Positions 1 to 64,000 of a stretch of 64,000 nucleotides of DNA are shown here, piece by piece. Positions within the stretch are counted from its first letter, which is position 1; each line of letters begins with the position of its first letter. Below the pieces are notes generated by a model. It had not been told where the DNA came from, did not search any database, and was given only the letters and a program-made list of their open reading frames with translations. Both the position numbers and the translations under genes were made by a program. The DNA lies in contig JALGYY010000035.1 in assembly GCA_025782575.1 (NCBI GenBank), forward strand, positions 466,670 through 530,669, given 5' to 3'. The stretch comes from a bacterium (GTDB lineage: Bacteria > Orphanbacterota > Orphanbacteria > Orphanbacterales > Orphanbacteraceae).

Positions 1-859
1 CGGCCCTCGCCATCGGGGCGACCCAGCGCCACGCTCCCGTGCCGTGTGACGGATCGACGATGACGGGTAAATGGCTCATATGATGGATGAGCGGAACGAT
101 TGATAGATCAAGAACATTCCTCGTAGCCGTATCGAATGATCGGATGCCCCGCTCACATAGTATGACGTTGTAGTTGCCGTTCGACAGGACGTACTCCGCC
201 GACATGAGGTACTCGGTGAGTTTGGTCATCATGCCTCGCTTCAATAGAACCGGCTTGCCCGACTTACCCACTTCTTTCAGCAGGTTGAAGTTCTGCACGT
301 TTCGCGCACCGACCTGCAGAACGTCCGCGTAGCGGCAGACGAGCTCCACATCCCTTGTGTCCATTACCTCGGTCACCACATAGAGACCGGTCTCTTCCCG
401 CGCCTCGGCCAGGATCGAAAGCCCCTCCTCGCCGAGCCCCTGAAAGCTGTACGGCGATGTACGGGGTTTGAACGCGCCCCCGCGTAAGAGTGTAGCGCCG
501 GCTTTCTTCACTTTGTGCGCGATCGCGAGAAGATCGGTTCGGTTTTCCACTGAACATGGTCCGGCGATGACGGGCAGCTTCGGACCGCCGAACGGAAGTT
601 TTCCTACATGGACGAGCGCGTCATCCGGACGGAACTCCCGGTTGGCGAGCTTGTATGGCGTGTCGATCGGAATGACCCGCGCTACGCCGCGAAGTTCTTC
701 AATCCCCGCTTTCCTGGTTGCTGCGGGATCGCCGATAGCGGCAAGAATGGTACGTTCGGTCCCCGGAGAGTAATAGATCGCGGCCCCGATCAGGCCGAGA
801 CGGCGCACAACTTCCTTGCGCTGAGACTCGGTAATGGACTTTCGAAGATGAACGATCAT
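1..859 (-). CDS. aroF: 3-deoxy-7-phosphoheptulonate synthase (DAHP synthase), 3' end outside window
   Basis: First enzyme of the shikimate pathway, condensing phosphoenolpyruvate with erythrose 4-phosphate in the cytoplasm. About 286 residues are visible and the C-terminus lies beyond base 1. Residues 1-70 (MIVHLRKSIT...) form the small ferredoxin-like N-terminal domain of the Thermotoga/AroF-type enzymes. The catalytic barrel follows, with the PEP-binding IAGPCSVE motif at about residues 98-105. Later come LLRGGAFKPRTSP, LQVGARNVQNF, PVLLKRGM and the metal-ligand segment VDPSHGTG. The ATG is 3 bases downstream of the rluB stop, so it is probably cotranscribed with the scpA-scpB-rluB group. 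Family assignment is firm; feedback specificity cannot be judged from the part seen. Confidence 0.93.
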   Translation of the reverse strand, partial: MIVHLRKSITESQRKEVVRRLGLIGAAIYYSPGTERTILAAIGDPAATRKAGIEELRGVARVIPIDTPYKLANREFRPDDALVHVGKLPFGGPKLPVIAGPCSVENRTDLLAIAHKVKKAGATLLRGGAFKPRTSPYSFQGLGEEGLSILAEAREETGLYVVTEVMDTRDVELVCRYADVLQVGARNVQNFNLLKEVGKSGKPVLLKRGMMTKLTEYLMSAEYVLSNGNYNVILCERGIRSFDTATRNVLDLSIVPLIHHMSHLPVIVDPSHGTGAWRWVAPMARA

Positions 860-862
860 AGT

Positions 863-1600
863 TTACTCAACGCCGAGCCGGACCGCTTTACGAAGCTTCA
901 CGATCTCATCTTCCCTGAGATACCGCCACTCGCCGACAGGGATGCCCCGCAGGCTTACCGGGCCGTAGCAGATCCGGCGAAGCTTCTCGATCTTCCAGCC
1001 GAGCTCTTCTGACATTCTCCGAATCTCTCGATTCTGTCCTTCGATCAGAACGATTTCGAGGGTGGTTGTCTTTGTCCCCCGATGAACAAGATTGACTTCT
1101 TTCGGTCGGAGGAGCCGGCCACGATTCATGACTCCCCGACGAAATCTTGCAATCATTCTATCATCGATCTCCCCTGCAACGCGCAGTCGATAGGTTCTGG
1201 GGACCTGATAGCGTGGATGCGCCAGCCTGTGGGCCAATTGACCGTCATTCGTAAAGAGCAGAAGCCCTTCGCTCATCCGGTCGAGCCGGCCGACGGAAAA
1301 TATGGGATTGGGGGCGCCCTTCATCAGATCGAACACATTGCGCCGACCTTTAGGGTCCTTCGAGGTCGAGATGAAATCGACCGGCTTGTGGAGAACGATG
1401 TAGACAATTCGGCGGGCAACTTTCACGGTTCGAGCGCCGACACGGACATGGTCCTTTTCGGGATCGACTTGGAGTGCCAGATCCTTGACCAACTGACCGT
1501 TGACCGTAACGCGCCCTTCGCTTACCAGATCCTCGACCTTGCGACGCGAACCGAGCCCGGCGGCGGCGAGGAATCGATTGATCCTGATAGTCACTCCCAT
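863..1600 (-). CDS. rluB: 23S rRNA pseudouridine synthase, RsuA/RluB family
   Basis: Converts a uridine of rRNA to pseudouridine. The chosen start gives about 245 residues beginning MGVTIRINRF. An S4 RNA-binding domain comes first (LAAAGLGSRRKVEDLV), then the catalytic domain with the GRLDRMSEGLLLFTNDG motif holding the catalytic Asp, and the C-terminal EGQNREIRRM segment typical of the RsuA/RluB/RluE/RluF group. An in-frame extension reaches 1687 but would lie inside scpB and is not part of the family. ATGs at 1609 and 1600 are both possible. The distinction between RluB and a close paralogue is inferred from the usual scpA-scpB-rluB neighbourhood. Confidence 0.9.
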   Translation of the reverse strand: MGVTIRINRFLAAAGLGSRRKVEDLVSEGRVTVNGQLVKDLALQVDPEKDHVRVGARTVKVARRIVYIVLHKPVDFISTSKDPKGRRNVFDLMKGAPNPIFSVGRLDRMSEGLLLFTNDGQLAHRLAHPRYQVPRTYRLRVAGEIDDRMIARFRRGVMNRGRLLRPKEVNLVHRGTKTTTLEIVLIEGQNREIRRMSEELGWKIEKLRRICYGPVSLRGIPVGEWRYLREDEIVKLRKAVRLGVE

Positions 1601-1640
1601 ACTCTGCATCCCACTAATCAGGAGGCGCTGCCTGCTCAGG

Positions 1641-2504
1641 CTAGCCCGCCTCCCCGTCAAAGTCTTCTCCGGATTCCGATCGTTCATCAGCCCCGGCGGT
1701 AACCAATTCAGACGGAGTGTCAGAATCCTCTATCGTCTCAGAGCTCTCGGCCGGGCTCTCCTCTCCCCCGTCATCCTCTCCGGTCGGCCCGAGTTTCTCC
1801 ACTACTTCCGCCTCGACCTCCTCGATCTCCCTGGCCTTCATGATCTCTGAAAGCTCGTCTATCCGAGGGAGTTGATCCAGGCCCTTCAAACCAAAATGAT
1901 TGAGGAAGAAATCAGTCGTACCGTAAAGAAGGGGGCGGCCGACTCCTTCGGCTCTCCCTTTCAGAGTGACGAGGCCCCTTTCAAGAAGGGTCTTCAGGAC
2001 ACCTCCCGCGTCCACACCCCGAATCTCTTCGATTTCGGCACGTGTCACGGGTTGCTTGTAGACGACAATTGCGAGGGTTTCCAGCCCGGCGCGCGAGAGA
2101 CGGACCGTCCTGATATCATTCCGGAGTTTGCTCACCCACGGGAAGAATTCGACACGGGTCAGGAGCTGATAACCGTTCTCGATTTCGACCAGCTGAAAGC
2201 TCCGCCCCTCAGCTTCATACTCCTCGCGCAATTCGTCGAGCACGCGACGGGCCTCTTTCAGATCGAGGTCCTTCCAGAATCGGCGCAATCGGTTAAGACG
2301 GAGCGGCTCATCGAGCGCGAAAAGCAGCGCCTCAAGAACCCTCTTGGTGTCCGTCGGAGGTGTCGTCTCCCCCTGACCGTTCCCCTTGGGATTCGGCATC
2401 GGATTCCCGGTCGAACCGGCTCTCCGGTCGGTCTCCGTTTCCACCTTCTCCATTAGTTCCGGCTCCTCGCCCGGTTCCCTGTTCCTGTTCGATTCCAGTT
2501 CCAT
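1641..2504 (-). CDS. scpB: Segregation and condensation protein B
   Basis: ScpB is the winged-helix partner of ScpA in the SMC condensin complex for chromosome segregation. The core starts near residue 54 (VLEALLFALDEPL) and contains the diagnostic LSRAGLETLAIVVYKQPVTRAEI and IRGVDAGGVLKTLLERGLV segments. After about residue 215 there is an acidic, probably disordered tail of about 70 residues. The ATG at 2504 has a strong ribosome binding site (GGGAGGGGGAAG, then ATG), so I keep it. This makes the first 57 codons overlap the end of scpA by 173 bases in another frame. Internal ATGs at 2453 and 2399 have weaker sites. Confidence 0.92.
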   Translation of the reverse strand: MELESNRNREPGEEPELMEKVETETDRRAGSTGNPMPNPKGNGQGETTPPTDTKRVLEALLFALDEPLRLNRLRRFWKDLDLKEARRVLDELREEYEAEGRSFQLVEIENGYQLLTRVEFFPWVSKLRNDIRTVRLSRAGLETLAIVVYKQPVTRAEIEEIRGVDAGGVLKTLLERGLVTLKGRAEGVGRPLLYGTTDFFLNHFGLKGLDQLPRIDELSEIMKAREIEEVEAEVVEKLGPTGEDDGGEESPAESSETIEDSDTPSELVTAGADERSESGEDFDGEAG

Positions 2505-3249
2505 CTTCCCCCTCCCGACGGCGAATCCAGATTCGCCCGAACAGCCCTGACTGACTGAGGGTAATCTTCTGAAGGCGCATCAATTCGAGCAATGCTACAA
2601 AAGTGACCACAATTTCGAGTCGACGCGGGTTCTCCCCGAACAAGGAGATAAACTCGATTCGATCTTCCATCCGAATCCGGCTCTCCACAAGCTCGATTTT
2701 TTCCTCCAGCGTGATCTCGTCGAGAATGACCTCATAAGAATCCATCCGCGGCGCACGTTCGAGGAGAGTCGCGATCGTCTGGAGCAGACCGACGATATCC
2801 ACAGGGATGACGAGGTCCGGAGGCTCCTCCGGAGCATCCACCTCGATCGCCAGGCGGCCTACCATCTGGTGCCGTTCCGCCGCACTCTCCTTCAACTCCT
2901 CCGCAATCCTCTTGTACTTCCTGTATTCCAACAGCCTCTGAACGAGCTCATTACGGGGATCGCCTTCATCCTCCTCGTCATCATCGATCTGACGGGGGAG
3001 GAGCATCTTCGCTTTGATTCGCATGAGCATCGACGCCATGAGAAGAAACTCCCCGGCGACTTCCAGATCAAGCGATTCCAGCAGGCGAACCTGCTCGAGG
3101 TATTGTTCCGTAATATTGGAGATCGGAATATCGTAGATATCCACCTCATCCCTCTTGATGAGATAGAGAAGGAGATCGAGCGGACCTTCGAAAGCCTCCA
3201 GCTTGACTCGATAGCCGGTCCCCCTGATGTCATCGGCTGTATTGACCAT
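2332..3249 (-). CDS. scpA: Segregation and condensation protein A
   Basis: Kleisin subunit that bridges the SMC heads. The N-terminal signature (YRVKLEAFEGPLDLLLYLI) and the IPISNITEQYL segment are clear. The conserved part ends with the kleisin C-terminal winged helix around QSGLFGRIWIRR. About 57 extra residues follow, rich in Gly, Glu, Asp and Ser, and they are encoded over the start of scpB. This tail is not part of the usual family and may come from loss of an ancestral stop. The ATG at 3249 is chosen because AGGAGG lies 7 bases upstream; a GTG two codons earlier is possible. Confidence 0.93.
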   Translation of the reverse strand: MVNTADDIRGTGYRVKLEAFEGPLDLLLYLIKRDEVDIYDIPISNITEQYLEQVRLLESLDLEVAGEFLLMASMLMRIKAKMLLPRQIDDDEEDEGDPRNELVQRLLEYRKYKRIAEELKESAAERHQMVGRLAIEVDAPEEPPDLVIPVDIVGLLQTIATLLERAPRMDSYEVILDEITLEEKIELVESRIRMEDRIEFISLFGENPRRLEIVVTFVALLELMRLQKITLSQSGLFGRIWIRRREGEDGTGIEQEQGTGRGAGTNGEGGNGDRPESRFDRESDAESQGERSGGDDTSDGHQEGS

Positions 3250-3325
3250 GCCCACTCCTCCTTAATCAGCAATTTGTAGCACAGGGAGGCGCCGGTGCGC
3301 TACAGAATAAGGCCGTGCCGTGCGC

Positions 3326-4237
3326 TCATCCTCTGGGATGGAACTGGTTATGGATTTCCTTGAGGTAAGTACGATCAACCGAGGTATAGATCTGAGTCGT
3401 TGAAAGATCGCTGTGGCCGAGCATCTCCTGGACGTCCCGGAGATTCGCTCCCCCCTCGAGGAGATGGGTGGCGAACGAATGGCGAAGTGTGTGAGGCGAG
3501 AGCGGAGCGGTCACACCTGCCGCGATCGCCCTCTTTTTCAGTATCTTCCAGAATCCCATGCGGGAGAGCGGCCCGCCCCGGTGATTGACGAAAAGCACAT
3601 CGTGCCGCTGCCCCCTGAGGAGCTTCCATCGAGCTTCGTCCATATAGCGCTTCACCTCTTTGATCGCCCTCTTCCCCACGGGGATGATTCGTTCTTTGCT
3701 CCCTTTGCCGATACAACGCACATACCCTTCACGGGCAAAGAATCCTCGAATGGGAAATGTGATGAGTTCGGACACGCGCATCCCTGTGGCGTAAAGGAGT
3801 TCGAGCATCGCTTTGTCCCGGATTCCCAGTGGCCCGTCTGTCTCAGTCGCTTCGAGAAGCTGCTCCACATCGTGAAACGGAAGAGCGTGGGGCAGACGAA
3901 GAGGAAGCCTCGGTGAGAGGAGTACGGAAGTCGGGTCGTGGCTGATCGCGCTGTGTTCGACAAGATAGCGGTGGAACATGCGGAGCGAGGAGAAACGGCG
4001 GGCAAGACTTCGAGCCACAAGGTCGGATTCGCCCAGATGATCGGCATAATTCCGCAGATGAGTGCGTTCGATCCGAGCAGCTGTTTTGACTCCGGCCGCG
4101 TCAAGCCAGAGGATGTATCTTTCGAGATCCTGCGTATAAGAGTCGATCGTGCTCGGCGCCAGAGAGCGTTCGGTTTTCAGATAAACCAGGAACCTGCCGA
4201 ACCACTTTTCCAGTTCCGTTTCTCCCACCCTCTTCAT
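3326..4237 (-). CDS. xerD: Site-specific tyrosine recombinase XerD/XerC
   Basis: Resolves chromosome dimers at dif. It has 303 residues, the normal length. The N-terminal SAM-like core-binding domain covers about residues 8-95 and the catalytic domain 110-295. All six catalytic residues can be seen: R154 (ATGMRVSEL), K178 (GKGSKER), H249 and R252 (SPHTLRHSF), H275 (LGHSDLST) and the nucleophile Y284 (TQIYTSVD). Its ATG overlaps the uvrC stop by 4 bases, so the two are translationally coupled. No phage or integron genes surround it, which favours the housekeeping Xer role. XerC or XerD cannot be decided from one copy. Confidence 0.92.
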   Translation of the reverse strand: MKRVGETELEKWFGRFLVYLKTERSLAPSTIDSYTQDLERYILWLDAAGVKTAARIERTHLRNYADHLGESDLVARSLARRFSSLRMFHRYLVEHSAISHDPTSVLLSPRLPLRLPHALPFHDVEQLLEATETDGPLGIRDKAMLELLYATGMRVSELITFPIRGFFAREGYVRCIGKGSKERIIPVGKRAIKEVKRYMDEARWKLLRGQRHDVLFVNHRGGPLSRMGFWKILKKRAIAAGVTAPLSPHTLRHSFATHLLEGGANLRDVQEMLGHSDLSTTQIYTSVDRTYLKEIHNQFHPRG

Positions 4238-6033
4238 CGCCCCTCCTCCTGAAGCGCGTTCCGGATCGCGCGGGCGAGTGAAGGTCCGATCCCGCCCACT
4301 GCCGTAAGTTGCTCCAGCGCGGCTCCCCGGATACGCTTGACCGAACCGAACGCCCGAAGGAGCGCCCTCTTCTTGTCAGCACCTATTCCGGGAATGCCGT
4401 CGAGCGCGGATTGTCTACTCGTCCGGCCCCGCTGTCTTCTCTGAAATGTAATCGCGAAGCGGTGCGCTTCATCCCGGAGTCTCTTCAATAAATGGAGGGC
4501 CGGCCCCTCGGGAAGAATCGTCGACTCTCGAAAGCCGGGCCTGAAAACCTCTTCCAGTCTTTTCGCGAGTGAAATCACGGGAACATCGATCACATTCGCT
4601 TCTTGAAGGGCGGTGACAGCGGCGGCGAGCTGTCCCTTGCCACCGTCGATCAGCACGAGGTCCGGCAGTTCGTCACCTTCGCGAAGGAGTCGGCGGAACC
4701 GGCGGAGCACGACCTCACCCATGGAGGCGAAGTCATCGATCCCCCCCACCGTTCGAATCTTGTACTTGCGATAGCGACTCTTTTCAGGAAGCCCATCCAG
4801 AAAACAGACGGACGATCCGACGAGATCTCTATCCCCCAGATTGGAGATGTCGAAGCACTCGATTCGGCGGGGCAGGAGCGGGAGTTCGAGTCCCCTCTGG
4901 AGTTCCCGAAGAGCTCCATAGGAGCGGTCCTTACGGGCGAGCTTTCGTATGATCAGCGCTTCCCGTTCGTGTGAGGCGTTGGCCGCCGCCAGCTTGACGA
5001 GCCGCATCTTCTCACCCCGGACCGGCACATGGATCGTCACGGCCCCCTCCCTGATCCCGGCGAGCCATTCCCGGATCGCAGCACGATCTTCCACCGGGCG
5101 GTCGCAAAGGATCTCCCTCGGAATCGGCATCCCTCCACCATAGAGTCTTTTCAGCAATGCTCCGAGCGGCTCTTTCTCCGCCCCGGCAACTATGGGGAAG
5201 ACTTCCCGCCCCCCCAGCTTGCCGTCACGAATCCGTAGAATCACCGCCACCATATCCGACCCCTCGCCGGCGAGAGCGATCACATCGCGATTGGCGCCGT
5301 CCGACGACATGACCCGCTGGCGATCCATCGAAAGTCCGATCGCCCTGATCTGATCCCGGTAGATCGCCGCCGCTTCGTAACATCGGCCGGATGCGGCTTT
5401 ATTCATCTCCGCGCGAAGATCGTTCACCACACTCCGGTTCTTCCCGTTCAGTAGGAGCATGATGTGTTCCACCATACGGTCGTAATCCAACTTGGAGACC
5501 TTCTCTTCACAGGGGCCGAGACACTTGCCGATCTGATAGTCCAGGCAGAGCCGGACCGGCGTCTTGGTTGGAAAACGGTATGTGCAGGTTCTCACCGGGA
5601 AGATCTGATGGATGAGCTTGAGGAGTCTCCTCATGGCTTTGACATTCGTATACGGTCCGAAGTAGGCGGACCCGTCATTCGAGATGAGCCTCGTCGCATA
5701 GACACGCGGATAGAGATCACCCAACTCTACCTTTATATATGGATATTTCTTGTCGTCCTTCAGTCGAACGTTATAGCGGGGCTGATGATCTTTGATCAGG
5801 TTGTTCTCGAGAAGGAGCGCCTCTTTCTCAGAGCCGACGAGAATGGTGTCGATCCTGTCGATCTTATTGACAAGTGCCCGTACACGCGGGGAATCCGGAG
5901 TACGGTCGAAATAGGAGCGCACACGTTTCCGAAGGCTGTTCGCCTTACCCACATAGATCACATCGCCGGCCCGGTCATGCATCAGATAAACGCCCGGCTT
6001 CAACGGGATCTGATCGAGGTCTTCCCTTTTCAT
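4234..6033 (-). CDS. uvrC: Excinuclease ABC subunit C
   Basis: Makes both incisions in UvrABC nucleotide excision repair. It has 599 residues. In order there are an N-terminal GIY-YIG nuclease (LKPGVYLMHD, DVIYVGKA, about residues 11-90), a Cys-rich segment, a UvrB-binding UVR motif around residues 200-235, the RNase H-like endonuclease (IECFDISNLGD near residue 385, VLIDGGKGQL near 460), and tandem helix-hairpin-helix motifs at the C-terminus (LDGIPGIGADKKRALL, LTAVGGIGPSLA). The order and length are complete. It is followed directly by xerD with a 4-base overlap. Confidence 0.96.
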   Translation of the reverse strand: MKREDLDQIPLKPGVYLMHDRAGDVIYVGKANSLRKRVRSYFDRTPDSPRVRALVNKIDRIDTILVGSEKEALLLENNLIKDHQPRYNVRLKDDKKYPYIKVELGDLYPRVYATRLISNDGSAYFGPYTNVKAMRRLLKLIHQIFPVRTCTYRFPTKTPVRLCLDYQIGKCLGPCEEKVSKLDYDRMVEHIMLLLNGKNRSVVNDLRAEMNKAASGRCYEAAAIYRDQIRAIGLSMDRQRVMSSDGANRDVIALAGEGSDMVAVILRIRDGKLGGREVFPIVAGAEKEPLGALLKRLYGGGMPIPREILCDRPVEDRAAIREWLAGIREGAVTIHVPVRGEKMRLVKLAAANASHEREALIIRKLARKDRSYGALRELQRGLELPLLPRRIECFDISNLGDRDLVGSSVCFLDGLPEKSRYRKYKIRTVGGIDDFASMGEVVLRRFRRLLREGDELPDLVLIDGGKGQLAAAVTALQEANVIDVPVISLAKRLEEVFRPGFRESTILPEGPALHLLKRLRDEAHRFAITFQRRQRGRTSRQSALDGIPGIGADKKRALLRAFGSVKRIRGAALEQLTAVGGIGPSLARAIRNALQEEGR

Positions 6034-6118
6034 CGGCTCCTTTCCTGCCGCTTTCGCTCAACCGGTTCCGGCCCCCGGTTTATCCGTTTCTGTTGCTGGT
6101 CCTTCCGTGCCGCACTCT

Positions 6119-7713
6119 CTAATGTAGTCTATCGCCTCGAGACCGTCGGCGAAAAGCCCGGGTTACTTCGTAGAACTGCTCCCGGCAGATCAGCCGGACC
6201 GCCGCCCCATACGAGACAGCTCCGACCAGAATGCTCCCGAGTACCTGCACGGCCTGCCGCATGAGAGTGGGCGCACCTCCCCCTTCCAGTGCCTGCGACG
6301 CGAACCATACTGGCAGGGCCATCGCTGCCGCGGCGAGTGCCATTCGAAAAACGGGCTCGGCGATCGGTTCATTGATTCTGCCGTATCGCTTGATCAGAAG
6401 CACAAGAAGCAGGCCGAAGTTCAGAATCCCGGCAAGGCTTGTCGCCAGTGCGAGCCCTCCCGCCTGGAGAGAACGTTAAACATCAGATTGAATATTACGT
6501 TGGCGACCATGGCGACCGCTCCGACGACCACGGGGGTACGGGTGTCTCGTAGTGAGAAGAAAACCTGGGCCACACCTTTGATACCGCCATATGCGAATAG
6601 TCCGACGCAGTAAAGGAGCAATGTAGACGCCGTCAGGTCAAGTGAGCGTCCCCCATCGAATGCACCTCGAACGAATATCAGACGGATCACGGGCCGGCAG
6701 AGGACCATGAGTCCCGCGGCCGCGGGGAGCAGGAAGAAAAACAGAAACCGGAGCGAATAGGCGAGCGTTCCTTTGGCACGATCAGCACCCCCCTCCGCGA
6801 CCTGAGTGGAGAGGCTCGGCAATGAAGCGGAGGCGACAGCCGTGGCGAAAATCGCCAATGGGAGGAGCATCACGCGATTACCGAATCGTAACGCCGTAAC
6901 CGACCCCTCCGGTAGAAAAGTAGCGAACACCGTATCAACCAGCAGGTTGATCTGAATGACGGCGATGCCCAGAACGCCCGGGATCATGAGGGCGCCGATG
7001 GCACGGATCTCCGGATCGGCCGGGTGGAACACAGGGCGAATTCTGATTCCTTTGCGGCGAAGCATGGGGAGTTGGATCAGAAGCTGGCCGAACGAACCGG
7101 CAATCACACCGCCACAGAAGAGATCGATCCTGGATGTCCCCTCAGGTGGAAGCCTGAACGCCAGAAGGGCCGCGCCGATCATCCCCAGATTGAATATCAC
7201 AGGGGAGAGCGCCGGAAGTGTGAAGTGCCGGACCGCGTTCAACATTCCCATTACGAGCACGGCAAGACCTACGAAAAAGACGTAGGGAAAGAGGAGTCTT
7301 GTCAGCCGGACGGCTACGGCCATCCGCTCGGGATCGCCACGCCATCCCCGGGCAAAGAGATCGACAAGCCACGGGGCGAAGAGAACGGCGATCGCGATCG
7401 ATAGAATCAGGAACAAGGCCAGCGTGAAGAAGGCATTCGACGCGAGACGGGAGGCGTCCTTTTCCCCCCTCCGGAGGCGGAACTGGGAGAAAACGGGCAC
7501 GAATGCCGCGTTCATGACCCCCTCGCCGAAAACACGCCGCAGAAAGCTCGGAAGGGAGAACGAGAGATTGAACGCGTCCGCATAGAGGGATGTGCCGAAC
7601 AGCGCGGCAAAGAGGATGTCCCGCACCATGCCGAAAACGTGGCTCAGGAACGTGGCGGCGCCGATCTTGCCGGCTGCCCGGCCGATGGCGGTATTCTCCT
7701 CTCTCGGTTTCAT
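6119..7713 (-). pseudogene. murJ: Lipid II flippase MurJ, interrupted by a -1 frameshift
   Basis: MurJ (MviN) flips lipid II across the inner membrane. The first frame (7713 down to 6421) gives about 430 residues with the family start (AAGKIGAATFLSHVFGMVRD) and many membrane helices. It then leaves the family sequence after NLMF. The last about 95 residues (GGLALATSLAGIL, NFGLLLVLLIKRYGRI) continue in a second frame to 6119. The switch lies between 6457 and 6475. One extra A in the tttaac stretch would restore a full-length protein of about 530 residues. The gene is normally essential, so a sequencing error or a very recent lesion is more likely than long-standing decay. The ATG at 7713 is used. 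Confidence 0.85.
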
Positions 7714-7822
7714 GTTGTGGACCAAACTACACGAATCGCCGGTCTCATGTTAGAGTCAATCCATATTTGAAGTTAACAGTCCGGCCCCGATGGACAATCC
7801 AGAATCTGAGAAAGGAAGTCCG

Positions 7823-9712
7823 ATGACAACCGTTGTTTCCGCTCGTCCGGCTATCGCTCTGGCCGCCCTCCTGCTTTTTGCCGCGTCATTCGCAGAAGGC
7901 GCCGACAAGATCAAAGTCGAAAAGGCCGACGATCTGCCACGTCACACCTACCGCATCGAAGGGAAGGCTGTCGACCTGCTCAGCGATACCGACCCACTTC
8001 TCGACCTGGCATCGCAGGTCCGGACCAATCTTCTGGATGATTTGAGTAAATTTGAAATCGGTGACGCAACAACGTTGCAAGGGTACTACGGTCTCCTCGG
8101 AACAATCGCGTTTCTCGATGGGGATTATGAGGAATGCCTCGACTATCAAAAAAAGTCGATCGATCTGGAGGACAAAGAGCCTCTTCGTCTGATGTCCGGA
8201 ATGACACTCCGCTCGATCATTCACGCGATTCGGAATGGCGGGGATGACTTCGACGGGACATTCGAAGCGGAAATGGCGAGACAGGTGAACGCCCTCCCCT
8301 ACGACCTCGTCGAAGCCAATGTCAAGCAGGCGAAAGGCCGGGCGGAAATCGTTTCAGAGAATCTCATTCTGGGAGCGATCGAGGCGACCGTTCAGCCCAT
8401 GCTCGACAAAAGCGATGGCGAGATGACCGGGGAGTTTGCCGGAGGGCTGGTATCTCGATACTTCCTGATCCGGCATATCATTCCGCGGAGGGATCAAATC
8501 GTGGCGATCTATTCCGACTATCTCGCCGTCCACAAAGTCGAGAAAGCTGACATCTGGGCCGAACGGGACGAAGCTCTCGAACCGGGCCTCGACTATGAGC
8601 CGGTGACTGTGGCGATCTGGGATTCCGGAATCGACGTGATGATCTACGGCGACAGGATGTGGACGAACGCTGAAGAGGTTCCGGGAAACAATCTGGATGA
8701 TGACGGCAACGGCTACATCGACGACTTCAACGGAATCGCCTGGACTCTCCAAGCGGAGAAGACCACCGACCTCCTCTACCCCATCGGCGATCTGGGGGGC
8801 GATCGAAAAGAGCTCCAGAAACTGGCAAAAGGGCTCGACGATATTACCTCGGCCATCGAGAGCGAGGAAGCTTCTCGTGTCAAGAAAATAATGAGCGAAA
8901 TGGAGCGGGACGAAGTACGCCCGTTCATGGAAAACCTCTCCCTCTACGGTTCCTACGCACACGGAACTCATGTGGGCGGAATCGCCGCCAAAGGGAACCC
9001 CTACATCAGGCTGCTTGCGGGGCGGATCACCTTCGACCACAAGATCGTCCCCGACCTTCCCACTGTGGAGCAGGCCCGCAAAGACGCCACCATGTTTCTG
9101 GAAACCGTTCGCTACTTCCAGGCGAACGGCGTTCGGGTGGTCAATATGAGTTGGGGGGGAAGTCTCGGTAGCGTGGAATCCACTCTGGAGATGCACAATG
9201 TCGGGGAGACTCCCGAAGGCAGAAAGGCTCTGGCCCGCGAGATCTTCGAGATCGGCAAAGTCGCCCTCGAGACGGCGATCGAAAATGCACCGGAAATACT
9301 GTTCGTCGCCTCTGCCGGCAATTCCGACGTGGACGTGAATTTCGAGGAATTCCTGCCGAGCGCCTTTAATTTCCCCAACATGATGATTGTCGGGGCGGTC
9401 GATCAAGCCGGTGATGAAACAAGTTTCACGAGCTTTGGTAATGTCGACGCCTACGCGAATGGTTTCGAAGTTGTGAGTTACGTCCCGGGCGGAGACGAGC
9501 TCTCCTTCAGCGGCACTTCGATGTCTTCGCCGAACGTGACGAATCTTGCGGCGAAGATGCTCGCCATTCGCCCTTCGCTGGAGCCGACCGAGTTGATCGA
9601 GATTATCGTGATGACAGGAGTGAAACATATGGCGGGTGAGCGTGAGGTACTGCTCATCCACCCGAAAAGAGCTCTGGCTGAAGTGCGATCAATCAAAGTG
9701 GGAAGCCGGTAG
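7823..9712 (+). CDS. Secreted subtilisin-like serine protease (peptidase S8)
   Basis: 629 residues starting MTTVVSARPA; the ATG at 7823 is preceded by AAAGGAAG. A signal peptide (hydrophobic residues 9-22, cleavage near AEGA) sends it out of the cytoplasm. Residues 30-255 are a helical region I do not recognise. The S8 catalytic domain follows with all triad residues: D267 (VAIWDSGID), H380 (YAHGTHVGG) and S566 (SFSGTSMSSP), and the oxyanion Asn N500 (VASAGNS). Between Asp and His there is a long insert containing a Ca-site-like Asp-rich loop (NNLDDDGNGYIDD). No C-terminal sorting module is present. It is divergent from murJ. Substrate unknown. Confidence 0.9.
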   Translation: MTTVVSARPAIALAALLLFAASFAEGADKIKVEKADDLPRHTYRIEGKAVDLLSDTDPLLDLASQVRTNLLDDLSKFEIGDATTLQGYYGLLGTIAFLDGDYEECLDYQKKSIDLEDKEPLRLMSGMTLRSIIHAIRNGGDDFDGTFEAEMARQVNALPYDLVEANVKQAKGRAEIVSENLILGAIEATVQPMLDKSDGEMTGEFAGGLVSRYFLIRHIIPRRDQIVAIYSDYLAVHKVEKADIWAERDEALEPGLDYEPVTVAIWDSGIDVMIYGDRMWTNAEEVPGNNLDDDGNGYIDDFNGIAWTLQAEKTTDLLYPIGDLGGDRKELQKLAKGLDDITSAIESEEASRVKKIMSEMERDEVRPFMENLSLYGSYAHGTHVGGIAAKGNPYIRLLAGRITFDHKIVPDLPTVEQARKDATMFLETVRYFQANGVRVVNMSWGGSLGSVESTLEMHNVGETPEGRKALAREIFEIGKVALETAIENAPEILFVASAGNSDVDVNFEEFLPSAFNFPNMMIVGAVDQAGDETSFTSFGNVDAYANGFEVVSYVPGGDELSFSGTSMSSPNVTNLAAKMLAIRPSLEPTELIEIIVMTGVKHMAGEREVLLIHPKRALAEVRSIKVGSR

Positions 9713-9723
9713 CATTGGGGACA

Positions 9724-10113
9724 CTACGGTAGCAGTACCGCGTCCGCTTCAACCTCGATCAGCATACCCGGGTCGATCAGGGCGCTGACCTCCACCATGG
9801 TAGTGGCCGGCGGATTATCGCCGAAAACCTCCGCGTGGGCGCGGGCGAATGACTCCCATCGATCGATAGCCGTGACAAACATCCGCGTCCGGACAACATG
9901 CTCCGGACCGGCTCCGAGATCGGCCAGTGCTTTGATTATGATCGAGAAGCAACGGCCGGCCTGACGGTAGGCATCGCCCGGCGCAAATAGAACGCCGTCA
10001 TCCCCGACCGATGCCGTCCCGGTTACGAATATCTGATTTCCGGCGCGCACGGCGCGACAGTAACCCGCTTTCTTCTCCCAGGGAGCGCCGGAAAACGTTC
10101 GCTGGAAGGACAT
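9724..10113 (-). CDS. RidA (YjgF/YER057c/UK114) family protein
   Basis: 129 residues starting MSFQRTFSGAPWEKKAGYCRA. The family architecture is clear: AGNQIFVTGTAS near the start, YRQAGRCFSIIIKALADLGAG in the middle, and the C-terminal PPATTMVEVSALIDPGMLIEVEADAV containing the Glu of the conserved pocket. Typical RidA proteins deaminate reactive enamine/imine intermediates in the cytoplasm; some members have other roles. The ATG at 10113 lies 1 base after the stop of the radical SAM gene, so the two are coupled. The canonical pocket Arg of RidA is not obvious in the segment before PGM, so enamine deaminase activity is uncertain. Confidence 0.85.
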   Translation of the reverse strand: MSFQRTFSGAPWEKKAGYCRAVRAGNQIFVTGTASVGDDGVLFAPGDAYRQAGRCFSIIIKALADLGAGPEHVVRTRMFVTAIDRWESFARAHAEVFGDNPPATTMVEVSALIDPGMLIEVEADAVLLP

Positions 10114-10114
10114 G

Positions 10115-11335
10115 CTAGAACCCCATGAGGCCGCAGCAACGGCGGCAGACCGGCATGATTCCCTCCGTGCTGATGGAACTGCGGAACTTCCGGGCCAGAT
10201 GATTGTTCCAGATCGTGCTGACTGAGTCGTTCTTGATATTACCGACCACGTAGTCGTGATAGTCCCGGCAAAGGCTGACGTCGCCGTTACTGTCAATCTC
10301 CATGGCCATGAAAATACTGACACACTGGTTGTAGCCGAAATCGTTTGAGTGGTCCGTGTAGTAGCTCTCCAGGTCCTCGATGGTATCGAGTTCAGGCATC
10401 ATGATCGGCGAAGGGCCGTTCGTCTCCTCGGCGATCCTCTTCATTTCGGCATAACATTCAAGTATCTTGCCGTGATCGAAATCCTTCCAGTCACCGATCC
10501 AGCCATAGTGAGTCTTCGGCTTGAAACCAAAACGCCTCTCGAAATCAACCGTGTGTTCCTGAGCTGAATCCGGGTCGATCCACCACGTCAGATAGAAGAT
10601 GTGCATGTCGGTGAATGGCCTCGCCAGATTATAAATATCCACGACATAGTCCGTGTTATATGCCGTGATGCAGCTGATCGGCACGATGTAAGGGAATGAA
10701 GATCCCCTCTGGAGCTTCACTTCATGAAGTCTCTCTAACGATCGATAGACATCCCGGAAGTTGTCATGGTTGGGCGCGACACCGGGGCGCTGCGTGTTGT
10801 GGACCTTCTTATCAGGCCCATCGAGGCTGAGCCAGATGACCTGGCATGTCTCGATCAGATCCTCGGCGTTTTTGGCCACGTTCGTGCCGTTCGTAACGAT
10901 CGTAATCGGCATTCCCGCGTCGTGAATGTAGTGGAGAAGCTCGATGATATCCGGGTAGAGCATCGGTTCGCCCCCCCAGACGTACCAGAGCGGGCAGAGC
11001 CCGTCGTCGACCAACTGATCCACCAGGTTCTTGTATATCGCCAGGGGGACCTCGTTCTTCTTCAGCTCCTTCAGCGATTGTCCTATGAGATATCCGTTGT
11101 CCCCCCACTGGCCGCAGGAGTGGCACCGGAGGTTGCACATGTCGGTAATCCGCACGCTCACCTGGCGGAGCTTCTCCCCCTTCCCGTGATCGGTACCGAA
11201 CGGGTGGCGCAGGTTGAAGGTCTCCTTCGCTACCTGATAACCCATGAAATTCTGCGCAGTCGACCAATCACTCCGGAAAGCATCGGACACATGCTTAATA
11301 AAGTTTCTTGGTTTGACTCGGCTCCGTGTCGACAC
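10115..11335 (-). CDS. Radical SAM protein with C-terminal SPASM-type cysteines
   Basis: 406 residues. The radical SAM cluster motif CNLRCHSC is at C67, C71 and C74, followed by the GGEPMLYPD motif that contacts SAM. The C-terminus has a Cys-rich SPASM-like segment (NQCVSIF, VSLCRDYHDYVVGNI, VCRRCC), which usually binds auxiliary iron-sulfur clusters. Such proteins often modify peptides or sugars. No precursor peptide is visible beside it. It sits between a glycosyltransferase (upstream, 17-base gap) and a RidA protein (downstream, 1-base gap). The substrate is unknown; a role in a modified surface glycan or small metabolite is inference only. Confidence 0.85.
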   Translation of the reverse strand: MSTRSRVKPRNFIKHVSDAFRSDWSTAQNFMGYQVAKETFNLRHPFGTDHGKGEKLRQVSVRITDMCNLRCHSCGQWGDNGYLIGQSLKELKKNEVPLAIYKNLVDQLVDDGLCPLWYVWGGEPMLYPDIIELLHYIHDAGMPITIVTNGTNVAKNAEDLIETCQVIWLSLDGPDKKVHNTQRPGVAPNHDNFRDVYRSLERLHEVKLQRGSSFPYIVPISCITAYNTDYVVDIYNLARPFTDMHIFYLTWWIDPDSAQEHTVDFERRFGFKPKTHYGWIGDWKDFDHGKILECYAEMKRIAEETNGPSPIMMPELDTIEDLESYYTDHSNDFGYNQCVSIFMAMEIDSNGDVSLCRDYHDYVVGNIKNDSVSTIWNNHLARKFRSSISTEGIMPVCRRCCGLMGF

Positions 11336-11352
11336 TTCCTGTCCTTTCTAAG

Positions 11353-12549
11353 TCAGTCGGATTCCCGACCGACTATCCGGCACTCATCCGGCGATGGTAT
11401 CAGATACCTCACACCGCCCCACACGATCTCCGATCGGAACAGGGCGTGAACCACATTGATGATCGCCAACAACATGCCGAGGGGGCAGATGAACGAGCAT
11501 AGAATGTGGGTCCTCTTTACTGATGGCGACTCGATCAGCCACCGGGGTAGATTGCGCCCCGCAAGATAGTAGGCGATCCACTCCGCCACAGGAACGGCCG
11601 CCAGCGCGAGGAGCAGGCCTGGCGACCGGACCGCCCAGGGGAGAAGTCCGAATACGATCAAGCCTTTGGGCAGGAATGCCGCTGTGATCCTCGCCGACAT
11701 TTCCCGCAACCCCATTCGATAGGTAACAAGAATTTGCCGGTTAGTAAACTCCATTACCTGCCGCCAGGTTCGTCCGCTCGTCTCCGATATCACAATGCAC
11801 TGCGGCACGAAGTGGATGTTTTGACCGAGATCGCGCACCGCCTCCGTCAACCGATGGTCTTCGAACGGGGCGTTGCTCCAGCGTTCATGGATGCGCCCGT
11901 CGCGGATCAGTTCCCTTCGAATCGCGCTGGAACCGCCCCAGACCATCGCCCCGCTGTGATCACCCTGCCAGAACAGCTGAAAGTTCACCCACACGGCTTC
12001 GACAAGTGTGGGCAGATCGAGGGATTGCGCAGCATAGTAGCGTGCACCGACGGTCGCCCCGATCCGGCGATCCTTGAGCGGCTTCACAAGATGAGCGAGC
12101 CAGTCGCGCTTGACCCTTGCATCAGCGTCGACAAAGGCAAGCACTTCCACCTCATCGTCGAGATCGGCGATGGCGGTCAGCAGATTCTGCACTTTCTGTG
12201 ATCGGGAGAGAGAGTGATCGACTACGTTCGGCGCCAGAATGACGCGGCAGTGAGGAAGATCCCCGGTAAGCCGTTTCAGATGTTCATACGACCGGTCGGG
12301 GCCCCCCTCGTGATCGTGGGTAATGAAATAAACCTCGTACTGTCCGTCATACTGTTGATCGAGAAGGAGCCGGGCATTCTGCTCGGCCGTCTCATCCCAT
12401 CCGTAGTGAGGAGCGAGAATAACGGATCTCGGGGCATACGGCTCTCTCGCATTCCTCGACTCACGCGCGCGGAACCGATACGAACGCACGAGGATGAGAA
12501 CCTCGAGTAGAACGAGATAATATGCGAGCCCGACCAGTATGGGAATCAT
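11353..12549 (-). CDS. Membrane glycosyltransferase, family 2 type
   Basis: 398 residues. There is an N-terminal membrane helix (residues 3-21), then a GT-A catalytic domain with the nucleotide/metal DxD motif (FVDADAR, D131 and D133), an acidic acceptor-site pair (APFEDHRL, E220-D221) and a RQ(I)LVTYR-like segment resembling the QxxRW motif. Several C-terminal hydrophobic helices follow (residues 285-365). This layout resembles processive or lipid-linked GT2 enzymes such as ceramide glucosyltransferase or hyaluronan-synthase relatives. Donor and acceptor cannot be told. It is the first gene of the minus-strand unit with the radical SAM and RidA genes. Confidence 0.82.
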   Translation of the reverse strand: MIPILVGLAYYLVLLEVLILVRSYRFRARESRNAREPYAPRSVILAPHYGWDETAEQNARLLLDQQYDGQYEVYFITHDHEGGPDRSYEHLKRLTGDLPHCRVILAPNVVDHSLSRSQKVQNLLTAIADLDDEVEVLAFVDADARVKRDWLAHLVKPLKDRRIGATVGARYYAAQSLDLPTLVEAVWVNFQLFWQGDHSGAMVWGGSSAIRRELIRDGRIHERWSNAPFEDHRLTEAVRDLGQNIHFVPQCIVISETSGRTWRQVMEFTNRQILVTYRMGLREMSARITAAFLPKGLIVFGLLPWAVRSPGLLLALAAVPVAEWIAYYLAGRNLPRWLIESPSVKRTHILCSFICPLGMLLAIINVVHALFRSEIVWGGVRYLIPSPDECRIVGRESD

Positions 12550-12657
12550 AAGAAAGCCCCCGGGCGGCGAACGCCGCTACGGAAGCCATAGAATACCGGC
12601 GGCAGCAAGATGCTGTCAAAGGGATTCCTGCCACCGGGTACGCGATCGGGCAGGCTC

Positions 12658-12685
12658 GGGGGACGTGCCACATCGGCACGCCCCC
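12658..12685. other. Strong GC-rich hairpin in the 206-base gap
   Basis: GGGGG, a bulged A, CGTGCC, a 5-base loop, then GGCACG and CCCCC make an 11-bp stem. It lies in the 206-base gap between the lamin-tail gene and the glycosyltransferase gene, both on the minus strand. There is no following T-run on either strand, so it is not a standard intrinsic terminator. It may still stop or pause transcription or protect an mRNA end. No gene is seen in the gap. Confidence 0.5.
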
Positions 12686-12755
12686 CGCCGTCGCCGGACT
12701 TCTGGATGCCCCGGAGGTCTGCCGGACCGAAACCGGCACCGGCGACGCGCTGCTG

Positions 12756-14177
12756 CTAGAAGAACAGTCGCTTGACCGCTCCCCAGCTGGCGGGCTGGGT
12801 CCGTGTCGTCCCCCCGCCATTCGTCACCTGCGGGCTGAACGACCATCCCCTCCCTTCGACAGAGGGCCTGGTCCACGTCCCGATGCCGTCAGGAACCCGG
12901 ATCATCGACTCGTCATGATTCCCTTCACTCCCATAGGTGAACTCGTCGATCAGTTCACCCGCCCGAATGAGATTAATCGTGTCGCCGGTGTTGGAAAGGC
13001 CGTTACCGATCCGTCCGTCATCGACAAAGACCTGCCCCGGCAGACCGGTCGGAACGCCTCCACCGAATAGCGTGATGTACTCCCCTGACCCGATCGTTGT
13101 TCCGCCGGGAAAGATGAATTCAGCGCCGAGACCGTCATCATCAGAGAGAATCCATCCCGAAAGATCAACCGATGTGAGTCCCGAGTTGTAGATCTCGACG
13201 AACTCGTCCTCGTAGGTATGCAGAGTGCCGTCGCCATTAGCGTCCCCACCCGGATCAGCCAGAACTTCGTTGATCGATACGGCCGGCAGTGTATTCGATA
13301 CCGCGTATTGATGAACCGAGGCGGGTGCACCCGGCGGCTCGTAGGACGTTTCAGCCTCATCGTCGGTGGCGCAGACGTACCACTCCACCACATCGCCGTC
13401 GGAATAGGCTGGAATCTGACTGTCGTACCAGCCCCCCCCTGCCGAAGTCATTGTCAGCAATGTATAGGCGCCACCGTTCGCCCTGTAGTAGAGCCCGACA
13501 TGATCGACCAGCCCGTCATCGGTCACCTGGACACCGATTGCCACGACATCGGCAGAGGATGGAAACGGCGGTGTCTGATCGACCGTGACAAAAACCGGCG
13601 GTCCCCCCATGCTTGTCCAGGAGGCGTTCGCCCCGCCCGGCGTGCCGTAATCGCCGTCACCGAACAGATCTGTAACATTCTCTTCCCAGTTCGCTCCGAT
13701 GTTGTTGTCCGCTCCCGGATCATCAAGTTCCATCGAAGCCCCCGTCGGATCGGGAAACGTTGCGCCATCATCGTATGCAACGGAATCGATTGTGACGCCT
13801 GACTCGCGGATCACCACACGGTCTACCGCGTTACCGAGCGTCATGCCCGAGTAGACATAGTCCGCTGTGTACCCTCCGTTCAAGGCAGCGTCGCCGTTTC
13901 GCCCCATCACGAGAAATCCCTGTGGAGCGATCGAAAGCGCCCCCCCCGCATCGATCGTGTGCTCTTCGGACTGGCCGTCTCCGATTGTCCACCCGTTTAC
14001 GTCGATCGACGCCGCCGTGCTGTTATAGAGTTCGACCCATTCCCCCTGCGTATCACCTACCGCCTCCGGATTGTTCATGATCTCCGTGACTATCACATCT
14101 CCCGGTGATGCCCCTTGCGCGATCCCTGCGGCGACGACAAAGAGCGCGCAGCCCGCAATCTCGATCATTCGATTCAT
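12756..14177 (-). CDS. Exported protein with two lamin-tail domains
   Basis: 473 residues from MNRMIEIAGC. The ATG at 14177 follows GGAGG and a signal peptide is present (hydrophobic 4-17, cleavage near AQGA). The first lamin-tail domain begins at about residue 20 (GDVIVTEIMNNPE, GEWVELYNST, VNGWTIGDG). The second begins about residue 310 (VSINEVLADPGGDANGDG, DEFVEIYNS, LSGWILSDDDG). Between them lies an Ig-like beta region (VFVTVDQTPPFPSSADVVAI). Lamin-tail domains in bacteria occur in large secreted or surface proteins, sometimes with nucleases; no catalytic domain is seen here. No C-terminal sorting signal is evident. Function unknown. Confidence 0.8.
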   Translation of the reverse strand: MNRMIEIAGCALFVVAAGIAQGASPGDVIVTEIMNNPEAVGDTQGEWVELYNSTAASIDVNGWTIGDGQSEEHTIDAGGALSIAPQGFLVMGRNGDAALNGGYTADYVYSGMTLGNAVDRVVIRESGVTIDSVAYDDGATFPDPTGASMELDDPGADNNIGANWEENVTDLFGDGDYGTPGGANASWTSMGGPPVFVTVDQTPPFPSSADVVAIGVQVTDDGLVDHVGLYYRANGGAYTLLTMTSAGGGWYDSQIPAYSDGDVVEWYVCATDDEAETSYEPPGAPASVHQYAVSNTLPAVSINEVLADPGGDANGDGTLHTYEDEFVEIYNSGLTSVDLSGWILSDDDGLGAEFIFPGGTTIGSGEYITLFGGGVPTGLPGQVFVDDGRIGNGLSNTGDTINLIRAGELIDEFTYGSEGNHDESMIRVPDGIGTWTRPSVEGRGWSFSPQVTNGGGTTRTQPASWGAVKRLFF

Positions 14178-14456
14178 TCCTATACTTCCTCCATATAAAT
14201 TGTCTGCCATTGATCGATCTACCGATTTCCGCACGATATCTTCCGCCCCTATCGACAATTTCCCGCCCACCACCCCCTTTCATCGAGGCGGAACTCAGGC
14301 ACACATGCAGGATGTGTACCGATCGACCGGGAATGACGCATATCGGGGAAACAGAGTCAGGAAGCGAGAACGATCAAATGGGTCAGGTATTCGGAGTCGT
14401 GGAAACGGTCATGCCGTAGCCGCCTGCTGTAATCGTCGTGGACAATAGGGGGGAGC

Positions 14457-15368
14457 CTAGCGGCGGCGAGTGGCGCGTCTGCTGCTCATGAGTCTGAAAT
14501 AAGTAAAGCCACCATCGTCGCCGACTCGGGAGTCCTGAAAGTACTGGAATCCGATCGCAAAGGAATCAAACAGGATTTCCGCCCCTCCGGCGGGCTCTTC
14601 TCGATCATCCACTCGGGCACGGAGTAGAAGCCAGGAGAGAGCGCGGTACTCGACGCCCCCGACGTAGTCACCGTCACGTAGCTTGTCACCTGCCTCGATC
14701 CTTGCCTGAACAAAAAGACCGAGGCGCTTACGGAAGTGGTTTGAACGGAGCCCCCCTTCGTAGTATCTCTCTACTTTGCGGTCCCCCAGTTCTGTTTCGT
14801 TGATATTCCGTGCGGCGAAGACGGCGAGCAGTTTCCCGGCGGGCCGGAACGCGAGGCTGATATCGAGCGAAGTGAGGTCGTCCAAGTCAGGGTCATCCGA
14901 AGTAAACAGACTGTAGGATACGCCGAGGGCACTCGTGTTCCCTACCGGTGAGGCGAGAGAAGCGACGTAGCGCTTCATTTTTCTATCCGGTTCGATGGAC
15001 ATCGATTCCACGCCGAAGCCGAATCTCCTGGATCGAATGAACAGGACGTCATCCTCGTCAAACAGGCCATCGGTCGAGAACCGGCCGAAGAGGATTTCGG
15101 GGCTGACGGCGAGACCGAGTTCTCCGGGTGAGGAGTAGACGGCCGTGGCGGCGGCGTCTCCCGCCCATGGGTAGGGGCCGAATCGAGAAACCGGCCCCAC
15201 AAGGAGCTCGGCAGGAAGATCGGCCGGGGCCGCCACCGGAAATAAAAAGGAGAGAATCAGGACAACCCCGAAGGGGGCGCGCTGGCGGACCCGGGGAGCC
15301 GGGTCGATCCGGGCTGACCGGTTCAGGAATCGCTCAAAGAGTGGTATGGTTAACGCGTTTCGATTCAT
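14457..15368 (-). CDS. Probable outer-membrane beta-barrel protein of unknown function
   Basis: 303 residues from MNRNALTIPL. An N-terminal basic region is followed by a hydrophobic stretch (GVVLILSFLFPVAAPAD) that looks like a signal peptide. The rest alternates polar and aromatic or hydrophobic residues in short strands (RYVASLASPV, LGVSYSLF, LDISLAFRP, VGGVEYRAL, FAIGFQYFQD), as in small barrels. It resembles YjbH/MetA-pathway-like uncharacterised barrels only in pattern, and I do not recognise the family. It is divergent from the dehydrogenase unit, with 18 bases between the two start codons. Confidence 0.65.
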   Translation of the reverse strand: MNRNALTIPLFERFLNRSARIDPAPRVRQRAPFGVVLILSFLFPVAAPADLPAELLVGPVSRFGPYPWAGDAAATAVYSSPGELGLAVSPEILFGRFSTDGLFDEDDVLFIRSRRFGFGVESMSIEPDRKMKRYVASLASPVGNTSALGVSYSLFTSDDPDLDDLTSLDISLAFRPAGKLLAVFAARNINETELGDRKVERYYEGGLRSNHFRKRLGLFVQARIEAGDKLRDGDYVGGVEYRALSWLLLRARVDDREEPAGGAEILFDSFAIGFQYFQDSRVGDDGGFTYFRLMSSRRATRRR

Positions 15369-15386
15369 AGTGAGTGGAGGAAAGCA

Positions 15387-16406
15387 GTGAAAGCGGCCGT
15401 CGTCAACAAAAAGGGGCGGGTCTTCATTCGGGAGGTGGCTGATCCCCGCCCCCCGAAGGGGGGACTCGTCATGCGGGTAACCGCAGTCGGGATCTGCGGA
15501 TCCGACCTTGCCAAACTCGGCCACGCCCCTGACGGGACCGTTCTCGGCCATGAAGTGGCCGGCATCGTGGAGGAGATCGGATCCGGAACCGAGGGATTTC
15601 GCCCGGGCGATCGTATTACGGCCGCCCATCACATCCCGTGTGGCCGGTGCATCTACTGTCGCCGAGGAAACGAATCGCAATGCGAACTCTTTCGTTCGAC
15701 CGATCTCGATCCGGGTGGGTGGGCGGAATATCTGGCGCTCAGCCCCCGACACATCAGGCATGTCTCCTTCCTGCTGCCCCACAAGCTGTCCGACGAAGAG
15801 GCGAGTATGACTGAACCTCTCGGCTGCTGTGTCCGGGCGGCAAGACGGGCCGAGGTGAGTCGAGGGGATGTCGTCGTCGTAATCGGACTCGGCCCGGTCG
15901 GCCTCATGATCACGGCACTCCTCCGGCGAAAAGGGGTCACCGTTCTCGCCCTGGACAAGATCCTCTCCCGATCCCGCCTGGCAGCGCAGCTCTTCGGTGC
16001 AACGGCGCTACCCCGCGCGGCCGCTCCTTTGAAGCGAGCCGTCGATGGGGCAACGAAAAACCGGGGAGCTGACCAGGTGATTCTCTGCGCTGGGGCGGGC
16101 TCCACACTCCCGCTCGCACTCTCCCTCATTCGGCGGGGGGGAAAACTCCATCTCTTTTCCGGCGTCGATGAGGGGAAGGAAATCCCGATCGACATTAACG
16201 CGATTTATAAGAAGGAAATAAGGTTGTTTTCGACCTATTCGTCATCACCTGAAGACCTGGGCGAAGCATTTCGATTGATTCGCCGGGGTTCGATCCCCGT
16301 GAAGGAGTTGATCACCCACAGGCTTCCACTCACTCGAATCGAAGAAGGAATTGAAGCGATTCGGCGAGGCCGGGCACTGAAAGTCATACTCGAACCGACC
16401 TCCTGA
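15387..16406 (+). CDS. Zinc-dependent medium-chain dehydrogenase
   Basis: 339 residues with a GTG start preceded by GGAGG at 15376-15380. It oxidises an alcohol or polyol with NAD(P) in the cytoplasm. Catalytic zinc ligands are visible at C37 (GICGSD) and H55-E56 (GHEVAG). The structural zinc site is C85, C88, C91 and C99 (CGRCIYCRRG...QC). The Rossmann motif GLGPVG is at 167-172. It is closest in pattern to sorbitol/threonine dehydrogenases. The next gene is a second member of the same family, 19 bases downstream, and two ABC exporter subunits follow. The pair may act in series or as a heteromer on one substrate; that is inference. Confidence 0.85.
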   Translation: MKAAVVNKKGRVFIREVADPRPPKGGLVMRVTAVGICGSDLAKLGHAPDGTVLGHEVAGIVEEIGSGTEGFRPGDRITAAHHIPCGRCIYCRRGNESQCELFRSTDLDPGGWAEYLALSPRHIRHVSFLLPHKLSDEEASMTEPLGCCVRAARRAEVSRGDVVVVIGLGPVGLMITALLRRKGVTVLALDKILSRSRLAAQLFGATALPRAAAPLKRAVDGATKNRGADQVILCAGAGSTLPLALSLIRRGGKLHLFSGVDEGKEIPIDINAIYKKEIRLFSTYSSSPEDLGEAFRLIRRGSIPVKELITHRLPLTRIEEGIEAIRRGRALKVILEPTS

Positions 16407-16425
16407 ACGGTAAAGGAACGCTCCC

Positions 16426-17457
16426 ATGAATACCATGCAGTCCGCTCTCTTTTACGGCGCACGTGATCTGAGACTTGAATCTGTGCGCGTCCCCGTCGCC
16501 GGCCCCGGAGAGGTGGTTGTCAAGATCGTCAAGGCTCTCACCTGCGCCACCGACCTCAAGACTTACATCAGGGGGAGCCATAAGATGATCCCCTCACTCC
16601 CCTCCCCTTTCGGGCACGAGTTCTGCGGAACGATCGCCGAAATCGGCGAGGGAGTGCAAGGGCTCGAGATCGACATGCTTGTCGTCGTGGCTAACTCCGC
16701 ACCATGTAACGAGTGCTACTTCTGCCGGCTGGACAAACATAACCTGTGCGATAATCTACAGTTCTTGAACGGGGCGTATTCGGAGTACATCTGTGTACCG
16801 CAATCGATCGTGAAACAAAACCTCTATCGCATTCCGGGGGACGTCCCGCCTGAGCGCATGGCTCTTCTCGAACCACTCGCATGTGTCGTGCACGGCGTGG
16901 AGCGAACCGGTATCGAGATGGACAACCGGGTGGCTGTGATCGGCGCGGGTCCGATCGGCCTCATGTTCACCCGGCTGATCAAACTGACGGGAGCCGAGGT
17001 TATCGTACTCGGCCGTTCGCCCTGGAAACTGGAGGCGGCAACGCAGCTCGGCGCCGATCATGTGCTGAACGTAGACGAAGAGGATCCCGAGCAGGCGGTG
17101 CGCGATCTGAGCGACGGCCGCGGCGTCGACGTGGTCATCGAAGCTGTGGGGTTACCGGAGATCTGGGAACGTGCCGTGAATATTACGAGACGAGGAGGGG
17201 TCATCAATCTGTTCGGCGGCTGCGAAAAGGGAACCGAAGTTCGGATCGACACACACAAGCTTCACTATGAAGAGAAGAGGATCATGTCGGTCTTTCACCA
17301 TACTCCTCGGTACGTGGCCATGGCTTACGACCTTCTATTGCGCGGCGAACTCGACGAGAAGATCTTGATTACAGATCGACTCCCCCTCGATCGTCTCGCC
17401 GACGCTTTCGAAAAAATGGAGAAGAGGCAAGCGCTGAAAATCTGTATCACGCCATGA
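16426..17457 (+). CDS. Zinc-dependent medium-chain dehydrogenase, second copy
   Basis: 343 residues. C40 (LTCATDL) and H64-E65 (FGHEFCG) are the catalytic zinc ligands. C94, C97, C100 and C108 (CNECYFC...C) are the structural zinc site. The NAD-binding motif is GAGPIG near residue 168. It diverges clearly from the preceding copy, so this is not a recent tandem duplication. A tyrosine- or threonine-dehydrogenase-like substrate is possible. Its stop overlaps the start of the first ABC gene by 4 bases (ATGA), tying the dehydrogenases to the exporter in one transcript. Confidence 0.85.
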   Translation: MNTMQSALFYGARDLRLESVRVPVAGPGEVVVKIVKALTCATDLKTYIRGSHKMIPSLPSPFGHEFCGTIAEIGEGVQGLEIDMLVVVANSAPCNECYFCRLDKHNLCDNLQFLNGAYSEYICVPQSIVKQNLYRIPGDVPPERMALLEPLACVVHGVERTGIEMDNRVAVIGAGPIGLMFTRLIKLTGAEVIVLGRSPWKLEAATQLGADHVLNVDEEDPEQAVRDLSDGRGVDVVIEAVGLPEIWERAVNITRRGGVINLFGGCEKGTEVRIDTHKLHYEEKRIMSVFHHTPRYVAMAYDLLLRGELDEKILITDRLPLDRLADAFEKMEKRQALKICITP

Positions 17458-19190
17458 GAGAACTTCTACGCCTCCGTCCGTATCTGGCCCGATACAAGGG
17501 CAGCTTCGCAATCGGCATCGTCCATGTCTTCCTGACGAATGTCTTTACGCTCATCTCCCCCCTTATCCTGATGCGAGCAATCGATGAACTCCGGGACGGC
17601 GCCCTTACCCGGCCGCTCTGGGTCTATGCTTCTATCGTTGTCGTTCTGGCCCTGATTCAGGGCGTCTTCCGTTTCATGATGCGGAAAGTAATGATCGGCG
17701 CGTCCCGAAAGATCGAATTCGATTTACGGAACGACCTCTTCAGCCATCTGGGATCGTTGTCGGTCGCCTACTTCGACCGCACACGTACGGGTGAGATCAT
17801 GGCACGGGCGACGAACGACCTGAATGCCGTGCGCATGTTCGTCGGCCCCGCGATCATGTACGTAGCGAATACATTCTTCACGCTCGTGATCGGCCTCACT
17901 CTCATGCTGCGACTCGACTGGCAACTCACTCTGCTCGCCCTTCTCCCTTTCCCGCTTCTCTCTCTCGGTGTGAAAATGCTCGGCAGCAGGTTGCACGATC
18001 TTTTTCAGGCCATCCAGGAGCAGTACGCAACGATTACGACACATGTACAGGAGAACATCACCGGCATCCGCGTGGTGAAGGCATTCGTGCGTGAAGAAGA
18101 ACAGATCGAGGGATTCCGCGTTCTCAATCGGGAGTTCATCGAACGCAACATGAGCATGGTGAGGCTGTGGGGCCTCTTCTTCCCGATCATGGGCCTCCTC
18201 ACAGGCATCGCCATGTTGATCGTGATGGGTTTCGGGGGTTTCCGCGTTGTGAGCGGTAACCTTACCCTCGGCGGGTTCGTCGCTTTCACAAGTTATCTCG
18301 GCATGTTGACCTGGCCGGCCATCGCGATCGGATGGGTGATCAATCTGATCGAGCGAGGTGCGGCATCAATGAAACGGATCAGCGAGATTCTCGATGAGGA
18401 GCCGGACATTACCGCGCCCGAGATCGCCGAAGCGCCGCCGATTCGGGGAGGGCTCCGACTCGACGACGTCTCGTTCGCCTACAACGGCGAGCCGGTTCTC
18501 GAAGAGATCGACCTGACCGTCGGGGAAGGGGAAACCGTTGCTATTGTCGGAGCGATCGGGAGCGGGAAGAGCACTCTCCTCCGGCTCGTTCCCCGACTCT
18601 ATGATGTGAGCCGGGGAGAGATCCTGATCGATGGAGTTCCCCTCCGGTCCCTCTCTCTCTCCCATCTGCGATCGGCTATCGGGTTCGTACCGCAGGAGAC
18701 GTTTCTCTTTTCTATGACAGTCAAAGAAAATATTCGATTCGGCGACCCCTCTCTCTCGGATGAGCAGCTCGAAGAGATCTGCCGGCTCTCCCGCCTGACA
18801 CCGGATCTCGATAAGTTCCCAGAAGGGTGGGACACCGTCGTCGGCGAGAGAGGCGTTCTGTTGTCTGGAGGGCAGAAACAGAGAATCGCCATCGCCAGGG
18901 CGCTCGCACGGAATCCGCGCATACTGATTCTGGACGATTCTCTCTCCAGTGTGGACGTGAACACCGAAGAAGCGATCCTGGTGGGACTCAGGGAGTATCG
19001 CCGCGGACGAACGACTCTCATCGTCTCCCACCGTCTGAGCGCGGTTCGGGACGCAGACCGGATCGTTGTCCTCGAAGAGGGGCGTATCACTGAGCGAGGG
19101 ATACACAGGGAGTTGATTCGGAACGGCGGATTCTACTCGCGTCTCTATGAGCGTCAAAAGTTGATCCGTGAACTGGAGGATTTGGAATGA
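17454..19190 (+). CDS. ABC exporter subunit with degenerate catalytic site
   Basis: 578 residues: a six-helix type IV exporter membrane domain (about residues 15-310) followed by an ATPase domain. Walker A is GAIGSGKST at 366-374, the signature is LLSGGQ at 469-474, and Walker B is LILDD at 491-495. The catalytic Glu after Walker B is Asp (D495), while the signature is canonical. The partner gene has the reverse pattern. This matches heterodimeric exporters such as TM287/288 and BmrCD, where one ATP site is degenerate. Substrate unknown; lipids, drugs or a product of the neighbouring dehydrogenases are possible. Confidence 0.92.
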   Translation: MRELLRLRPYLARYKGSFAIGIVHVFLTNVFTLISPLILMRAIDELRDGALTRPLWVYASIVVVLALIQGVFRFMMRKVMIGASRKIEFDLRNDLFSHLGSLSVAYFDRTRTGEIMARATNDLNAVRMFVGPAIMYVANTFFTLVIGLTLMLRLDWQLTLLALLPFPLLSLGVKMLGSRLHDLFQAIQEQYATITTHVQENITGIRVVKAFVREEEQIEGFRVLNREFIERNMSMVRLWGLFFPIMGLLTGIAMLIVMGFGGFRVVSGNLTLGGFVAFTSYLGMLTWPAIAIGWVINLIERGAASMKRISEILDEEPDITAPEIAEAPPIRGGLRLDDVSFAYNGEPVLEEIDLTVGEGETVAIVGAIGSGKSTLLRLVPRLYDVSRGEILIDGVPLRSLSLSHLRSAIGFVPQETFLFSMTVKENIRFGDPSLSDEQLEEICRLSRLTPDLDKFPEGWDTVVGERGVLLSGGQKQRIAIARALARNPRILILDDSLSSVDVNTEEAILVGLREYRRGRTTLIVSHRLSAVRDADRIVVLEEGRITERGIHRELIRNGGFYSRLYERQKLIRELEDLE

Positions 19191-21010
19191 GCTGGGGTGA
19201 TCCCGTAGTTCCCGATGAGGAGGTCCTTCAGAAGTCACTGGACTGGGATCTCTTCCGGCGGCTCCTTCGCTACCTGCGCCCCTATCGGGGCAGGGTGATC
19301 CTCGCGATCGGACTTCTTCTCGTGCTGTCCGGACTGGCGATTCTGGGGCCGTACATCCTGAAGCTCGCGATAGACCGGTCCATAGCGAATGACTCGCTCG
19401 ATGCCTCACTCCGGGTGAGCATGCTTTTGAAATTCTCGGCGTTCTATCTGTGTGTGCTCATGCTCGAGTTCGTCACGCGTTACGGCCAGATGATCCTCAC
19501 AACTCTGGTCGGGCAGAAGGTGATGTACGACCTTCGAATGGAGATCTTCTCCCATCTGCAGAAGTTATCCCTCACCTATTTCAACCGAAATCCGGTGGGC
19601 CGTCTCATGACGCGTGTCACGGGCGACGTGGAGGTTCTTAACGAACTGTTTACATCCGGCGTGGTTCAGATATTCGGCGACCTCTTTCTGCTCGGCGGAA
19701 TCGTAGCGGCTATGATGCTGCTTGATGTGAAGCTGGCTCTGGTCGTCTTTACTGTGCTCCCCGTTATCTTCATCGCAACCGGTATTTTCAGACGCCGGGT
19801 GCGCGATTCCTACAGGGATGTTCGCACCAGGCTGGCCAAGTTGAACGCGTTTCTCCAGGAGAGCATCACCGGCATGACGGTGATTCATCTCTTCGGTGCG
19901 GAGGCCCGCAGTTTCGATCGATTCAGTTTCCTGAACGGCGATCACCGGGACGCCCACTTACGGACCGTCTTCTACTATGCCGTCTTCTTTCCCGTAATCG
20001 AAGTGATCGGCGCGATCGCCACAGCCCTCATTATCTGGTACGGCGGTCGGGGGGTCCTTTCCGAAACACTTACGTTCGGAGCTCTCGCGGCATTTCTGCA
20101 ATACGCCACGCACTTCTTCCGTCCCATTCGCGATCTCTCCGAAAAGTACAATGTGCTTCAATCGGCCATGGCATCTTCTGAACGGATTTTCTCGCTTCTT
20201 GATACTGAGCCCCGAATTGTCGGTCCGGAGAAGGCTCTGCCCTTTCAGCCATTCCAGAATGCGATCGAATTCGACAACGTCAGTTTTGCATACAGGGATG
20301 AGGACTGGGTGCTTTGCGATATCTCGCTCACGGTCAAAAAGGGAGAGCGTGTCGCCCTCGTCGGCGCGACCGGTTCGGGAAAGACCACGATGGTGAATCT
20401 ACTCGGTCGGTTCTACGATGTGCAGAAGGGCGCGATCCGCCTGGACGGCATCGATCTTCGCGACATGGACCCGCACGATCTCCGGCGGCGAATGGGGACG
20501 GTCCTTCAGGACGTGTTTCTGTTCAGCGGTTCGGTGGACCGGAACATCCGGCTTGGCGATGACACGATTTCACGGGAGGAGATGAAGGAGGCCGCTCGGA
20601 TCGCGAACGCCCATACGTTTATCGAGCGCTTCAGTGACGGATACGAGCACGAACTCCAGGAACGGGGTTCAGGCCTCTCTACCGGGGAGAAGCAACTTCT
20701 GGCCTTCTCACGGGCCCTCGTCTTCAATCCGGAGATTTTCATACTCGACGAAGCGACATCGAACATCGACAGCGAGACTGAACATCTGATTCAGGAAGCG
20801 CTCGAACGGATCCTGGTCGGGCGAACCTCACTCGTGATCGCCCACAGGCTATCAACAATCCAGAATGTGGATCGGATTGTAGTGCTTCATCATGGAGAAA
20901 TCCGTGAAATGGGGACCCATCAGGAGCTTCTCCGGCAGGGAGGGCTCTACAAGAGGCTCTATGACCTGGAGATCCGAAGTGCCGTGGAGTCGACCGGGAC
21001 CGATGGGTAG
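19187..21010 (+). CDS. ABC exporter subunit, catalytic-Glu partner
   Basis: 607 residues, overlapping the previous stop by 4 bases. An N-terminal soluble segment precedes the six-helix membrane domain. The ATPase domain has Walker A GATGSGKTT, a non-canonical signature LSTGEKQ in place of LSGGQ, and a canonical Walker B with Glu (IFILDEATSNID). In a heterodimer the altered signature would face the Asp-containing Walker B of the partner, giving one degenerate and one competent site. The unit ends here; rpmB has its own promoter just downstream. Confidence 0.92.
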   Translation: MSWGDPVVPDEEVLQKSLDWDLFRRLLRYLRPYRGRVILAIGLLLVLSGLAILGPYILKLAIDRSIANDSLDASLRVSMLLKFSAFYLCVLMLEFVTRYGQMILTTLVGQKVMYDLRMEIFSHLQKLSLTYFNRNPVGRLMTRVTGDVEVLNELFTSGVVQIFGDLFLLGGIVAAMMLLDVKLALVVFTVLPVIFIATGIFRRRVRDSYRDVRTRLAKLNAFLQESITGMTVIHLFGAEARSFDRFSFLNGDHRDAHLRTVFYYAVFFPVIEVIGAIATALIIWYGGRGVLSETLTFGALAAFLQYATHFFRPIRDLSEKYNVLQSAMASSERIFSLLDTEPRIVGPEKALPFQPFQNAIEFDNVSFAYRDEDWVLCDISLTVKKGERVALVGATGSGKTTMVNLLGRFYDVQKGAIRLDGIDLRDMDPHDLRRRMGTVLQDVFLFSGSVDRNIRLGDDTISREEMKEAARIANAHTFIERFSDGYEHELQERGSGLSTGEKQLLAFSRALVFNPEIFILDEATSNIDSETEHLIQEALERILVGRTSLVIAHRLSTIQNVDRIVVLHHGEIREMGTHQELLRQGGLYKRLYDLEIRSAVESTGTDG

Positions 21011-21032
21011 GAAGCGAGATCGATTTTATTTC

Positions 21033-21061
21033 TTGCACCCCGGCCAGGGACGCGTTATTAT
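21033..21061 (+). promoter_or_regulatory. Sigma70-type promoter for rpmB
   Basis: TTGCAC at 21033-21038 and TATTAT at 21056-21061 are separated by exactly 17 bases. Transcription would start near 21068, about 60 bases before the rpmB ATG. Confidence 0.65.
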
Positions 21062-21126
21062 TTGTGATTCTGATCGGGAATCGCTGAATCCCGGCCTGTC
21101 AGGGCCGTTTGTCGAGGAGTTCTGTT

Positions 21127-21315
21127 ATGTCACGTCGTTGTGAAGTATGCGGAAAAGGGGTCATGTTCGGCCACAATGTGAGCCACGCCAACAACACCAC
21201 CAATCGCCGATGGCTCCCCAATCTGCAGAAGATCCGGGCCATCAAGAACGGCGTTGTCAAACGTGTGAACGTTTGCACCCGCTGTATCCGCTCAGGGGCG
21301 ATCCAGAAAGCTTAG
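21127..21315 (+). CDS. rpmB: 50S ribosomal protein L28
   Basis: 62 residues starting [20 protein letters not shown]. The ATG at 21127 follows GAGGAG; an in-frame ATG at 21109 has no such site. This is the zinc-binding (C+) form, with CEVC near the start and CTRC near the end. It stands alone with its own promoter upstream and an intrinsic terminator 45 bases downstream, as is common for L28. Confidence 0.95.
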
Positions 21316-21359
21316 TTCCAGATTTCGTCGGGCTTATCTACGAGCCTGATTACAGATTG

Positions 21360-21391
21360 CAGGGCGCTCCACGTGGGGCGCCCTGTTTTAT
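21360..21391 (+). terminator. Intrinsic terminator after rpmB
   Basis: CAGGGCGC at 21360-21367 pairs with GCGCCCTG at 21378-21385 around a 10-base loop, followed by TTTTATT. Confidence 0.85.
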
Positions 21392-21753
21392 TCTCCGAAT
21401 GCGGAGGGAGTGATCCACTTACTACCCGAGGAATTACTCAAAAACAAATCTCCAAACCATTAGAATCAATCAAATTGGAATTTTCAATTCTCTCGTTCGT
21501 TTTGGTACGCAATCATCTGGTTTGTGGAATAATCCACGTAGGTTCTTGAATTTAGAGAACTTGCCCGTTTTTTCGCTGGACTTTCCCAAACCCCACTATT
21601 ATACTGGTCCGCGATGGGGCATTTCCTCCTAGGAAGTGTTTTTGTCGCTGGCCTGCCCCCCGGCCCGATAATCGCAATTGATTGCTTTAACTATGCCCGG
21701 ACAGCGATGTGCATCCTCCTCCTGATGCGCTCGAGTTCCTGGAGGAAACACTT
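21392..21753 (+). promoter_or_regulatory. AT-rich leader with probable promoter for the propeller-peroxidase gene
   Basis: This gap holds no gene. Positions 21420-21600 are markedly more AT-rich than the surroundings. TGGACT at 21577-21582 and TATACT at 21600-21605 with a 17-base spacer form the best promoter candidate. That would leave an untranslated leader of about 140 bases before the ATG at 21754. I see no clear riboswitch fold in the leader. Confidence 0.5.
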
Positions 21754-24000
21754 ATGAGTCCTTCGAAAAATCTTCGTCGCCGATTTATGGGATCTCTTTT
21801 CGTGGGAATGCTGCTTTGCTCAGCTCCCGCCCTCGCCTCCACGAACTCGGGTCCCATTAAGATCACGCCGGACGGGATGGAGATCTGGAATGTGAATCCG
21901 GATCACAATACCGTTTCCGTCACGGGGACGCAGGGAGTGAACGAGAATACACTGATCACCGAGATCAACGTACTCCGCGATCCCTGGACGCTGGATATCC
22001 ACCCTTCGAACGGCCAGGTCTGGGTGACCAGCAAGAGGGACGACGCCATAGTTGTCATAGATGGCCCGAGCAGAGCGGTCATCGATACGATCACCGGAGT
22101 CGGTTTCGGTACGTTCGGCATATGCTTCAGCCCGGACGGGTTGCTCGCCGCGGTGACAGCCTCCGGAAGTGACGAGGTATTCCTCGTCGATGTAGCGACC
22201 AGAAACGTAACAGACACATTCAGCGTCGATCGCCGGCCCCATGGCATCGCCTGGTACACGGATAACACCCGGTTTTATGTCTCCCACCTGCTCTTTGAAG
22301 AGACAACTTCCTCGGCCCCGATGACGAAATTTTCCAGCTCAGGGGGTTGGTCGGAGGAGACTGTTATCCGAATCGATCAGGATGCCAATATCTTTGATCA
22401 TGGCGGCTATCCAAGCGGGATGATGAGCATCATCATTCAGCCGGCACCTGCCGATACTGTCCTCGTCATACCATGCACTTACATCAACACTCTCGACGGC
22501 GGGCTTGTCGGCGGGAGCATAGAATTCGATGAGATTACGCAGTCCGGTATCCGGCCCGTCGATCTTATTAACGATCAATCGGGCTTCCCCGAGGCGCAGG
22601 CCACGATCGTTCTGACCGCCGACCACACACCTGTCAGTGGAACGACGGCGATCGATTTCAAATCTGGTAAAATGTACATCGCCAATCTTTCGAGTGGCGA
22701 CATCACCATCATGAGCGGCAATGTTTACGCCGCTACCGAAGACAGTGTCATGCGCTGCGGTGAGGGGCCGCTCGGTGTAGTGGCGCACCCCACCCTGGAT
22801 CGCGTCTATATTTTCAACTGGCTCTCCAGAGAAATCTCAGTGATCAACTCCCTGGTAGACACTATGGTCGCTATGGTGCCCAATACCACTTTTGAACCCC
22901 TTTCGACAAACCTTTTGAATGGCAAGCAGATGTTCTTCGGGTCTCGGGACAGCCTCTCAACTCAGAACCGGCACTCCTGCCATAGCTGTCATGTGTTTGG
23001 TACAAGCGATTCGAGAGCCTGGGATTTCACCACACTCGGTTCCCACAAGCGCTCCACTCCCGACATACGGCACCTGAACGTCACAGGCCCCCAGAACTGG
23101 ACCGCTTCGATGGATGAGAATCAGGACCATGAGTTCGGCATCATGGATCTCCAGTTCGGAAACGGTCTGATTGTCGGTGCGCCCAATCCCAAACTGGGAC
23201 CGACGAATGCCGGCCTGAGTCAGGATCTCGACGATCTGGCCCTCTTCATGAGCAGCTTACTCCACCGGCCCGATACGCCGTATCAAGCCGCCGGCGGTGG
23301 ATTAACTGCGAACGCCCAGCTAGGCAAGGCGATCTTCGAAGACCCCACTGTGGGCTGCGTCAATTGCCATGCTCCGCCGTTCTTTACTGACAGCAATCTG
23401 AGCAACAATCCGTACATCCTGCATGACGTCGGTACGGCGGACACGGTATCTGCCATCTGGGATACCACCGGAATGGCCGGATACGATACGCCCACTCTGA
23501 TCGGGGTTTGGGACAGCAGCCCCTATATGCATAACGGCCAGTTCCCCATGATCCGGGACATTTTCGAGTTCGGTAACACCACCGATCTTCACGGTGTCAC
23601 GTCAGGTCTTTCGACAACCGATCTAGATAATCTGCAGGAATACGTCCTCTCCATCGGAGCTCCCCTGGGGGCACCGACCGACGTGATCAACCCGACGACG
23701 ACGCCGATGGCAACCAGCGACGTGAAGTTGGCCCACGCAGGTGCGAACCCGTTCGCGGCGGAAACGAGCCTTCGATTCTTCATCGACGAGGGTCCGGCGA
23801 GAGTTCAGATTGAGCTTTTCAATCTAGCCGGCCGGCGTGTTCGTACATTGCTGAACCACACCATGACCCGAGGGAACCACACGATAGGTTGGGACTCACG
23901 GGATGAGCAGGGCCGGGCAGTGGCCGACGGAATTTACTTCGCCCGTCTGGTCGTGAACGGCGAGAAGCGGTCGACCGCCAAGATGACCGTACTCCGGTAG
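21754..24000 (+). CDS. Secreted beta-propeller / dihaem peroxidase-like protein with FlgD-type C-terminal domain
   Basis: 748 residues; the ATG at 21754 follows GGAGG. A signal peptide (hydrophobic 11-22, cleavage after ALA) leads into YVTN-type propeller repeats, about residues 35-390 (LDIHPSNGQVWVTSKRDDAIVVID and similar). Two c-type haem motifs follow, CHSCH near residue 407 and CVNCH near 534, in a cytochrome c peroxidase/MauG-like domain. The end (about residue 665 on) is a FlgD-like Ig domain (LFNLAGRRVRTLL, GNHTIGWDSRDEQGR, GIYFARLVVNGE), probably a secretion or anchoring module. It may bind or reduce peroxide or act in extracellular redox chemistry; the reaction is not known. A terminator follows directly. 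Confidence 0.85.
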   Translation: MSPSKNLRRRFMGSLFVGMLLCSAPALASTNSGPIKITPDGMEIWNVNPDHNTVSVTGTQGVNENTLITEINVLRDPWTLDIHPSNGQVWVTSKRDDAIVVIDGPSRAVIDTITGVGFGTFGICFSPDGLLAAVTASGSDEVFLVDVATRNVTDTFSVDRRPHGIAWYTDNTRFYVSHLLFEETTSSAPMTKFSSSGGWSEETVIRIDQDANIFDHGGYPSGMMSIIIQPAPADTVLVIPCTYINTLDGGLVGGSIEFDEITQSGIRPVDLINDQSGFPEAQATIVLTADHTPVSGTTAIDFKSGKMYIANLSSGDITIMSGNVYAATEDSVMRCGEGPLGVVAHPTLDRVYIFNWLSREISVINSLVDTMVAMVPNTTFEPLSTNLLNGKQMFFGSRDSLSTQNRHSCHSCHVFGTSDSRAWDFTTLGSHKRSTPDIRHLNVTGPQNWTASMDENQDHEFGIMDLQFGNGLIVGAPNPKLGPTNAGLSQDLDDLALFMSSLLHRPDTPYQAAGGGLTANAQLGKAIFEDPTVGCVNCHAPPFFTDSNLSNNPYILHDVGTADTVSAIWDTTGMAGYDTPTLIGVWDSSPYMHNGQFPMIRDIFEFGNTTDLHGVTSGLSTTDLDNLQEYVLSIGAPLGAPTDVINPTTTPMATSDVKLAHAGANPFAAETSLRFFIDEGPARVQIELFNLAGRRVRTLLNHTMTRGNHTIGWDSRDEQGRAVADGIYFARLVVNGEKRSTAKMTVLR

Positions 24001-24024
24001 ACGAAAGATAGCTGAAGCTTAGAT

Positions 24025-24060
24025 GCGGGGAGTTCCGATCAGGACTCCTCGCTTTTTTTG
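24025..24060 (+). terminator. Intrinsic terminator after the propeller-peroxidase gene
   Basis: GCGGGGAGT at 24025-24033 pairs with ACTCCTCGC at 24044-24052 with one G-T pair. A run of seven T follows at 24053-24059. Confidence 0.88.
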
Positions 24061-24087
24061 TGCAAATCGTTTTCGAAGGGACCGACC

Positions 24088-24316
24088 GCCGTCCGTCTGA
24101 AGGGCTCGCAACCGGAGCCGGCAGGAGAATGAGCGAGACGAGGCCGGCGGCCCCGTAGAAACGGAGCATTGAAAATGGGCAGGGTTAATCAGACCCTGCC
24201 CATTTTCGTGCGAAGAATCTACGGGCCGGCCGAGCGAGTGAGGCGAGGGGCGACGATCAGGAGCCCCGGAGCCGGCTCCTGCAGGCCCCGGTTGCGAGTC
24301 CTTCAGTCAGACGGCA
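24088..24316. repeat. Large inverted-repeat element between convergent genes
   Basis: Arms 24088-24115 and 24288-24315 (shared core CTCGCAACCGG) match over 25 of 28 positions as an inverted repeat. A perfect 15-bp inverted repeat sits in the middle (24171-24185 with 24193-24207), and shorter pairings lie in between (CGTAGA at 24155 against TCTACG at 24218). The whole 230-base stretch could fold as one long arm. It has no coding potential. It could be a small non-autonomous mobile element, a structured RNA, or only stacked terminators. Confidence 0.6.
24171..24213. terminator. Bidirectional terminator hairpin
   Basis: GAAAATGGGCAGGGT and its exact complement at 24193-24207 flank a 7-base loop. 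The A-run and T-run ends give a U-tail in both directions, fitting a site between the convergent gene at 21754 and ftsZ. Confidence 0.75.
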
Positions 24317-24352
24317 GCGACGAATGACATCGTTCCGCAGGCGACGCCCGAA

Positions 24353-24386
24353 CAAGAAACCCCGCCGGAATCCGCATCCGGCGGGG
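24353..24386 (-). terminator. Intrinsic terminator of the dcw operon after ftsZ
   Basis: CCCCGCCGGA (24360-24369) pairs perfectly with TCCGGCGGGG (24377-24386) around a 7-base loop. On the minus strand it is followed by TTTCTTGTT. It lies 90 bases after the ftsZ stop. The remaining bases 24387-24475 show only GGTC-rich short repeats and no gene. Confidence 0.8.
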
Positions 24387-24475
24387 CTCTCCCCTGGGTA
24401 CTCCGCGACTGACCAGGTGGGTCGGTTGAACGTGCATTCGGTCAGGTGACCGGTTAGGTCGATTGGCCGGGTCGG

Positions 24476-25657
24476 TCAGTCGGCATGTGCACGAAGGAAG
24501 GTCGGCCTGTCCAGGTCGTCCCTGCTCCGCGCGTCGGCCGGAGCCGGCCGCTCGTTCACGCTCGGGTTCTGGCGCCAGCGTGGGAAGAATCCCTCGCGGC
24601 GACGAAACGCCGGACGCTTCAAATCATCCAGTGCCAGTTCATCTGACACTTCGTGGACACGTTTCTCGACAGGAATCAGTTTCTTTTTCTGCGGTCCCCC
24701 GCGAGTCCCGACACCGGTAGCGACGACCGTCACCCGGATCGAACCTTCCAGCTCATCGGAAACCGTAGCTCCGAAAATGATATGAGCTTCCTCGCCGGCA
24801 GTCTCGCATACCAGGCTCGCCGCCTCGCTCACCTCGCGCAATGAGAGATCCTTGCCACCACTGAAGCTGATCAGGACGCCCCGCGCACCCGCCATCGTGA
24901 CATCTTCCAGAAGGGGACTGGAGATGGCCTGATTGGTCGCCTCGATCGCCCTGTTCTCCCCGCTCGCCTCACCCGTACCCATGATCGCGTCTCCCATTCC
25001 GGCCATGACGGTCCGGACATCGGCGAAGTCGAGATTGATCAGTGCCGGCACTGTAATCAGTTCAGAGATTCCGCGAGTCGCTCGCAGGAGCACTTCGTCG
25101 GCCAAGGTGAACGCCGAAAGGAGCGACACATCATCGCCCACAATTGATAGCAGGCGTTGGTTCGGGATGACGATCAGCGTGTCGACCATATCCCGCAACT
25201 CTTCCAGCCCCTCGTCGCTATGGCGCATTCGCTGACGTCCTTCGAACTCGAAGGGCCGCGTTACGATCCCCACAGTTAGAGCGCCTAGTTCGCGGGCGCA
25301 CTCCGCCACGACCGGCGCCGCACCCGTCCCGGTACCTCCACCCATTCCGGCGGTTACGAATACCATATTTGAGCCCTCGAGCGACTCCAGAATCAGGTCG
25401 CGACTCTCCAGGACCGCCTCACGGCCGATGTCCGGAATCCCGCCGGACCCGAGCCCCTGAGTCGACCGCTCGCCGATCTGAATCCTGTGCGGCGCCTGGG
25501 ACTGCTCCAGTGCCTGGCTATCGGTATTGATCGTGATGAACTCGACACCGGTCAGTCCCCCTTCGATCATGCGATTCACGGCGTTGCCGCCTGCCCCCCC
25601 CACACCGATCACCTTGATCTTTGCGGAATTTCTCTGTTCGGTTACGAACTCAAACAC
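24476..25657 (-). CDS. ftsZ: Cell division protein FtsZ
   Basis: Tubulin-like GTPase that forms the Z ring. 393 residues with a GTG start 6 bases after AGGAGG. The GTP-binding tubulin signature GGGTGTG is at 106-112 and the T7 catalytic loop is NLDFADV near 210. After the GTPase core (about residue 320) comes a variable linker, then the C-terminal conserved peptide (DDLDRPTFLRAHAD) that docks FtsA and other partners. It is the last gene of the dcw operon. Confidence 0.97.
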   Translation of the reverse strand: MFEFVTEQRNSAKIKVIGVGGAGGNAVNRMIEGGLTGVEFITINTDSQALEQSQAPHRIQIGERSTQGLGSGGIPDIGREAVLESRDLILESLEGSNMVFVTAGMGGGTGTGAAPVVAECARELGALTVGIVTRPFEFEGRQRMRHSDEGLEELRDMVDTLIVIPNQRLLSIVGDDVSLLSAFTLADEVLLRATRGISELITVPALINLDFADVRTVMAGMGDAIMGTGEASGENRAIEATNQAISSPLLEDVTMAGARGVLISFSGGKDLSLREVSEAASLVCETAGEEAHIIFGATVSDELEGSIRVTVVATGVGTRGGPQKKKLIPVEKRVHEVSDELALDDLKRPAFRRREGFFPRWRQNPSVNERPAPADARSRDDLDRPTFLRAHAD

Positions 25658-25689
25658 GGTTCACCTCCTGCATTGCGGTTAATCTATCT

Positions 25690-26931
25690 TTAAAATGAAT
25701 CCACAACATTGCGGAACCAGTTACCAATCTTCTGCATCTTCGCGCCTCCCCGTGCCATCGAACGCATGCGAAGTACACTTGTCCCCTCCCTTTCCCATCC
25801 ATAGAGTGCAAGACCGACTCCCGTTACCGATCGCGGCGTTCTGACCGAATCGGTCAGTCCCCCCACGGTTCGCGGAATGCCCACTTTGACCGGCATTTCA
25901 AATACCGCTTCAGTCAGTTCCGGCAATCCCTGAAGATCGGCGGTTCCCCCCGTGATGACCACGCCTCCTCCCAGCATGTCGAGAAGTCCGCTTCGATTGG
26001 CTTCCTGATAGGCAAGCTCGAGAATCTCCGCCGCGCGGGACTCGATGATCGAGCAAAGTACCTGCTGTGAGATCTCGCGATCAGCCCGTCCGCCGATTCC
26101 GGGCACATCAATCTGTGTGTTGGTCGGAGCGAGTGATGAGATCGCGTAGCCGTGATGAACTTTGAGTGTTTCCGCATCGGAAAGAGGCGTCCGGAGCCCG
26201 ATAGCGATATCGCTCGTGATGTTGTCTCCACCGAGCCCGACGGATGAGGTATAACGGATACAACCCCCTCCGAAGATGGTGACGTCCGTCGTACCTCCCC
26301 CGATATCCACGAGCACGACCCCCAGGTCACGCTCATCCGATTCCAGAACGATCTGGCTCCCTGCATAGGACTCGAGTACCAGCTCGTTGACCTCCACACC
26401 CGCCTGCTCGACACATTTTTCGATATTGCGGGCGGACGTTTCGGCGGCGGTAATGATGAGCACATCAGCTTCGAGGCGCATCCCGGACATTCCGACCGGG
26501 TCGATCACACCCTCCTGATCATCCACTGCGAATTCGAGAGGGAGAAGATGTATGGTCCGCCTGTCAGACGGAATAGAAACCGCCCTGGCTTGATCCATCA
26601 GACGGTCGACATCGGAGTTGCAGATTTCGTCGTGTGAGCGGGAAACCGCAATCACAGCAGGACTGCTGACACATTGAATATGGCTACCCGAAACACCGAC
26701 GTAGGCGTCATGCACTTTGACCCCCGCCATTTTCTCCGCCTCTTCCACCGAGTTTCTGACTGCCTCCACTGTCCTCTTTACATCCACGACCGCACCCCGT
26801 TTCACCCCCGTGCACCGGCTCATCCCGACACCGACGATCTCCGGGGTATTCCCCTCGCTCACCTCGGTAATTACCGTGCACACTTTGGTCGTCCCGATAT
26901 CGATTCCCGTGATCCGCTTTTTACCCGCCAT
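25690..26931 (-). CDS. ftsA: Cell division protein FtsA
   Basis: Actin-fold ATPase that tethers FtsZ to the membrane. About 413 residues from MAGKKRITGIDIGTTKVCTV; the ATG at 26931 is preferred over an extension to 27018 that would lie inside ftsQ. The phosphate-1 motif (GIDIGTTKVC), the SHS2/1C domain (residues 85-165), phosphate-2 (VLVDIGGGTTDV) and the adenosine motif (GGVVITGGTADL) are all present. The C-terminus (KMQKIGNWFRNVVDSF) is the amphipathic membrane-binding helix. Lies 32 bases upstream of ftsZ. Confidence 0.96.
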   Translation of the reverse strand: MAGKKRITGIDIGTTKVCTVITEVSEGNTPEIVGVGMSRCTGVKRGAVVDVKRTVEAVRNSVEEAEKMAGVKVHDAYVGVSGSHIQCVSSPAVIAVSRSHDEICNSDVDRLMDQARAVSIPSDRRTIHLLPLEFAVDDQEGVIDPVGMSGMRLEADVLIITAAETSARNIEKCVEQAGVEVNELVLESYAGSQIVLESDERDLGVVLVDIGGGTTDVTIFGGGCIRYTSSVGLGGDNITSDIAIGLRTPLSDAETLKVHHGYAISSLAPTNTQIDVPGIGGRADREISQQVLCSIIESRAAEILELAYQEANRSGLLDMLGGGVVITGGTADLQGLPELTEAVFEMPVKVGIPRTVGGLTDSVRTPRSVTGVGLALYGWEREGTSVLRMRSMARGGAKMQKIGNWFRNVVDSF

Positions 26932-26935
26932 GAGT

Positions 26936-27679
26936 CTATCTCCCACCGGTAGTGATCGGTTTCCGGGCGACCGCCTGATCTTTGTATCGGAGATCGATCT
27001 CCTCGAATCGCTGTCCATCGGCCTGCCACTGTTTAAGAACCGCCCGAAGACGATTGGCCTTGTCTCCGAACGGTCTGGTTCCCATTAGAATCTTTGTCCC
27101 CTTGAGATCGGCGATGATCACATTGCCGTCCTTGTCGATATCGATCTGGGCGGCATACGCTGCGATCCATCCCTCCTCCGGAGGGAATGCGTCGGATAGA
27201 GCCGGCACCGCCCCGCCTTCACTACCCGAATCATCGTGCAGCAGAGGAAGGTCGAGGCGCTCTTCCTTCCCCCGCGCTTCGACTCGAATCCCGGATCGAT
27301 CGACGAACCGGGGTCCTTCTTCCCGAAGTTCGAGCAACCATGGCGTGCGCTCTATCACACGGATCACCACACCGGATGGGGGCCTCCTCGCCACTTTCAC
27401 TTCGCGAAACCACTCATAAGATTCAAGACGTGCCTCGGCCGCCTCCCCATCGAAGAGAAACAGATTTTCGCCGAGTTCGACTTCGGCAAGTATTTGAATT
27501 TCACTTGATGTGAGGAGATCGTTTCCGTCGATGCGGATCGACTCGATCGGAAACCGGCCTTCGGATGTAGCCCAGATGCGGGCCCTTTCCCCTCCATAGG
27601 CCGTCAGACTGACAGCGACCATAATGAGAAAAAGAGTCGCGATTCTTCTGATCCGCGAAGTCCGTTTTCTCGACCTCAT
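26936..27679 (-). CDS. ftsQ: Cell division protein FtsQ
   Basis: Bitopic divisome scaffold. 247 residues: a basic cytoplasmic tail, one membrane helix (residues 12-28, IATLFLIMVAVSLTAYG), a POTRA domain (IESIRIDGNDLLTSSEIQ to WLLELREEG), and the beta domain after it (RFVDRSGIRVEAR). The sequence is weakly conserved, as usual for FtsQ, and position between murB and ftsA confirms it. Its ATG overlaps the murB stop by 4 bases. Confidence 0.92.
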   Translation of the reverse strand: MRSRKRTSRIRRIATLFLIMVAVSLTAYGGERARIWATSEGRFPIESIRIDGNDLLTSSEIQILAEVELGENLFLFDGEAAEARLESYEWFREVKVARRPPSGVVIRVIERTPWLLELREEGPRFVDRSGIRVEARGKEERLDLPLLHDDSGSEGGAVPALSDAFPPEEGWIAAYAAQIDIDKDGNVIIADLKGTKILMGTRPFGDKANRLRAVLKQWQADGQRFEEIDLRYKDQAVARKPITTGGR

Positions 27680-28614
27680 GCCGGTGGCTCCTCTCCCACA
27701 ATCCGCACTTCTGTTTCTAAAGTGAATCCGAAGCGATCCTTCACACGCAACCGGATCTCATCGATCAGATTCAGGAAATCCGCCGCAGTCGCCCCACCTC
27801 GATTAATAAGAAAATTGCCATGGAGTTCGGAGACGGCCGCCCCACCGATCTGCAATCCTTTGAGCCCCGAACGATCGATCAAGAGGCCCGCCTGATGCTC
27901 CGGATCAGGATTCTTGAACATACATCCTGCACTCGCTTCGCGAAGGGGCTGCGTCCGGCGCCGGTAGGACGCATACCGGGTCAGTGTTTCCTCGATCTTC
28001 CCTCGTGAGGCAGTTGCAAGACGAAAGACTGCACTTGTGACGACCGATCCTATGGGGAGTTCGATCCACCGATAGTGGGCGCGAATCCGGTCGCGTGGGA
28101 TCGTCATCGCATGCCCTCCCTCGTCGAGGAGGGCGATCGATTCAAGGCGATCGGCGAAGCACTGCTTGTACGCACCCACGTTCGTCGCTACCCCTCCACC
28201 TACCGTTCCGGGCACCGTCGCCAGAAACTCGAATCCAGACAGTTCGGCGCTCCGTGCCGTCCGAAGGAGCGATGGAAAGGATTCTCCCGCTCGCGCCTCG
28301 ATCGTCCCCTTTCCGATCAGCCGGGAGCCTGCGAAATTACGTGCGAGCTTGATACAGACCCCACGAAAACCGCCGTCTCGAACGATGAGATCCGCCCCCC
28401 CTCCCAGCACGAAACGGGGGAGATCGGTCCTCGAGAGCAGCCGGAGAACGCCGCGAAGCTCCGGTTCAGTTTCTGGAAAGACCATGATGTCTGCCGCCCC
28501 CCCGACACGGAGTGTCGTATGAGCGGAGACCGGTTCATGAAGGGCGATTCGCCCTTGCACGATCTCGCCCAGTCGTTGCTCGATTTCTTTTCGCCTGACC
28601 GTCATCAGCATCAC
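27676..28614 (-). CDS. murB: UDP-N-acetylenolpyruvoylglucosamine reductase
   Basis: FAD enzyme that reduces enolpyruvyl-UDP-GlcNAc to UDP-MurNAc with NADPH. 312 residues. The FAD domain has NTTLRVGG-like HTTLRVGGAADIMVFP and VLGGGADLIVRDGG. SGFEFLATVPGTVGGGVATNVGAYKQC follows. The active-site Ser/Cys segment is REASAGCMFKNPD and the final Glu segment is FGFTLETEVRIVGE. This is the type II form without the extra loop. Coupled to murC by a GTGA overlap. Confidence 0.96.
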   Translation of the reverse strand: MMLMTVRRKEIEQRLGEIVQGRIALHEPVSAHTTLRVGGAADIMVFPETEPELRGVLRLLSRTDLPRFVLGGGADLIVRDGGFRGVCIKLARNFAGSRLIGKGTIEARAGESFPSLLRTARSAELSGFEFLATVPGTVGGGVATNVGAYKQCFADRLESIALLDEGGHAMTIPRDRIRAHYRWIELPIGSVVTSAVFRLATASRGKIEETLTRYASYRRRTQPLREASAGCMFKNPDPEHQAGLLIDRSGLKGLQIGGAAVSELHGNFLINRGGATAADFLNLIDEIRLRVKDRFGFTLETEVRIVGEEPPA

Positions 28615-30014
28615 CCGGGGTATCCGCCTCCCTTACCCTGTCTGGTTGTCAGTTCCAGAAAGATCTCCTCGCCCAGGCGCCATACATCACCTGCGCCGAG
28701 CGTCAGGAAGAGATCGCCCGGGAGAAGTTCATTTGTAATTGAATCCAGCGCTTCGCTCCGATCGGGAAACCAAGTCGCATCGAGCCCACCTGATTCCAGG
28801 ATTGCGTTTCGTAATAGACCTGAGTCAACTCCTTCGATCGGTTCTTCGCTCGCCGGATAAATATCGAGCAGATAAAGGCGATGTGCATCGTCGAACGATG
28901 AAGCGAACTCCTTCAGTAGAAATTTGGTTCGTGAGTACCGATGGGGCTGGAACAGCACCACAAGTCGGCGATTCGGGTAGGCCTCGCGGAGCGAGGCGAG
29001 TGTGGCGCGCACCTCCGTCGGATGGTGACCGTAGTCATCGAGAAAGATCTTGCCCCGATACTCTCCTTTGTATTCCATCCGTCGCTGAATGCCGCTGAAT
29101 GACTCAAGACCGGCGACAATGCGATCAAATGGGACTTCGAGTTCGATACCGACGGCCACTGCGGCGAGGGCGTTCAATACATTGTGACGGCCCGGCACCA
29201 GGAGCCGGATCATCCCGAGGTCCTCCCCGCCCGCCTGGACGCTGAAAGTAGTCTCCCGGCCGCTTTGCTTGATACCGAGGGCGCGAACATCGGCGGCGGA
29301 GTCGATACCGAAAGTCATTACACGCCGGGTAACCTGTGGGAGAAGACGACGGATCGACAGGTCATCCAGATTGACAACCGATACCCCGAAGAACGGCACG
29401 CGATTCATGAAAGTCAGGAACGCCTTTTCGATGGCATCGATGTTTTCGTAGAAGTCGAGATGCTCCCGGTCGATGTTCGTAACAACGGCGATCGTAGGAG
29501 TCAGCATCAGAAACGTGCCGTCGCTCTCATCCGCTTCGGCAACGAGGAGGTCCCCGGTGCCAAGCTGGGCGTTCGTACCGATCTGTTTCAGCCGCCCGCC
29601 GACCACGACCGTCGGATCGAGTCCGGCCTCGGCGAGGACAAGCGAGACCAGCCAGGTGGATGTCGTTTTTCCATGGGCACCCCCGATCGCGATCCCCCGT
29701 TTGACACGCATGAGCTCAGCCAGCATTTCGGCGCGCGGAATGATCGGCACCGATGCCGACCCGGCCAGACGCACCTCCGGATTGGAGCGATCGATCGCCG
29801 TCGAGACGACAACCACATCGGCCTCCTCCGAAAGTGTCGACCCGTGACCACGCACGATTACCGCGCCGAGTGTCTCGAGACGCTGTGTCACCTCGGTTGA
29901 ATCGAGATCGGACCCGGTCACTTCGAACCCCAGATTCAGCAGAATCTCGGCGATCCCGCTCATGCCCGTTCCGCCAATACCGATCAGATGAATTTTGCGA
30001 ACACGTCCGAACAT
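28611..30014 (-). CDS. murC: UDP-N-acetylmuramate-L-alanine ligase
   Basis: Adds L-Ala to UDP-MurNAc. 467 residues from MFGRVRKIHLIGIGGTGMSGIAEIL. The Rossmann-like first domain is followed by the ATP loop GAHGKTTSTW near residue 115, the metal-site segment VAEADESDGTF, NIDREHLDFY, and the C-terminal domain with DDYGHHPTEVRATL and FQPHRYSRT. The start at 30014 has GGTGGGTGAGAG upstream; the longer frame to 30185 overlaps murG and is not used. Four bases after the murG stop. Confidence 0.96.
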   Translation of the reverse strand: MFGRVRKIHLIGIGGTGMSGIAEILLNLGFEVTGSDLDSTEVTQRLETLGAVIVRGHGSTLSEEADVVVVSTAIDRSNPEVRLAGSASVPIIPRAEMLAELMRVKRGIAIGGAHGKTTSTWLVSLVLAEAGLDPTVVVGGRLKQIGTNAQLGTGDLLVAEADESDGTFLMLTPTIAVVTNIDREHLDFYENIDAIEKAFLTFMNRVPFFGVSVVNLDDLSIRRLLPQVTRRVMTFGIDSAADVRALGIKQSGRETTFSVQAGGEDLGMIRLLVPGRHNVLNALAAVAVGIELEVPFDRIVAGLESFSGIQRRMEYKGEYRGKIFLDDYGHHPTEVRATLASLREAYPNRRLVVLFQPHRYSRTKFLLKEFASSFDDAHRLYLLDIYPASEEPIEGVDSGLLRNAILESGGLDATWFPDRSEALDSITNELLPGDLFLTLGAGDVWRLGEEIFLELTTRQGKGGGYPG

Positions 30015-30018
30015 GCTC

Positions 30019-31176
30019 TCACCCACCTGACCGGTCGCTTCCCGCACGGGATGCAACGTCTTCACGATCTTCCCTTTCCCTTCCCCTCCGCATGACGGCG
30101 AGGATCGAATCCGCAATCGTCTCGGCTGCCTCCGGCCGGCCGAGTGCAGCCGACCGAAGTGCCATTTCGTTCCGTCTATTCTCATCGGTCAGAAGACCGT
30201 TGATCGCTTCGAAAAGCAGATTCGGATTGAGGTCCGACTCCTCGATATGAACCGCCGCCCCGCGCTTCGCCATGTGGGCGGCGTTCAGCGACTGGTGTCC
30301 ATCCGACGACCAGGGGAACGGGACCAGGATCGACGGAAGGCCGAGAGCCGTCAGCTCGGACAGGGTGGTCGCGCCGGCGCGGCAGACAACGAGGTCCGCC
30401 ACGCCGTACGCATCACCCATGTCGGCCAGAAACGGCACGGTTCGAACGAGAACATCCATCCGGCTGCAGGAATCCCGGATAGATTCGTAATCGGACGTCC
30501 CGGTTTGAAAGAGGAACTGCACCTCTTTCGATCGTTCCCAGCGCTCGATCATCTCCCGGATCAGCTTATTCAGCGACCGGGCCCCCTGGCTGCCGCCGAC
30601 GATGAGTACCGTCAGACGGTCGCGATCGAGTTCCCACCTGATAAGAGCCTGCTCGCGATCACCATGAAGAATCGACTCCCTGATCGGGTTTCCCGTGACC
30701 ACATAAGACTTACCGGAAGGAAGCCGGCTCCGCGCTTCGTCAAATGCGAGAAAGATGCGGCGAGCCAACCTGGCGTTCCACTTCGTCGCGATCCCCGGGA
30801 TCATATTCTGCTCGGCCACGAGCACAGGGATCCGAAGGATCGCCGCTGCCGCGGCAACGGGAGTGCTCGCATAACCTCCCATCGCGACAACCACTCGCGG
30901 CCGGCGCGATACGAGAAGTGCCAACGAGCGAATCACCGCAAACAGTACGCCGATTCCGAACGGAATGAGGGCGAGTGGATTCCGTCGCGGCATCCCCCGC
31001 ACAGGAACCGTCTCCCACCGCACGCCGCTTTCATCCAGGAATTTGCCTCCCCGTCCACCGCTTCCCAGAATGAACAGTGGTTCGAGTTCCGGAACGCGGT
31101 TCCGGAGCGCCTCGATCACGGCCACCGCCGGAAAGATATGCCCCCCCGTTCCCCCTCCTGCGAACACCACTCTCAT
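30019..31176 (-). CDS. murG: Lipid II synthase (UDP-GlcNAc transferase)
   Basis: Adds GlcNAc to lipid I at the inner face of the membrane. About 385 residues from MRVVFAGGGTGGHIFPAVAV, whose GGTGGH loop is diagnostic. Other signatures are VVAMGGYASTPVAAAA, LVAEQNMIPG, VVTGNPIR, LIVGGSQGARSLN and CRAGATTLSELTALGLPSI. The C-terminal 25 residues are rich in Arg, Glu and Asp and look disordered. The ATG overlaps the ftsW stop (ATGA). Confidence 0.96.
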   Translation of the reverse strand: MRVVFAGGGTGGHIFPAVAVIEALRNRVPELEPLFILGSGGRGGKFLDESGVRWETVPVRGMPRRNPLALIPFGIGVLFAVIRSLALLVSRRPRVVVAMGGYASTPVAAAAAILRIPVLVAEQNMIPGIATKWNARLARRIFLAFDEARSRLPSGKSYVVTGNPIRESILHGDREQALIRWELDRDRLTVLIVGGSQGARSLNKLIREMIERWERSKEVQFLFQTGTSDYESIRDSCSRMDVLVRTVPFLADMGDAYGVADLVVCRAGATTLSELTALGLPSILVPFPWSSDGHQSLNAAHMAKRGAAVHIEESDLNPNLLFEAINGLLTDENRRNEMALRSAALGRPEAAETIADSILAVMRRGREREDREDVASRAGSDRSGG

Positions 31177-32354
31177 TTTCTCCTCTTCTTCAGGCGCCCT
31201 ACCGCCTGCGCGGCAGTCGCATACGGGCGATCCATGGATTGACGGGAAATATTCAGCAATACACCCGAACCGAAGAGCGCGACCAGAAGGGACGATCCCC
31301 CATAGCTGACGAAGGGAAGCGGTACACCTGTGGTCGGTATCGCGTGAGTGACAACCGCGATATTCAACATGGCATAGAGAAATACCAACAACGTGATTCC
31401 CGCGGCCAGCAGCCGCCCCTCGGAATCCTGCGCCTTCATCGAGATTCTCATCCCTCGCCATCCGAATATCAGGAAGAGCGCCATTACGAAACCGGTCCCG
31501 AGAAATCCACCTTCCTCACCGATTACGCTGAAAACGAAGTCAGTATGGGAATCGGGCAGAAAATAGTATTTCTGTCGGGATTGTCCGATCCCGACACCGG
31601 TCACACCGCCCGATCCGAGAGCAATCAATGACTGCTCTACCTGATAGTTTTTCCCCAGTGGGTCAGGTTCATTATTGAAGAATGTCATGATTCGCTCGAT
31701 CTGATAGGGACTCGTCAGGAGCGAAACGGCCATGACGCCACCCAGGATCACACCGAGAAGAGCCATATGCCTGATCCGCACTCCTCCGAGAAACAGGAGG
31801 ATCGACGACAGGACGGCAAGGTGAATGACGCCGGACAGATTCTTCTCCAGTGCGACGAGTCCGACCATCAGCGCAAGAACAATGGCGCAGGGAATCACAC
31901 CTCGTTTCAGATTTCCTTGAAGTTTTGACTTACGAGACAGGAAATCAGTCAGATAGATCACCATGACAAGTTTCGCCACCTCACTCGGCTGGAACGATAG
32001 CGGCCCCAGCCGGATCCAGCGAATCGACCCTCTCACCGGGTCATTCCAGCCATCGACAAGCACCCAGACAAGGCTGACAATTGTTGCGAGAACCAGGACC
32101 CGGGCGAGCCGGATCAGGTGGTGATAGTCAAACAGGTAAGCAATGGAGAATGCCCCGAACGCAATCAGAACGCGAAGGGCGTGGCGCTCCAGGAAGAATG
32201 TAAAGTCCCCGGTACGATCAGAGGCACGGAAAGCGCTTGCACTGTACACAGTGACAATGCCGACAAGTACGAGAGTAAATACGGCCAGTCGGAGCAGTCC
32301 GTCCGGACCGTTCGTTTCGCCGGTAAATCGGCCTGCAGCTCGTGGGCTAGTCAT
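31173..32354 (-). CDS. ftsW: Peptidoglycan polymerase FtsW (SEDS family)
   Basis: SEDS glycosyltransferase of septal peptidoglycan. 393 residues with about ten membrane helices. Family marks are RWIRLGPLSFQPSEVAKLVMV, HTDFVFSVIGEEGGF and VSYGGSSLL near the C-terminus. The position between murD and murG favours FtsW over RodA. It overlaps the murD stop by 8 bases. The partner transpeptidase is the ftsI gene in the same operon. Confidence 0.94.
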   Translation of the reverse strand: MTSPRAAGRFTGETNGPDGLLRLAVFTLVLVGIVTVYSASAFRASDRTGDFTFFLERHALRVLIAFGAFSIAYLFDYHHLIRLARVLVLATIVSLVWVLVDGWNDPVRGSIRWIRLGPLSFQPSEVAKLVMVIYLTDFLSRKSKLQGNLKRGVIPCAIVLALMVGLVALEKNLSGVIHLAVLSSILLFLGGVRIRHMALLGVILGGVMAVSLLTSPYQIERIMTFFNNEPDPLGKNYQVEQSLIALGSGGVTGVGIGQSRQKYYFLPDSHTDFVFSVIGEEGGFLGTGFVMALFLIFGWRGMRISMKAQDSEGRLLAAGITLLVFLYAMLNIAVVTHAIPTTGVPLPFVSYGGSSLLVALFGSGVLLNISRQSMDRPYATAAQAVGRLKKRRK

Positions 32355-33720
32355 GTTTTTCTCTCTCTTCCAGCTCGCTTACGAACTGTTTGAACACTTG
32401 TCCCCGTTCTTCAAAATCGGCGAACATATCGAAGCTGGTACAGCCTGGCGAGAGAAGAACGGAGTCTCCTTTGCGCGCCAGGCGATAGGCGAGAAGAACA
32501 GCTTGCTCCATCGAGTTGGCGTAGTACCTCTCGGGGAAGTCAGAAAACACTTCCTCCATCAAACGTTTTGATTCCCCAATCAAGACCATCGCACGAACAT
32601 GGATCGCCACGAGATCGCGGAGTTTCTCGAACTGAGGCTTCTTCGGTCTCCCTCCGGCAATCCAAACCAGAGGTGAATCAAAACTTTGAAGCGCACAATA
32701 TACCGATTCAACATTGGTCGCTTTTGAGTCGTTGATAAAAGTGATGCCCCTGAAAAGTCTCACCTTTTCGAGACGGTGCTCAAGGCCGTGAAAGTCCTGA
32801 AGGGTAGAGCGGATCACGCTCCCAGGGACATCAAGGATCCGAGAAGCCGCCACGGCGGCAAGCGCATTCATACGATTGTGGGGGCCTGGAATGGTAATAT
32901 CCCTCTCGAGGCCGACCAGCTCTTCGCCGTGAATCCGGCTGTGAATCTCCCCGAAGCGGATCGTCACTCCGTCGAATCGGCCTCCCCCCTGCTGGCTGAT
33001 CCAGATCGGCCTCGACGAAATCTCGCTGCCGATTGTGCGACAGACCGGATCATCGTAGTTCAGAACCGCATAATCATCTTCGGTCTGATTTTCAAAAACG
33101 CGTGTTTTGAGCCGAATGTATTCCTTCATGCATCCATGCCTGTCCAGATGATCCTCAGTAACGTTCAATAGAATCGCCACGTGCGGGTGGAATCGGACGA
33201 TTGTCTCGAGCTGGAAACTGGACACTTCCACAATGATCAGATCGTAGTCGCGGAACGGGCCCACCGCATCGCTCAGAGGCCTGCCGATATTGCCGGCCAC
33301 CGCCACTTTTCGTCCTTCTTTACGGAACATCTCCCCGATCAACTCCGTGGTCGTAGACTTTCCGTTCGTGCCTGTAACCGCAATCAGCGGGCAAGCGCAG
33401 ACCCGGTATGCAAGTTCGATTTCCGAAATCGTCTCAATGCCCCGACCGGCCGCCTCCTGAAACAGAACATGGGATGGAGCGATTCCCGGACTCACAACGA
33501 GCGTGTCCACGCCATCAAGCAGTGAAGTGTCCGGTTGTCCGAAGTGAATGTGCGCCCCTTCCTCACGCCAACTCTCGATCGTCTTCGCCAGATCACCGGC
33601 AGGCTCGAAGTGATCGTATGCCGACGGTTCTCCCCCAAGGCGGAGTATGAGGTCGACAGCCGCCCGGCCGCTCAGTCCAAGACCGAGAACGAAAAAGTGA
33701 TTTGTCTTCCAGTTCGTCAT
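32347..33720 (-). CDS. murD: UDP-N-acetylmuramoylalanine-D-glutamate ligase
   Basis: Adds D-Glu to UDP-MurNAc-Ala. 457 residues. N-terminal uracil-binding Rossmann domain (FFVLGLGLSGRAAVDLIL), ATP loop VTGTNGKSTTTEL near residue 115, VSSFQLE, LNVTEDHLDRHG, and C-terminal NDSKATNVESV and LLSPGCTSFDMF. All Mur-ligase motifs are intact. Overlaps the mraY stop by 4 bases. Confidence 0.96.
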   Translation of the reverse strand: MTNWKTNHFFVLGLGLSGRAAVDLILRLGGEPSAYDHFEPAGDLAKTIESWREEGAHIHFGQPDTSLLDGVDTLVVSPGIAPSHVLFQEAAGRGIETISEIELAYRVCACPLIAVTGTNGKSTTTELIGEMFRKEGRKVAVAGNIGRPLSDAVGPFRDYDLIIVEVSSFQLETIVRFHPHVAILLNVTEDHLDRHGCMKEYIRLKTRVFENQTEDDYAVLNYDDPVCRTIGSEISSRPIWISQQGGGRFDGVTIRFGEIHSRIHGEELVGLERDITIPGPHNRMNALAAVAASRILDVPGSVIRSTLQDFHGLEHRLEKVRLFRGITFINDSKATNVESVYCALQSFDSPLVWIAGGRPKKPQFEKLRDLVAIHVRAMVLIGESKRLMEEVFSDFPERYYANSMEQAVLLAYRLARKGDSVLLSPGCTSFDMFADFEERGQVFKQFVSELEEREKHD

Positions 33721-34802
33721 CTCAGCTTCAACGTGCTTAAGGAGAGGAGCGCCAGAAGAATCCCGACGATCCAGAATCGAATGACCACTTTTTCTTCAGG
33801 CCAGTTCTTCAATTCGAAATGATGGTGGATCGGTGCCATCCGAAAGATCCGCTTGCCCCGTAGCCGATACGATGCCACCTGCAGGACGACCGATAGGACT
33901 TCGATGACGAATACTCCACCGACGAGCGCGAGCAGGAACTCCATCTTGATGAGGATCGCGACCGCACCAAGAATTCCGCCTAGAGCAAGAGAACCGGTGT
34001 CACCCATGAAGATTTCCGCGGGGTGTGTGTTGAACCACAAAAATCCGAGCGCGGCACCGACAAGGGCGGAAAGAAACACGGTCAACTCTCCCGCTCCCAG
34101 CAAGTGAGGAATATTGAGATAGGTACTGAACGTCGCATGGCCTGTCACATACGCCATCACGGCAAGCGCGGCACCTGAGAGCGCCACGAGGCCGATCGCC
34201 AGCCCGTCCAGACCGTCCGTCAGATTAACGGCATTCGAAAACGCGGTAAGGACGAAAACAATAAACGGTATGTAGAGAAATCGAAAATCGATTATCGTGT
34301 CCTTTAGAAACGGTACGGTTGTTTTCGTTGCCCATTCCGCCGCCGGCGGATTCATCATCAGTATCCAGCCGAGGAAGACTCCGAGAGCGATCTGGCCGGT
34401 CAGCTTGTAGCGCCCCACTAGTCCTTTCGGGTACTTCCGGACGACCTTCAGATAGTCATCAAGAAGCCCCAGACCACCCAGCCAGACCGTGCATCCGAGC
34501 ATGATCTGTACGTAGCGGCTTGTAAGATCCGCCCAGAGGAGAGTGGGAATAATGATGGCGAATAGGATAAGGAGACCTCCCATTGTGGGAGTTCCTCTTT
34601 TCTGGCGATGGGATTCGGGTGTCCATTCACTTCCGACTTCAGTCAGTTGAATCCGCGCAAGCCACCGAATCACTACCGGGCCGAAAGCGAAGCAGAGTAT
34701 CAATGCGGTTATGGCGGCATAGGCGCTTCGAAATGTGATGTACTTGAAGACATTCAATACCGAATATGTATCGCTCAGCGGGTAGAGGAGATGATAAAGC
34801 AC
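33717..34802 (-). CDS. mraY: Phospho-N-acetylmuramoyl-pentapeptide transferase
   Basis: Makes lipid I on undecaprenyl phosphate. 361 residues with ten membrane helices. The start is GTG at 34802, sharing a base with the murF stop (TAGTG), with GGGAGG 6 bases upstream; this gives the family length. Family marks are KRGTPTMGGLL, the Asp-rich LGLLDDYLKV, NAVNLTDGLDGLAIG, FMGDTGSLALGG and the HHHFE motif (APIHHHFELKN) near the C-terminus. Confidence 0.96.
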   Translation of the reverse strand: MLYHLLYPLSDTYSVLNVFKYITFRSAYAAITALILCFAFGPVVIRWLARIQLTEVGSEWTPESHRQKRGTPTMGGLLILFAIIIPTLLWADLTSRYVQIMLGCTVWLGGLGLLDDYLKVVRKYPKGLVGRYKLTGQIALGVFLGWILMMNPPAAEWATKTTVPFLKDTIIDFRFLYIPFIVFVLTAFSNAVNLTDGLDGLAIGLVALSGAALAVMAYVTGHATFSTYLNIPHLLGAGELTVFLSALVGAALGFLWFNTHPAEIFMGDTGSLALGGILGAVAILIKMEFLLALVGGVFVIEVLSVVLQVASYRLRGKRIFRMAPIHHHFELKNWPEEKVVIRFWIVGILLALLSLSTLKLR

Positions 34803-36226
34803 TACTTGCCTCCCGCTGTGGGTGCTTCTGTCAGTGAAGCGCGGATCGACTGTACAAATAGTTCCATGCACATGCCTCTTGATCCTTTGATGACCAGAAC
34901 ATCTTCCGGCTCGAGCCAGTGGGAGACCTCTTCGGAAAAAGCGAGACGCTTGCCCGTAGCCAGACTGATCCGTTCGGGATCGTATCCGGCGTCAATCGCA
35001 CCCTCGGCCACATGCTTCACAAGGTCGCCCCATAGGAAAACCCGACTGAGATTCTGCTCGGCAATCTCGGCGCCCACACGACGGTGTCCCTCAACCTCGT
35101 CCGCGCCGAGTTCGAGCATGTCGCCGAGGAAGAGGGCTCGCCGACGCCCCACCTCCCAGTTTTTTAAGAATTGAACGGCGCCGATCGCGGAAGCAGGATT
35201 CGCATTGTAAGTGTCGTCGACAATCCAGACCCCTCCTTCCTGGAGAGGTTGGAAACGCCCCGGTGGGGGCGAAAACCGATCAAGGCCCGCCGAAACCACC
35301 GCTTCGGACAGCCCTCTCTCTTCAGCCAGCGCAAGCGCGGCAAGCAGATTCCGCGACTGATGAACACCGTAGAGGGGAACTGCGTAGGCGCGGCCCCCGG
35401 TGAACATGACGCGGAGGCCTTCCCTTCTCCACGGTTCGATCGCCTCCGGCTGGTAATCGTTCGCAGACGAGAGTCCGAAGGTCCTGCAAATCAGATGGCG
35501 CCGACGAACTTCTTCAAGAAGGTGACGATCATCACCGTTTACGAGCAGGAGACGATCTCCCTGCAGGTGGCTTGCGATCTCCAGTTTTTCGCGGGCGATC
35601 TGCTCGATCGTACCGAGTCCCTCCCCATGAGCGGTATTGGCATTCGTTATGATCGCCGCGTGGGGACGGACCATTCGTCCAAGAGTCTTCATCTCGCCCG
35701 GCTCACTGATACCGAGTTCGAGAATGAGCCATTCATGGGAATCGTTCATCCGAAGCAGAGTAAGAGGGACCCCAAGAAGATTGTTAAGATTTCCAGGAGA
35801 TGCCAGACATGTCACTGCTTCCCTCGCGATGGCAGCGACCAGTTCTTTCGTCGTCGTCTTTCCGTTCGATCCCGTAATTATGACGACAAATGGGTCGAAT
35901 TGGTTCCGGTGATGTGTGGCAAGCGCTCGAAGCGCCTCTCCGGGATCCCTGGTGATGACAATCCGATCCCGGGGAACGGATTCATCAATTTTCTTTAAAC
36001 TCTCCCCGGCTACCACTGCGATCGACGCACCACGGTCAAACGCCTGAGTAAGGAATCGATGGCCGTCGGTGCGCTCGCCGGGAAGCGCGAAGAATATCGC
36101 GCCCGGCTCGAGTGTGCGTGTATCGATCGACGCGACCGGACCGCCTGCTATCTGCCCGGAAGAATCGGTTGCAGCCGGCGTGCCTCCGATGATCCCGGCG
36201 ATCTGCTCCAGTGTGTACCCGCTCAT
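34802..36226 (-). CDS. murF: UDP-N-acetylmuramoyl-tripeptide-D-alanyl-D-alanine ligase
   Basis: Adds D-Ala-D-Ala to the UDP-tripeptide. 474 residues. N-terminal domain with SIDTRTLEPGAIFFALPGERTDGHRF, ATP loop ITGSNGKTTTKEL near residue 120, LELGISEPGEM, NANTAHGEGLG, and C-terminal DDTYNANPASA and VLVIKGSRGMCME. No ddl gene (D-Ala-D-Ala ligase) is in the cluster. Overlaps murE by 4 bases. Confidence 0.96.
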   Translation of the reverse strand: MSGYTLEQIAGIIGGTPAATDSSGQIAGGPVASIDTRTLEPGAIFFALPGERTDGHRFLTQAFDRGASIAVVAGESLKKIDESVPRDRIVITRDPGEALRALATHHRNQFDPFVVIITGSNGKTTTKELVAAIAREAVTCLASPGNLNNLLGVPLTLLRMNDSHEWLILELGISEPGEMKTLGRMVRPHAAIITNANTAHGEGLGTIEQIAREKLEIASHLQGDRLLLVNGDDRHLLEEVRRRHLICRTFGLSSANDYQPEAIEPWRREGLRVMFTGGRAYAVPLYGVHQSRNLLAALALAEERGLSEAVVSAGLDRFSPPPGRFQPLQEGGVWIVDDTYNANPASAIGAVQFLKNWEVGRRRALFLGDMLELGADEVEGHRRVGAEIAEQNLSRVFLWGDLVKHVAEGAIDAGYDPERISLATGKRLAFSEEVSHWLEPEDVLVIKGSRGMCMELFVQSIRASLTEAPTAGGK

Positions 36227-37734
36227 CTCTCCCCATCCCCCAGGCGATCCAACACACCCTCCGCCACTTCACGATCGAGAAAAGGGATCTTCTCCTCCCC
36301 GACAATTTGAAAGCTCTCGTGACCTTTACCCGCGAGGATGACCGCGTCGCCGGGACGGGCCGCCCGAATCGCACGCTCGATCGCCATCGCTCTGTCACCA
36401 ATCACTTCGTAGTCACAGCCCGTCTCGTCCAGCCCTTTCACCGCGTCTGCACGAATCGATGCGGGATCCTCCGTCCTCGGATTGTCGTCTGTCAGAATCG
36501 CCAGATCCGATCCTCTGCCTACCACACGAGCCATTTCGGCTCGTTTCCCTTTGTCCCGATCTCCTCCGCAACCGAATAGCGTAATCACCCTTCCAGGCAC
36601 CACAGACCGGATCGACCGTAGAACATGTTCGAGGCCGTCGGGAGTATGGGCGAAATCGACGAACACGGTGAAGGATTGCCCCCTCTCAATTCGCTCCATC
36701 CTCCCCGGCACGGGGGGGAGATCAGCAAGCGCTGCCGCAATTTCGGGGAGCTCCAGTTCCAGCGTGAGAAGAAGACCGGTCGCGGCAAGGGCGTTCGAGC
36801 CGTTAAACGTACCGACCAGGGGGAGCGCGACTTCCGCTTCCTCCCCGGCATGTTCGAAATGAATATGCAAACCGGCCGCGTCGGACCGCATGAGCGTTCC
36901 CTGTAAATCAGCACCTTCTTCAAAGCCGAATGTCGTTCGTGGGAGCGGAGTTCGACACGCCAGATCCTTGCCGACTGAATCATCGATATTCAGGACCGCG
37001 TGCTTCAGATCCAAACCATCCGCATCGAGATTCTCCTGGAAGAACAATCGTTCCTTGACGGCACGGTAACTCTCCCAGTCTCCGTGATAGTCCAGATGAT
37101 CCCGGGCCACATTCGTCAGTGCGAGCGCATGAAGGGAAGATCCGGAGAGGCGCCTCCGATCGATTCCATGGGAGGATAGCTCGAGCCCGATCACGTCTAC
37201 TCCGTCATCGACCATGGATCGACAGATTCTCTGAATGGTATCCGCTCCCGGTGTCGTGTTATTTGCTTCCAGGGATTTTTCTTTCCATCGATAGGATATC
37301 GTGCCGATGATTCCACAAGAGCGGCCCAGTGATTCGAGTACCCAATCGACCATGTGATTGACCGTGGTCTTGCCGTTCGTGCCGGTTTCGGCAAGGACGG
37401 GAACTTCCCTGGTCGGGTGGCGGTGGACTTCCGCTGAAGCTATGCCGAGCGCCTTCATGGAATCCTCGACTCGAATGAGCGGGAGGCTCCCCACCCCTTT
37501 AACGGCATGTTCAACGATCGCGGCAGCGGCGCCCCGTTTCGCCGCATCACCAACGAATCGGTGGCCGTCTTCCCGTGTGCCGGACAGGGCAACGAACACG
37601 GTTCCGTTCACCACCTCCCTCGAGTCACACGTCACATCACCCACTCTTCCCTGCAGATCGCCTTTGACTTCGACCGGACGGACAGCCTCCGACAAGTCGC
37701 TCAAGGCGATTCCCTTTCGATCCTGCACCATCAT
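36223..37734 (-). CDS. murE: UDP-MurNAc-L-Ala-D-Glu ligase for the third residue
   Basis: Adds the diamino acid to the UDP-dipeptide. 503 residues. N-terminal domain (VGDVTCDSREVVNGTVFVALSG), ATP loop ETGTNGKTTVNHM in place of the usual VTGTNGKTT, LELSSHGI, NVARDHLDYHG, and C-terminal VDFAHTPDGLEHVL, DNPRTEDP and ILAGKGHESFQ. The DNPR(T/x)E motif at about residue 407 is the meso-diaminopimelate recognition motif (DNPR), so a DAP-type wall is likely. The Ala-to-Glu change before TGTNGKT is unusual but outside the Walker core. Confidence 0.95.
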   Translation of the reverse strand: MMVQDRKGIALSDLSEAVRPVEVKGDLQGRVGDVTCDSREVVNGTVFVALSGTREDGHRFVGDAAKRGAAAAIVEHAVKGVGSLPLIRVEDSMKALGIASAEVHRHPTREVPVLAETGTNGKTTVNHMVDWVLESLGRSCGIIGTISYRWKEKSLEANNTTPGADTIQRICRSMVDDGVDVIGLELSSHGIDRRRLSGSSLHALALTNVARDHLDYHGDWESYRAVKERLFFQENLDADGLDLKHAVLNIDDSVGKDLACRTPLPRTTFGFEEGADLQGTLMRSDAAGLHIHFEHAGEEAEVALPLVGTFNGSNALAATGLLLTLELELPEIAAALADLPPVPGRMERIERGQSFTVFVDFAHTPDGLEHVLRSIRSVVPGRVITLFGCGGDRDKGKRAEMARVVGRGSDLAILTDDNPRTEDPASIRADAVKGLDETGCDYEVIGDRAMAIERAIRAARPGDAVILAGKGHESFQIVGEEKIPFLDREVAEGVLDRLGDGER

Positions 37735-39674
37735 CCGTCGCTTCCCGTAAGGAGACTAATGTCCGCAGCCGAAAATGGGGATCCGGCGGGTGGCGTCTGA
37801 GATTTCACTCGGCCCGCTCCTTCACATCGCACTGCGGCGCCGTACTGAAGAAGGATCTGCTTGGCTTCACGTACAGGCATGCCCGATACATCGGGCATCC
37901 GCGCCGGCCTTGGCACAGCCTCCGCACATACCGCTTCAAACGGCGCTTCGTCGGTCGCATCAACCAGCTCGAGCCAGGACGCTACCGCTCGCTTTTGTAG
38001 GTCGAAACCAAAACTGTCGGAGAGATCGGAGCAGGCGGCGCGGGTCAGAATATTACGAAACACAGGCCCCGCCAACTGCCCGCCTGAATGTCGTGCACCG
38101 GAAGGATCTACAAGTACTACAGCAACGACGACTTTCGGGTTCCGAACCGGCGCGAATCCGATGAAGGATGCCGTAAATCGAGACTGTGCATACGAGCCGT
38201 CTTCAAGGACGAGCTGGGCTGTGCCGCTCTTGCCGCCGGCTCGCCAGCCGGGGAGCGCTGCGGCTTTCCCCGTCCCCCGCTCCACCACACCCGCCATGAA
38301 CTCACGCATCATCTCCGCCGTCTCTACAGAGACGACCCTTCTCACTCGGCGAGGAGGATAATCACGCACCACATCGCCATTCCGGCTACGGACTTCCTTC
38401 ACGATTCTGGGCTCCATCAGGATGCCGTCATTGGCGATCGCGCCGAAAGCGAAGACGAGCTGAACGAGGTTGACAGCTACCTCATGACCGATCGACAGCG
38501 TCGTAAGAGATCGGCCACTCCACTCGGACGGACGCCTCAGCTTCCCTCTTACTTCTCCCGGTAGATTGATACCGGTCAGCCCGGCAACGCCGAACGCTCG
38601 TGAATAGGAATAGAGATTGCGCGCGCCGAGCGCCTCCGCGATCTGGGCGGTCACGATATTTGATGAAAATTCGAATGCCTCTCGCACTGTGAGCGTGTCG
38701 TACTCATGATGGTCGCGAATCGTGTAGCCCCCGAAATCCTTCCTGCCGTTCCAGGCATAGTAGAGATCTTCAGGTTTGATGATCCCCATCTCGATCGCCG
38801 CCGCAAATGTGATCAACTTGAATGTTGATCCGGGCTCGAATTGAGCGGCCACACAACGATTCATTCCGGCACTGAAACCATCACCCTGCTCCCGGGAAAA
38901 ACTCGTCATCGCGAGAATTTCACCCGTACGTGGATCCATGACGAGCGCCATTCCCCACGCGGAATTGCTCTCCAATACCGTTTCGCGCAGCTCCACCTCC
39001 GCAGCGCTCTGCATGCGGACATCCAGAGTGAGAACGACATCATTTCCATCGACCGGGGACATGGTGGGCAGATTGGACGAGGGCCGACTTGCCTGGGATG
39101 GAACGCGCTGCAAGACCTGCCACCCGGGAACCCCACAGAGGTCGGACTCGAACTCCTTCTCGATTCCTTCGATTCCGACATTATCCACGTCAGTCATCCC
39201 CACCACCTGGGCGGCGAGCGCTCCGTGGGGCCGAACGCGATCCATCTCGAGCAGGCAATAGATGCCGGGTAGATCGGCATCGGATATCATTGACCAGATT
39301 GCGGGATCCACCCGACGCTTCAACCAGACAAAATCGCGATTACCCGATAGACTCGCCCGAAGCGACGCCTCGGGTATGTTGAGAATAGGCGCCAGTTTTC
39401 GACTTACTGCTGACGGCTGTTTGATCTGTTTAGGGTTTGCGATGATCGACGGCGAGCGGAGTGACCCGACCAGAAGTTCACCATTCCTATCGAAGATCCC
39501 TCCTCGGCTGCAAGGCACATCCACAGACGTAGTGTGCTGGCGCTCCGCCCGGGAACGATAAAATTCATGTTCTAGAATCTGAATTCGTACGAGGCCGATC
39601 AAGAGAAACAACCAGACTGCACAACCACCACCCACAACTAACCAGGTTCGAACCTTTTGGTCCTGATTGATCAC
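37731..39674 (-). CDS. ftsI: Septal penicillin-binding protein with C-terminal PASTA domain
   Basis: Class B transpeptidase of the divisome. 647 residues with a GTG start. One membrane anchor (residues 11-30), pedestal domain, then the transpeptidase with SxxK at S293-K296 (EPGSTFK), SxN at S347-N349 (EFSSN) and KSGT at 492-495. After about residue 590 comes a single PASTA repeat (PARMPDVSGMPVREAKQILLQYG to ISLLTG). PASTA tails on FtsI are typical of Gram-positives and some other phyla and absent from E. coli FtsI. Confidence 0.95.
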   Translation of the reverse strand: MINQDQKVRTWLVVGGGCAVWLFLLIGLVRIQILEHEFYRSRAERQHTTSVDVPCSRGGIFDRNGELLVGSLRSPSIIANPKQIKQPSAVSRKLAPILNIPEASLRASLSGNRDFVWLKRRVDPAIWSMISDADLPGIYCLLEMDRVRPHGALAAQVVGMTDVDNVGIEGIEKEFESDLCGVPGWQVLQRVPSQASRPSSNLPTMSPVDGNDVVLTLDVRMQSAAEVELRETVLESNSAWGMALVMDPRTGEILAMTSFSREQGDGFSAGMNRCVAAQFEPGSTFKLITFAAAIEMGIIKPEDLYYAWNGRKDFGGYTIRDHHEYDTLTVREAFEFSSNIVTAQIAEALGARNLYSYSRAFGVAGLTGINLPGEVRGKLRRPSEWSGRSLTTLSIGHEVAVNLVQLVFAFGAIANDGILMEPRIVKEVRSRNGDVVRDYPPRRVRRVVSVETAEMMREFMAGVVERGTGKAAALPGWRAGGKSGTAQLVLEDGSYAQSRFTASFIGFAPVRNPKVVVAVVLVDPSGARHSGGQLAGPVFRNILTRAACSDLSDSFGFDLQKRAVASWLELVDATDEAPFEAVCAEAVPRPARMPDVSGMPVREAKQILLQYGAAVRCEGAGRVKSQTPPAGSPFSAADISLLTGSDG

Positions 39675-40096
39675 TCTCGCCGCACCCTCCCGTCAGTCTT
39701 GAGGACTTGACTGATGCCTCGGCCTGCGGACAGAAAGAGACTGGCGACGATCGATCCGTTACCGACGCCCCGTTCTTCTCTCGCCGTCCATGCGGCCACA
39801 TGGATCTGAGACGTCCCATCAGCTGCGATCAAACCGAATCTTTCAGATGCGATGGATTCGATTCTTTGCCTGCCCGAAAGACTCTCCACTTTCTGATCCC
39901 AGCGCCGTTCCTCCCCGCGGAGCTCGTCGAGACGATCCGCAAGATCGCGATTCTCGACATGAAGTTGATCGACACAGAAACGCTGTGTCACGCACCCGAC
40001 GAGCAGCACAAGGACGGCGCCGAGTAACGGGATTTGCAACCACGCTGAACCGTTCCGTCTGACTGGTGACCTCGGTCTCTTCCCAGACCATTTCAT
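39671..40096 (-). CDS. ftsL: Cell division protein FtsL-like
   Basis: Small bitopic divisome protein, 141 residues. A basic N-terminus (KWSGKRPRSPVRR), one membrane helix (residues 20-37) and a coiled coil (DQLHVENRDLADRLDELRGEERRW), then the conserved-type RIESIASERFGLIAADGT. The C-terminal 40 residues are longer than usual. Assigned mainly by position between rsmH and ftsI and by topology, since FtsL diverges quickly. Confidence 0.85.
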   Translation of the reverse strand: MKWSGKRPRSPVRRNGSAWLQIPLLGAVLVLLVGCVTQRFCVDQLHVENRDLADRLDELRGEERRWDQKVESLSGRQRIESIASERFGLIAADGTSQIHVAAWTAREERGVGNGSIVASLFLSAGRGISQVLKTDGRVRRE

Positions 40097-41064
40097 GAGG
40101 GATCCCTTTCCCCTTCGAGGCGAATGGCCACCCGGAGCCTCGCGCTCCGGGCCCTGCCGTTCCGATCGATCTCATCCTGCGTCGGCATCTTCGCCTTCCG
40201 GAACGGGAGGGAGACCGACGGTAATATTCCACAACCACAAACAGGCATATCCGGAGGACAGATACATCCTTTCGCCCACTCCCGGAATCTGGTCTTCACG
40301 AGGCGATCCTCGAGCGAGTGATAAGACAGAACCGCGAGAATTCCCCGAGGAGAAAGAAACTCGACGGACCTCTCGAGACCTTCGCGGAGTGAACCGAGTT
40401 CGTCGTTCACTTCGATCCGCACAGCTTGATAGATCCGCGCGAGTTCCTTGGTCCGCGTCCGTTCCGGAATCCGGCGTGAGACGGTACGAGAAAACCGACC
40501 CGTATCCCGGATCGGTTCCACACCTCTTTCTCGCACAATAGCCCTGGCGATTGCCTTCGGGCTCCTCACTTCTCCCCATTCACGCAACACTCGAACCAGC
40601 TCCTCCTCGGTGTATTCGTTTATGACTTCGTAAGCACTCTTTCCACTCGTCCGGTTCATCCGCATGTCGATCGGCGCGTCGTTGCGGAAAGAGAATCCTC
40701 TTTCCACGCGGTCCAGTTGCATGCTGGAAACGCCGAGATCGAGCAGGATCCCCCCCACCCGGCCGCCAGAACCCGCCGGCAGCAGTTTGTCGAGAGAGCG
40801 AAAGTTTCCGTGGATGAGTTCGACCCGATCGCCGAATCGCCGCAATCTCTCCAACGCGATCGCAAGGGCTTCTTCGTCCTGATCGATGCCGTAGAACCGC
40901 CTGATCGAATCGATTGCATCGAGTATCGATTCGGCATGGCCTGCGGCACCAACAGTGCCATCGAGGAAGATGCCGCCGGGGAATTCCCGAAAGACATCAA
41001 CTGTCTCTCTGCGCATGACCGATTTGTGGTCGTTTCCATGGCCGGGCATATCATCGACGGTCAT
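40093..41064 (-). CDS. rsmH: 16S rRNA (cytosine1402-N4)-methyltransferase
   Basis: Methylates C1402 of 16S rRNA with SAM. 323 residues at this start; ATG at 41049 is an alternative and would leave the mraZ stop almost untouched. Marks are HKSVMRRETVDVF, LDGTVGAAGHAESIL (SAM site), YGIDQDEEALA, GILLDLGVSSMQLD, NRTSGKSAYEVIN and LSYHSLEDRLVKTRF. The CxxC-like pair CICPPDMPVCGC near the end is usual for the family. Confidence 0.96.
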   Translation of the reverse strand: MTVDDMPGHGNDHKSVMRRETVDVFREFPGGIFLDGTVGAAGHAESILDAIDSIRRFYGIDQDEEALAIALERLRRFGDRVELIHGNFRSLDKLLPAGSGGRVGGILLDLGVSSMQLDRVERGFSFRNDAPIDMRMNRTSGKSAYEVINEYTEEELVRVLREWGEVRSPKAIARAIVRERGVEPIRDTGRFSRTVSRRIPERTRTKELARIYQAVRIEVNDELGSLREGLERSVEFLSPRGILAVLSYHSLEDRLVKTRFREWAKGCICPPDMPVCGCGILPSVSLPFRKAKMPTQDEIDRNGRARSARLRVAIRLEGERDPS

Positions 41065-41596
41065 CCAGTTTCATCTTTCGAATGGTCTCGTGGACCTTCT
41101 TTGCCGCATCGGCGTAGCGCTTGTCCTGTTCGTTCTCGTACTTGAAATTGCCCGCAAGATAGGATTCATAGATATCGGGCTGGAAGATCTCGATGTGTGT
41201 CTGACCGCCGCCGATAATCTTGACCTCCTTGTCAAGACGCCCCCACTCACGATGCTGGGATTTCAGGAGGAGACGCCCGCTTCGATCGAGGAACTCTTCG
41301 GTAGCAGTCGCGTACACGACCCGGAGATAGTAGCGATTGTCGTCATCTGTCCAATCGAGATCCATCGTATGTTGTTCGAATGCTTCCCAGATCGGGAGTG
41401 GATACACGATGAGGCTGTACTCGAGGCCGCGAGTGATGATGAACTCTGACTGCTTCTTTTCTTTCGTCTTGGAATTGGCTTTGCCGGCCTTTTTAGCTTC
41501 CCAATTCGGGGCGATCAGGTCACGAAGGACGGGGGGCACCTTGATCCGATACCGATCGTCCATCGTACAGTGGTGTTGACCGACGAATCGCGCCAT
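41051..41596 (-). CDS. mraZ: Transcriptional regulator MraZ
   Basis: SpoVT/AbrB-like DNA-binding protein that represses its own dcw operon. 181 residues. Two MraZ half-domains are present: the first around MDDRYRIKVPPVLRDLI and the second around LDRSGRLLLKSQHREWGRLDKEVKIIGGGQTHIEIF. The usual order DxxGRxxxP is altered in the first half (DDRYRIKVP), and a Lys-rich insert of about 18 residues (KKAGKANSKTKEKK) lies between strands at 34-50. Family length is about 145, so it is enlarged. Three binding boxes lie in its own promoter. Confidence 0.9.
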   Translation of the reverse strand: MARFVGQHHCTMDDRYRIKVPPVLRDLIAPNWEAKKAGKANSKTKEKKQSEFIITRGLEYSLIVYPLPIWEAFEQHTMDLDWTDDDNRYYLRVVYATATEEFLDRSGRLLLKSQHREWGRLDKEVKIIGGGQTHIEIFQPDIYESYLAGNFKYENEQDKRYADAAKKVHETIRKMKLDDRR

Positions 41597-41763
41597 GGTC
41601 GTCTCCAGCCTTTCCGCCGTGACAAGCGGCTTCGGTTGTCACGGATCGAAAGGGCTCGTATACTGCTGGAAGGATGCATGGTGAATCGAAAACGGTGTCT
41701 TACCGGCATCCCGACCACTCGGGCACCGGGGGCCTGAGAAAACCAAACGAAGCGGGAAAACCG

Positions 41764-41824
41764 TCCCCAAAACGCCCACTTCGTCCCACGGGCACTATTA
41801 TATAGAAGGAGCGCGCCCTGTCCA
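41764..41824 (-). promoter_or_regulatory. Promoter of the dcw operon with three MraZ boxes
   Basis: On the minus strand, TGGACA (41819-41824) and TATAAT (41797-41802) are separated by 16 bases. Just downstream lie three five-base boxes spaced exactly 10 bases apart: TGGGA (41784-41788), TGGGC (41774-41778) and GGGGA (41764-41768). TGGGN boxes with 5-base spacers are the known MraZ operator. Their place at and after the likely start (near 41790) fits autorepression. The rest of 41597-42000 holds no gene; 41820-41880 is AT-rich. Confidence 0.85.
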
Positions 41825-42000
41825 GAGTTTTTTTATATTCGTAATTCCTTTTTATCCAACGGCTTATGGTGTTATCTAAAAACATCTCATCGAGGCCGCT
41901 CCCCAGCAACTACTGAAACGAGGTGTTACATTTGCTCACGAAATTGGAGCATTTGAGGCGATCAATTACCACTTTCGGCACTTTTTCAGGTGCATGTGGG

Positions 42001-43881
42001 ATGACTCGGACCGGAATCGCCCTTTTTCTGCTCCTTGCGCTCGGGGGGTGTGCAGGCAAGCCGGTTCTTCCCGGAGTCAATCTGATCCTGATCACCATCG
42101 ATACCCTGCGCGCTGATCATCTCGGTTGTTACGGTTATCCGAGGATCAAGACGCCCCACATCGATCGACTGGCACGCGAAGGTGTCCTTTTCTCCAGCGG
42201 ATTCTCATCCGTACCCCTAACCCTTCCGAGCCACACAACGTTTCTGACGGGCTTGTTTCCTTCCCATCACGGCGTCCACGACAACGGCGCATACACCCTG
42301 GCGGACGAGCATGCGACGATTGCCGAGTATCTGAGTGACGCCGGCTACCAGACCGCGGCCATAGTCTCCTCGTTCCAGTTGAACGGTCGTTACGGGATCG
42401 ACCAGGGATTCGATCACTACGATGACAAGATCCCGCGCGAATATGATCTCTATGACAAGCGACTGATTACAGGTCCTAAATCACAGAACCTGCGCTTCGA
42501 GTCCGAGCAGCGAAGAGCGGAGGACATCACAAAGCTCACCGCAGAGTGGCTGGAGAAGAAGGACGATTCCCCCTTCTTTCTCTGGCTCCACTATTTCGAT
42601 CCCCATGGCGTTTATGATCCGCCCCCTCCTTTCTCGCTCCTCTATGACGATCGGACCTATCCCGATTCACTGTACGATGGTGAGATCACCTATCTGGATC
42701 ACCACATCGGACTACTTCGCCGGCTGCTCGAGGACGCCGGTCTCTACGACAACACTTTGATCGTATTCACTGCGGATCACGGTGAAGGTCTTGGCGAGCA
42801 CAAAGAGTGGTATCACGATCAGTTTATTTATGATGCAACGACTCACGTGCCTTTCATATTCGGCGGCGGAGCTGTTCCGGAAATCTGGCCGGCCCTGGTC
42901 ACGGAGAGTGTCAGAAGTGTCGACGTCCTCCCCACGCTTGTCCATACGATCGGCCTGAAGAGCGAGTCTGAAGTGCAGGGCCGGAGCCTGATCCCGGTCC
43001 TTCTGGGAAAGTCCGATGGGGAACAGCCTCAATACGTTGAATCCTACTCACCAACCCACAATCTCTGCGTCAAACTGTTCGGAATCCGCCATAACGGCTG
43101 GAAGTATATCGAAGCGCCCACACCTGAGCTTTACAACATTGAGGAGGATCCGGGAGAAACTCAGAATATTGCCGGTCGCTACCCCGACATGGCCACGGAG
43201 ATGCGTGAACTGCTTCAGCCTTTCATGCCTGAAGAAGAGGGGCTGCCCGACGCGATTGACTTCGACACGCGCAAGAAACTGGAGGCGATCGGTTATATCC
43301 AGCGCACACAGCGACGGGTCTCCATGGCAAGCAGGAATGAAGCTGATCCGAAAGACATGGCGGCTTGCGTCGAAGGCCTCCACATGTCCATGCGATACTT
43401 CACATTCGGACGATATGATTCTTCGCTGGCCGTATCGCTTCGACTGAAGGATATTTTTCCGGGACAGACCAGGATCTACGACAATATCGGCAACCTTCAG
43501 ATCCGTCTCGGGCTGTACGAAGACGCCATCAAGGAATTCAAGATCATTACGACCGAGCAGCCCCGGTACGCCAAGGGTAATTTCTGGATCGGCATGGCCC
43601 ACATGCGCCTCAGACACGAGGAAGACGCGTTGCGATGGTTGCGGAAGGGGCTCGCGATCGATCCGAAGCTATCGATCGCCCGCTATAACCTGGCTGTCAT
43701 ACTCGCAAGAAACAGGAAGCTGGACGAGGCGCTCGAGCACTGGGATCAGGTCATCGCCACCGATCCGAAGAGTAACTTCGCGAAGCTCTCTCAGACTGCT
43801 GCGACCGACGTTCGCCGGGCGATTCAGGAGGCGAAGAAGCAGGGTACCCGGATCGACATCACAGTCGATCCCGAGTTGTAG
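42001..43881 (+). CDS. Sulfatase-fold lipoprotein with C-terminal TPR repeats
   Basis: 626 residues from MTRTGIALFLLLALGGCAGK; C17 is a lipobox cysteine, so it is probably anchored in a membrane. The alkaline-phosphatase/sulfatase fold follows: metal ligand D34 (ITIDTLRADH), the nucleophile region VPLTLPSHTTFLTG, and FTADHGEGLGEH near residue 258. The position of the formylglycine Cys/Ser is Thr (T74), and the following Arg is His. This argues against a classical sulfatase and fits a phosphohydrolase or phosphotransferase of the superfamily. Residues about 465-610 are TPR-like helices (GNLQIRLGLYEDAIKEF and others). Substrate unknown. It is divergent from mraZ. Confidence 0.85.
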   Translation: MTRTGIALFLLLALGGCAGKPVLPGVNLILITIDTLRADHLGCYGYPRIKTPHIDRLAREGVLFSSGFSSVPLTLPSHTTFLTGLFPSHHGVHDNGAYTLADEHATIAEYLSDAGYQTAAIVSSFQLNGRYGIDQGFDHYDDKIPREYDLYDKRLITGPKSQNLRFESEQRRAEDITKLTAEWLEKKDDSPFFLWLHYFDPHGVYDPPPPFSLLYDDRTYPDSLYDGEITYLDHHIGLLRRLLEDAGLYDNTLIVFTADHGEGLGEHKEWYHDQFIYDATTHVPFIFGGGAVPEIWPALVTESVRSVDVLPTLVHTIGLKSESEVQGRSLIPVLLGKSDGEQPQYVESYSPTHNLCVKLFGIRHNGWKYIEAPTPELYNIEEDPGETQNIAGRYPDMATEMRELLQPFMPEEEGLPDAIDFDTRKKLEAIGYIQRTQRRVSMASRNEADPKDMAACVEGLHMSMRYFTFGRYDSSLAVSLRLKDIFPGQTRIYDNIGNLQIRLGLYEDAIKEFKIITTEQPRYAKGNFWIGMAHMRLRHEEDALRWLRKGLAIDPKLSIARYNLAVILARNRKLDEALEHWDQVIATDPKSNFAKLSQTAATDVRRAIQEAKKQGTRIDITVDPEL

Positions 43882-43930
43882 CCGGTTCCTGAATCACAGT
43901 TCACCCAGCCTGCCTGGCTCGGGAGGCGTG

Positions 43931-45001
43931 TCAGCCGCGCGCCCGGGACCGAAATTCCTCGACCACCATATCGCCGATTTCGTCCGTCTTGAGACCGCTC
44001 CTGGCCGACAGATCGGGAATCCGCTTCGACTGCAGCAGGTGGGCGATGGTCGCCTCGATCTTCGATGACGCCTCACTCTCCCCGAGATAGTCGAGCATCA
44101 TCTGTACGGCAGCGATCGTCGCCAGGGGATTGGCCACGTTCTTCCCCTTGTACTTGGGGGCTGAGCCGTGGATCGGCTCGAACATTCCGAGCTTACCCGG
44201 ATGAATGTTGCCCGACGCGGCAATGCCGAGGCCGCCCTGGAGCATGGCGCCCAGATCGGTGAGAATGTCGCCGAAAATATTGTCCACCACAACTACATCA
44301 AACGTCTCAGGGTTCTTCACCATCCACATGCAGGCGGCATCTATATAAGCGTGGTCCTTTTCGATATCGGGATATTCCTCGCCCACCTCACTGAAAGTGC
44401 GTGTCCAGATGTCCTGGGGACGGATGGCGTTTGCCTTGTCCACGAGGGTGACCTTCCTGCGGCCGCTCGTTTTCGCCAACTCGAACGCATACCGAACCGC
44501 ACGCTCCACGCCCTTCCGGGTCATGATCATTTCGGCAATCGCGACCTCGTCCGGCGTTCCCTCCTTGAATCGCCCACCGAGACCGACATAGATACTCTCC
44601 GTGTTCTCTCGAACCACAATCATGTCAATGTCTTCCGGTCGAGTATTCTTAAGAGGAGTGAGGTGCTCCGCGTAGAGCTTGATCGGTCTCAGATTGATGT
44701 AGAGATCGAGCTTCCAGCGGATCCCGCCGATGATAGCCCGCTCAAGAAGTCCCACTTCGATACGGGGATCGCCGATGGCACCCATAAATATCGCGTCATG
44801 CCCGGCACACTCCCGAAGCGTCTCATCCGGGAAGAGTTCACCTGTCTCCAGGTAGTGATCGGCACCGTGCGGGTAATCGGTCTTCTTCGTCCGGAACCCG
44901 TAGACCTCCCCCGCCGCATCAAGGATCTTCAGCCCTTCACGGACGATCTCGTCTCCGATCCCGTCGCCGGGAACTACCGCAATCGTGTATTCCTTGCTCA
45001 T
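43931..45001 (-). CDS. leuB: 3-isopropylmalate dehydrogenase-type beta-decarboxylating dehydrogenase
   Basis: 356 residues from MSKEYTIAVVPGDGIGDEI. It shows the family order: VPGDGIG at the start, GAIGDPR, LDLYINLRPIKLY, VVRENTESIY, VDKANAIRP, VVDNIFGDILTDLGAML (metal Asps) and GMFEPIHGSAPKYKGKNVANPLA (NAD site). The dimer is NAD-linked and acts on a malate derivative. Leucine synthesis (isopropylmalate) is the default reading, but leuA, leuC and leuD are not near and the downstream neighbours are beta-oxidation genes. Isocitrate, homoisocitrate or tartrate activity cannot be excluded. Confidence 0.8.
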   Translation of the reverse strand: MSKEYTIAVVPGDGIGDEIVREGLKILDAAGEVYGFRTKKTDYPHGADHYLETGELFPDETLRECAGHDAIFMGAIGDPRIEVGLLERAIIGGIRWKLDLYINLRPIKLYAEHLTPLKNTRPEDIDMIVVRENTESIYVGLGGRFKEGTPDEVAIAEMIMTRKGVERAVRYAFELAKTSGRRKVTLVDKANAIRPQDIWTRTFSEVGEEYPDIEKDHAYIDAACMWMVKNPETFDVVVVDNIFGDILTDLGAMLQGGLGIAASGNIHPGKLGMFEPIHGSAPKYKGKNVANPLATIAAVQMMLDYLGESEASSKIEATIAHLLQSKRIPDLSARSGLKTDEIGDMVVEEFRSRARG

Positions 45002-45009
45002 GATGTCTT

Positions 45010-46149
45010 TCAATCCTTCAATACGGACCGCCCGATGATGGTCCGCTGAATTTCAGATGTGCCTTCGTACAGTTCTGCCGCCTTAACGTCCCGGTAGATC
45101 TGCTCGATCTTATACTCCTTCATGAAACCGTAGCCACCGTGGATCTGCATCGACTTGTCGGCACACCGGCTCGCCATCTCCGTCGAGAAGAGCTTGGCTT
45201 CTGACGCTTCACGAGTAAATTTCTTCCCGTTTTCCTTGAGCCATGCCGCACGGTAGGTAAGCCAGCGTGCCGCGTCGATTTCGGTCCGCATATCGGCAAT
45301 CATCCACTGGATTCCCTGGAAGTCAGCGATCGGACGGCCGAACTGCACTCTTTCCTTGGCGTATTTGACCGCCTCCTCGAGTGCCGCTTCTCCCATCGCC
45401 ACCCCGGAAGCGGCCACGGCAATTCGCCCACCGTCCAATGTTTCGAGGGCGATCCGGAAACCGGTGTTCTTCTCCCCCACCATGGCCGACCGGGGGATTC
45501 GCACATCGCGGAAGACCAGTTCGCAGGTAGGCGAACTCATGAGCCCCATCTTTTGCTCGATCTTGCCGACCGAGAACCCGGGGGTATCGACATCGACCAG
45601 GAAAGCGCTCATTCCCTTGTATCCCTTGTCGGGATCGGTCTTGGCGAAAACCAGAATGAAGTCAGCCACAGAGCCGTTGGTCGCAAACATCTTCGTACCG
45701 TCAATTACATAGTCATCGCCATCCATGACAGCGACCGTCTGAATACTCCCGGCATCAGACCCGGCATTCGGCTCACTGAGCGCATAACAGCCGAGAAGAT
45801 CACCGGTCGCCAAACCGGTCAGGTATTTTTTCTTCTGTTCCTCCGTCGTATGATGAATCAGAGGATAAGAAAGAAGTGAATTGTGAAGCCCCAATGTCAT
45901 GGCCTGGGGAAGGCTCACCCTGGTGATCTCTTCGAGTACGAGAAGATAGCTGATAAAGTCAGTTTCCATCCCTCCATACTCTTCCGGAACGGTCATCCCC
46001 AGAAAACCGTTCTCCGCCATCTTGCGGGTGATCTCCTGCGAGAATTCCCCCCGCTCTTCCGCCAGGCGCGCAGCATCCTCGATCTCGAGGGCGAATTTCC
46101 GCGCCATGCTGCGGGTCATCTCCTGCTCTTCGGTGAGTGAAAAATCCAT
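45010..46149 (-). CDS. Acyl-CoA dehydrogenase
   Basis: FAD enzyme for the first step of acyl-CoA oxidation. 379 residues, the usual length. N-terminal helices (MDFSLTEEQEMTRSMARKF), LSEPNAGSDAGSIQTVA, the substrate and FAD segment MFATNGSVADF, ERVQFGRPIADFQGIQW, and YGFMKEYKIEQIYRDVK followed by the catalytic-base segment LYEGTSEIQR, whose Glu matches the short-chain (butyryl-CoA type) position. It overlaps the thiolase stop by 1 base. Electron transfer flavoprotein genes are not in the window. Confidence 0.93.
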   Translation of the reverse strand: MDFSLTEEQEMTRSMARKFALEIEDAARLAEERGEFSQEITRKMAENGFLGMTVPEEYGGMETDFISYLLVLEEITRVSLPQAMTLGLHNSLLSYPLIHHTTEEQKKKYLTGLATGDLLGCYALSEPNAGSDAGSIQTVAVMDGDDYVIDGTKMFATNGSVADFILVFAKTDPDKGYKGMSAFLVDVDTPGFSVGKIEQKMGLMSSPTCELVFRDVRIPRSAMVGEKNTGFRIALETLDGGRIAVAASGVAMGEAALEEAVKYAKERVQFGRPIADFQGIQWMIADMRTEIDAARWLTYRAAWLKENGKKFTREASEAKLFSTEMASRCADKSMQIHGGYGFMKEYKIEQIYRDVKAAELYEGTSEIQRTIIGRSVLKD

Positions 46150-47372
46150 CAGTCTTTTCCGTCGCCGATTGCCTCGAGGAGTACCGCGATTCCCTGACCG
46201 CCGCCGATACAGGCTGAAGCGATTCCGTAACGTACGCCCCGCTTCTTCATCTCCAGCGAAAGCGTGTAGAGAAGTCTCGTCCCCGTGGCCCCCAGGGGAT
46301 GGCCGAGTCCGATCGCCCCGCCGTTCACGTTTACTCTGGATCGATCGAGACCGAGATCCTTTTCCACCGCCAGATACTGGGCGGCAAACGCTTCGTTGAT
46401 CTCGAACAGACCGATATCCGAGAGCGCCAGTCCCTGCTGTTCGAGTAGTTTACGAATCGCGGGGACCGGACCGATCCCCATCACTTTCGGCTCCACACCA
46501 ACCACAGACCACCCTGCCACGCGCGCCAGACCGGACTTCCCGATCTGCTTTGCTTTTGATTTCGTTGCAAGAAGGACCGCCGCGGCTCCGTCCACGATTC
46601 CGCTCGCGTTTCCCGCAGTGACAAAACCATTCTTTCCGAATGCCGTTGGAAGAGAGGCGAGCTTTTCGAGAGTCGGCTCGGCTTGCATATGATCGTCTTT
46701 GTCGACAACGATCGAGCCCCGGCGCTTCGGGATTTCGACCGGAATAATCTCCTCCGCGAAACGGCCGGAAGCGGTCGATTCAATCGATCGAGTCATGCTG
46801 ATCAGAGCGAAATCGTCCTGCTCTTCCCTGCTGATCTCCATCTGTCTCGCCAGGTTATCAGCTGTACCAGCCATATAGGTATCGCAGTACGGATCATGAA
46901 GCGCCACCATCAGCAGATCTTCCAGCTGTCCCTGACCCAGACGGAATCCGTCGCGGGCACCCCGAATGACGTGGGGCGCCTGGCTCATGTTTTCCATGCC
47001 TCCCGCAATAATGAGCGACGCCTCACCGAGCTGCATCATCTGCGTGCCCGAAATGATTGACTGCAATCCAGAACCGCAAAGACGGTTGATCGTGAGTGCC
47101 GGAACCGTGATCGGCATGCCTGCTTTCAGCGCCACATGCCGCGCACCATAGATCGCGTCACCCGAGGTCTGCAGGGCGTTTCCCATGATGACGTGATCGA
47201 CTTCATCGGCGGCGATTCCGGTCCGCCCAAGGACTCCCTTTGTAACGTGCGCGCCGAGATCGATGGCGGAAACACTTTTCAGCGCTCCACCCGGCTTGCC
47301 CGCTCCGGTCTTCCCGCCGACCCATTCGGTCATCGGTGTGCGAGCACCGTCTAGGATCCATATCTGCTCCAT
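46149..47372 (-). CDS. Acetyl-CoA acetyltransferase (thiolase)
   Basis: 407 residues. The acyl-accepting Cys is in NRLCGSGLQSI, the second catalytic pair is His in GLGHPLGATGTR and Cys in SACIGGGQG, and NEAFAAQYLAV is present. Complete. With the neighbouring dehydrogenase and hydratase it fits the last step of beta-oxidation or a biosynthetic condensation. No hydroxyacyl-CoA dehydrogenase is in the unit, so the set is incomplete here. Confidence 0.93.
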   Translation of the reverse strand: MEQIWILDGARTPMTEWVGGKTGAGKPGGALKSVSAIDLGAHVTKGVLGRTGIAADEVDHVIMGNALQTSGDAIYGARHVALKAGMPITVPALTINRLCGSGLQSIISGTQMMQLGEASLIIAGGMENMSQAPHVIRGARDGFRLGQGQLEDLLMVALHDPYCDTYMAGTADNLARQMEISREEQDDFALISMTRSIESTASGRFAEEIIPVEIPKRRGSIVVDKDDHMQAEPTLEKLASLPTAFGKNGFVTAGNASGIVDGAAAVLLATKSKAKQIGKSGLARVAGWSVVGVEPKVMGIGPVPAIRKLLEQQGLALSDIGLFEINEAFAAQYLAVEKDLGLDRSRVNVNGGAIGLGHPLGATGTRLLYTLSLEMKKRGVRYGIASACIGGGQGIAVLLEAIGDGKD

Positions 47373-47459
47373 GACGAGCCTTCCTCCTGTGCTTCCACTT
47401 AGGATGATTCGGGGAAAAGATCCCCGTTCGATTTCTAAAGCTGTTCCGAGCCCTGACGG

Positions 47460-48239
47460 CTAACGCCCGCGAAACTCGGCCTTTCTCTTTTCGTTGAACG
47501 CCGCCATACCTTCAGCACCGTCCTCTGTTCCGCAGGCAAGCCCGAATAGTCCCGCCTCGTAAGCGCAGCCCTCCGTGAGGGTCATATCCAGACCGTGATG
47601 AATCGCATCGAGGGCGTACCGTACGGCGAGGGGCGCTGCCCGGTAGCTCCTCTCGAGCAACTTTTCACAGGCGGGAATTAGCTCATCAGCCGGAACCACC
47701 TGGTTCACCAGGCCGATTCGAAACGCCTCTTCGGCCGTCACTTTCCGCCCGGTAACGGCGATCTCCGTGGCGATTCCCCTACCGACGATTCGGGGGAGAC
47801 GCTGGGTGCCGCCATAACCTGGGATGATACCGAGAGTCACTTCGGGTAAGCCGAAAACTGCCTTGTCTGATGCCACTCGAATGTGACACGCAAGGGCGAG
47901 TTCGCAGCCACCACCCAGTGCGAATCCATTGACGGCGGCTACCACCGGCTTCCCCATGGTCTCTACAATCGAGTAGACATGCTGGCCCCGATGGGCGAAT
48001 GCCCTCGCCCCCGCCGCGGAATACTCCGCGATCTCCGACACATCGGCGCCGGCAACGAATGCCCGGCCCCCTCCCGTGATGATCACACCACGAACCGTGA
48101 CATCTCGTCGTACTTCGAGAAGCGTATCCCGAAGCTCGCTCATGGTCTCTTCATTCAGAGCGTTCAACGCTTCCGGACGGTCGATCGTAATGAGAGCGGT
48201 CTTATCCCTTCGCTCAATGGAGACGTTCTTCCGCGACAT
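47460..48239 (-). CDS. Enoyl-CoA hydratase/isomerase family protein
   Basis: 259 residues from MSRKNVSIERRDKTALITID; the ATG at 48239 follows AGGAAGGAT. Crotonase marks are RPEALNALNEET, the oxyanion segment AFVAGADVSEI, NGFALGGGCELALACHIRVAS, and FGLPEVTLGIIPGYGGTQRLPRIVG with the Glu used in hydration. It adds water to 2-enoyl-CoA in the cytoplasm. It is the first gene of the minus-strand oxidation unit, 87 bases before the thiolase. Confidence 0.92.
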   Translation of the reverse strand: MSRKNVSIERRDKTALITIDRPEALNALNEETMSELRDTLLEVRRDVTVRGVIITGGGRAFVAGADVSEIAEYSAAGARAFAHRGQHVYSIVETMGKPVVAAVNGFALGGGCELALACHIRVASDKAVFGLPEVTLGIIPGYGGTQRLPRIVGRGIATEIAVTGRKVTAEEAFRIGLVNQVVPADELIPACEKLLERSYRAAPLAVRYALDAIHHGLDMTLTEGCAYEAGLFGLACGTEDGAEGMAAFNEKRKAEFRGR

Positions 48240-48373
48240 ATGAAAGATCCTTCCTACCGGAGATGTAAGGAATCGCGGGGTCATTCGCGAATGAGACTAC
48301 CGGCTGAACATAGCCGGAGCCCCGGCAGGCTGTCAACCATAACCCCGGGGCGGATCCGGCGATCAACTTCGCA

Positions 48374-48402
48374 TCAATAGCCCATTAACTACTAATAATC
48401 AA
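48374..48402 (-). promoter_or_regulatory. Probable promoter for the fatty-acid oxidation unit
   Basis: On the minus strand, TTGATT (48397-48402) and TATTGA (48374-48379) are separated by 17 bases within a locally AT-rich stretch, about 135 bases before the enoyl-CoA hydratase start. Confidence 0.45.
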
Positions 48403-48443
48403 TCAATTACGATGCTTACATCGAGCAGATTCGAGATCGTTGC

Positions 48444-48722
48444 GTGGAGGACGAATTGGAACCGGCTGAGCCCCTTGAGCTTCTCCAAGCGAATCTCACT
48501 CCGCCTCAGTGGGTCGAGGATCTCTACGACCAGAACACTCTATTAATGAAACGGTTGAAAGCCCCTGATCGAAGCCGAACTCTTTGGAGAGGAGCGGCGA
48601 CCGTCGGGAGCATCGTGGCCGGGATTCTCTTCACGGCTGTCATGGTTTCTGCTTTCGGAGGTGGGGGATGGATCGTATTCTGTGTTGGGAATCTTGCAAG
48701 GACTCCCTCCCAAGCGGCATGA
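48444..48722 (+). CDS. Small membrane protein of unknown function
   Basis: 92 residues with a GTG start. The N-terminal 50 residues are acidic then basic (MEDELEPAEPLELL, MKRLKAPDRSRTLWRG), followed by one membrane helix (VGSIVAGILFTAVMVSAFG). No family is recognised. The ribosome binding site is weak. It lies 68 bases before the mutase gene on the same strand and could be cotranscribed. It could also be non-coding. Confidence 0.45.
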   Translation: MEDELEPAEPLELLQANLTPPQWVEDLYDQNTLLMKRLKAPDRSRTLWRGAATVGSIVAGILFTAVMVSAFGGGGWIVFCVGNLARTPSQAA

Positions 48723-48746
48723 GGGTGCAAGCGAAAGCTTGCTCCC
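48723..48746 (+). other. GNRA-tetraloop hairpin before the mutase gene
   Basis: GGG, T, GCAAGC, loop GAAA, GCTTGC, T, CCC forms a stable stem directly after the stop of the small membrane protein. It has no T-run. It could be a leader element or an mRNA stabiliser. It does not look like a cobalamin riboswitch. Confidence 0.5.
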
Positions 48747-48790
48747 ATTGACCGGACTGGCGGCGTTTCGCTACTCTTAGGATAGGACGA

Positions 48791-50467
48791 ATGCCGGTTA
48801 CTCAGGAGATCATCGATATGGCTGGCCAATGGAGCAAGGAGCTGGAACGGTGGCGGCGGGAGACATACAATCCGGCGCGCGAGAAATTCAAGGAACGAAA
48901 AGAGAGGTTTCTCACTCCTTCCGGGATTGAGGTCGACCCGGTTTACGCCTCCCGAGACAGTAAGGGAGCCGGCGAACTCCCAGGTGAATTCCCCTATACA
49001 CGGGGGATTCAGCCCACACTGTACCGTGCGCGGCTCTGGACCATGCGGCAATACTCAGGCTATGCCTCTGCCGAAGAGACAAATCGGCGGTTCCGTTACC
49101 TGCTTGACCAGGGCCAGACCGGGCTATCCGTAGCATTCGATCTCCCCACTCAGATGGGCCTCGACTCTGACGCCCCGCTCGCAGCCGGTGAAGTCGGTAA
49201 AGTGGGAGTCGCCATCGATTCGATTCACGACATGCGAATCCTGCTGGCCGATCTCCCGCTCGACAAAGTAAGCGTGTCGATGACGATCAACGCGACGGCG
49301 GCGATCCTTCTCGCGCTCTATGTGGCCGTCGCCGAAGAGCGGGGCATCCCCGCGAAGGAACTCTCCGGCACGATCCAGAACGACATTCTGAAGGAATACA
49401 TCGCTCGGGGTACCTATATCTTTCCCCCCCGGCCCTCGATTCGCCTCATTGTCGACACGTTCGCTTTCGGGAATGAACATGTACCCCGGTGGAATACGAT
49501 CTCTATCAGCGGTTATCACATCCGGGAAGCGGGAGCGACTGCGGTTCAGGAACTGGCATTCACGTTCGGTGACGCGATCGCCTATCTCGAGGCCGCGCGC
49601 GAAGCCGGCCTGCCTCTCGATCGCATAACAAAACGAGTCTCATTCTTCTTCGGCGTGATGAACGATCTATTCGAGGAGGTCGGGAAATTTCGCGCCGCCC
49701 GGCGGATATGGTCAAAGATTCTGACCGATCGATTCGGTCTTGAGGCCGGAGCGACACGACTGAAATTTCACACACAGACGGGCGGCTCTACGCTGACAGC
49801 TCAACAACCTCAGGTCAATATTTCGCGTGTCACCATTCAAGCCCTGGCAGCCGTACTCGGAGGTACGCAGTCCCTTCACACGAATTCGTACGATGAGGCG
49901 CTTTCGCTCCCCACCGAAGAATCGGCGCGCATCGCCCTCCGGACGCAGCAGGTGATCGCTTCGGAATCCGGCCTCGGCAATGTGGTCGACCCGCTCGGTG
50001 GCTCGTACTATGTCGAGAGTCTCACCGACCGAATCGAAGAAGAGACCATGGCTCTACTCGACCGGATCGAAGAAGAGGGGGGAATGCTCGCCGCGATCGA
50101 GTCAGGTTTCGTTCAGCGAGAGATTCAACAAAGCGCGTACGATTATCAAAAAGGGATCGAGGCTGGTGAGATCGAGGTAGTCGGGGTCAATCGATACCGC
50201 ACGGAAGAGACAGCCCCACCGGCCGGGCTCGTTGTGGGAGGGGATACCGAAGAGACCCAGAAGGCCAGGCTGAAAGCGCTGCGGGCAGGACGGGATTCCG
50301 GGCGGTACGAAGCGGCGATGACCGAACTGGAGAAGGCAGCATCGGGAGTCGAAAACATTGTCCCTTATATAAAGGAAGCGGTTCTCGCAGAAGCTACGGT
50401 CGGGGAGATCTGCGATCGGCTTCGCACCCTTTTCGGCAAGCATGAAGAGATTGTCACACTGCTGTAG
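48791..50467 (+). CDS. Methylmalonyl-CoA mutase, large (catalytic) subunit
   Basis: Interconverts succinyl-CoA and methylmalonyl-CoA. 558 residues: the catalytic barrel with GIQPTLYRARLWTMRQYSGY, QTGLSVAFDLPTQMGLDSD, SVSMTINATA, GTIQNDILKEY, HIREAGATAVQELAF, FHTQTGGSTLTAQQPQVN and EALSLPTEESARIALRTQQ. The cobalamin-binding domain is not on this chain, so a separate small subunit is needed, as in archaeal-type enzymes; none is in the window. It forms a unit with the epimerase just downstream. Confidence 0.94.
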   Translation: MPVTQEIIDMAGQWSKELERWRRETYNPAREKFKERKERFLTPSGIEVDPVYASRDSKGAGELPGEFPYTRGIQPTLYRARLWTMRQYSGYASAEETNRRFRYLLDQGQTGLSVAFDLPTQMGLDSDAPLAAGEVGKVGVAIDSIHDMRILLADLPLDKVSVSMTINATAAILLALYVAVAEERGIPAKELSGTIQNDILKEYIARGTYIFPPRPSIRLIVDTFAFGNEHVPRWNTISISGYHIREAGATAVQELAFTFGDAIAYLEAAREAGLPLDRITKRVSFFFGVMNDLFEEVGKFRAARRIWSKILTDRFGLEAGATRLKFHTQTGGSTLTAQQPQVNISRVTIQALAAVLGGTQSLHTNSYDEALSLPTEESARIALRTQQVIASESGLGNVVDPLGGSYYVESLTDRIEEETMALLDRIEEEGGMLAAIESGFVQREIQQSAYDYQKGIEAGEIEVVGVNRYRTEETAPPAGLVVGGDTEETQKARLKALRAGRDSGRYEAAMTELEKAASGVENIVPYIKEAVLAEATVGEICDRLRTLFGKHEEIVTLL

Positions 50468-50488
50468 CAGCAAGTTTGGAGAATAGTG

Positions 50489-50899
50489 ATGGCTATCATC
50501 AAAATCGATCATGTGGGGATCGCCGTCTCCGATCTGGAGGATGTTTCACCCGCCATTCGGAAGCTCCTCTCCCCCACTCCCCCCCATGTGGAAACTGTGG
50601 AAGACCAGGGCGTGAAGACAACATCTTTCCGAGCGGGAGGAACAGCCGTCGAGTTTCTCGAAAGTGCGCGCGCTGGAAGCCCGGTCGATCGCTATCTTTC
50701 CAAGCGGGGAAACGGGATTCATCATATCGCCCTCGAGGTGAAAAACATCGAAGAGGTGCTCGCCGCCCTAAAAAAAGAGGGTGTCGAGTTGATCGATGAG
50801 ACTCCCAAGGTAGGCGCCGAAGGGAAGCGAATCGCCTTCATTCACCCCCGAAGCGCCGGCGGCATCCTGATCGAACTCTGCTGTTCCGGCGGCGCGTGA
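50489..50899 (+). CDS. mce: Methylmalonyl-CoA epimerase
   Basis: Interconverts the (R) and (S) forms of methylmalonyl-CoA. 136 residues of the glyoxalase/VOC fold. Metal ligands are visible: His in IDHVGIAV, His in GIHHIALEV and Glu in GGILIELCC. SD-like GGAG lies upstream of the ATG at 50489. Together with the mutase it makes the propionyl-CoA route; the carboxylase is not in the window. Its stop overlaps the next gene (GTGA). Confidence 0.93.
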   Translation: MAIIKIDHVGIAVSDLEDVSPAIRKLLSPTPPHVETVEDQGVKTTSFRAGGTAVEFLESARAGSPVDRYLSKRGNGIHHIALEVKNIEEVLAALKKEGVELIDETPKVGAEGKRIAFIHPRSAGGILIELCCSGGA

Positions 50900-52599
50900 G
50901 ATTCCTGCTGGCATTCAGTGCGCTGGTTTACGGTGCCGTTCTGCTTGCCGACGGCTATCCGGCCGGCCACCCGCGAGTCTGGATCACGATTCTCTCGGCT
51001 ATCGTCGTTTTTCTACCCTTCCCCGGAGCGATTCTGACTCTGGCGATTCGATTTCGAGATGGTATCACCCGCTTGTTTCTGCCGCTGCTGCTCCTCGTCG
51101 CCCTCAGCGCGGGAGCACTTTACTTCTGGATGTGGGGCGATCTGGGTAAAGACTTCCAGCCGGTCGTCCACGACGAGTTTGCCTATTTGTTTCAGGCGAA
51201 AACATTCCTGGCCGGTCGCCTCTCTTACCCATCCCCCCCTGAAAGGGAGTTCTTCGACGCCTTTCATATACTGACCGAACCGGTATTCGCTGCGAAGTAT
51301 CCGCCCGGCCACGCCCTGTTCCTTCTTCCAGGTGAAGCGGCCGGCCACCCGTGGATCGGCCCGTTGATCGCATCGATTCTCTCGCTTCTCCTCGCCGGAC
51401 TGCTGCTCCGACCCGTTGCGGGATCGGCAGGCGCACTATTGGTCACCTCCCTTTTCGCCGTCGCGCCCGCCCAGCTCCAGGTTGCCACTACCTATCTCTC
51501 TCAAACTTCATTTCTATTCGGCGCCTTGCTTACTCTCTTCCTCCTGAAACAGGCGTGGATTCGAAATGGCGTTGCATGGGCGGCGGGCGCCGGTGTCACA
51601 TTCGGTTGGATCTGGAACACCAGACCTCTGAACGCCATGATCTTTGGAGCATCTATCGCTCTCTTTCTATTGATCCGTTATGGGTTGCGAGCCTTGATCA
51701 ATCGCAAGAAAGCGATCCTCGGGTTTGCCATCCCCTTCCTGGTCGCCATGGCACTCGGCCTCGCCTACAACCAGGCGCTCACAGGATCGTTGCTCCAAAC
51801 ACCGTGGCAGCTTTATTCCGATCAATATCATCCGGAGGACGCGATCGGATTCTATCGGGGTGAACCGGTGACGCCGACGGAAGCGGGGCCAGGAAAAAGG
51901 ATCTGGATCGACCGTTTCTTCTATCCCAACTGGGAGAAATTCACTCCGCAATTTGCGTTGCACACGCTCTTCTCGTTTCGAATTCCCATGACCTACGTGG
52001 AATCCGCCCCGACTCTGCTTCTTGTTTTTCTGGGGGGCACTCTGCTGAGAACAAGGCGGAGACGGGTGGCCGCCTCCATTTTCCCCCTCTATCTGCTCTC
52101 CAACATGGCCTACGTTTGTTACTGGTCCCCCTGGGTGCGCTACTACCATGAAGTCGCCCTGGTCATTGTCGCGCTTGCCGTGCTCGGTGCGGGCGCGATG
52201 GCGGAATGTGCATTTCGACAGAAGCGCGCGGGTGCTTTTCTTGCGGTGATGGGACTGATCGCCCTGACTGTGTGGGAGGCGAATGACCGACTCGAATTTC
52301 AGTTCAATTTTCGACGGATCAAAGGAGAGTTCCATTCGAAATTCGAAAGGAAGATCGAGCACCGCGTTCCGAACGGATCCCTCGTCTTTGTTAGTTACTC
52401 CCGCTGGCACAATCCGGACCTCGATCTGCTGAACAACGAGCCTGATCTCGAAACGGCTGATCGCATATTCGTACACGACCTCGGCCCGAATCGAAACCAG
52501 GCCTTCCACCGCGCTCACTACCCCGGCCGCCGGCCCTACTATTATGAAGAGCTATCCCGATCGATATTAGAAGGCTACGCTCTGACCGAGAGGCCGTAA
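50896..52599 (+). CDS. Polytopic membrane glycosyltransferase-like protein (GT-C type)
   Basis: 567 residues with a GTG start overlapping the mce stop. About eleven membrane helices. The first extracytoplasmic loop holds VVHDEFAYLFQAKTFLAGRLSYP, whose HDEFAY resembles the acidic loop-1 motif of GT-C enzymes that use polyprenyl-phosphate sugars, and later KYPPGHALFL. The C-terminal about 110 residues are soluble and outside the membrane. It probably glycosylates a protein or lipid in the periplasm. Coupling to propionate genes looks accidental. Confidence 0.7.
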   Translation: MRFLLAFSALVYGAVLLADGYPAGHPRVWITILSAIVVFLPFPGAILTLAIRFRDGITRLFLPLLLLVALSAGALYFWMWGDLGKDFQPVVHDEFAYLFQAKTFLAGRLSYPSPPEREFFDAFHILTEPVFAAKYPPGHALFLLPGEAAGHPWIGPLIASILSLLLAGLLLRPVAGSAGALLVTSLFAVAPAQLQVATTYLSQTSFLFGALLTLFLLKQAWIRNGVAWAAGAGVTFGWIWNTRPLNAMIFGASIALFLLIRYGLRALINRKKAILGFAIPFLVAMALGLAYNQALTGSLLQTPWQLYSDQYHPEDAIGFYRGEPVTPTEAGPGKRIWIDRFFYPNWEKFTPQFALHTLFSFRIPMTYVESAPTLLLVFLGGTLLRTRRRRVAASIFPLYLLSNMAYVCYWSPWVRYYHEVALVIVALAVLGAGAMAECAFRQKRAGAFLAVMGLIALTVWEANDRLEFQFNFRRIKGEFHSKFERKIEHRVPNGSLVFVSYSRWHNPDLDLLNNEPDLETADRIFVHDLGPNRNQAFHRAHYPGRRPYYYEELSRSILEGYALTERP

Positions 52600-52741
52600 T
52601 CCGACAGCGTCCGGCAGGCTGCCCATCTTCTCTTTGCCATTCGGATCAGAAGCTATATCCTTATGGGGAAGCGGCAGCGATGGTTGCATGAATCGCCGGA
52701 CCCTAACTCAGACGATGGGCCTGCCCCTCATGGAGCGAACT

Positions 52742-53155
52742 ATGCACGAACCAGAGGCGCTCGGCCGGTTCCGCCAGGCGCTCTACAAAGGGATCGGACT
52801 CGGGTGCGTCGCCCTGGGAGTAGTCGGCGCGGTCGTCCCCGGGCTTCCGACAACGATTTTCCTGATCGGGGCAGCCTACTTCTTCGCGAGAAGCTCCCCG
52901 ACCCTTTACCGGCGCGTGATAAGCCATCCCAGGTTCGGTAAGCCCGTCAGAGATTTCATCGAAACAGGCGCCATGACCCGAAAAGCCAAAATAAGATCCA
53001 TCCTGTCCATGTGGTGCGGAGTCGGGATCGGCTCGGCCATTCTTTGGTGGCGAGGGGCGGGGCTACCGGCCCTTGTTGTCATGTTGATCCTCGGCCTGAT
53101 CGGATCGTCAGTCATGCTGGTTCTCGTAGGCACGACAAAAAACAAGTCAAACTGA
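52742..53155 (+). CDS. YbaN-type (DUF454) small membrane protein
   Basis: 137 residues from MHEPEALGRFRQAL; GGAG lies upstream of the ATG at 52742. Marks of the family are GVVGAVVPGLPTTIFLIGAAYFFARSS and LYRRVISHPRFGKPVRDFIETGAM, followed by a pair of membrane helices. DUF454 proteins are inner-membrane proteins of unknown role. The in-frame extension upstream to 52634 is not family sequence. Confidence 0.85.
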   Translation: MHEPEALGRFRQALYKGIGLGCVALGVVGAVVPGLPTTIFLIGAAYFFARSSPTLYRRVISHPRFGKPVRDFIETGAMTRKAKIRSILSMWCGVGIGSAILWWRGAGLPALVVMLILGLIGSSVMLVLVGTTKNKSN

Positions 53156-53586
53156 TCTTCATTCCCATCTCAAATTTGCGACAGCGAGGGCAAAGCCTAC
53201 ACGGTTTCGGAGCGCATCTCCCAAAGGGGTAGGCTGCGCTCGGTGGCCCAAATCTCACAGGTCCATCGTTCCTATGGGGATCGGACTGGGGTCCGTCGCT
53301 TCTTCGCGAAGCCCCCCCACTTTACCCGCACGTCGGTTATGGTTTCTCATGCGAACGAAGAGGGATTCGTCCAGTTGACCCCGGTTTTCATCTCCAGAGG
53401 ACCGTGCGATGGTTACCCTATGGCCGCGGTTCTCTCTGGACTGGAATTGCGCTCACGTTGTGATAGGGGTGAGGCTTAGAAAAGACCTAATGATCTTGCT
53501 CGCTAATCCCTGGTCCTCTTGACGATTACCTGTACGCGGATGGCCAATCTCTGATGGATGAACCTGCAGGCAATTCAGGCCCACTT
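53156..53586. other. Gap with no recognisable gene
   Basis: Only short open frames without family signals. One 31-base segment (53370-53400, TCCAGTTGACCCCGG then CTCCAGAGG) recurs in altered form at 54692-54727. The next 250 bases carry regulatory sites listed separately. Confidence 0.5.
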
Positions 53587-53635
53587 GCGCGATATCGCGC
53601 ATCTCATCACACCCGGAAGGCGCGATAACGCACAA
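53587..53635 (+). promoter_or_regulatory. Pair of palindromic activator sites (candidate enhancer)
   Basis: TGCGCGATATCGCGCA at 53587-53602 is a perfect 16-bp palindrome. GGCGCGATAACGCACA at 53620-53635 matches it at 13 of 16 positions, 33 bases further on. The pair lies about 130-180 bases before a -24/-12 promoter, as is usual for NtrC-family sites. A similar pair occurs before the gene at 60052. I infer binding by the regulator encoded at 56677-58101. Confidence 0.72.
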
Positions 53636-53767
53636 GCCGGCTACCCGCCAGCTTCGATCGCTCGATTGTCGGCCCGCCCTTCGGATCTCGTAACCATTAC
53701 GTGAATCTCCGAAATGGGTTGGCATTTGCGAAGTGAGGCCCCGAGAGAGGGGCAGGAATTGCCGGCG

Positions 53768-53783
53768 TGGCCTCCTTCTTGCA
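53768..53783 (+). promoter_or_regulatory. Sigma54 (-24/-12) promoter of the pentahaem cytochrome gene
   Basis: TGGCCTCCTTCTTGCA has the GG and GC dinucleotides at exactly the required spacing (consensus TGGCAYGNNNNTTGCW). The start would be near 53793, about 38 bases before the ATG. The purine-rich GAGGAG precedes the start codon. Confidence 0.78.
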
Positions 53784-53830
53784 ACTGACTGCTTGGCCAC
53801 CCTGCACCTCCCCGGCCTGAGGAGTAAGAA

Positions 53831-54469
53831 ATGAGCTGGATCAACACCATACGCACAACATCAGTCTTGGTCGGTTTCCTCACTCTTCCTGCTTTCCCCG
53901 CGTTCGCTCAGATCACAGGCTCTTCTCACGATTTCTTGGGGGCGGCGTGGAACACGACCGGTGAAAACTGTGTAGTCTGCCACGTTCCTCACGACGGTAA
54001 TAGCCACCTGGGAGATGTGGGTTTGCTCTGGAACCACGAGCTGTCAATGGCGAACTACGAACTCTACTCGGGGTTCGATCTTGAGAATGATCCCATGCAA
54101 CCACAGGCAGCTTCCAAGATATGCTTGGGTTGCCACGATGGGACCATCGGTCTGGATTCGTTCGGCCCGAACAGCGGAACCGTTTTTATCGAGGAAGGAG
54201 GGCTGCTTGGAACCGATCTTTCGGCTACCCATCCTATCAGCATCCAGTTCTCACACGATGACGCTCCGAGCAGTTGCAGTAATTGTCACGCTCCGCACGG
54301 GGGAGGGCCCTCGCTTTCCGGGGGCCCTCTGCCCTTCTTTGAGGGCCGGTTGGAGTGCCCGACTTGTCACGATCCGCACAATGCAATGCCCTTGAATCCG
54401 GGTGGGGTGAACATGTTGCGCTTGGACAACTCGACATCAGAACTCTGTTTCCACTGCCATGACAAGTGA
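53831..54469 (+). CDS. Periplasmic pentahaem cytochrome c
   Basis: 212 residues. Signal peptide (hydrophobic 10-22, cleavage after AFA). Five CxxCH haem motifs at residues 47 (CVVCH), 98 (CLGCH), 139 (CSNCH), 166 (CPTCH) and 206 (CFHCH); doubled-CxxCH type repeats with nearby PH(D/G/N) pairs. It has no lipobox and is probably soluble in the periplasm. It is a paralogue of the tetrahaem protein at 60052: both have S(S/P)HDF, LLW(N/D)H, CLGCHDGT(I/V)GLD, THP and a CHDK end. Likely an electron carrier expressed from sigma54. Redox partner unknown. Confidence 0.9.
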   Translation: MSWINTIRTTSVLVGFLTLPAFPAFAQITGSSHDFLGAAWNTTGENCVVCHVPHDGNSHLGDVGLLWNHELSMANYELYSGFDLENDPMQPQAASKICLGCHDGTIGLDSFGPNSGTVFIEEGGLLGTDLSATHPISIQFSHDDAPSSCSNCHAPHGGGPSLSGGPLPFFEGRLECPTCHDPHNAMPLNPGGVNMLRLDNSTSELCFHCHDK

Positions 54470-54479
54470 CCGAGTTTCG

Positions 54480-54498
54480 CGCTTAGAAAGCGATTTTT
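54480..54498 (+). terminator. Short terminator after the pentahaem cytochrome gene
   Basis: CGCTT-AGA-AAGCG followed by a run of five T. The stem is only 5 bp, so efficiency is uncertain. Confidence 0.5.
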
Positions 54499-54765
54499 GG
54501 TCCCACCGAGTCCTTGGTACTTCAGCCAAATACTCGAATGTCGTACAGAGGGCGTCCTGGCAAAAATGGCGGCCATTTCCTCGGCGATCACCAGAATCGC
54601 GCTCGGGCTCGCGGACGACCCGGCGCCCTCCAGTCCGAAGTCCGCGTATTTACTACCACATCCGCGCCCTCGCGACGACGTTTGCGAATAGTCCAGGTTA
54701 ACCCCGGTTTTCTAAAGACTCCAGAGGTCAAGCGCACGAGAGTGCCTCCGATGCGGCTACGCGGA

Positions 54766-54815
54766 GCATTCACAATGCGGAGCATATCGATCGATATGAG
54801 AGCTCTCGTGAATGC
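54766..54815. promoter_or_regulatory. Nested dyad symmetry in a gene-free gap
   Basis: The perfect 16-bp palindrome CATATCGATCGATATG (54783-54798) is flanked on each side by 9 unpaired bases and then by GCATTCAC and its exact complement GTGAATGC, all around one centre. It lies in the 614-base gap 54470-55083, where I see no gene. It could be an operator for the downstream gene at 55084, a recombination site or a cruciform. Confidence 0.5.
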
Positions 54816-55083
54816 GAGCACAACTGCAGATAGCGCGCGCTTCAGCGTTTTGAGCCGGGATTTATCAGAGATCTGGGGTTAATGCCTGTTTTTGAATCTT
54901 GACCGACGAAGGGGGAGACGAGAATGACTGTTGGCCGGCCCCCCTTCCCCGTCCGCGTAACGCCGGGGTAACACCCCATCCTTATGGTGGGAATCGATGG
55001 AGCATGTGAGTGGCTGTACCCCTCCGGGGATGGGCAGCAGGAAGGCAGAAACGTAAAACAGGACAAGGAAAGGGAGAACCGAA

Positions 55084-56522
55084 ATGAATCGAAGCAGCGG
55101 CCACAAGCTATCTCATCTGCTGATCGCACTTGTCATGACCAACCTCATGTGGACGGTTCGGCGGCCGGAGACTACACATTTACTCGTATGGCCGATAACA
55201 CCGGAAACCTGGACGCGTTATCAGCTCCCGCACTGAACGGAGACGGTACTGTGGCATTCCTTGCTTTCACGGACGAATACGAGCAAGGGATCTATCGCGC
55301 CGACGGCTCGGCAGTCACCACAATTGCGGAGGAATCCCCCGGCGGATTCTACAGCTCTACCGGGTGTGGATCGTTCCAACTGGTGAACAACCCCGAAATC
55401 GATGACCTGGGGCGTGTGGTCTTCCGGGGGTACACATTCGATCCGATCACGTGGGATTGCTGGGAGGCGATCTATCGGAGTGACGGCATCACGACGACCG
55501 CCCTTACCGATTCGGGCGCGGGAGGAGCACTCTACTCTGATTGGTCGAACCCATCCGTCAGCCCCTCGGGGATCGTGGCCATTCGAGCCAGCGTACTGGC
55601 AACCAACGCGATCGGGCTGTACACGATCACAATGGGAGAGCCGACGCTGGTTCTCGATGAAACGGACAGCCTGAGAACTTTCAGTGATCCCGACGTAGAC
55701 GGCTCCGGGACGATCTGTTTCAACGCCTATGACCCGACACTTGGAGACGGCATCTACACCGCCGGTTCCGGGGAAGCAACCATGATCGCATCCGTCAGCA
55801 ACGGGTACTTCTCCCTCGACGTCGAACCGGCCGTCGCACCCGGCGGGGTTATCTGCTTCAATGGCGAACCGGTCTCGGGTACCGAAGCCGCCTACACCTG
55901 GAACGGCACTACCAATCTGATCGCGGACACGGACGGACCGTGCAGTCAAATCCACACCCCCGCAATCAATTCATCGGGGGAATCGGCATTCTATGCCGGT
56001 CTCGATGCCGGTGGCGGGGGGTTCTACACCGGCTCGGACCCGATCGTTGATGTGGTCATCTCGCTAGGCGATACTCTATTCGGATCACCTGTCAACTATC
56101 TCAAAGGAGGACGCCATATTCTGAATGAGAGTGGTCAGATCGCGTATATTTATGAACTCGATAATGGCAAAGGGGGAATCGCCCTCGCTACTCCCGACGC
56201 TCCGACTACGGTTCAAAGTCCGCTTCAGACTGAGGGTTCTCGCTCTCTCATACTCGCTCCCCCATTCCCGAATCCGGCCCCGGGTGACGTGGGATTCCGC
56301 TTTGCAGTTACTGCGGATCGCGGCACGGCCGAGCTTAAGATATTCGATTTTTCAGGTCGCCACGTGAGGAGCCTGTTGCGATACCAGGCCGTAAGAGGTG
56401 AGCGGATCGTCATTTGGGACGGCCGGGATGAGTCAGAGAGGCAGCACTCCTCCGGGCACTACTTCGCCCGTCTCTCGGCCGGGGGGAATGCCTCGACCAC
56501 CCGATTTATTCTCGTAAGGTAG
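55084..56522 (+). pseudogene. Exported repeat protein with FlgD-type C-terminal domain, frameshifted in the signal peptide
   Basis: The ATG at 55084 has GGGAGAA upstream and opens a signal peptide (MNRSSGHKLSHLLIALVM). In that frame translation stops soon after, while the mature protein (AAGDYTFTRMADNTG...) continues in another frame. One missing T near 55157 (acggttcg for acggtttcg) would join them as WTVSAAGD, a good cleavage site. The mature part has five or six repeats of about 50 residues (GRVVFRGYTFD, GTICFNAYD, GVICFNGEP, GESAFYAGLD), probably a propeller. The last 80 residues are a FlgD-like Ig sorting domain (FDFSGRHVRSLL, WDGRDESER, GHYFARLSAGG). Function unknown. Confidence 0.75.
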
Positions 56523-56676
56523 AACCTGAACCGAATATCATCAACGCAGGATTCATGAAGGCCGATCCCCGTAATTCCTGTTATCCTATAATCGGGAGTA
56601 TTGGTGTGTCATAGCATGTTCGGGTATGAGTTGCCACCAGTGCGGAGAAAGTAACACCGGATTCGGGGGGCAGCCT

Positions 56677-58101
56677 GTGAGGAAGAGTGAAGATCCGCCG
56701 ACTGACATAGTTGTCGTCGATGACGAGCATCTTGTCCGCTGGGGTCTGGCGAACCGGCTGCGAAGGCTCGGTTTCTCAGTGGAAATGTTCCCCTCCGCTG
56801 AAGAGGCACTTGACCATCTGGCGGCGCTCGGGGCCCGTCTCGTTCTGCTCGATATCAAGCTTCCCGGAATGGACGGAATGGAATGTCTCCGACAGATCCG
56901 GGAGAAGTACTACAACACCACCGTCATCATGATGACAGGTCACGGATCGATTGAGTCATCGGTCGAAGCGATGCGTACCGGTGCGCACAATTATGTCACC
57001 AAACCATTTGATTTCGCCCCTCTCGCTGCAATGGTTCGATCCGTACTGCTTGGAGATTGTACTGAATCCACAGCTCCCACCCCGGCTGATACAGCTCCTC
57101 GTGCGAATCACCACGCTGAGGCGACAGCAGACTCCGGAGCCCCCGAGTTTGAAGGTGACCTTGTGGGCCGCTCCCCTGCGATGGCTCAGATCCGCGCTCT
57201 CGCACTGAAACTTGCACGGAGCAAGGCGAGAACGATTCTGCTCACAGGTGAGAGTGGTACAGGAAAGGACCATGTAGCACGCTTCATCCACTACCAAAGC
57301 CATCGTGCCCATAGACCGCTCATATCGATCAACGTAGCCGCGGTCCCCGCCGCTCTCTTCGAAAGCGAACTCTTCGGGCACGAACGTGGCAGCTTTACCG
57401 ACGCAAAAGGGCGGAAGAAAGGCCTGCTGGAAATGGCGGAAGGGGGATCGGTTTACCTCGATGAAATTGGTGAGCTTGCCCCCGAGCTACAGGTAAACCT
57501 CCTCCGCTTTCTCGAGGGGCGGACATTCAAACGACTTGGTGGCGTCGAGGAGATTCAGACGGACATCCGAGTCATCGCAGCAACGAATGCCGATCTCAGG
57601 GCCAAAGTACTTTCTGGCACGTTTCGCCAGGATCTGTATTACCGCCTCCGGGTTATCCCCATGCACCTTCCGGCACTTCGAGACCGAGGTGACGACGTCC
57701 TGGAGCTGGCCGACCACTTCCTGAAGGAATATAGTGCAGAATTCGGCTGTGACTTCAGCAGCTTCTCACCGGCTGCGCGAAGTAAGCTCGGTTCTCACAC
57801 TTGGCCAGGCAACGTCCGGGAACTGCGAAACGCTATTGAGCGGGCCATAGTTCTCGAAGAAGGAAACATCGTCGAGCCATCAATGATCAAGTTCGACGAT
57901 GTGGTGAACTTGGAACCGGGTAATCCGCCGGAGGACGAGGGCCCCCCCGCCGGGGGTTCAGCAAGTATGGAAGAGATTGAACGTAAGGTAATTGTTTCCG
58001 CTCTTGAGCGTGTCGGCTGGAATCAAGTGAAAGCCGCCGAAGCACTCGGCCTCGGACGGGATGCTCTCCGCTACAGGATGAAGAAACACGGACTCATCTG
58101 A
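56677..58101 (+). CDS. NtrC-family sigma54-dependent response regulator
   Basis: A cytoplasmic enhancer-binding protein. The GTG at 56677 has GGGGG upstream; an ATG at 56626 would add 17 residues (MSCHQCGES...) but has no ribosome site. Numbered from that ATG: receiver domain with acidic pair D32-D33, phospho-acceptor D76 (LLDIKLPG) and K126; AAA+ domain with Walker A GESGTGKD at 208-215, sigma54 loop GSFTDA at 255-260 (consensus GAFTGA), Walker B GGSVYLDE at 273-280; C-terminal Fis-type helix-turn-helix (AAEALGLGRDALRYRMK). It is convergent with the haem-sensor kinase, its likely partner. TATAAT at 56587 is a possible -10. Confidence 0.92.
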   Translation: MRKSEDPPTDIVVVDDEHLVRWGLANRLRRLGFSVEMFPSAEEALDHLAALGARLVLLDIKLPGMDGMECLRQIREKYYNTTVIMMTGHGSIESSVEAMRTGAHNYVTKPFDFAPLAAMVRSVLLGDCTESTAPTPADTAPRANHHAEATADSGAPEFEGDLVGRSPAMAQIRALALKLARSKARTILLTGESGTGKDHVARFIHYQSHRAHRPLISINVAAVPAALFESELFGHERGSFTDAKGRKKGLLEMAEGGSVYLDEIGELAPELQVNLLRFLEGRTFKRLGGVEEIQTDIRVIAATNADLRAKVLSGTFRQDLYYRLRVIPMHLPALRDRGDDVLELADHFLKEYSAEFGCDFSSFSPAARSKLGSHTWPGNVRELRNAIERAIVLEEGNIVEPSMIKFDDVVNLEPGNPPEDEGPPAGGSASMEEIERKVIVSALERVGWNQVKAAEALGLGRDALRYRMKKHGLI

Positions 58102-58111
58102 TCAAGTCGAA

Positions 58112-59671
58112 TCATTGCAGCGAAAAGTCCGGATAAGCCCCCGGTTCGTCATGAACCGCTCCAGGGATTACGAATCGAAATGTAGTGCCATCCGGTCCCG
58201 TCTCGCTAACCTCGAGAGTTCCATTGTGCCGCGCCAAAATGGCCAAAGAGACAGCCAGACCGAGACCGGTTCCCTTCGTCCGGGTCGTATAGAATGCTTC
58301 GAAGATGTTGGGAAGCGCTACTTTGGGAATGCCGGGGCCCGAATCCCTCACAAGAATCTCCGCCTCCCCCCACTCTGTCTTTTGGGTAGAAATGGCGATC
58401 ATCCCGGGAGTCTCCATAGCCTGAACCGCGTTTAAAATGATATTCAGAATCGCCTGCCCGATCTGATCCCGATCGACGCTTACAGAGGGAACATCATCAT
58501 CTGGCGTGTACTCGAGCCGATGCGCTCCCGAAACGGCAGATTGCTGGCAGAATCGAATCAGGGGACCGAGGACATCGTCGATATCGCAGACAGCCAGCTC
58601 CGGAGCGCTCGGTCTTGCAAATGAGAGGATATCGGATACGGTCCTGTCGATGCGGTGAACCTGATTCCTAGCCTCTTCAAGTATTTCGCGGTCCGGGCTT
58701 TCGGGAGGCAAGTCCTCGTACAGGACGGATAGCACTCCCTCCAGACCAGCAAGAGGATTGCGGATTTCGTGAGCGAGTCGGGACGCCATTTCTCCCACAT
58801 TCACCATTTTTTCCGCCCGCTGCATCAGCTTCACATTGGCGTCACGTAGTTTTTGATCAGTCTCTTCCAGTCGTCCTACCATCGCGTTGTAGCGCTCGCC
58901 GAGGAGTCCGATTTCATCTCGACTTTCGGGAATGTAGCGGGCGGAGAGTTCCCCTCCCATGACTCGTGCCATCGATCCTGCAATCTCTCCCAGAGGACGG
59001 CGAACATGGAGCGAGACAAGCAGCCAGACTGTTCCCCCGAACAGAAGGGTCAGCACTGTCGCCGTGACAAAACCCACCAGGCGAATAGTCCCTTCCGTCG
59101 CGTGAATCGTCGACGTCGGCATCCCGAGAAGTATCCAGCCTCGGGCATCAAGGTCATCTTCATGGCATTGTCTGCACGACATCTGGTTTTCCACAGGTAG
59201 GACCGATGCCAGCCACTGGTCGTCCTCAATCATGAACCCCGAAAACTGTTTAAACTCGTTCCTCTCCGCTAACCGTGCAGGAGGGGGAATGGTCGGCCTT
59301 TCCTCCTGAGTCAGGATACCGGCCCGGTAGATCGCTCGCCCTCCAAGATCAAGCACGGCTCCACCGAAACCTTCCGGCTGTCCGCAATTGTCGAATGCTT
59401 CCTGAAACACGGAATGAAGCTCGTCCTTAGCGTGGTCGCCCACGGAAAGCTCCTCGAGGAGGGCGGTTCTCAAGGTCCGTGATCCGAGCAGGAGAACGTT
59501 TCGATTCTGCTGGAGATAGGATTGACGGGTGGCGTTCAATACAACGCGCGTCTGGAATGCGATCAGGAAGAGGAGCCCGACAAACACGGGAATGAACAGT
59601 TTCAGCTGCAAGGAGTGACGAAGCGGCACCCATCCCGGAAGACCGGAACGCCCAGTCGGCTGCTCGCTCAA
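58112..59671 (-). CDS. Sensor histidine kinase with a c-type haem site in its periplasmic domain
   Basis: 519 residues with a TTG start 7 bases after GAGGAG. Membrane helices at 23-39 and about 197-220 enclose a periplasmic domain of about 155 residues containing the haem c motif CRQCH (C166, C169, H170). Then come HAMP (221-275), HisKA with phospho-acceptor H301 (RLAHEIRNPLAGL), and HATPase with N box (NIILNAVQAM), DSGPGIP and GTGLGLAV. The conserved motifs needed for kinase activity are present. Haem c sensor kinases are known in Geobacter (GSU0582/GSU0935 type for chemotaxis and kinase sensors). It probably senses redox potential or a small gas and signals to the regulator whose stop lies 10 bases away. 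Confidence 0.93.
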   Translation of the reverse strand: MSEQPTGRSGLPGWVPLRHSLQLKLFIPVFVGLLFLIAFQTRVVLNATRQSYLQQNRNVLLLGSRTLRTALLEELSVGDHAKDELHSVFQEAFDNCGQPEGFGGAVLDLGGRAIYRAGILTQEERPTIPPPARLAERNEFKQFSGFMIEDDQWLASVLPVENQMSCRQCHEDDLDARGWILLGMPTSTIHATEGTIRLVGFVTATVLTLLFGGTVWLLVSLHVRRPLGEIAGSMARVMGGELSARYIPESRDEIGLLGERYNAMVGRLEETDQKLRDANVKLMQRAEKMVNVGEMASRLAHEIRNPLAGLEGVLSVLYEDLPPESPDREILEEARNQVHRIDRTVSDILSFARPSAPELAVCDIDDVLGPLIRFCQQSAVSGAHRLEYTPDDDVPSVSVDRDQIGQAILNIILNAVQAMETPGMIAISTQKTEWGEAEILVRDSGPGIPKVALPNIFEAFYTTRTKGTGLGLAVSLAILARHNGTLEVSETGPDGTTFRFVIPGAVHDEPGAYPDFSLQ

Positions 59672-59802
59672 TACTCACTCCTCACTAGGGAAAACAGGCC
59701 CCCATCGGATCTGACTGATGCTGCGTGCTCGGCACGATGATATCTCATGGGGCTGCGGCAGGCCACAGCGTTCCAGGATCGATCATTCGGGATGGGTGAA
59801 GA
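59672..59802. other. Gap before the second regulatory region, no gene seen
   Basis: The start region of the kinase (minus) and the upstream region of the tetrahaem gene (plus) share 59672-60051. Only weak short frames are present. The kinase promoter is not obvious. Regulatory sites from 59803 are listed separately. Confidence 0.4.
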
Positions 59803-59848
59803 TGTGCCATATCACGCAGGGAAAACCCAGAATGCGTGCTATGGCGCG
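59803..59848 (+). promoter_or_regulatory. Pair of activator sites before the tetrahaem cytochrome gene
   Basis: TGTGCCATATCACGCA (59803-59818) matches the palindrome TGCGCGATATCGCGCA at 13 of 16 positions. TGCGTGCTATGGCGCG (59833-59848) matches at 12 of 16. They are 30 bases apart, about three helical turns, and lie about 95-140 bases before a -24/-12 promoter, with the same layout as at 53587. Confidence 0.7.
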
Positions 59849-59940
59849 AGGCTCTTGAAGTATTCAGGCGACGATACTGGACAGGAACCGTATTGCATTG
59901 AAATCAAATCACTTAGACGTATTTCGATTCGGCGGATCGT

Positions 59941-59956
59941 TGGCATGCCTCATGCA
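59941..59956 (+). promoter_or_regulatory. Sigma54 (-24/-12) promoter of the tetrahaem cytochrome cluster
   Basis: TGGCATGCCTCATGCA fits the consensus TGGCAYGNNNNTTGCW at every defined position except one T. The start would be near 59967, about 85 bases before the ATG at 60052. Confidence 0.82.
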
Positions 59957-60051
59957 ATGGAGACTGTTCGGTCCTGAGTGCATTGCCGTCGCCCGAACGA
60001 TGAGCAGCAGCAGATAGGCACTTCTACTTTTAGAAAAAGGAGTTTGACAAG

Positions 60052-60750
60052 ATGAATCGGTGCCTACTGGGAATCGCAGCACTTGCTCTTCTGATTTCCG
60101 CCCCCATGGTTCTGGCCAATGGGGACGGTGGCGGTGTTGCAGGATCTCCTCACGATTTCTCAGGTGAAGCGTGGAACCACCGCGGAGAACTCTGCCGTGT
60201 ATGCCACATTCCCCACGATCACAATCGCAATGTCTCCCTCGGTGCATTGGGTCTCCTCTGGGATCACCAGGTGAGCAACGTGTCGTATCTGATGTATGCT
60301 GAAGATACTCACATCGAATTCATCGATGGCGCCGCTGATGCCGAACCGACCGGAACGACCAAGATGTGCCTTGGTTGCCACGATGGTACAGTCGGGCTTG
60401 ATCAGTTTGATAACAAAGCCGATGTTGCCGGTACGGTGTTCATCCAGGATGACCACCCCGGCTTCCAGGTCCCGGGCGCTTCGCTGCCCGGCGACCTAAG
60501 CAACACTCACCCGCTGGGCGTCGTTTACGATGCCGTCGCGGATGGTGGACTTCACCCGGTCACGAACGCGATGGGCGCTTCCGGCACGATTGATGACGTG
60601 CTTGAAAGGGGCCGCATTGCCTGCGCCTCGTGCCATGACGTACATGACTCACCCGGTGAGTCGGTCCCGAGCACACATCTTCTTCGGGTGGCAAACAATA
60701 CCGCTACCGGTACTGCCTCAGGCCTCTGCCTGACCTGCCACGACAAGTAG
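60052..60750 (+). CDS. Periplasmic tetrahaem cytochrome c
   Basis: 232 residues. Signal peptide (hydrophobic 4-18, cleavage after LAN or VLA). CxxCH motifs at 48 (CRVCH), 106 (CLGCH), 191 (CASCH) and 226 (CLTCH). Compared with its paralogue at 53831 one haem of the middle CSNCH/CPTCH pair is lost and a loop of about 40 residues is inserted. It heads the cluster with the NHL lipoprotein, the pentahaem lipoprotein and the beta-barrel, which suggests it brings electrons across the periplasm. A strong hairpin after the stop may lower expression of the downstream genes. Confidence 0.9.
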   Translation: MNRCLLGIAALALLISAPMVLANGDGGGVAGSPHDFSGEAWNHRGELCRVCHIPHDHNRNVSLGALGLLWDHQVSNVSYLMYAEDTHIEFIDGAADAEPTGTTKMCLGCHDGTVGLDQFDNKADVAGTVFIQDDHPGFQVPGASLPGDLSNTHPLGVVYDAVADGGLHPVTNAMGASGTIDDVLERGRIACASCHDVHDSPGESVPSTHLLRVANNTATGTASGLCLTCHDK

Positions 60751-60764
60751 ACTGCTGTTCTGTA

Positions 60765-60800
60765 ACGTCCGGTCCGGCATTGCCGGGCCGGACGTTTCTC
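60765..60800 (+). terminator. Strong hairpin between the tetrahaem gene and the NHL gene
   Basis: ACGTCCGGTCCGGC (60765-60778) pairs with GCCGGGCCGGACGT (60782-60795) in a 14-bp stem with one G-T pair and a 3-base loop, followed by TTTCTCC. It is a likely partial or full terminator, giving more cytochrome than downstream proteins. Confidence 0.75.
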
Positions 60801-60839
60801 CAAACGGGTAGCCGATACTCACCGGGCATGGAGGTTCCA

Positions 60840-62093
60840 ATGAACTCGCATGCATGCCCGGGGGGGCGCTACCTTTCCCCCTCTAGAAATTTTCTGATCT
60901 TCCTCGTAGTATTGGCGTCACTCCCCTTTATCGGTTGCGCCGGCACCGTACCTCCTGTCGTTGACGTCTTCTATCCCGCTGCACCGGACACCGCTCGTTA
61001 TCAGTTTCTGACCCGCATCGAGACGAGCGCAGACATCGAGGAACAGTCCTGGTTCAATCGAATGGTCGTTGGTGAATCACCGGATCGACGATTCGGGAAA
61101 CCGTACGGCGTCACAGTGGTCGGTTCACAGGTTTTCGTCGGTGATGCGCAGCTCAAAGCCGTTGCCCGAATCGATTTCGATTCAGGCGAGCTGAGTGCAT
61201 TCAGTGCGGCAGGAGCCAAGAAATTCCAATCGGTCATCAACGTCGAACACGATGAAGCGGGCAATATCTACGTATCCGATCCGATCGGAGGCTTCATCAT
61301 AGTCATGACACCGGATGGGGAACTCGTCAGGAGCTATGGCGACGACATGGAGATCTCGCCGACCGATGTAGCGGTCGGCCCCGATATCCTCTTCGTTGTG
61401 GATAGAAACAGCAAGTCAGTAGTCATGATTGACCGTGAAAGCGGCGAATCCCTGGGCAAAGTCAATGCTTCTGCCGATTCGATCGGTTTCGTGGCTCCCA
61501 CAAACATCTGCATCGGGCCGGACGGTACGCTTTATGTTGTCGATACTGTGATGTGCCGTATACTTCACTTCGATGGGGAGGGAAACTTCCTGAACGCGTT
61601 CGGGCAGCAGGGGTTTTATCCAGGCGAATTTGCGCGCCCCAAAGGGATCACCGTCGAACGTGACGGCCGCATACTCGTTGTAGACGCCGCATTCGAGAAT
61701 GTCCAGGTGCTGGACTCGCTGGGAAGAGTCTTCACTTACATCGGTGGGCCCGGTCAGAAACCAGGGTCCATGTGGCTGCCGGCAGGAATTGCCCTCGGTC
61801 CCAGCCTCATCCCCTATCTGGAACGCTATTCCCACAATGGTGCAGATGTCTCCAATGTGATTGTTGTTGCGAGCCAGTTCGGCCCTCCTCGAATTGATTT
61901 TTACGGCCGAATCTCCAACGTGCAGGAATTCGCCCAGGCCTATCCACCTGACAAGAGGCGTAGTGAGAGGTCTACAGGTACGCTTCCGGATGGCGAGAGA
62001 CCTGATGATGTGACGGGAGCAAACCTGGACGCGGCGGGCGAAGATGAAGAGCCCAGCCCATCGCCCGCAGACACTGAATCAGCACCGAGGTAG
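60840..62093 (+). CDS. NHL-repeat lipoprotein
   Basis: 417 residues from MNSHACPGGRYLSPSRN; GGAGG lies upstream of the ATG at 60840. A lipobox is present (LASLPFIGCAG), so it is membrane-anchored. About six NHL-type propeller repeats follow (GKPYGVTVVGSQVFVGD, NIYVSDPIGGFIIV, DVAVGPDILFVVDR, GTLYVVDTVMCRILHFDGEGN, GILVVDAAFENVQVLD-like). The last 60 residues are low-complexity Asp/Glu/Pro/Ser. NHL proteins recur in multihaem cytochrome clusters of metal-reducing bacteria. It probably scaffolds cytochromes; no catalytic residues are seen. Confidence 0.87.
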   Translation: MNSHACPGGRYLSPSRNFLIFLVVLASLPFIGCAGTVPPVVDVFYPAAPDTARYQFLTRIETSADIEEQSWFNRMVVGESPDRRFGKPYGVTVVGSQVFVGDAQLKAVARIDFDSGELSAFSAAGAKKFQSVINVEHDEAGNIYVSDPIGGFIIVMTPDGELVRSYGDDMEISPTDVAVGPDILFVVDRNSKSVVMIDRESGESLGKVNASADSIGFVAPTNICIGPDGTLYVVDTVMCRILHFDGEGNFLNAFGQQGFYPGEFARPKGITVERDGRILVVDAAFENVQVLDSLGRVFTYIGGPGQKPGSMWLPAGIALGPSLIPYLERYSHNGADVSNVIVVASQFGPPRIDFYGRISNVQEFAQAYPPDKRRSERSTGTLPDGERPDDVTGANLDAAGEDEEPSPSPADTESAPR

Positions 62094-62148
62094 GTCGTCC
62101 TTGGGTCGTTTGAGCAAAAGGAACTGGATTCCAGAGGGGCCAGTGGTG

Positions 62149-62745
62149 ATGCCATTCGTCACAGCGATTCTGGTCACCCTGTTTCTGGCCTGCAGCGCAA
62201 GTACGAGGCATCGCGTGATTTCCACCCTCTTTGACGGCGTTCCCCCCCTTGATACGGCGGGTGCGCAGACTATTGTCGATACACTTTCTACCGAGGTTGC
62301 TTCCCCTGTCACCGAGCGGTCCACTTTCGAGGGAGTCTCGTATACACTCCACGCACCCTACGAAGAAAAAATGTGTACTGAGTGCCATCTGCTCGAAGGA
62401 ACAGGAGCGTTCGGAAAGAGCGTTCGGTTGCGAGTTCCCATGAACGAGCTATGCATGGAATGTCACGACGACATGTCGATCGACGAACTGCGTAACACTT
62501 ACGACTGGATACATGGTCCGGTGGCTGCCGGGGCATGCACAGGCTGTCACAGTCCTCACACGGCGCTCTATCCCGCTCTTCTCCTCGCGGAACCGGGAAG
62601 GCCTCTCTGCATTCGTTGCCACGATGAGAACCGGCTGGCGGAGCAGGAGATTCATGAGGACAGTCAGATGAACTGTCTGACCTGTCATGCCGCCCATGGA
62701 GCCGACGCGATCGCCTTCAACATGGCAGAAACGGTGGACGAGTGA
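62149..62745 (+). CDS. Pentahaem cytochrome c lipoprotein
   Basis: 198 residues from MPFVTAILVTLFLACSAS; C15 fits a lipobox. Five CxxCH motifs at 76 (CTECH), 102 (CMECH), 120 (CTGCH), 144 (CIRCH) and 166 (CLTCH) in doubled-CxxCH repeats. The compact spacing resembles small cytochromes that can fill a beta-barrel. GAGGGG lies upstream of the ATG. Its stop overlaps the start of the barrel gene by 1 base (TGATG), tying the two products closely. Confidence 0.9.
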   Translation: MPFVTAILVTLFLACSASTRHRVISTLFDGVPPLDTAGAQTIVDTLSTEVASPVTERSTFEGVSYTLHAPYEEKMCTECHLLEGTGAFGKSVRLRVPMNELCMECHDDMSIDELRNTYDWIHGPVAAGACTGCHSPHTALYPALLLAEPGRPLCIRCHDENRLAEQEIHEDSQMNCLTCHAAHGADAIAFNMAETVDE

Positions 62746-64000
62746 TGAGCCGGCCGGTTTACATCAAGCGACCTCATCTGCACCGGCTCATGCTCGCAGC
62801 TGTTGTCGTTCTGTTCACCATACCGGCCGGACGATCCGAAGCCGCTCGCTCCGGTTCGGGGCAGATTCAACTCCTCCGCCTGAGCCGCTGGACTGGCAAC
62901 CTGTCCATGGAAGCGGGCATTGCCGACTACAAAGTCGACCGTGACGGTCGGATCAGAGAAGAATCGAGGAATCTTTTCGCCCCCGGTCTCCAGCTTGCAA
63001 ATCGTGGATTTATCTATCACCCCCGGCTCGTCACGTTCAATGTGTCGGGTGATCTTGCCTGGTCCAGGCTGCGGGAATCCGAAAACTTCACCGGCTTCGA
63101 CCAGCGTACCAATAGCTGGCTCAATTCCTACTCGATGCGCTTTGCTTTTCTGCAGAAACGCCGATTCCATTTCGATTTTCAGCAGGACCGGCAACACAGC
63201 AGAGTGCGCGTTACTGATACGAGGAACACGAACGTGCTCGACCGAAAGCAGGTCCTATCCGCCTTCTGGCGCCAAGGGACCATACCCGTCGAATTCCGGA
63301 GAGAGACCGGTGTTCGTAGTACGACCGGACTCATTTCCTCCAAAGAGACCCGCAACGTCTCACGTATCCTGAGCCGCTACGCAAAGAGCCGCACACACGT
63401 TGGAGAGGTCAGCCTCAGACGGTCGCGAATCGAAAACAAGGACTATGACTACTTTAATACCCGATACGAGGCACATGTAGACGAGCGATTCATTCGCCCG
63501 AATTGGATGGGAGGGGCCCGGCTCCGTTGGTGGCGACTTGACACGCAAAATGATCGTACGGAATCGACCCGCGGTTCGGTCAGCGCCCGACGGGATCTGA
63601 TCTATGGGTTCCGGACGAGCGGTAACATTGAGGCCGAACGCTACAGAGGGAGTGCCACTCGGGAGGATCGGATTGACGGTCGCGCCTCTCTCGCTCACCA
63701 GCTCTATTCGAGTCTTGATACGGAGCTATCATTGCAGCTCGCAAGGTCAACACCGGTCGATGGAAGATTGCGCACGATTGACGGCAGATTCGAAACACGG
63801 TATCGGAAACGGATCCCCTATGGACGGCTCAATATAGCGGGATCGATTCGACGACTTGACAGGGATACAAATGCAGACGATGTCGAAGTGACTGTTGTGG
63901 AGCTGGTAATTCGATTCGGCCAGGCGGATGACTTCCTGTTCGAGGAAGCGGATATCATCACCGGCTCCGTCAGTCTTCTTGACTCGACCGGTACGATCGT
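62745..64000 (+). CDS. Large outer-membrane beta-barrel protein, 3' end outside window
   Basis: 418 codons are visible and the frame is still open at 64000. The start ATG is within TGATG. A signal peptide (residues about 13-32, cleavage after EAA or nearby) is followed by alternating short strands with many Arg, Asp, Tyr and Trp (LVTFNVSGDLAWSRL, SYSMRFAFLQKRRFHFDFQQD, GGARLRWWRLDTQ, GRLNIAGSIRRLD), in the manner of a barrel of 20 or more strands. It resembles MtrB/PioB and OmbB-type conduit porins in pattern and context, but I cannot place it in a family. Directly coupled to the pentahaem lipoprotein. Confidence 0.75.
   Translation, partial: MSRPVYIKRPHLHRLMLAAVVVLFTIPAGRSEAARSGSGQIQLLRLSRWTGNLSMEAGIADYKVDRDGRIREESRNLFAPGLQLANRGFIYHPRLVTFNVSGDLAWSRLRESENFTGFDQRTNSWLNSYSMRFAFLQKRRFHFDFQQDRQHSRVRVTDTRNTNVLDRKQVLSAFWRQGTIPVEFRRETGVRSTTGLISSKETRNVSRILSRYAKSRTHVGEVSLRRSRIENKDYDYFNTRYEAHVDERFIRPNWMGGARLRWWRLDTQNDRTESTRGSVSARRDLIYGFRTSGNIEAERYRGSATREDRIDGRASLAHQLYSSLDTELSLQLARSTPVDGRLRTIDGRFETRYRKRIPYGRLNIAGSIRRLDRDTNADDVEVTVVELVIRFGQADDFLFEEADIITGSVSLLDSTGTI

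Follow-up and report, generated by a model that had tools for sequence, protein, structure and literature searches.

A family of dispersed bacterial repeats with outer arms that match within a site but not from site to site

Introduction

Direct duplications, or fixed ends that the element brings along, are the usual marks of mobile DNA. MITEs of the DDE type have terminal inverted repeats that are common to copies, together with direct target duplications. ERIC, YPAL and similar repeats, 100–170 bp in length, are intergenic and fold as long hairpins, the arms of which are common to copies. PMC3733652 gives as the hallmark of REP sequences a short hairpin, one end of which bears an unpaired GTAG or CGTC tag. 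Inverted repeats may also be reshaped by template switching, which is described as homogenizing and lengthening inverted repeats and inverting the spacer (PMC8604942), and as creating hairpins (PMC8794818). Here we describe an element with arms that are specific to the site at which each copy resides.

Structure and gene setting of the element

The element occupies positions 24088–24315 of the window, the 64,000-nucleotide stretch of DNA analyzed here. It was originally predicted to be a 230-base inverted-repeat unit, much longer than a terminator. The element is real, yet it consists of three nested layers, namely (from inside to outside) a swappable center, a conserved core and outer arms that pair at each site, and the repeat itself spans only about 150–160 bp. 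Its features and those of the adjacent intergenic sequence are as follows:

24025–24052 plus T7, + strand: separate intrinsic terminator behind the left gene (terminator scan)
24088–24127, no strand assigned: outer arm on the left, site-specific in sequence, forming an inverted repeat with 24276–24315 (88% complementary)
24122–24159, + strand: conserved left part of the repeat (GGCAGGAGAATGAGCGAGACGAGGCCGG...), with counterparts in both full-length and left-end copies at other places in the genome
24145–24159, no strand assigned: inner stem around the center, 5′ side (inverted-repeat scan)
24171–24207, no strand assigned: swappable central hairpin with a perfect 15-bp stem and a 7-nt loop (inverted-repeat scan and copy comparison)
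24218–24232, no strand assigned: inner stem around the center, 3′ side (inverted-repeat scan)
24218–24281, + strand: conserved right part of the repeat (GGGCCGGCCGAGCGAGTGAGGCGAGGGGCGAC...GGAGCC; copy comparison)
24247–24267, + strand: third stem GGGGC...GCCCC (GGGAC/GTCCC or GGAAC/GTTCC in other copies)
24276–24315, no strand assigned: right outer arm, complement of the left arm (inverted-repeat scan)
24360–24386, − strand: separate 10-bp hairpin, a possible ftsZ terminator (inverted-repeat scan; the terminator scan made no call there)

The outer arms, initially described as 28 bases matching at 25 positions, are present but longer, at 40 nt each with 88% complementarity. The perfect 15-bp central hairpin was found as predicted (24171–24185/24193–24207, without mismatch), and the further internal pairings noted at the outset include the inner stem 24145–24159/24218–24232, which is 87% paired. 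The core of the window type starts with GAATTAGCGAGACGAGGCCGG and ends with GGGCCGGCCGAGCGAG...GCGAGGGGCGAC...GGAGCCCCGGAGC, and close variants of these ends occur in other copies. A BLAST search of the element's own genome showed no convincing second copy of the left arm (the best match covers 25 bases at 92%, E 0.098). RNA folding of 24075–24330 yielded −156.3 kcal/mol (z −12.05) for the + strand and −151 kcal/mol (z −10.93) for the − strand; on either strand, 0 of 200 shuffled sequences folded as well.

The left neighbor, whose 763-aa product shows cytochrome c-like, beta-propeller and FlgD-Ig matches, ends at 24000 (+), while the right neighbor, ftsZ, ends at 24476 (−), so that the element lies between convergent genes, as had been stated. 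Since ftsZ is followed further along by ftsA and a Mur ligase, the placement after the dcw operon is also right. The terminators that were thought to flank the element on both sides and to serve both genes are a different matter: the left one (24025–24052) is real, whereas the right one (24360–24386) is only a candidate. Taking a short GC stem, a loop of 3–8 and a U-tract as the marks of an intrinsic terminator, the scan called only 24025–24052, outside the element, and nothing within it. The T-tract at the central hairpin amounts to four T only.

A dispersed repeat family

The window element is one copy of a dispersed repeat family. In a BLAST search of its own genome, a 281-bp stretch had 52 matches at E <= 10, five of which, besides the window itself, extend over 146–160 bp at 87–93% identity; a diverged copy used as the query had 86 matches, many of them overlapping. 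With a covariance model (R1) built from 15 sequences, there were 36 matches at E <= 0.1 and 31 at E <= 0.01; the 36 include weak and partial ones, and the last of them (51 bases, E 0.09) is perhaps due to chance. In the original prediction, a lack of both other copies and covariation would have reduced the element to a cluster of terminators brought together by chance between the convergent genes. A terminator to the left and a hairpin to the right would fit such a cluster, but the 36 model matches and a fold z-score of −12 leave it a negligible probability, and the other copies refute it.

Among six other genomes of the same phylum, R1 had two matches in one (G001, apparently the genome of JAJRWB010000060.1, a Candidatus Eisenbacteria MAG), whereas five yielded no match at E <= 0.01, and a search of 290 genomes with stricter filters added no further genome with the element. 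BLAST with the window core against 41 genomes hit only its own genome, so that the covariance model was needed to find more. A scan with a 16-base pattern reached one Eisenbacteria contig (L105), the pattern being too short and its loci giving short matches only. A literature search turned up no account of this element, which is no proof that none exists.

We also asked where the copies reside. Using a simple hexamer gene caller, 34 of the 36 places could be classified (one inside a called ORF and one without a left neighbor were left out): 12 are between convergent genes, 12 and 5 are in the two same-strand classes and 5 are between divergent genes. Convergent gaps account for 18% of the total length of intergenic gaps >= 60 bp. 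Distances, determined for 30 copies in long loci, show that copies are close to gene 3′ ends. A 3′ end is at most 100 nt away in 21 of the 30, compared with 24% of random intergenic points, and for 22 of the 30 the closest gene end is a 3′ end (46% of random points). For 5′ ends at most 100 nt away, the corresponding values are 8 of 30 and 29%.

Arms matched within sites and unlike from site to site

Both ends are available for 24 copies, of which one (L181) could not be resolved and 23 were scored. In each of the 23, the flanks pair with each other over about 25–55 aligned bases, up to within 0–3 nt of the core. Scores for the left and right arms of the same copy range from 17 to 43 (median 28.5), compared with a median of 9.5, a 95th percentile of 17.9 and a maximum of 26 when the left arm of one copy is set against the right arm of another. 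The outer part of the arm scores best with its own partner in 19 of the 23 copies, the exceptions being L187, L189, L190 and L198. In the six window-type copies, cores are 81–93% identical (median 88%) and own arm partners score 19–37, whereas arms compared between copies score a median of 6.5 and a maximum of 14.5, against 6.0 for random 42-mers from the genome. The two arms of a copy match each other, then, but not those of copies at other sites. Many copies of the other, non-window subtype have a weak consensus in the inner arm, CCTCCTCCCGGGAG.

Flanking direct repeats, suggested at the outset as something to look for, are absent outside the arms in the 23 copies, as judged by eye over 14 nt per side. 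An apparent direct target duplication was considered and rejected: the self-palindromic CTCCCGGGAG inner arm mimics one, but the second arm of a window-type copy is the first in reverse complement. With arms unlike between copies and no direct repeats outside them, the family does not have the makeup of a DDE-type MITE.

A swappable center, in many copies a RAYT-associated hairpin

The center swaps between copies. All six window-type copies (L001–L006) have a AAAATGGGCAGGGT-type central hairpin. Another central hairpin, GTTCTGGGGACACAATACTTAATTCC with its complement, adjoins an element end in 22 of 53 loci scanned; 15 more loci have this hairpin but no element end by the same pattern. L261 has a short center of its own, and L190, L200, L182 and L268 have none. 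The GTTCTGGGGACACAATACTTAATTCC hairpin also borders a RAYT-like gene in L230 (221 aa, Y1_Tnp domain); the hairpin nested in these copies is therefore a RAYT hairpin, and this layer represents an insertion of REP type at the core tip. Within L230 (G000:C5:52257-52586) the RAYT-like gene is at 1204–1869, with GGGGACACAATAC hairpin repeats on both sides. The GGGGACACAATAC hairpin is also found solo at other places, in some cases with additional, partial GTTCTGGGGA units stacked on it. The nesting can also be reversed: in L006 (1340–1800), a window-type copy with its own 40-nt arms sits between two RAYT-hairpin halves, with about 50 unpaired bases on each side.

The core itself presents a different picture. 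Around four Y1_Tnp genes, core ends had only matches of chance length (10–12 bases), and none of these genes is flanked by the core; of the layers of the repeat, it is the central hairpin of other copies that flanks a RAYT gene, the one in L230. The window element has no unpaired GTAG or CGTC tag beside a short hairpin: GTAG occurs once, at 24155, inside the inner stem (L002 and L005 have CGAAG in its place), and CGTC only in the site-specific arm. We know of no enzyme for the core, the transposase family searched here being Y1_Tnp.

Related core families in the phylum

Two further core families, built on the same plan, are present in relatives. Counting overlapping matches, the second family has at least 23 matches in G002 and at least 13 in G005 (two genomes of one genus), and the third has at least 15 in G003, at least 17 in G004 and at least 40 in G006. 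Since R1 had no match to the cores of either group (the best, with E 1.3, was away from the element), we treated them as separate families. Self-complementary arms (score 16 or more) are present in 20 of 21 loci examined for the second family; L394 holds a tandem partial copy with no arms (score 8.5). For the third family, arms are self-complementary in 19 of 19 loci examined, are mostly 22–25 nt long and in some cases are perfect (L422, 25/25). In G003 they are entirely different from one site to the next; in G004 and G006 this is so only in part, and a consensus, TAGCCTGG...GCACGCGTTTTC, shows through. At four G003 loci (L416, L422, L425 and L431), arms of about 24 nt start at or next to the apparent stop codon of a neighboring gene, as judged by eye. 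G002 has, in addition, a further short repeat with a CTGGCCAAATGGCCA-type center nested in long arms (L349:573-656, L345:30-130, L350:10129-10222 and L375), with outer parts that are similar in some copies.

Orthologous sites in pairs of genomes offer a view of how copies change. Six such sites read in G002 and G005 are all occupied in both, with arms that are recognizable and mostly unchanged; together they contain seven columns of paired change, some of them outside the arms. At one of the six (L392/L397), the core is inverted while the flanks are collinear. G004 and G006 are 88–95% alike over well-matching flanks, and flank-plus-arm pieces of 13 copies were compared between them by alignment coordinates. 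L420 and L424 are occupied in both genomes and, judging by length, L423, L429, L432 and L433 probably are as well. Three sites have no room for the core in the other genome: that of L435 in G004 (gap of 20 nt, right arm aligned), that of L426 in G004 (31 nt, neither arm aligned) and that of L430 in G006 (53 nt, neither arm aligned). These three sites suggest that the core and arms may come or go together; they are known by coordinates, so that an alignment may stop before an arm, and the 20-nt gap of L435 could hold most of the second arm. For L421, the gap is 100 nt where 218 would be expected, L417 is split over contigs, and L418 and L427 had no ortholog in the other genome. The left flank of L433 (2685–2800) is a distinct repeat, about 116 bp long, that has at least ten further matches in G004 and a single one in G006.

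Origin of the arms

How, then, might arms that pair within a site and differ between sites arise? If the element were a structured RNA gene or a 3′-UTR element, acting as a two-way terminator or as a shield of mRNA 3′ ends, its outer stem would be under selection and maintained by compensatory changes. The very stable fold, the conserved letters between stems and the location of copies near gene 3′ ends are all in line with this idea, and covariation, proposed initially as a test for an RNA fold, can indeed be observed: 13 of 27 predicted pairs have changed on both sides with pairing kept. However, 11 of the 13 are in the site-specific outer arms (the other two are in the third stem) and the sequences are mostly paralogs, which makes this weak evidence for an RNA. 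Moreover, cores up to 93% identical are combined with arms that match between copies at about the random level; this is unlike slow compensatory change, and we rejected slow RNA covariation as the source of the arms. Copies also gain hairpin insertions and internal deletions, and the window copy adjoins a separate terminator. The element matched no Rfam family at the gathering score (the best was MIR8001, with 27 bits where 90 are needed), and among eight related loci only tRNAs beside one copy reached it. On balance, we regard a structured RNA as improbable.

The main rival of the fold-back explanation developed below is insertion at the center of palindromes that already existed, such as two-way terminators between convergent genes or RAYT hairpins, in which case the arms would be the two halves of the target. 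The excess of copies between convergent genes (12 of 34, against 18% of gap length) fits this, and so does L006 with its position between RAYT-hairpin halves, though its immediate arms are other sequence. REP dimers inside palindromes are also described from other bacteria, among them T. roseum with hundreds of free target palindromes (PMC3733652). On the other hand, the model needs a supply of long palindromes and the genome hardly shows one, which counts against it. In 1.65 Mb of the genome, partly consisting of stretches chosen around known copies, 41 inverted repeats scored 15 or more; 37 of these bear the tag of the core, the RAYT hairpin or both, that of L312:12875 being doubtful, which leaves four untagged (five with the doubtful one), a single one of them loopless. 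Within an initial 464 kb, no further hairpin whose loop is shorter than 60 had a score of more than 14. The loopless palindrome (L319:8875-8928), with arms of 27, two mismatches and no core in a convergent spacer of 74 bp, is what the model predicts and may be an unoccupied target, or it may be the scar of a lost copy. The two core-less orthologous sites with neither arm aligned also speak against insertion into palindromes, and overall we consider it somewhat unlikely.

Our preferred explanation, held tentatively and at a little less than an even chance, is that the element is a non-autonomous REP-like interspersed repeat of an Eisenbacteria-type lineage, the arms of which we infer to have been made on settling, by fold-back (template-switch) synthesis copying the flank. 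The hairpin of a settling copy would stall replication or end joining, and the stalled 3′ end would fold back on the purine/pyrimidine ends of the core, the end of the core pairing with its start, and copy about 25–50 nt of flank, placing this flank on both sides in inverted orientation. Later template switches would keep the arms matched and could flip the core. Copies would persist where they are harmless, downstream of genes, and there may act as two-way 3′-end hairpins; such a 3′-end role is possible. In favor of this explanation, we count the dispersed copies, the swapped centers with their RAYT link, the closeness to gene 3′ ends, the high scores of own arm partners beside near-random scores between copies, the rarity of long inverted repeats other than the core and the RAYT hairpin, pairing that extends to within 0–3 nt of the core, core-less sites at which neither arm (L426, L430) or the right arm only (L435) is aligned, and the inverted core of L392/L397, which is in line with described template-switch products. 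Counted against it are the core-less palindrome of L319 (unless it is a product of loss) and L006, which resembles entry into an existing palindrome. Fold-back synthesis also predicts one ancestral arm per empty site, and L426 and L430 show none. The weak CCTCCTCCCGGGAG consensus, the four of 23 outer left arms that do not score best with their own partner, and the mostly unchanged arms at the six G002/G005 sites weigh in the same direction.

A broader view, which at present we find unlikely, is that small mobile repeats of this kind form a class found throughout the phylum, with three or more cores among which no relationship can be detected. Each insertion would duplicate 20–50 nt of host flank in inverted orientation (a fold-back inverted target-site duplication), so that each copy would build its own long palindrome and could flip inside it. 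Repeats that combine conserved cores with site-specific inverted flanks would show how long bacterial palindromes arise, and genome comparison could be used to test whether template switching helps to create hairpins and two-way terminators.

Comparison with known systems

REP/BIME sequences moved by RAYT (REPINs) are similar to the present family in being intergenic palindromic repeats, located here near gene 3′ ends, and the hairpin at the center of many copies also borders a RAYT-like gene in the same genome. In contrast to REPINs, the repeat is about 150–160 bp long with several stems, no Y1_Tnp gene flanked by the core was found, and arms vary by site. ERIC/YPAL-like repeats also form long intergenic hairpins, but with arms that copies share, whereas here the arms are site-specific. 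Template-switch products at quasipalindromes, as described in PMC8604942 and PMC8794818, have in common with our copies the homogenized arms, lengthened arms and inverted spacer. They differ in that the arms described are up to 16 bp, the inverted spacers described are of a few bases and no dispersed repeat is involved.

The REP dimers located in palindromes in A. variabilis (GTAG-15), H. neapolitanus (CGTC-1) and T. roseum (GTAG-23) share with our family a repeat nested in a palindrome. According to PMC3733652, no repeat-free palindromes were found in A. variabilis and H. neapolitanus, and nearly the same holds here; in T. roseum, unlike here, free target palindromes are common. The same article describes the palindromes of REP dimers as fitting a consensus, whereas here the arms are site-specific and the core is long and structured. 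Repeats nested in palindromes are thus already known, and what sets the present family apart is the combination of site-specific arms with a long structured core.

Follow-up and report, generated by a model that had tools for sequence, protein, structure and literature searches.

Paired palindromic sites upstream of two cytochrome promoters of the sigma54 type: candidate enhancers for a neighbouring NtrC-family regulator

The window, i.e., the whole 64-kb stretch of bacterial DNA that was analysed, contains two genes for multiheme cytochromes, each preceded by a pair of 16-bp palindromic sites (dyads) and a -24/-12 element (Table 1). Between the two promoters lie genes for an NtrC-family response regulator and a sensor histidine kinase with a CXXCH motif. 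Both genes were overlooked in an earlier reading of the DNA, made without database searches (the sequence-only reading), which dealt with the palindromes. The regulator and kinase genes (56626-59671) are convergent in the window, and in nearly all relatives read they are arranged in tandem on one strand.

The second cytochrome gene opens a cluster that extends beyond the end of the window. Farther downstream are a gene with eleven CXXCH motifs, a gene with nine CXXCH motifs, a CcsB gene, more cytochrome genes, and genes for cytochrome b and a Rieske protein; the names of the last two come from similarity and sequence character, not from a family search. The paired-CXXCH family PF09699 shows 11 matches in the genome, and 10 of them are within this one cluster. 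The large protein starting at 62742 is proposed to be an outer-membrane beta-barrel (porin), based on its sequence character and position. The gene content of the cluster resembles that of an outer-membrane electron conduit, and the cluster is predicted to function as such. The cytochrome b and Rieske proteins, encoded at 71747-73269 in extended window coordinates (locus L016, outside the window), are 62-69% identical to those of L127 and L129 from another class, while the remaining cluster proteins are about 20-45% identical to their counterparts at those two loci. The high identity can be read either as strong constraint or as lateral transfer.

Table 1. Positions of the genes, dyads, and promoter elements in the window.
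Feature	Position	Strand	Remarks
Distal dyad, promoter 1	53586..53601	none	TGCGCGATATCGCGCA; 16/16 palindrome; rank 1 with the relatives-only matrix
Proximal dyad, promoter 1	53619..53634	none	GGCGCGATAACGCACA; 13/16 identical to the 53586 dyad
Best -24/-12 element, promoter 1	53767..53783	+	GTGGCCTCCTTCTTGCA; score 15.0; 1% of region shuffles score as high
Multiheme cytochrome, target 1	53831..54469	+	5 CXXCH; paired CXXCH family
NtrC-family response regulator	56626..58101	+	PF00072 receiver, PF00158 sigma54 AAA+, PF02954 Fis-type HTH, in this order, all above cut-off
Sensor histidine kinase	58112..59671	-	CXXCH in periplasmic domain, HAMP, HisKA, HATPase
Distal dyad, promoter 2	59803..59818	none	TGTGCCATATCACGCA; 13/16 identical to the 53586 dyad; pair is rank 2
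Proximal dyad, promoter 2	59833..59848	none	TGCGTGCTATGGCGCG; 12/16 identical to the 53586 dyad
-24/-12 element, promoter 2	59940..59956	+	TTGGCATGCCTCATGCA; near perfect; score 16.5
Multiheme cytochrome, target 2	60052..60750	+	4 CXXCH; first gene of the downstream conduit-like cluster
NHL beta-propeller protein	60780..62093	+	conserved cluster member
Pentaheme cytochrome	62044..62745	+	5 CXXCH
Start of large protein, running beyond the window	62742..63998	+	weak similarity to ~650-aa proteins encoded at the corresponding position of related clusters

The start-to-start spacing of the dyads is 33 bp in the first pair and 30 bp in the second. The sequence-only reading had reported these four sites, their grouping into two pairs, their spacing, and their identities to the first copy, all of which were confirmed in the sequence; the start given for the first dyad, 53587, was one base late. 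A 115-aa reading frame at 53453-53800 on the minus strand extends over promoter 1 and both of its dyads and is probably spurious.

The window contains five matches with three or fewer mismatches to the perfect 53586 copy, against 0.49 expected, and the maximum in 100 shuffles was three. A gapped pattern describing the pair was found at exactly the two window places across the 4.88-Mb genome (49 contigs); the opposite strand had no match, nor did a reversed control give any. As this pattern was fitted to the two window pairs, its result indicates uniqueness, not significance. Both of these pairs are located in front of cytochrome genes.

When up to one mismatch to TGCGYSATATSRCGCA is allowed, the genome has three sites. 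Two are in the window, one per pair, and the third, TGCGCCATAAGGCGCA, is at C13:535041, which corresponds to window coordinate 68372, 4.4 kb beyond the window end. This third site is located between the nine-CXXCH gene and the CcsB-type gene (cytochrome maturation), in the same multiheme cluster, and is 138 bp before a -24/-12-like sequence, TTGGACCAAGCCTTGCT, facing the CcsB-type gene. A partner dyad was looked for beside it and none was found. Two-mismatch copies at other places in the genome are, among the matches listed, mostly within reading frames. Thus, the dyad regulon looks local rather than genome-wide. The expectation that a genome scan would find sites before other sigma54 promoters, especially those of cytochrome genes, is borne out by the third site, although not on a genome-wide scale.

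The position of both pairs upstream of -24/-12 elements, as claimed earlier, was corroborated. Between the proximal dyad centre and the 53767 element are 142 bp, and the -12 part of this element is about 49 bp before the ATG of the 53831 gene. A weaker alternative for the same promoter, ATGGGTTGGCATTTGCG, is found at 53714. At the second promoter, the distance between the proximal dyad centre (59833 site) and the element is 102 bp. For 17 promoters, the highest-scoring 17-mer in the interval from the dyads to the start codon was taken; the mean -24/-12 score was 15.0, against 11.5 in shuffles, and the highest mean in 100 shuffle runs was 12.1. In some relatives, the -12 part is TTGTA instead of TTGCA. 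The genome encodes sigma54 (Sigma54_DBD, E 8e-62).

The kinase was searched for in 386 genomes, 25 of which had matches, and in one further class, which gave 10; neighbourhoods of 5-20 kb were read. The dyads in the relatives are of the type TGnGnGATATCnCnCA and are usually 22 bp apart (two helical turns; range 19-24), while those of the window are 30-33 bp apart (about three turns). The sequence-only reading had proposed a cooperative NtrC-type activator on paired dyads three turns apart. An NtrC-family gene is indeed present between the promoters, but the three-turn spacing is not general, since most relatives have two turns (19-24 bp).

The pairs could be recovered in both directions. A matrix from this genome only detected pairs before cluster genes in other phyla: of 131 upstream regions, four reached a sum of at least 18 (0.1 in shuffles) and seven a sum of at least 16 (0.8 in shuffles). 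With a matrix from other phyla only, the two window pairs (29.8 and 26.6) took ranks 1 and 2 among all pairs in 81 kb, the next score being 16.1 and the best of 40 simulations 23.2. The same matrix performed more weakly on single sites, with the 59833 site at rank 24, indicating that the pairing carries the signal.

In a leave-one-out comparison, the pair scored above all 40 simulated loci at 16 of the 20 loci that have the kinase, the regulator, and multiheme cytochromes, against none of the nine loci with kinase and regulator but without multiheme cytochromes (Fisher p 7e-5). Two of the 16, L090 and L091, are absent from the matrix training set. The four cytochrome-bearing loci without a pair above chance are L052, L055, L081, and L124. 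The contig of L124 ends before the regulator gene is complete. At L055, a pair is visible but fails the threshold once L087, a relative of L055, is excluded from training. Six loci where the gene caller missed one or both regulators were kept outside this comparison. Two of these six, L094 and L096 (68-73% GC), likewise exceeded the simulations, and their pairs are inside reading frames.

In the class of genome G351, the pair is at or right after the stop codon of the regulator gene in all six fetched loci that continue past this gene. The five of them extending to the cytochrome have a -24/-12-like element 120-136 bp, mostly 126 bp, from the proximal dyad centre; at L098, the element at 126 bp is the second best of two candidates with similar scores. 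These loci are related and are therefore not independent. Within the phylum of the window, which comprises seven genomes, the kinase was found in no other genome at the threshold used. One genome of the same family (G001, contig C2, loci L050 and L051) has similar multiheme cytochrome and NHL genes; no kinase was recognised there at that threshold, and no convincing dyad pair was observed.

The kinase encoded at 58112-59671 is proposed to be a heme-c sensor. Its CXXCH motif is invariant in an alignment of 15 kinase sequences (A1) and is present in 29 of the 34 kinases listed. The profile of the sensor region hits two heme-c sensor domains, 3b42 (E 1.3e-10) and 3b47 (E 2.3e-9). PF21563 matched 12 of 15 kinases (best E 2.9e-6), and PF11845 matched three of 15, weakly (best E 0.005). 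A structural model of the sensor domain, of moderate confidence (pLDDT 76.6), shows Cache-like matches to WalK, DctB, and GSU0582 (3b47). Such domains are called sCache_heme in a 2026 preprint, where NO binding is reported for signalling-fused forms (PMC12889525). By analogy only, the signal of the kinase may be NO or redox.

The regulator encoded at 56626-58101 is proposed, from sequence comparisons, to be the binder of the dyads. Its recognition helix is GLGRDALRYRMKKHGLI. The sigma54-contact loop is GSFTDA, compared with the usual GAFTGA; the F and T are kept and there are two substitutions. The nearest named model is NCBIfam AtoC, to which the regulator scores 410 bits, below the equivalog cut-off of 714. 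Among 15 regulator/operator combinations, operator distance tracks HTH distance (Mantel r 0.65, p 2e-4). With AAA+ divergence controlled, which accounts for shared ancestry only partly, r is 0.54 (p 8e-4, n=15). Position 3 of the half-site is mostly G where the recognition helix has RDT. Among RDA regulators, those of the window and L093 have C at this position, and it is mostly C in some RDA cases. The two loci with RRRL-type regulators, L055 and L087, have T.

It is very unlikely that the dyads are instead operators of a CRP/FNR-family regulator controlling the same genes. CRP-type sites are 16-bp dyads of the form TGTGA-N6-TCACA, and CRP/FNR control is common for anaerobic cytochromes. The dyads share with them the length of 16 bp and the outer bases TG-G...C-CA. 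However, A is found at half-site position 5 in only three of 40 half sites, and TGnGA-N6-TCnCA is absent from both window promoters. The arrangement in tandem pairs about 100-140 bp before -24/-12 elements, beside an NtrC-type regulator whose HTH covaries with the sites, also argues against this family, and no gene for such a protein was recognised in the clusters in a non-exhaustive annotation.

The dyads could also bind the adjacent regulator and yet mainly serve repression, or autoregulation of the kinase gene, instead of activating the cytochrome genes at a distance. The 59803/59833 pair is in the divergent interval between the kinase gene and the cytochrome gene at 60052, and in the class of G351 the pair directly follows the regulator gene, which would fit such a role. 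No -24/-12 element faces the kinase gene (the best score, 11.5, equals background), whereas strong ones face the cytochromes, and the 53586/53619 pair adjoins neither regulator gene; we therefore regard a mainly repressive or autoregulatory role as very improbable. Chance similarity among functionless GC-rich intergenic palindromes is hardly credible at all: in a genome of 57% GC, it is not unusual to meet a two-sided palindrome at a single place, and some reading frames contain single copies that match loosely, but the cross-phylum recovery both ways, the covariation, and the genome-wide uniqueness of the pairs contradict it.

It is highly likely that the dyads are tandem enhancers of the regulator encoded at 56626-58101, which activates the cytochrome genes via sigma54; its binding to them we infer. 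The sequence, position, and conservation of the dyads, their adjacency to the regulator gene, and the covariation of HTH and operator support this reading. The heme-c kinase would switch the regulator, presumably by phosphorylation. Regulator dimers would occupy the two dyads of a pair on roughly one face of the DNA (33 and 30 bp, about three turns), and the bound regulator could assemble into an AAA+ hexamer. By looping of the DNA, the hexamer would then contact sigma54-RNA polymerase at the -24/-12 element, which is 100-140 bp farther downstream. The predicted targets are the cytochrome gene at 53831 and the operon from 60052 (cytochromes, NHL protein, and probable porin), with extracellular electron transfer as the probable function under control. 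The CcsB gene may be under a single-site version of the same control.

The paired sites with a sigma54 promoter are very probably a conserved switch for electron-export genes, because in other phyla, matching pairs occupy the equivalent place next to genes for the same sensor and regulator.

The mechanism is of a known kind, a group I enhancer-binding system similar to NtrC, AtoC, and DctD. In the DctBD system of rhizobia, tandem dyads of the TGTGCG type, upstream of the sigma54 promoter of dctA, are bound cooperatively. DctBD differs from the system in the window in that it controls C4-dicarboxylate uptake and has no heme sensor, and the likeness serves as a lead. GSU0582 and GSU0935, of the sCache_heme/Tll0287 family, have periplasmic heme-c sensor domains that the sensor domain of the window kinase resembles. 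They are chemoreceptors, while the domain in the window drives a histidine kinase instead. AtoC of AtoSC in E. coli binds two inverted 20-bp sites upstream of the sigma54 promoter of atoDAEB (PMC3118216). AtoSC thus shares with the window the nearest named regulator model and paired inverted sites before a sigma54 promoter, but it differs in the sensor of the kinase (heme c in the window), in the targets, and in the operator bases. In Desulfovibrio, DVU3142 is a sigma54 enhancer-binding regulator adjoining the ohc octaheme cytochrome operon, with predicted control of it, and TGT/ACA half-site motifs are reported as common among such regulators (PMC4641369). DVU3142/ohc is thus a predicted precedent for the control of a multiheme operon; the likeness is in the type of regulator and its position, and the cytochrome system is a different one. 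The RpoN regulon of Geobacter includes cytochromes for extracellular electron transfer (PMC2725144). No published description of the operator or the circuit was found in the open-access literature, and the operator, its regulon, and its cross-phylum conservation appear to be undescribed.

Outside the model metal reducers, how the building of multiheme conduits is controlled is poorly understood. In the window, the kinase and the regulator as well as the operator and the promoter are readable in the DNA. Together they form a circuit open to testing, and they offer a pattern with which to look for conduit regulons in uncultured phyla. We give roughly even chances to a wider proposal, in which the cassette of heme-c kinase, NtrC-type regulator, two-dyad operator, and sigma54 promoter has moved together with conduit clusters, or stayed next to them, across several phyla, while the operator and the recognition helix coevolved. 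Through the periplasmic heme, the cell would then respond to the redox state or to an electron acceptor (or NO) beyond the cytoplasm and directly adjust the expression of the conduit. The 15 regulator/operator combinations also constitute a small data set for reading the DNA specificity of the NtrC family. At L055 (12503-13231) and L087 (1171-1872), the NtrC-type regulator gene is followed by a gene for a second receiver protein without an HTH, which has its own -24/-12 element just before it.
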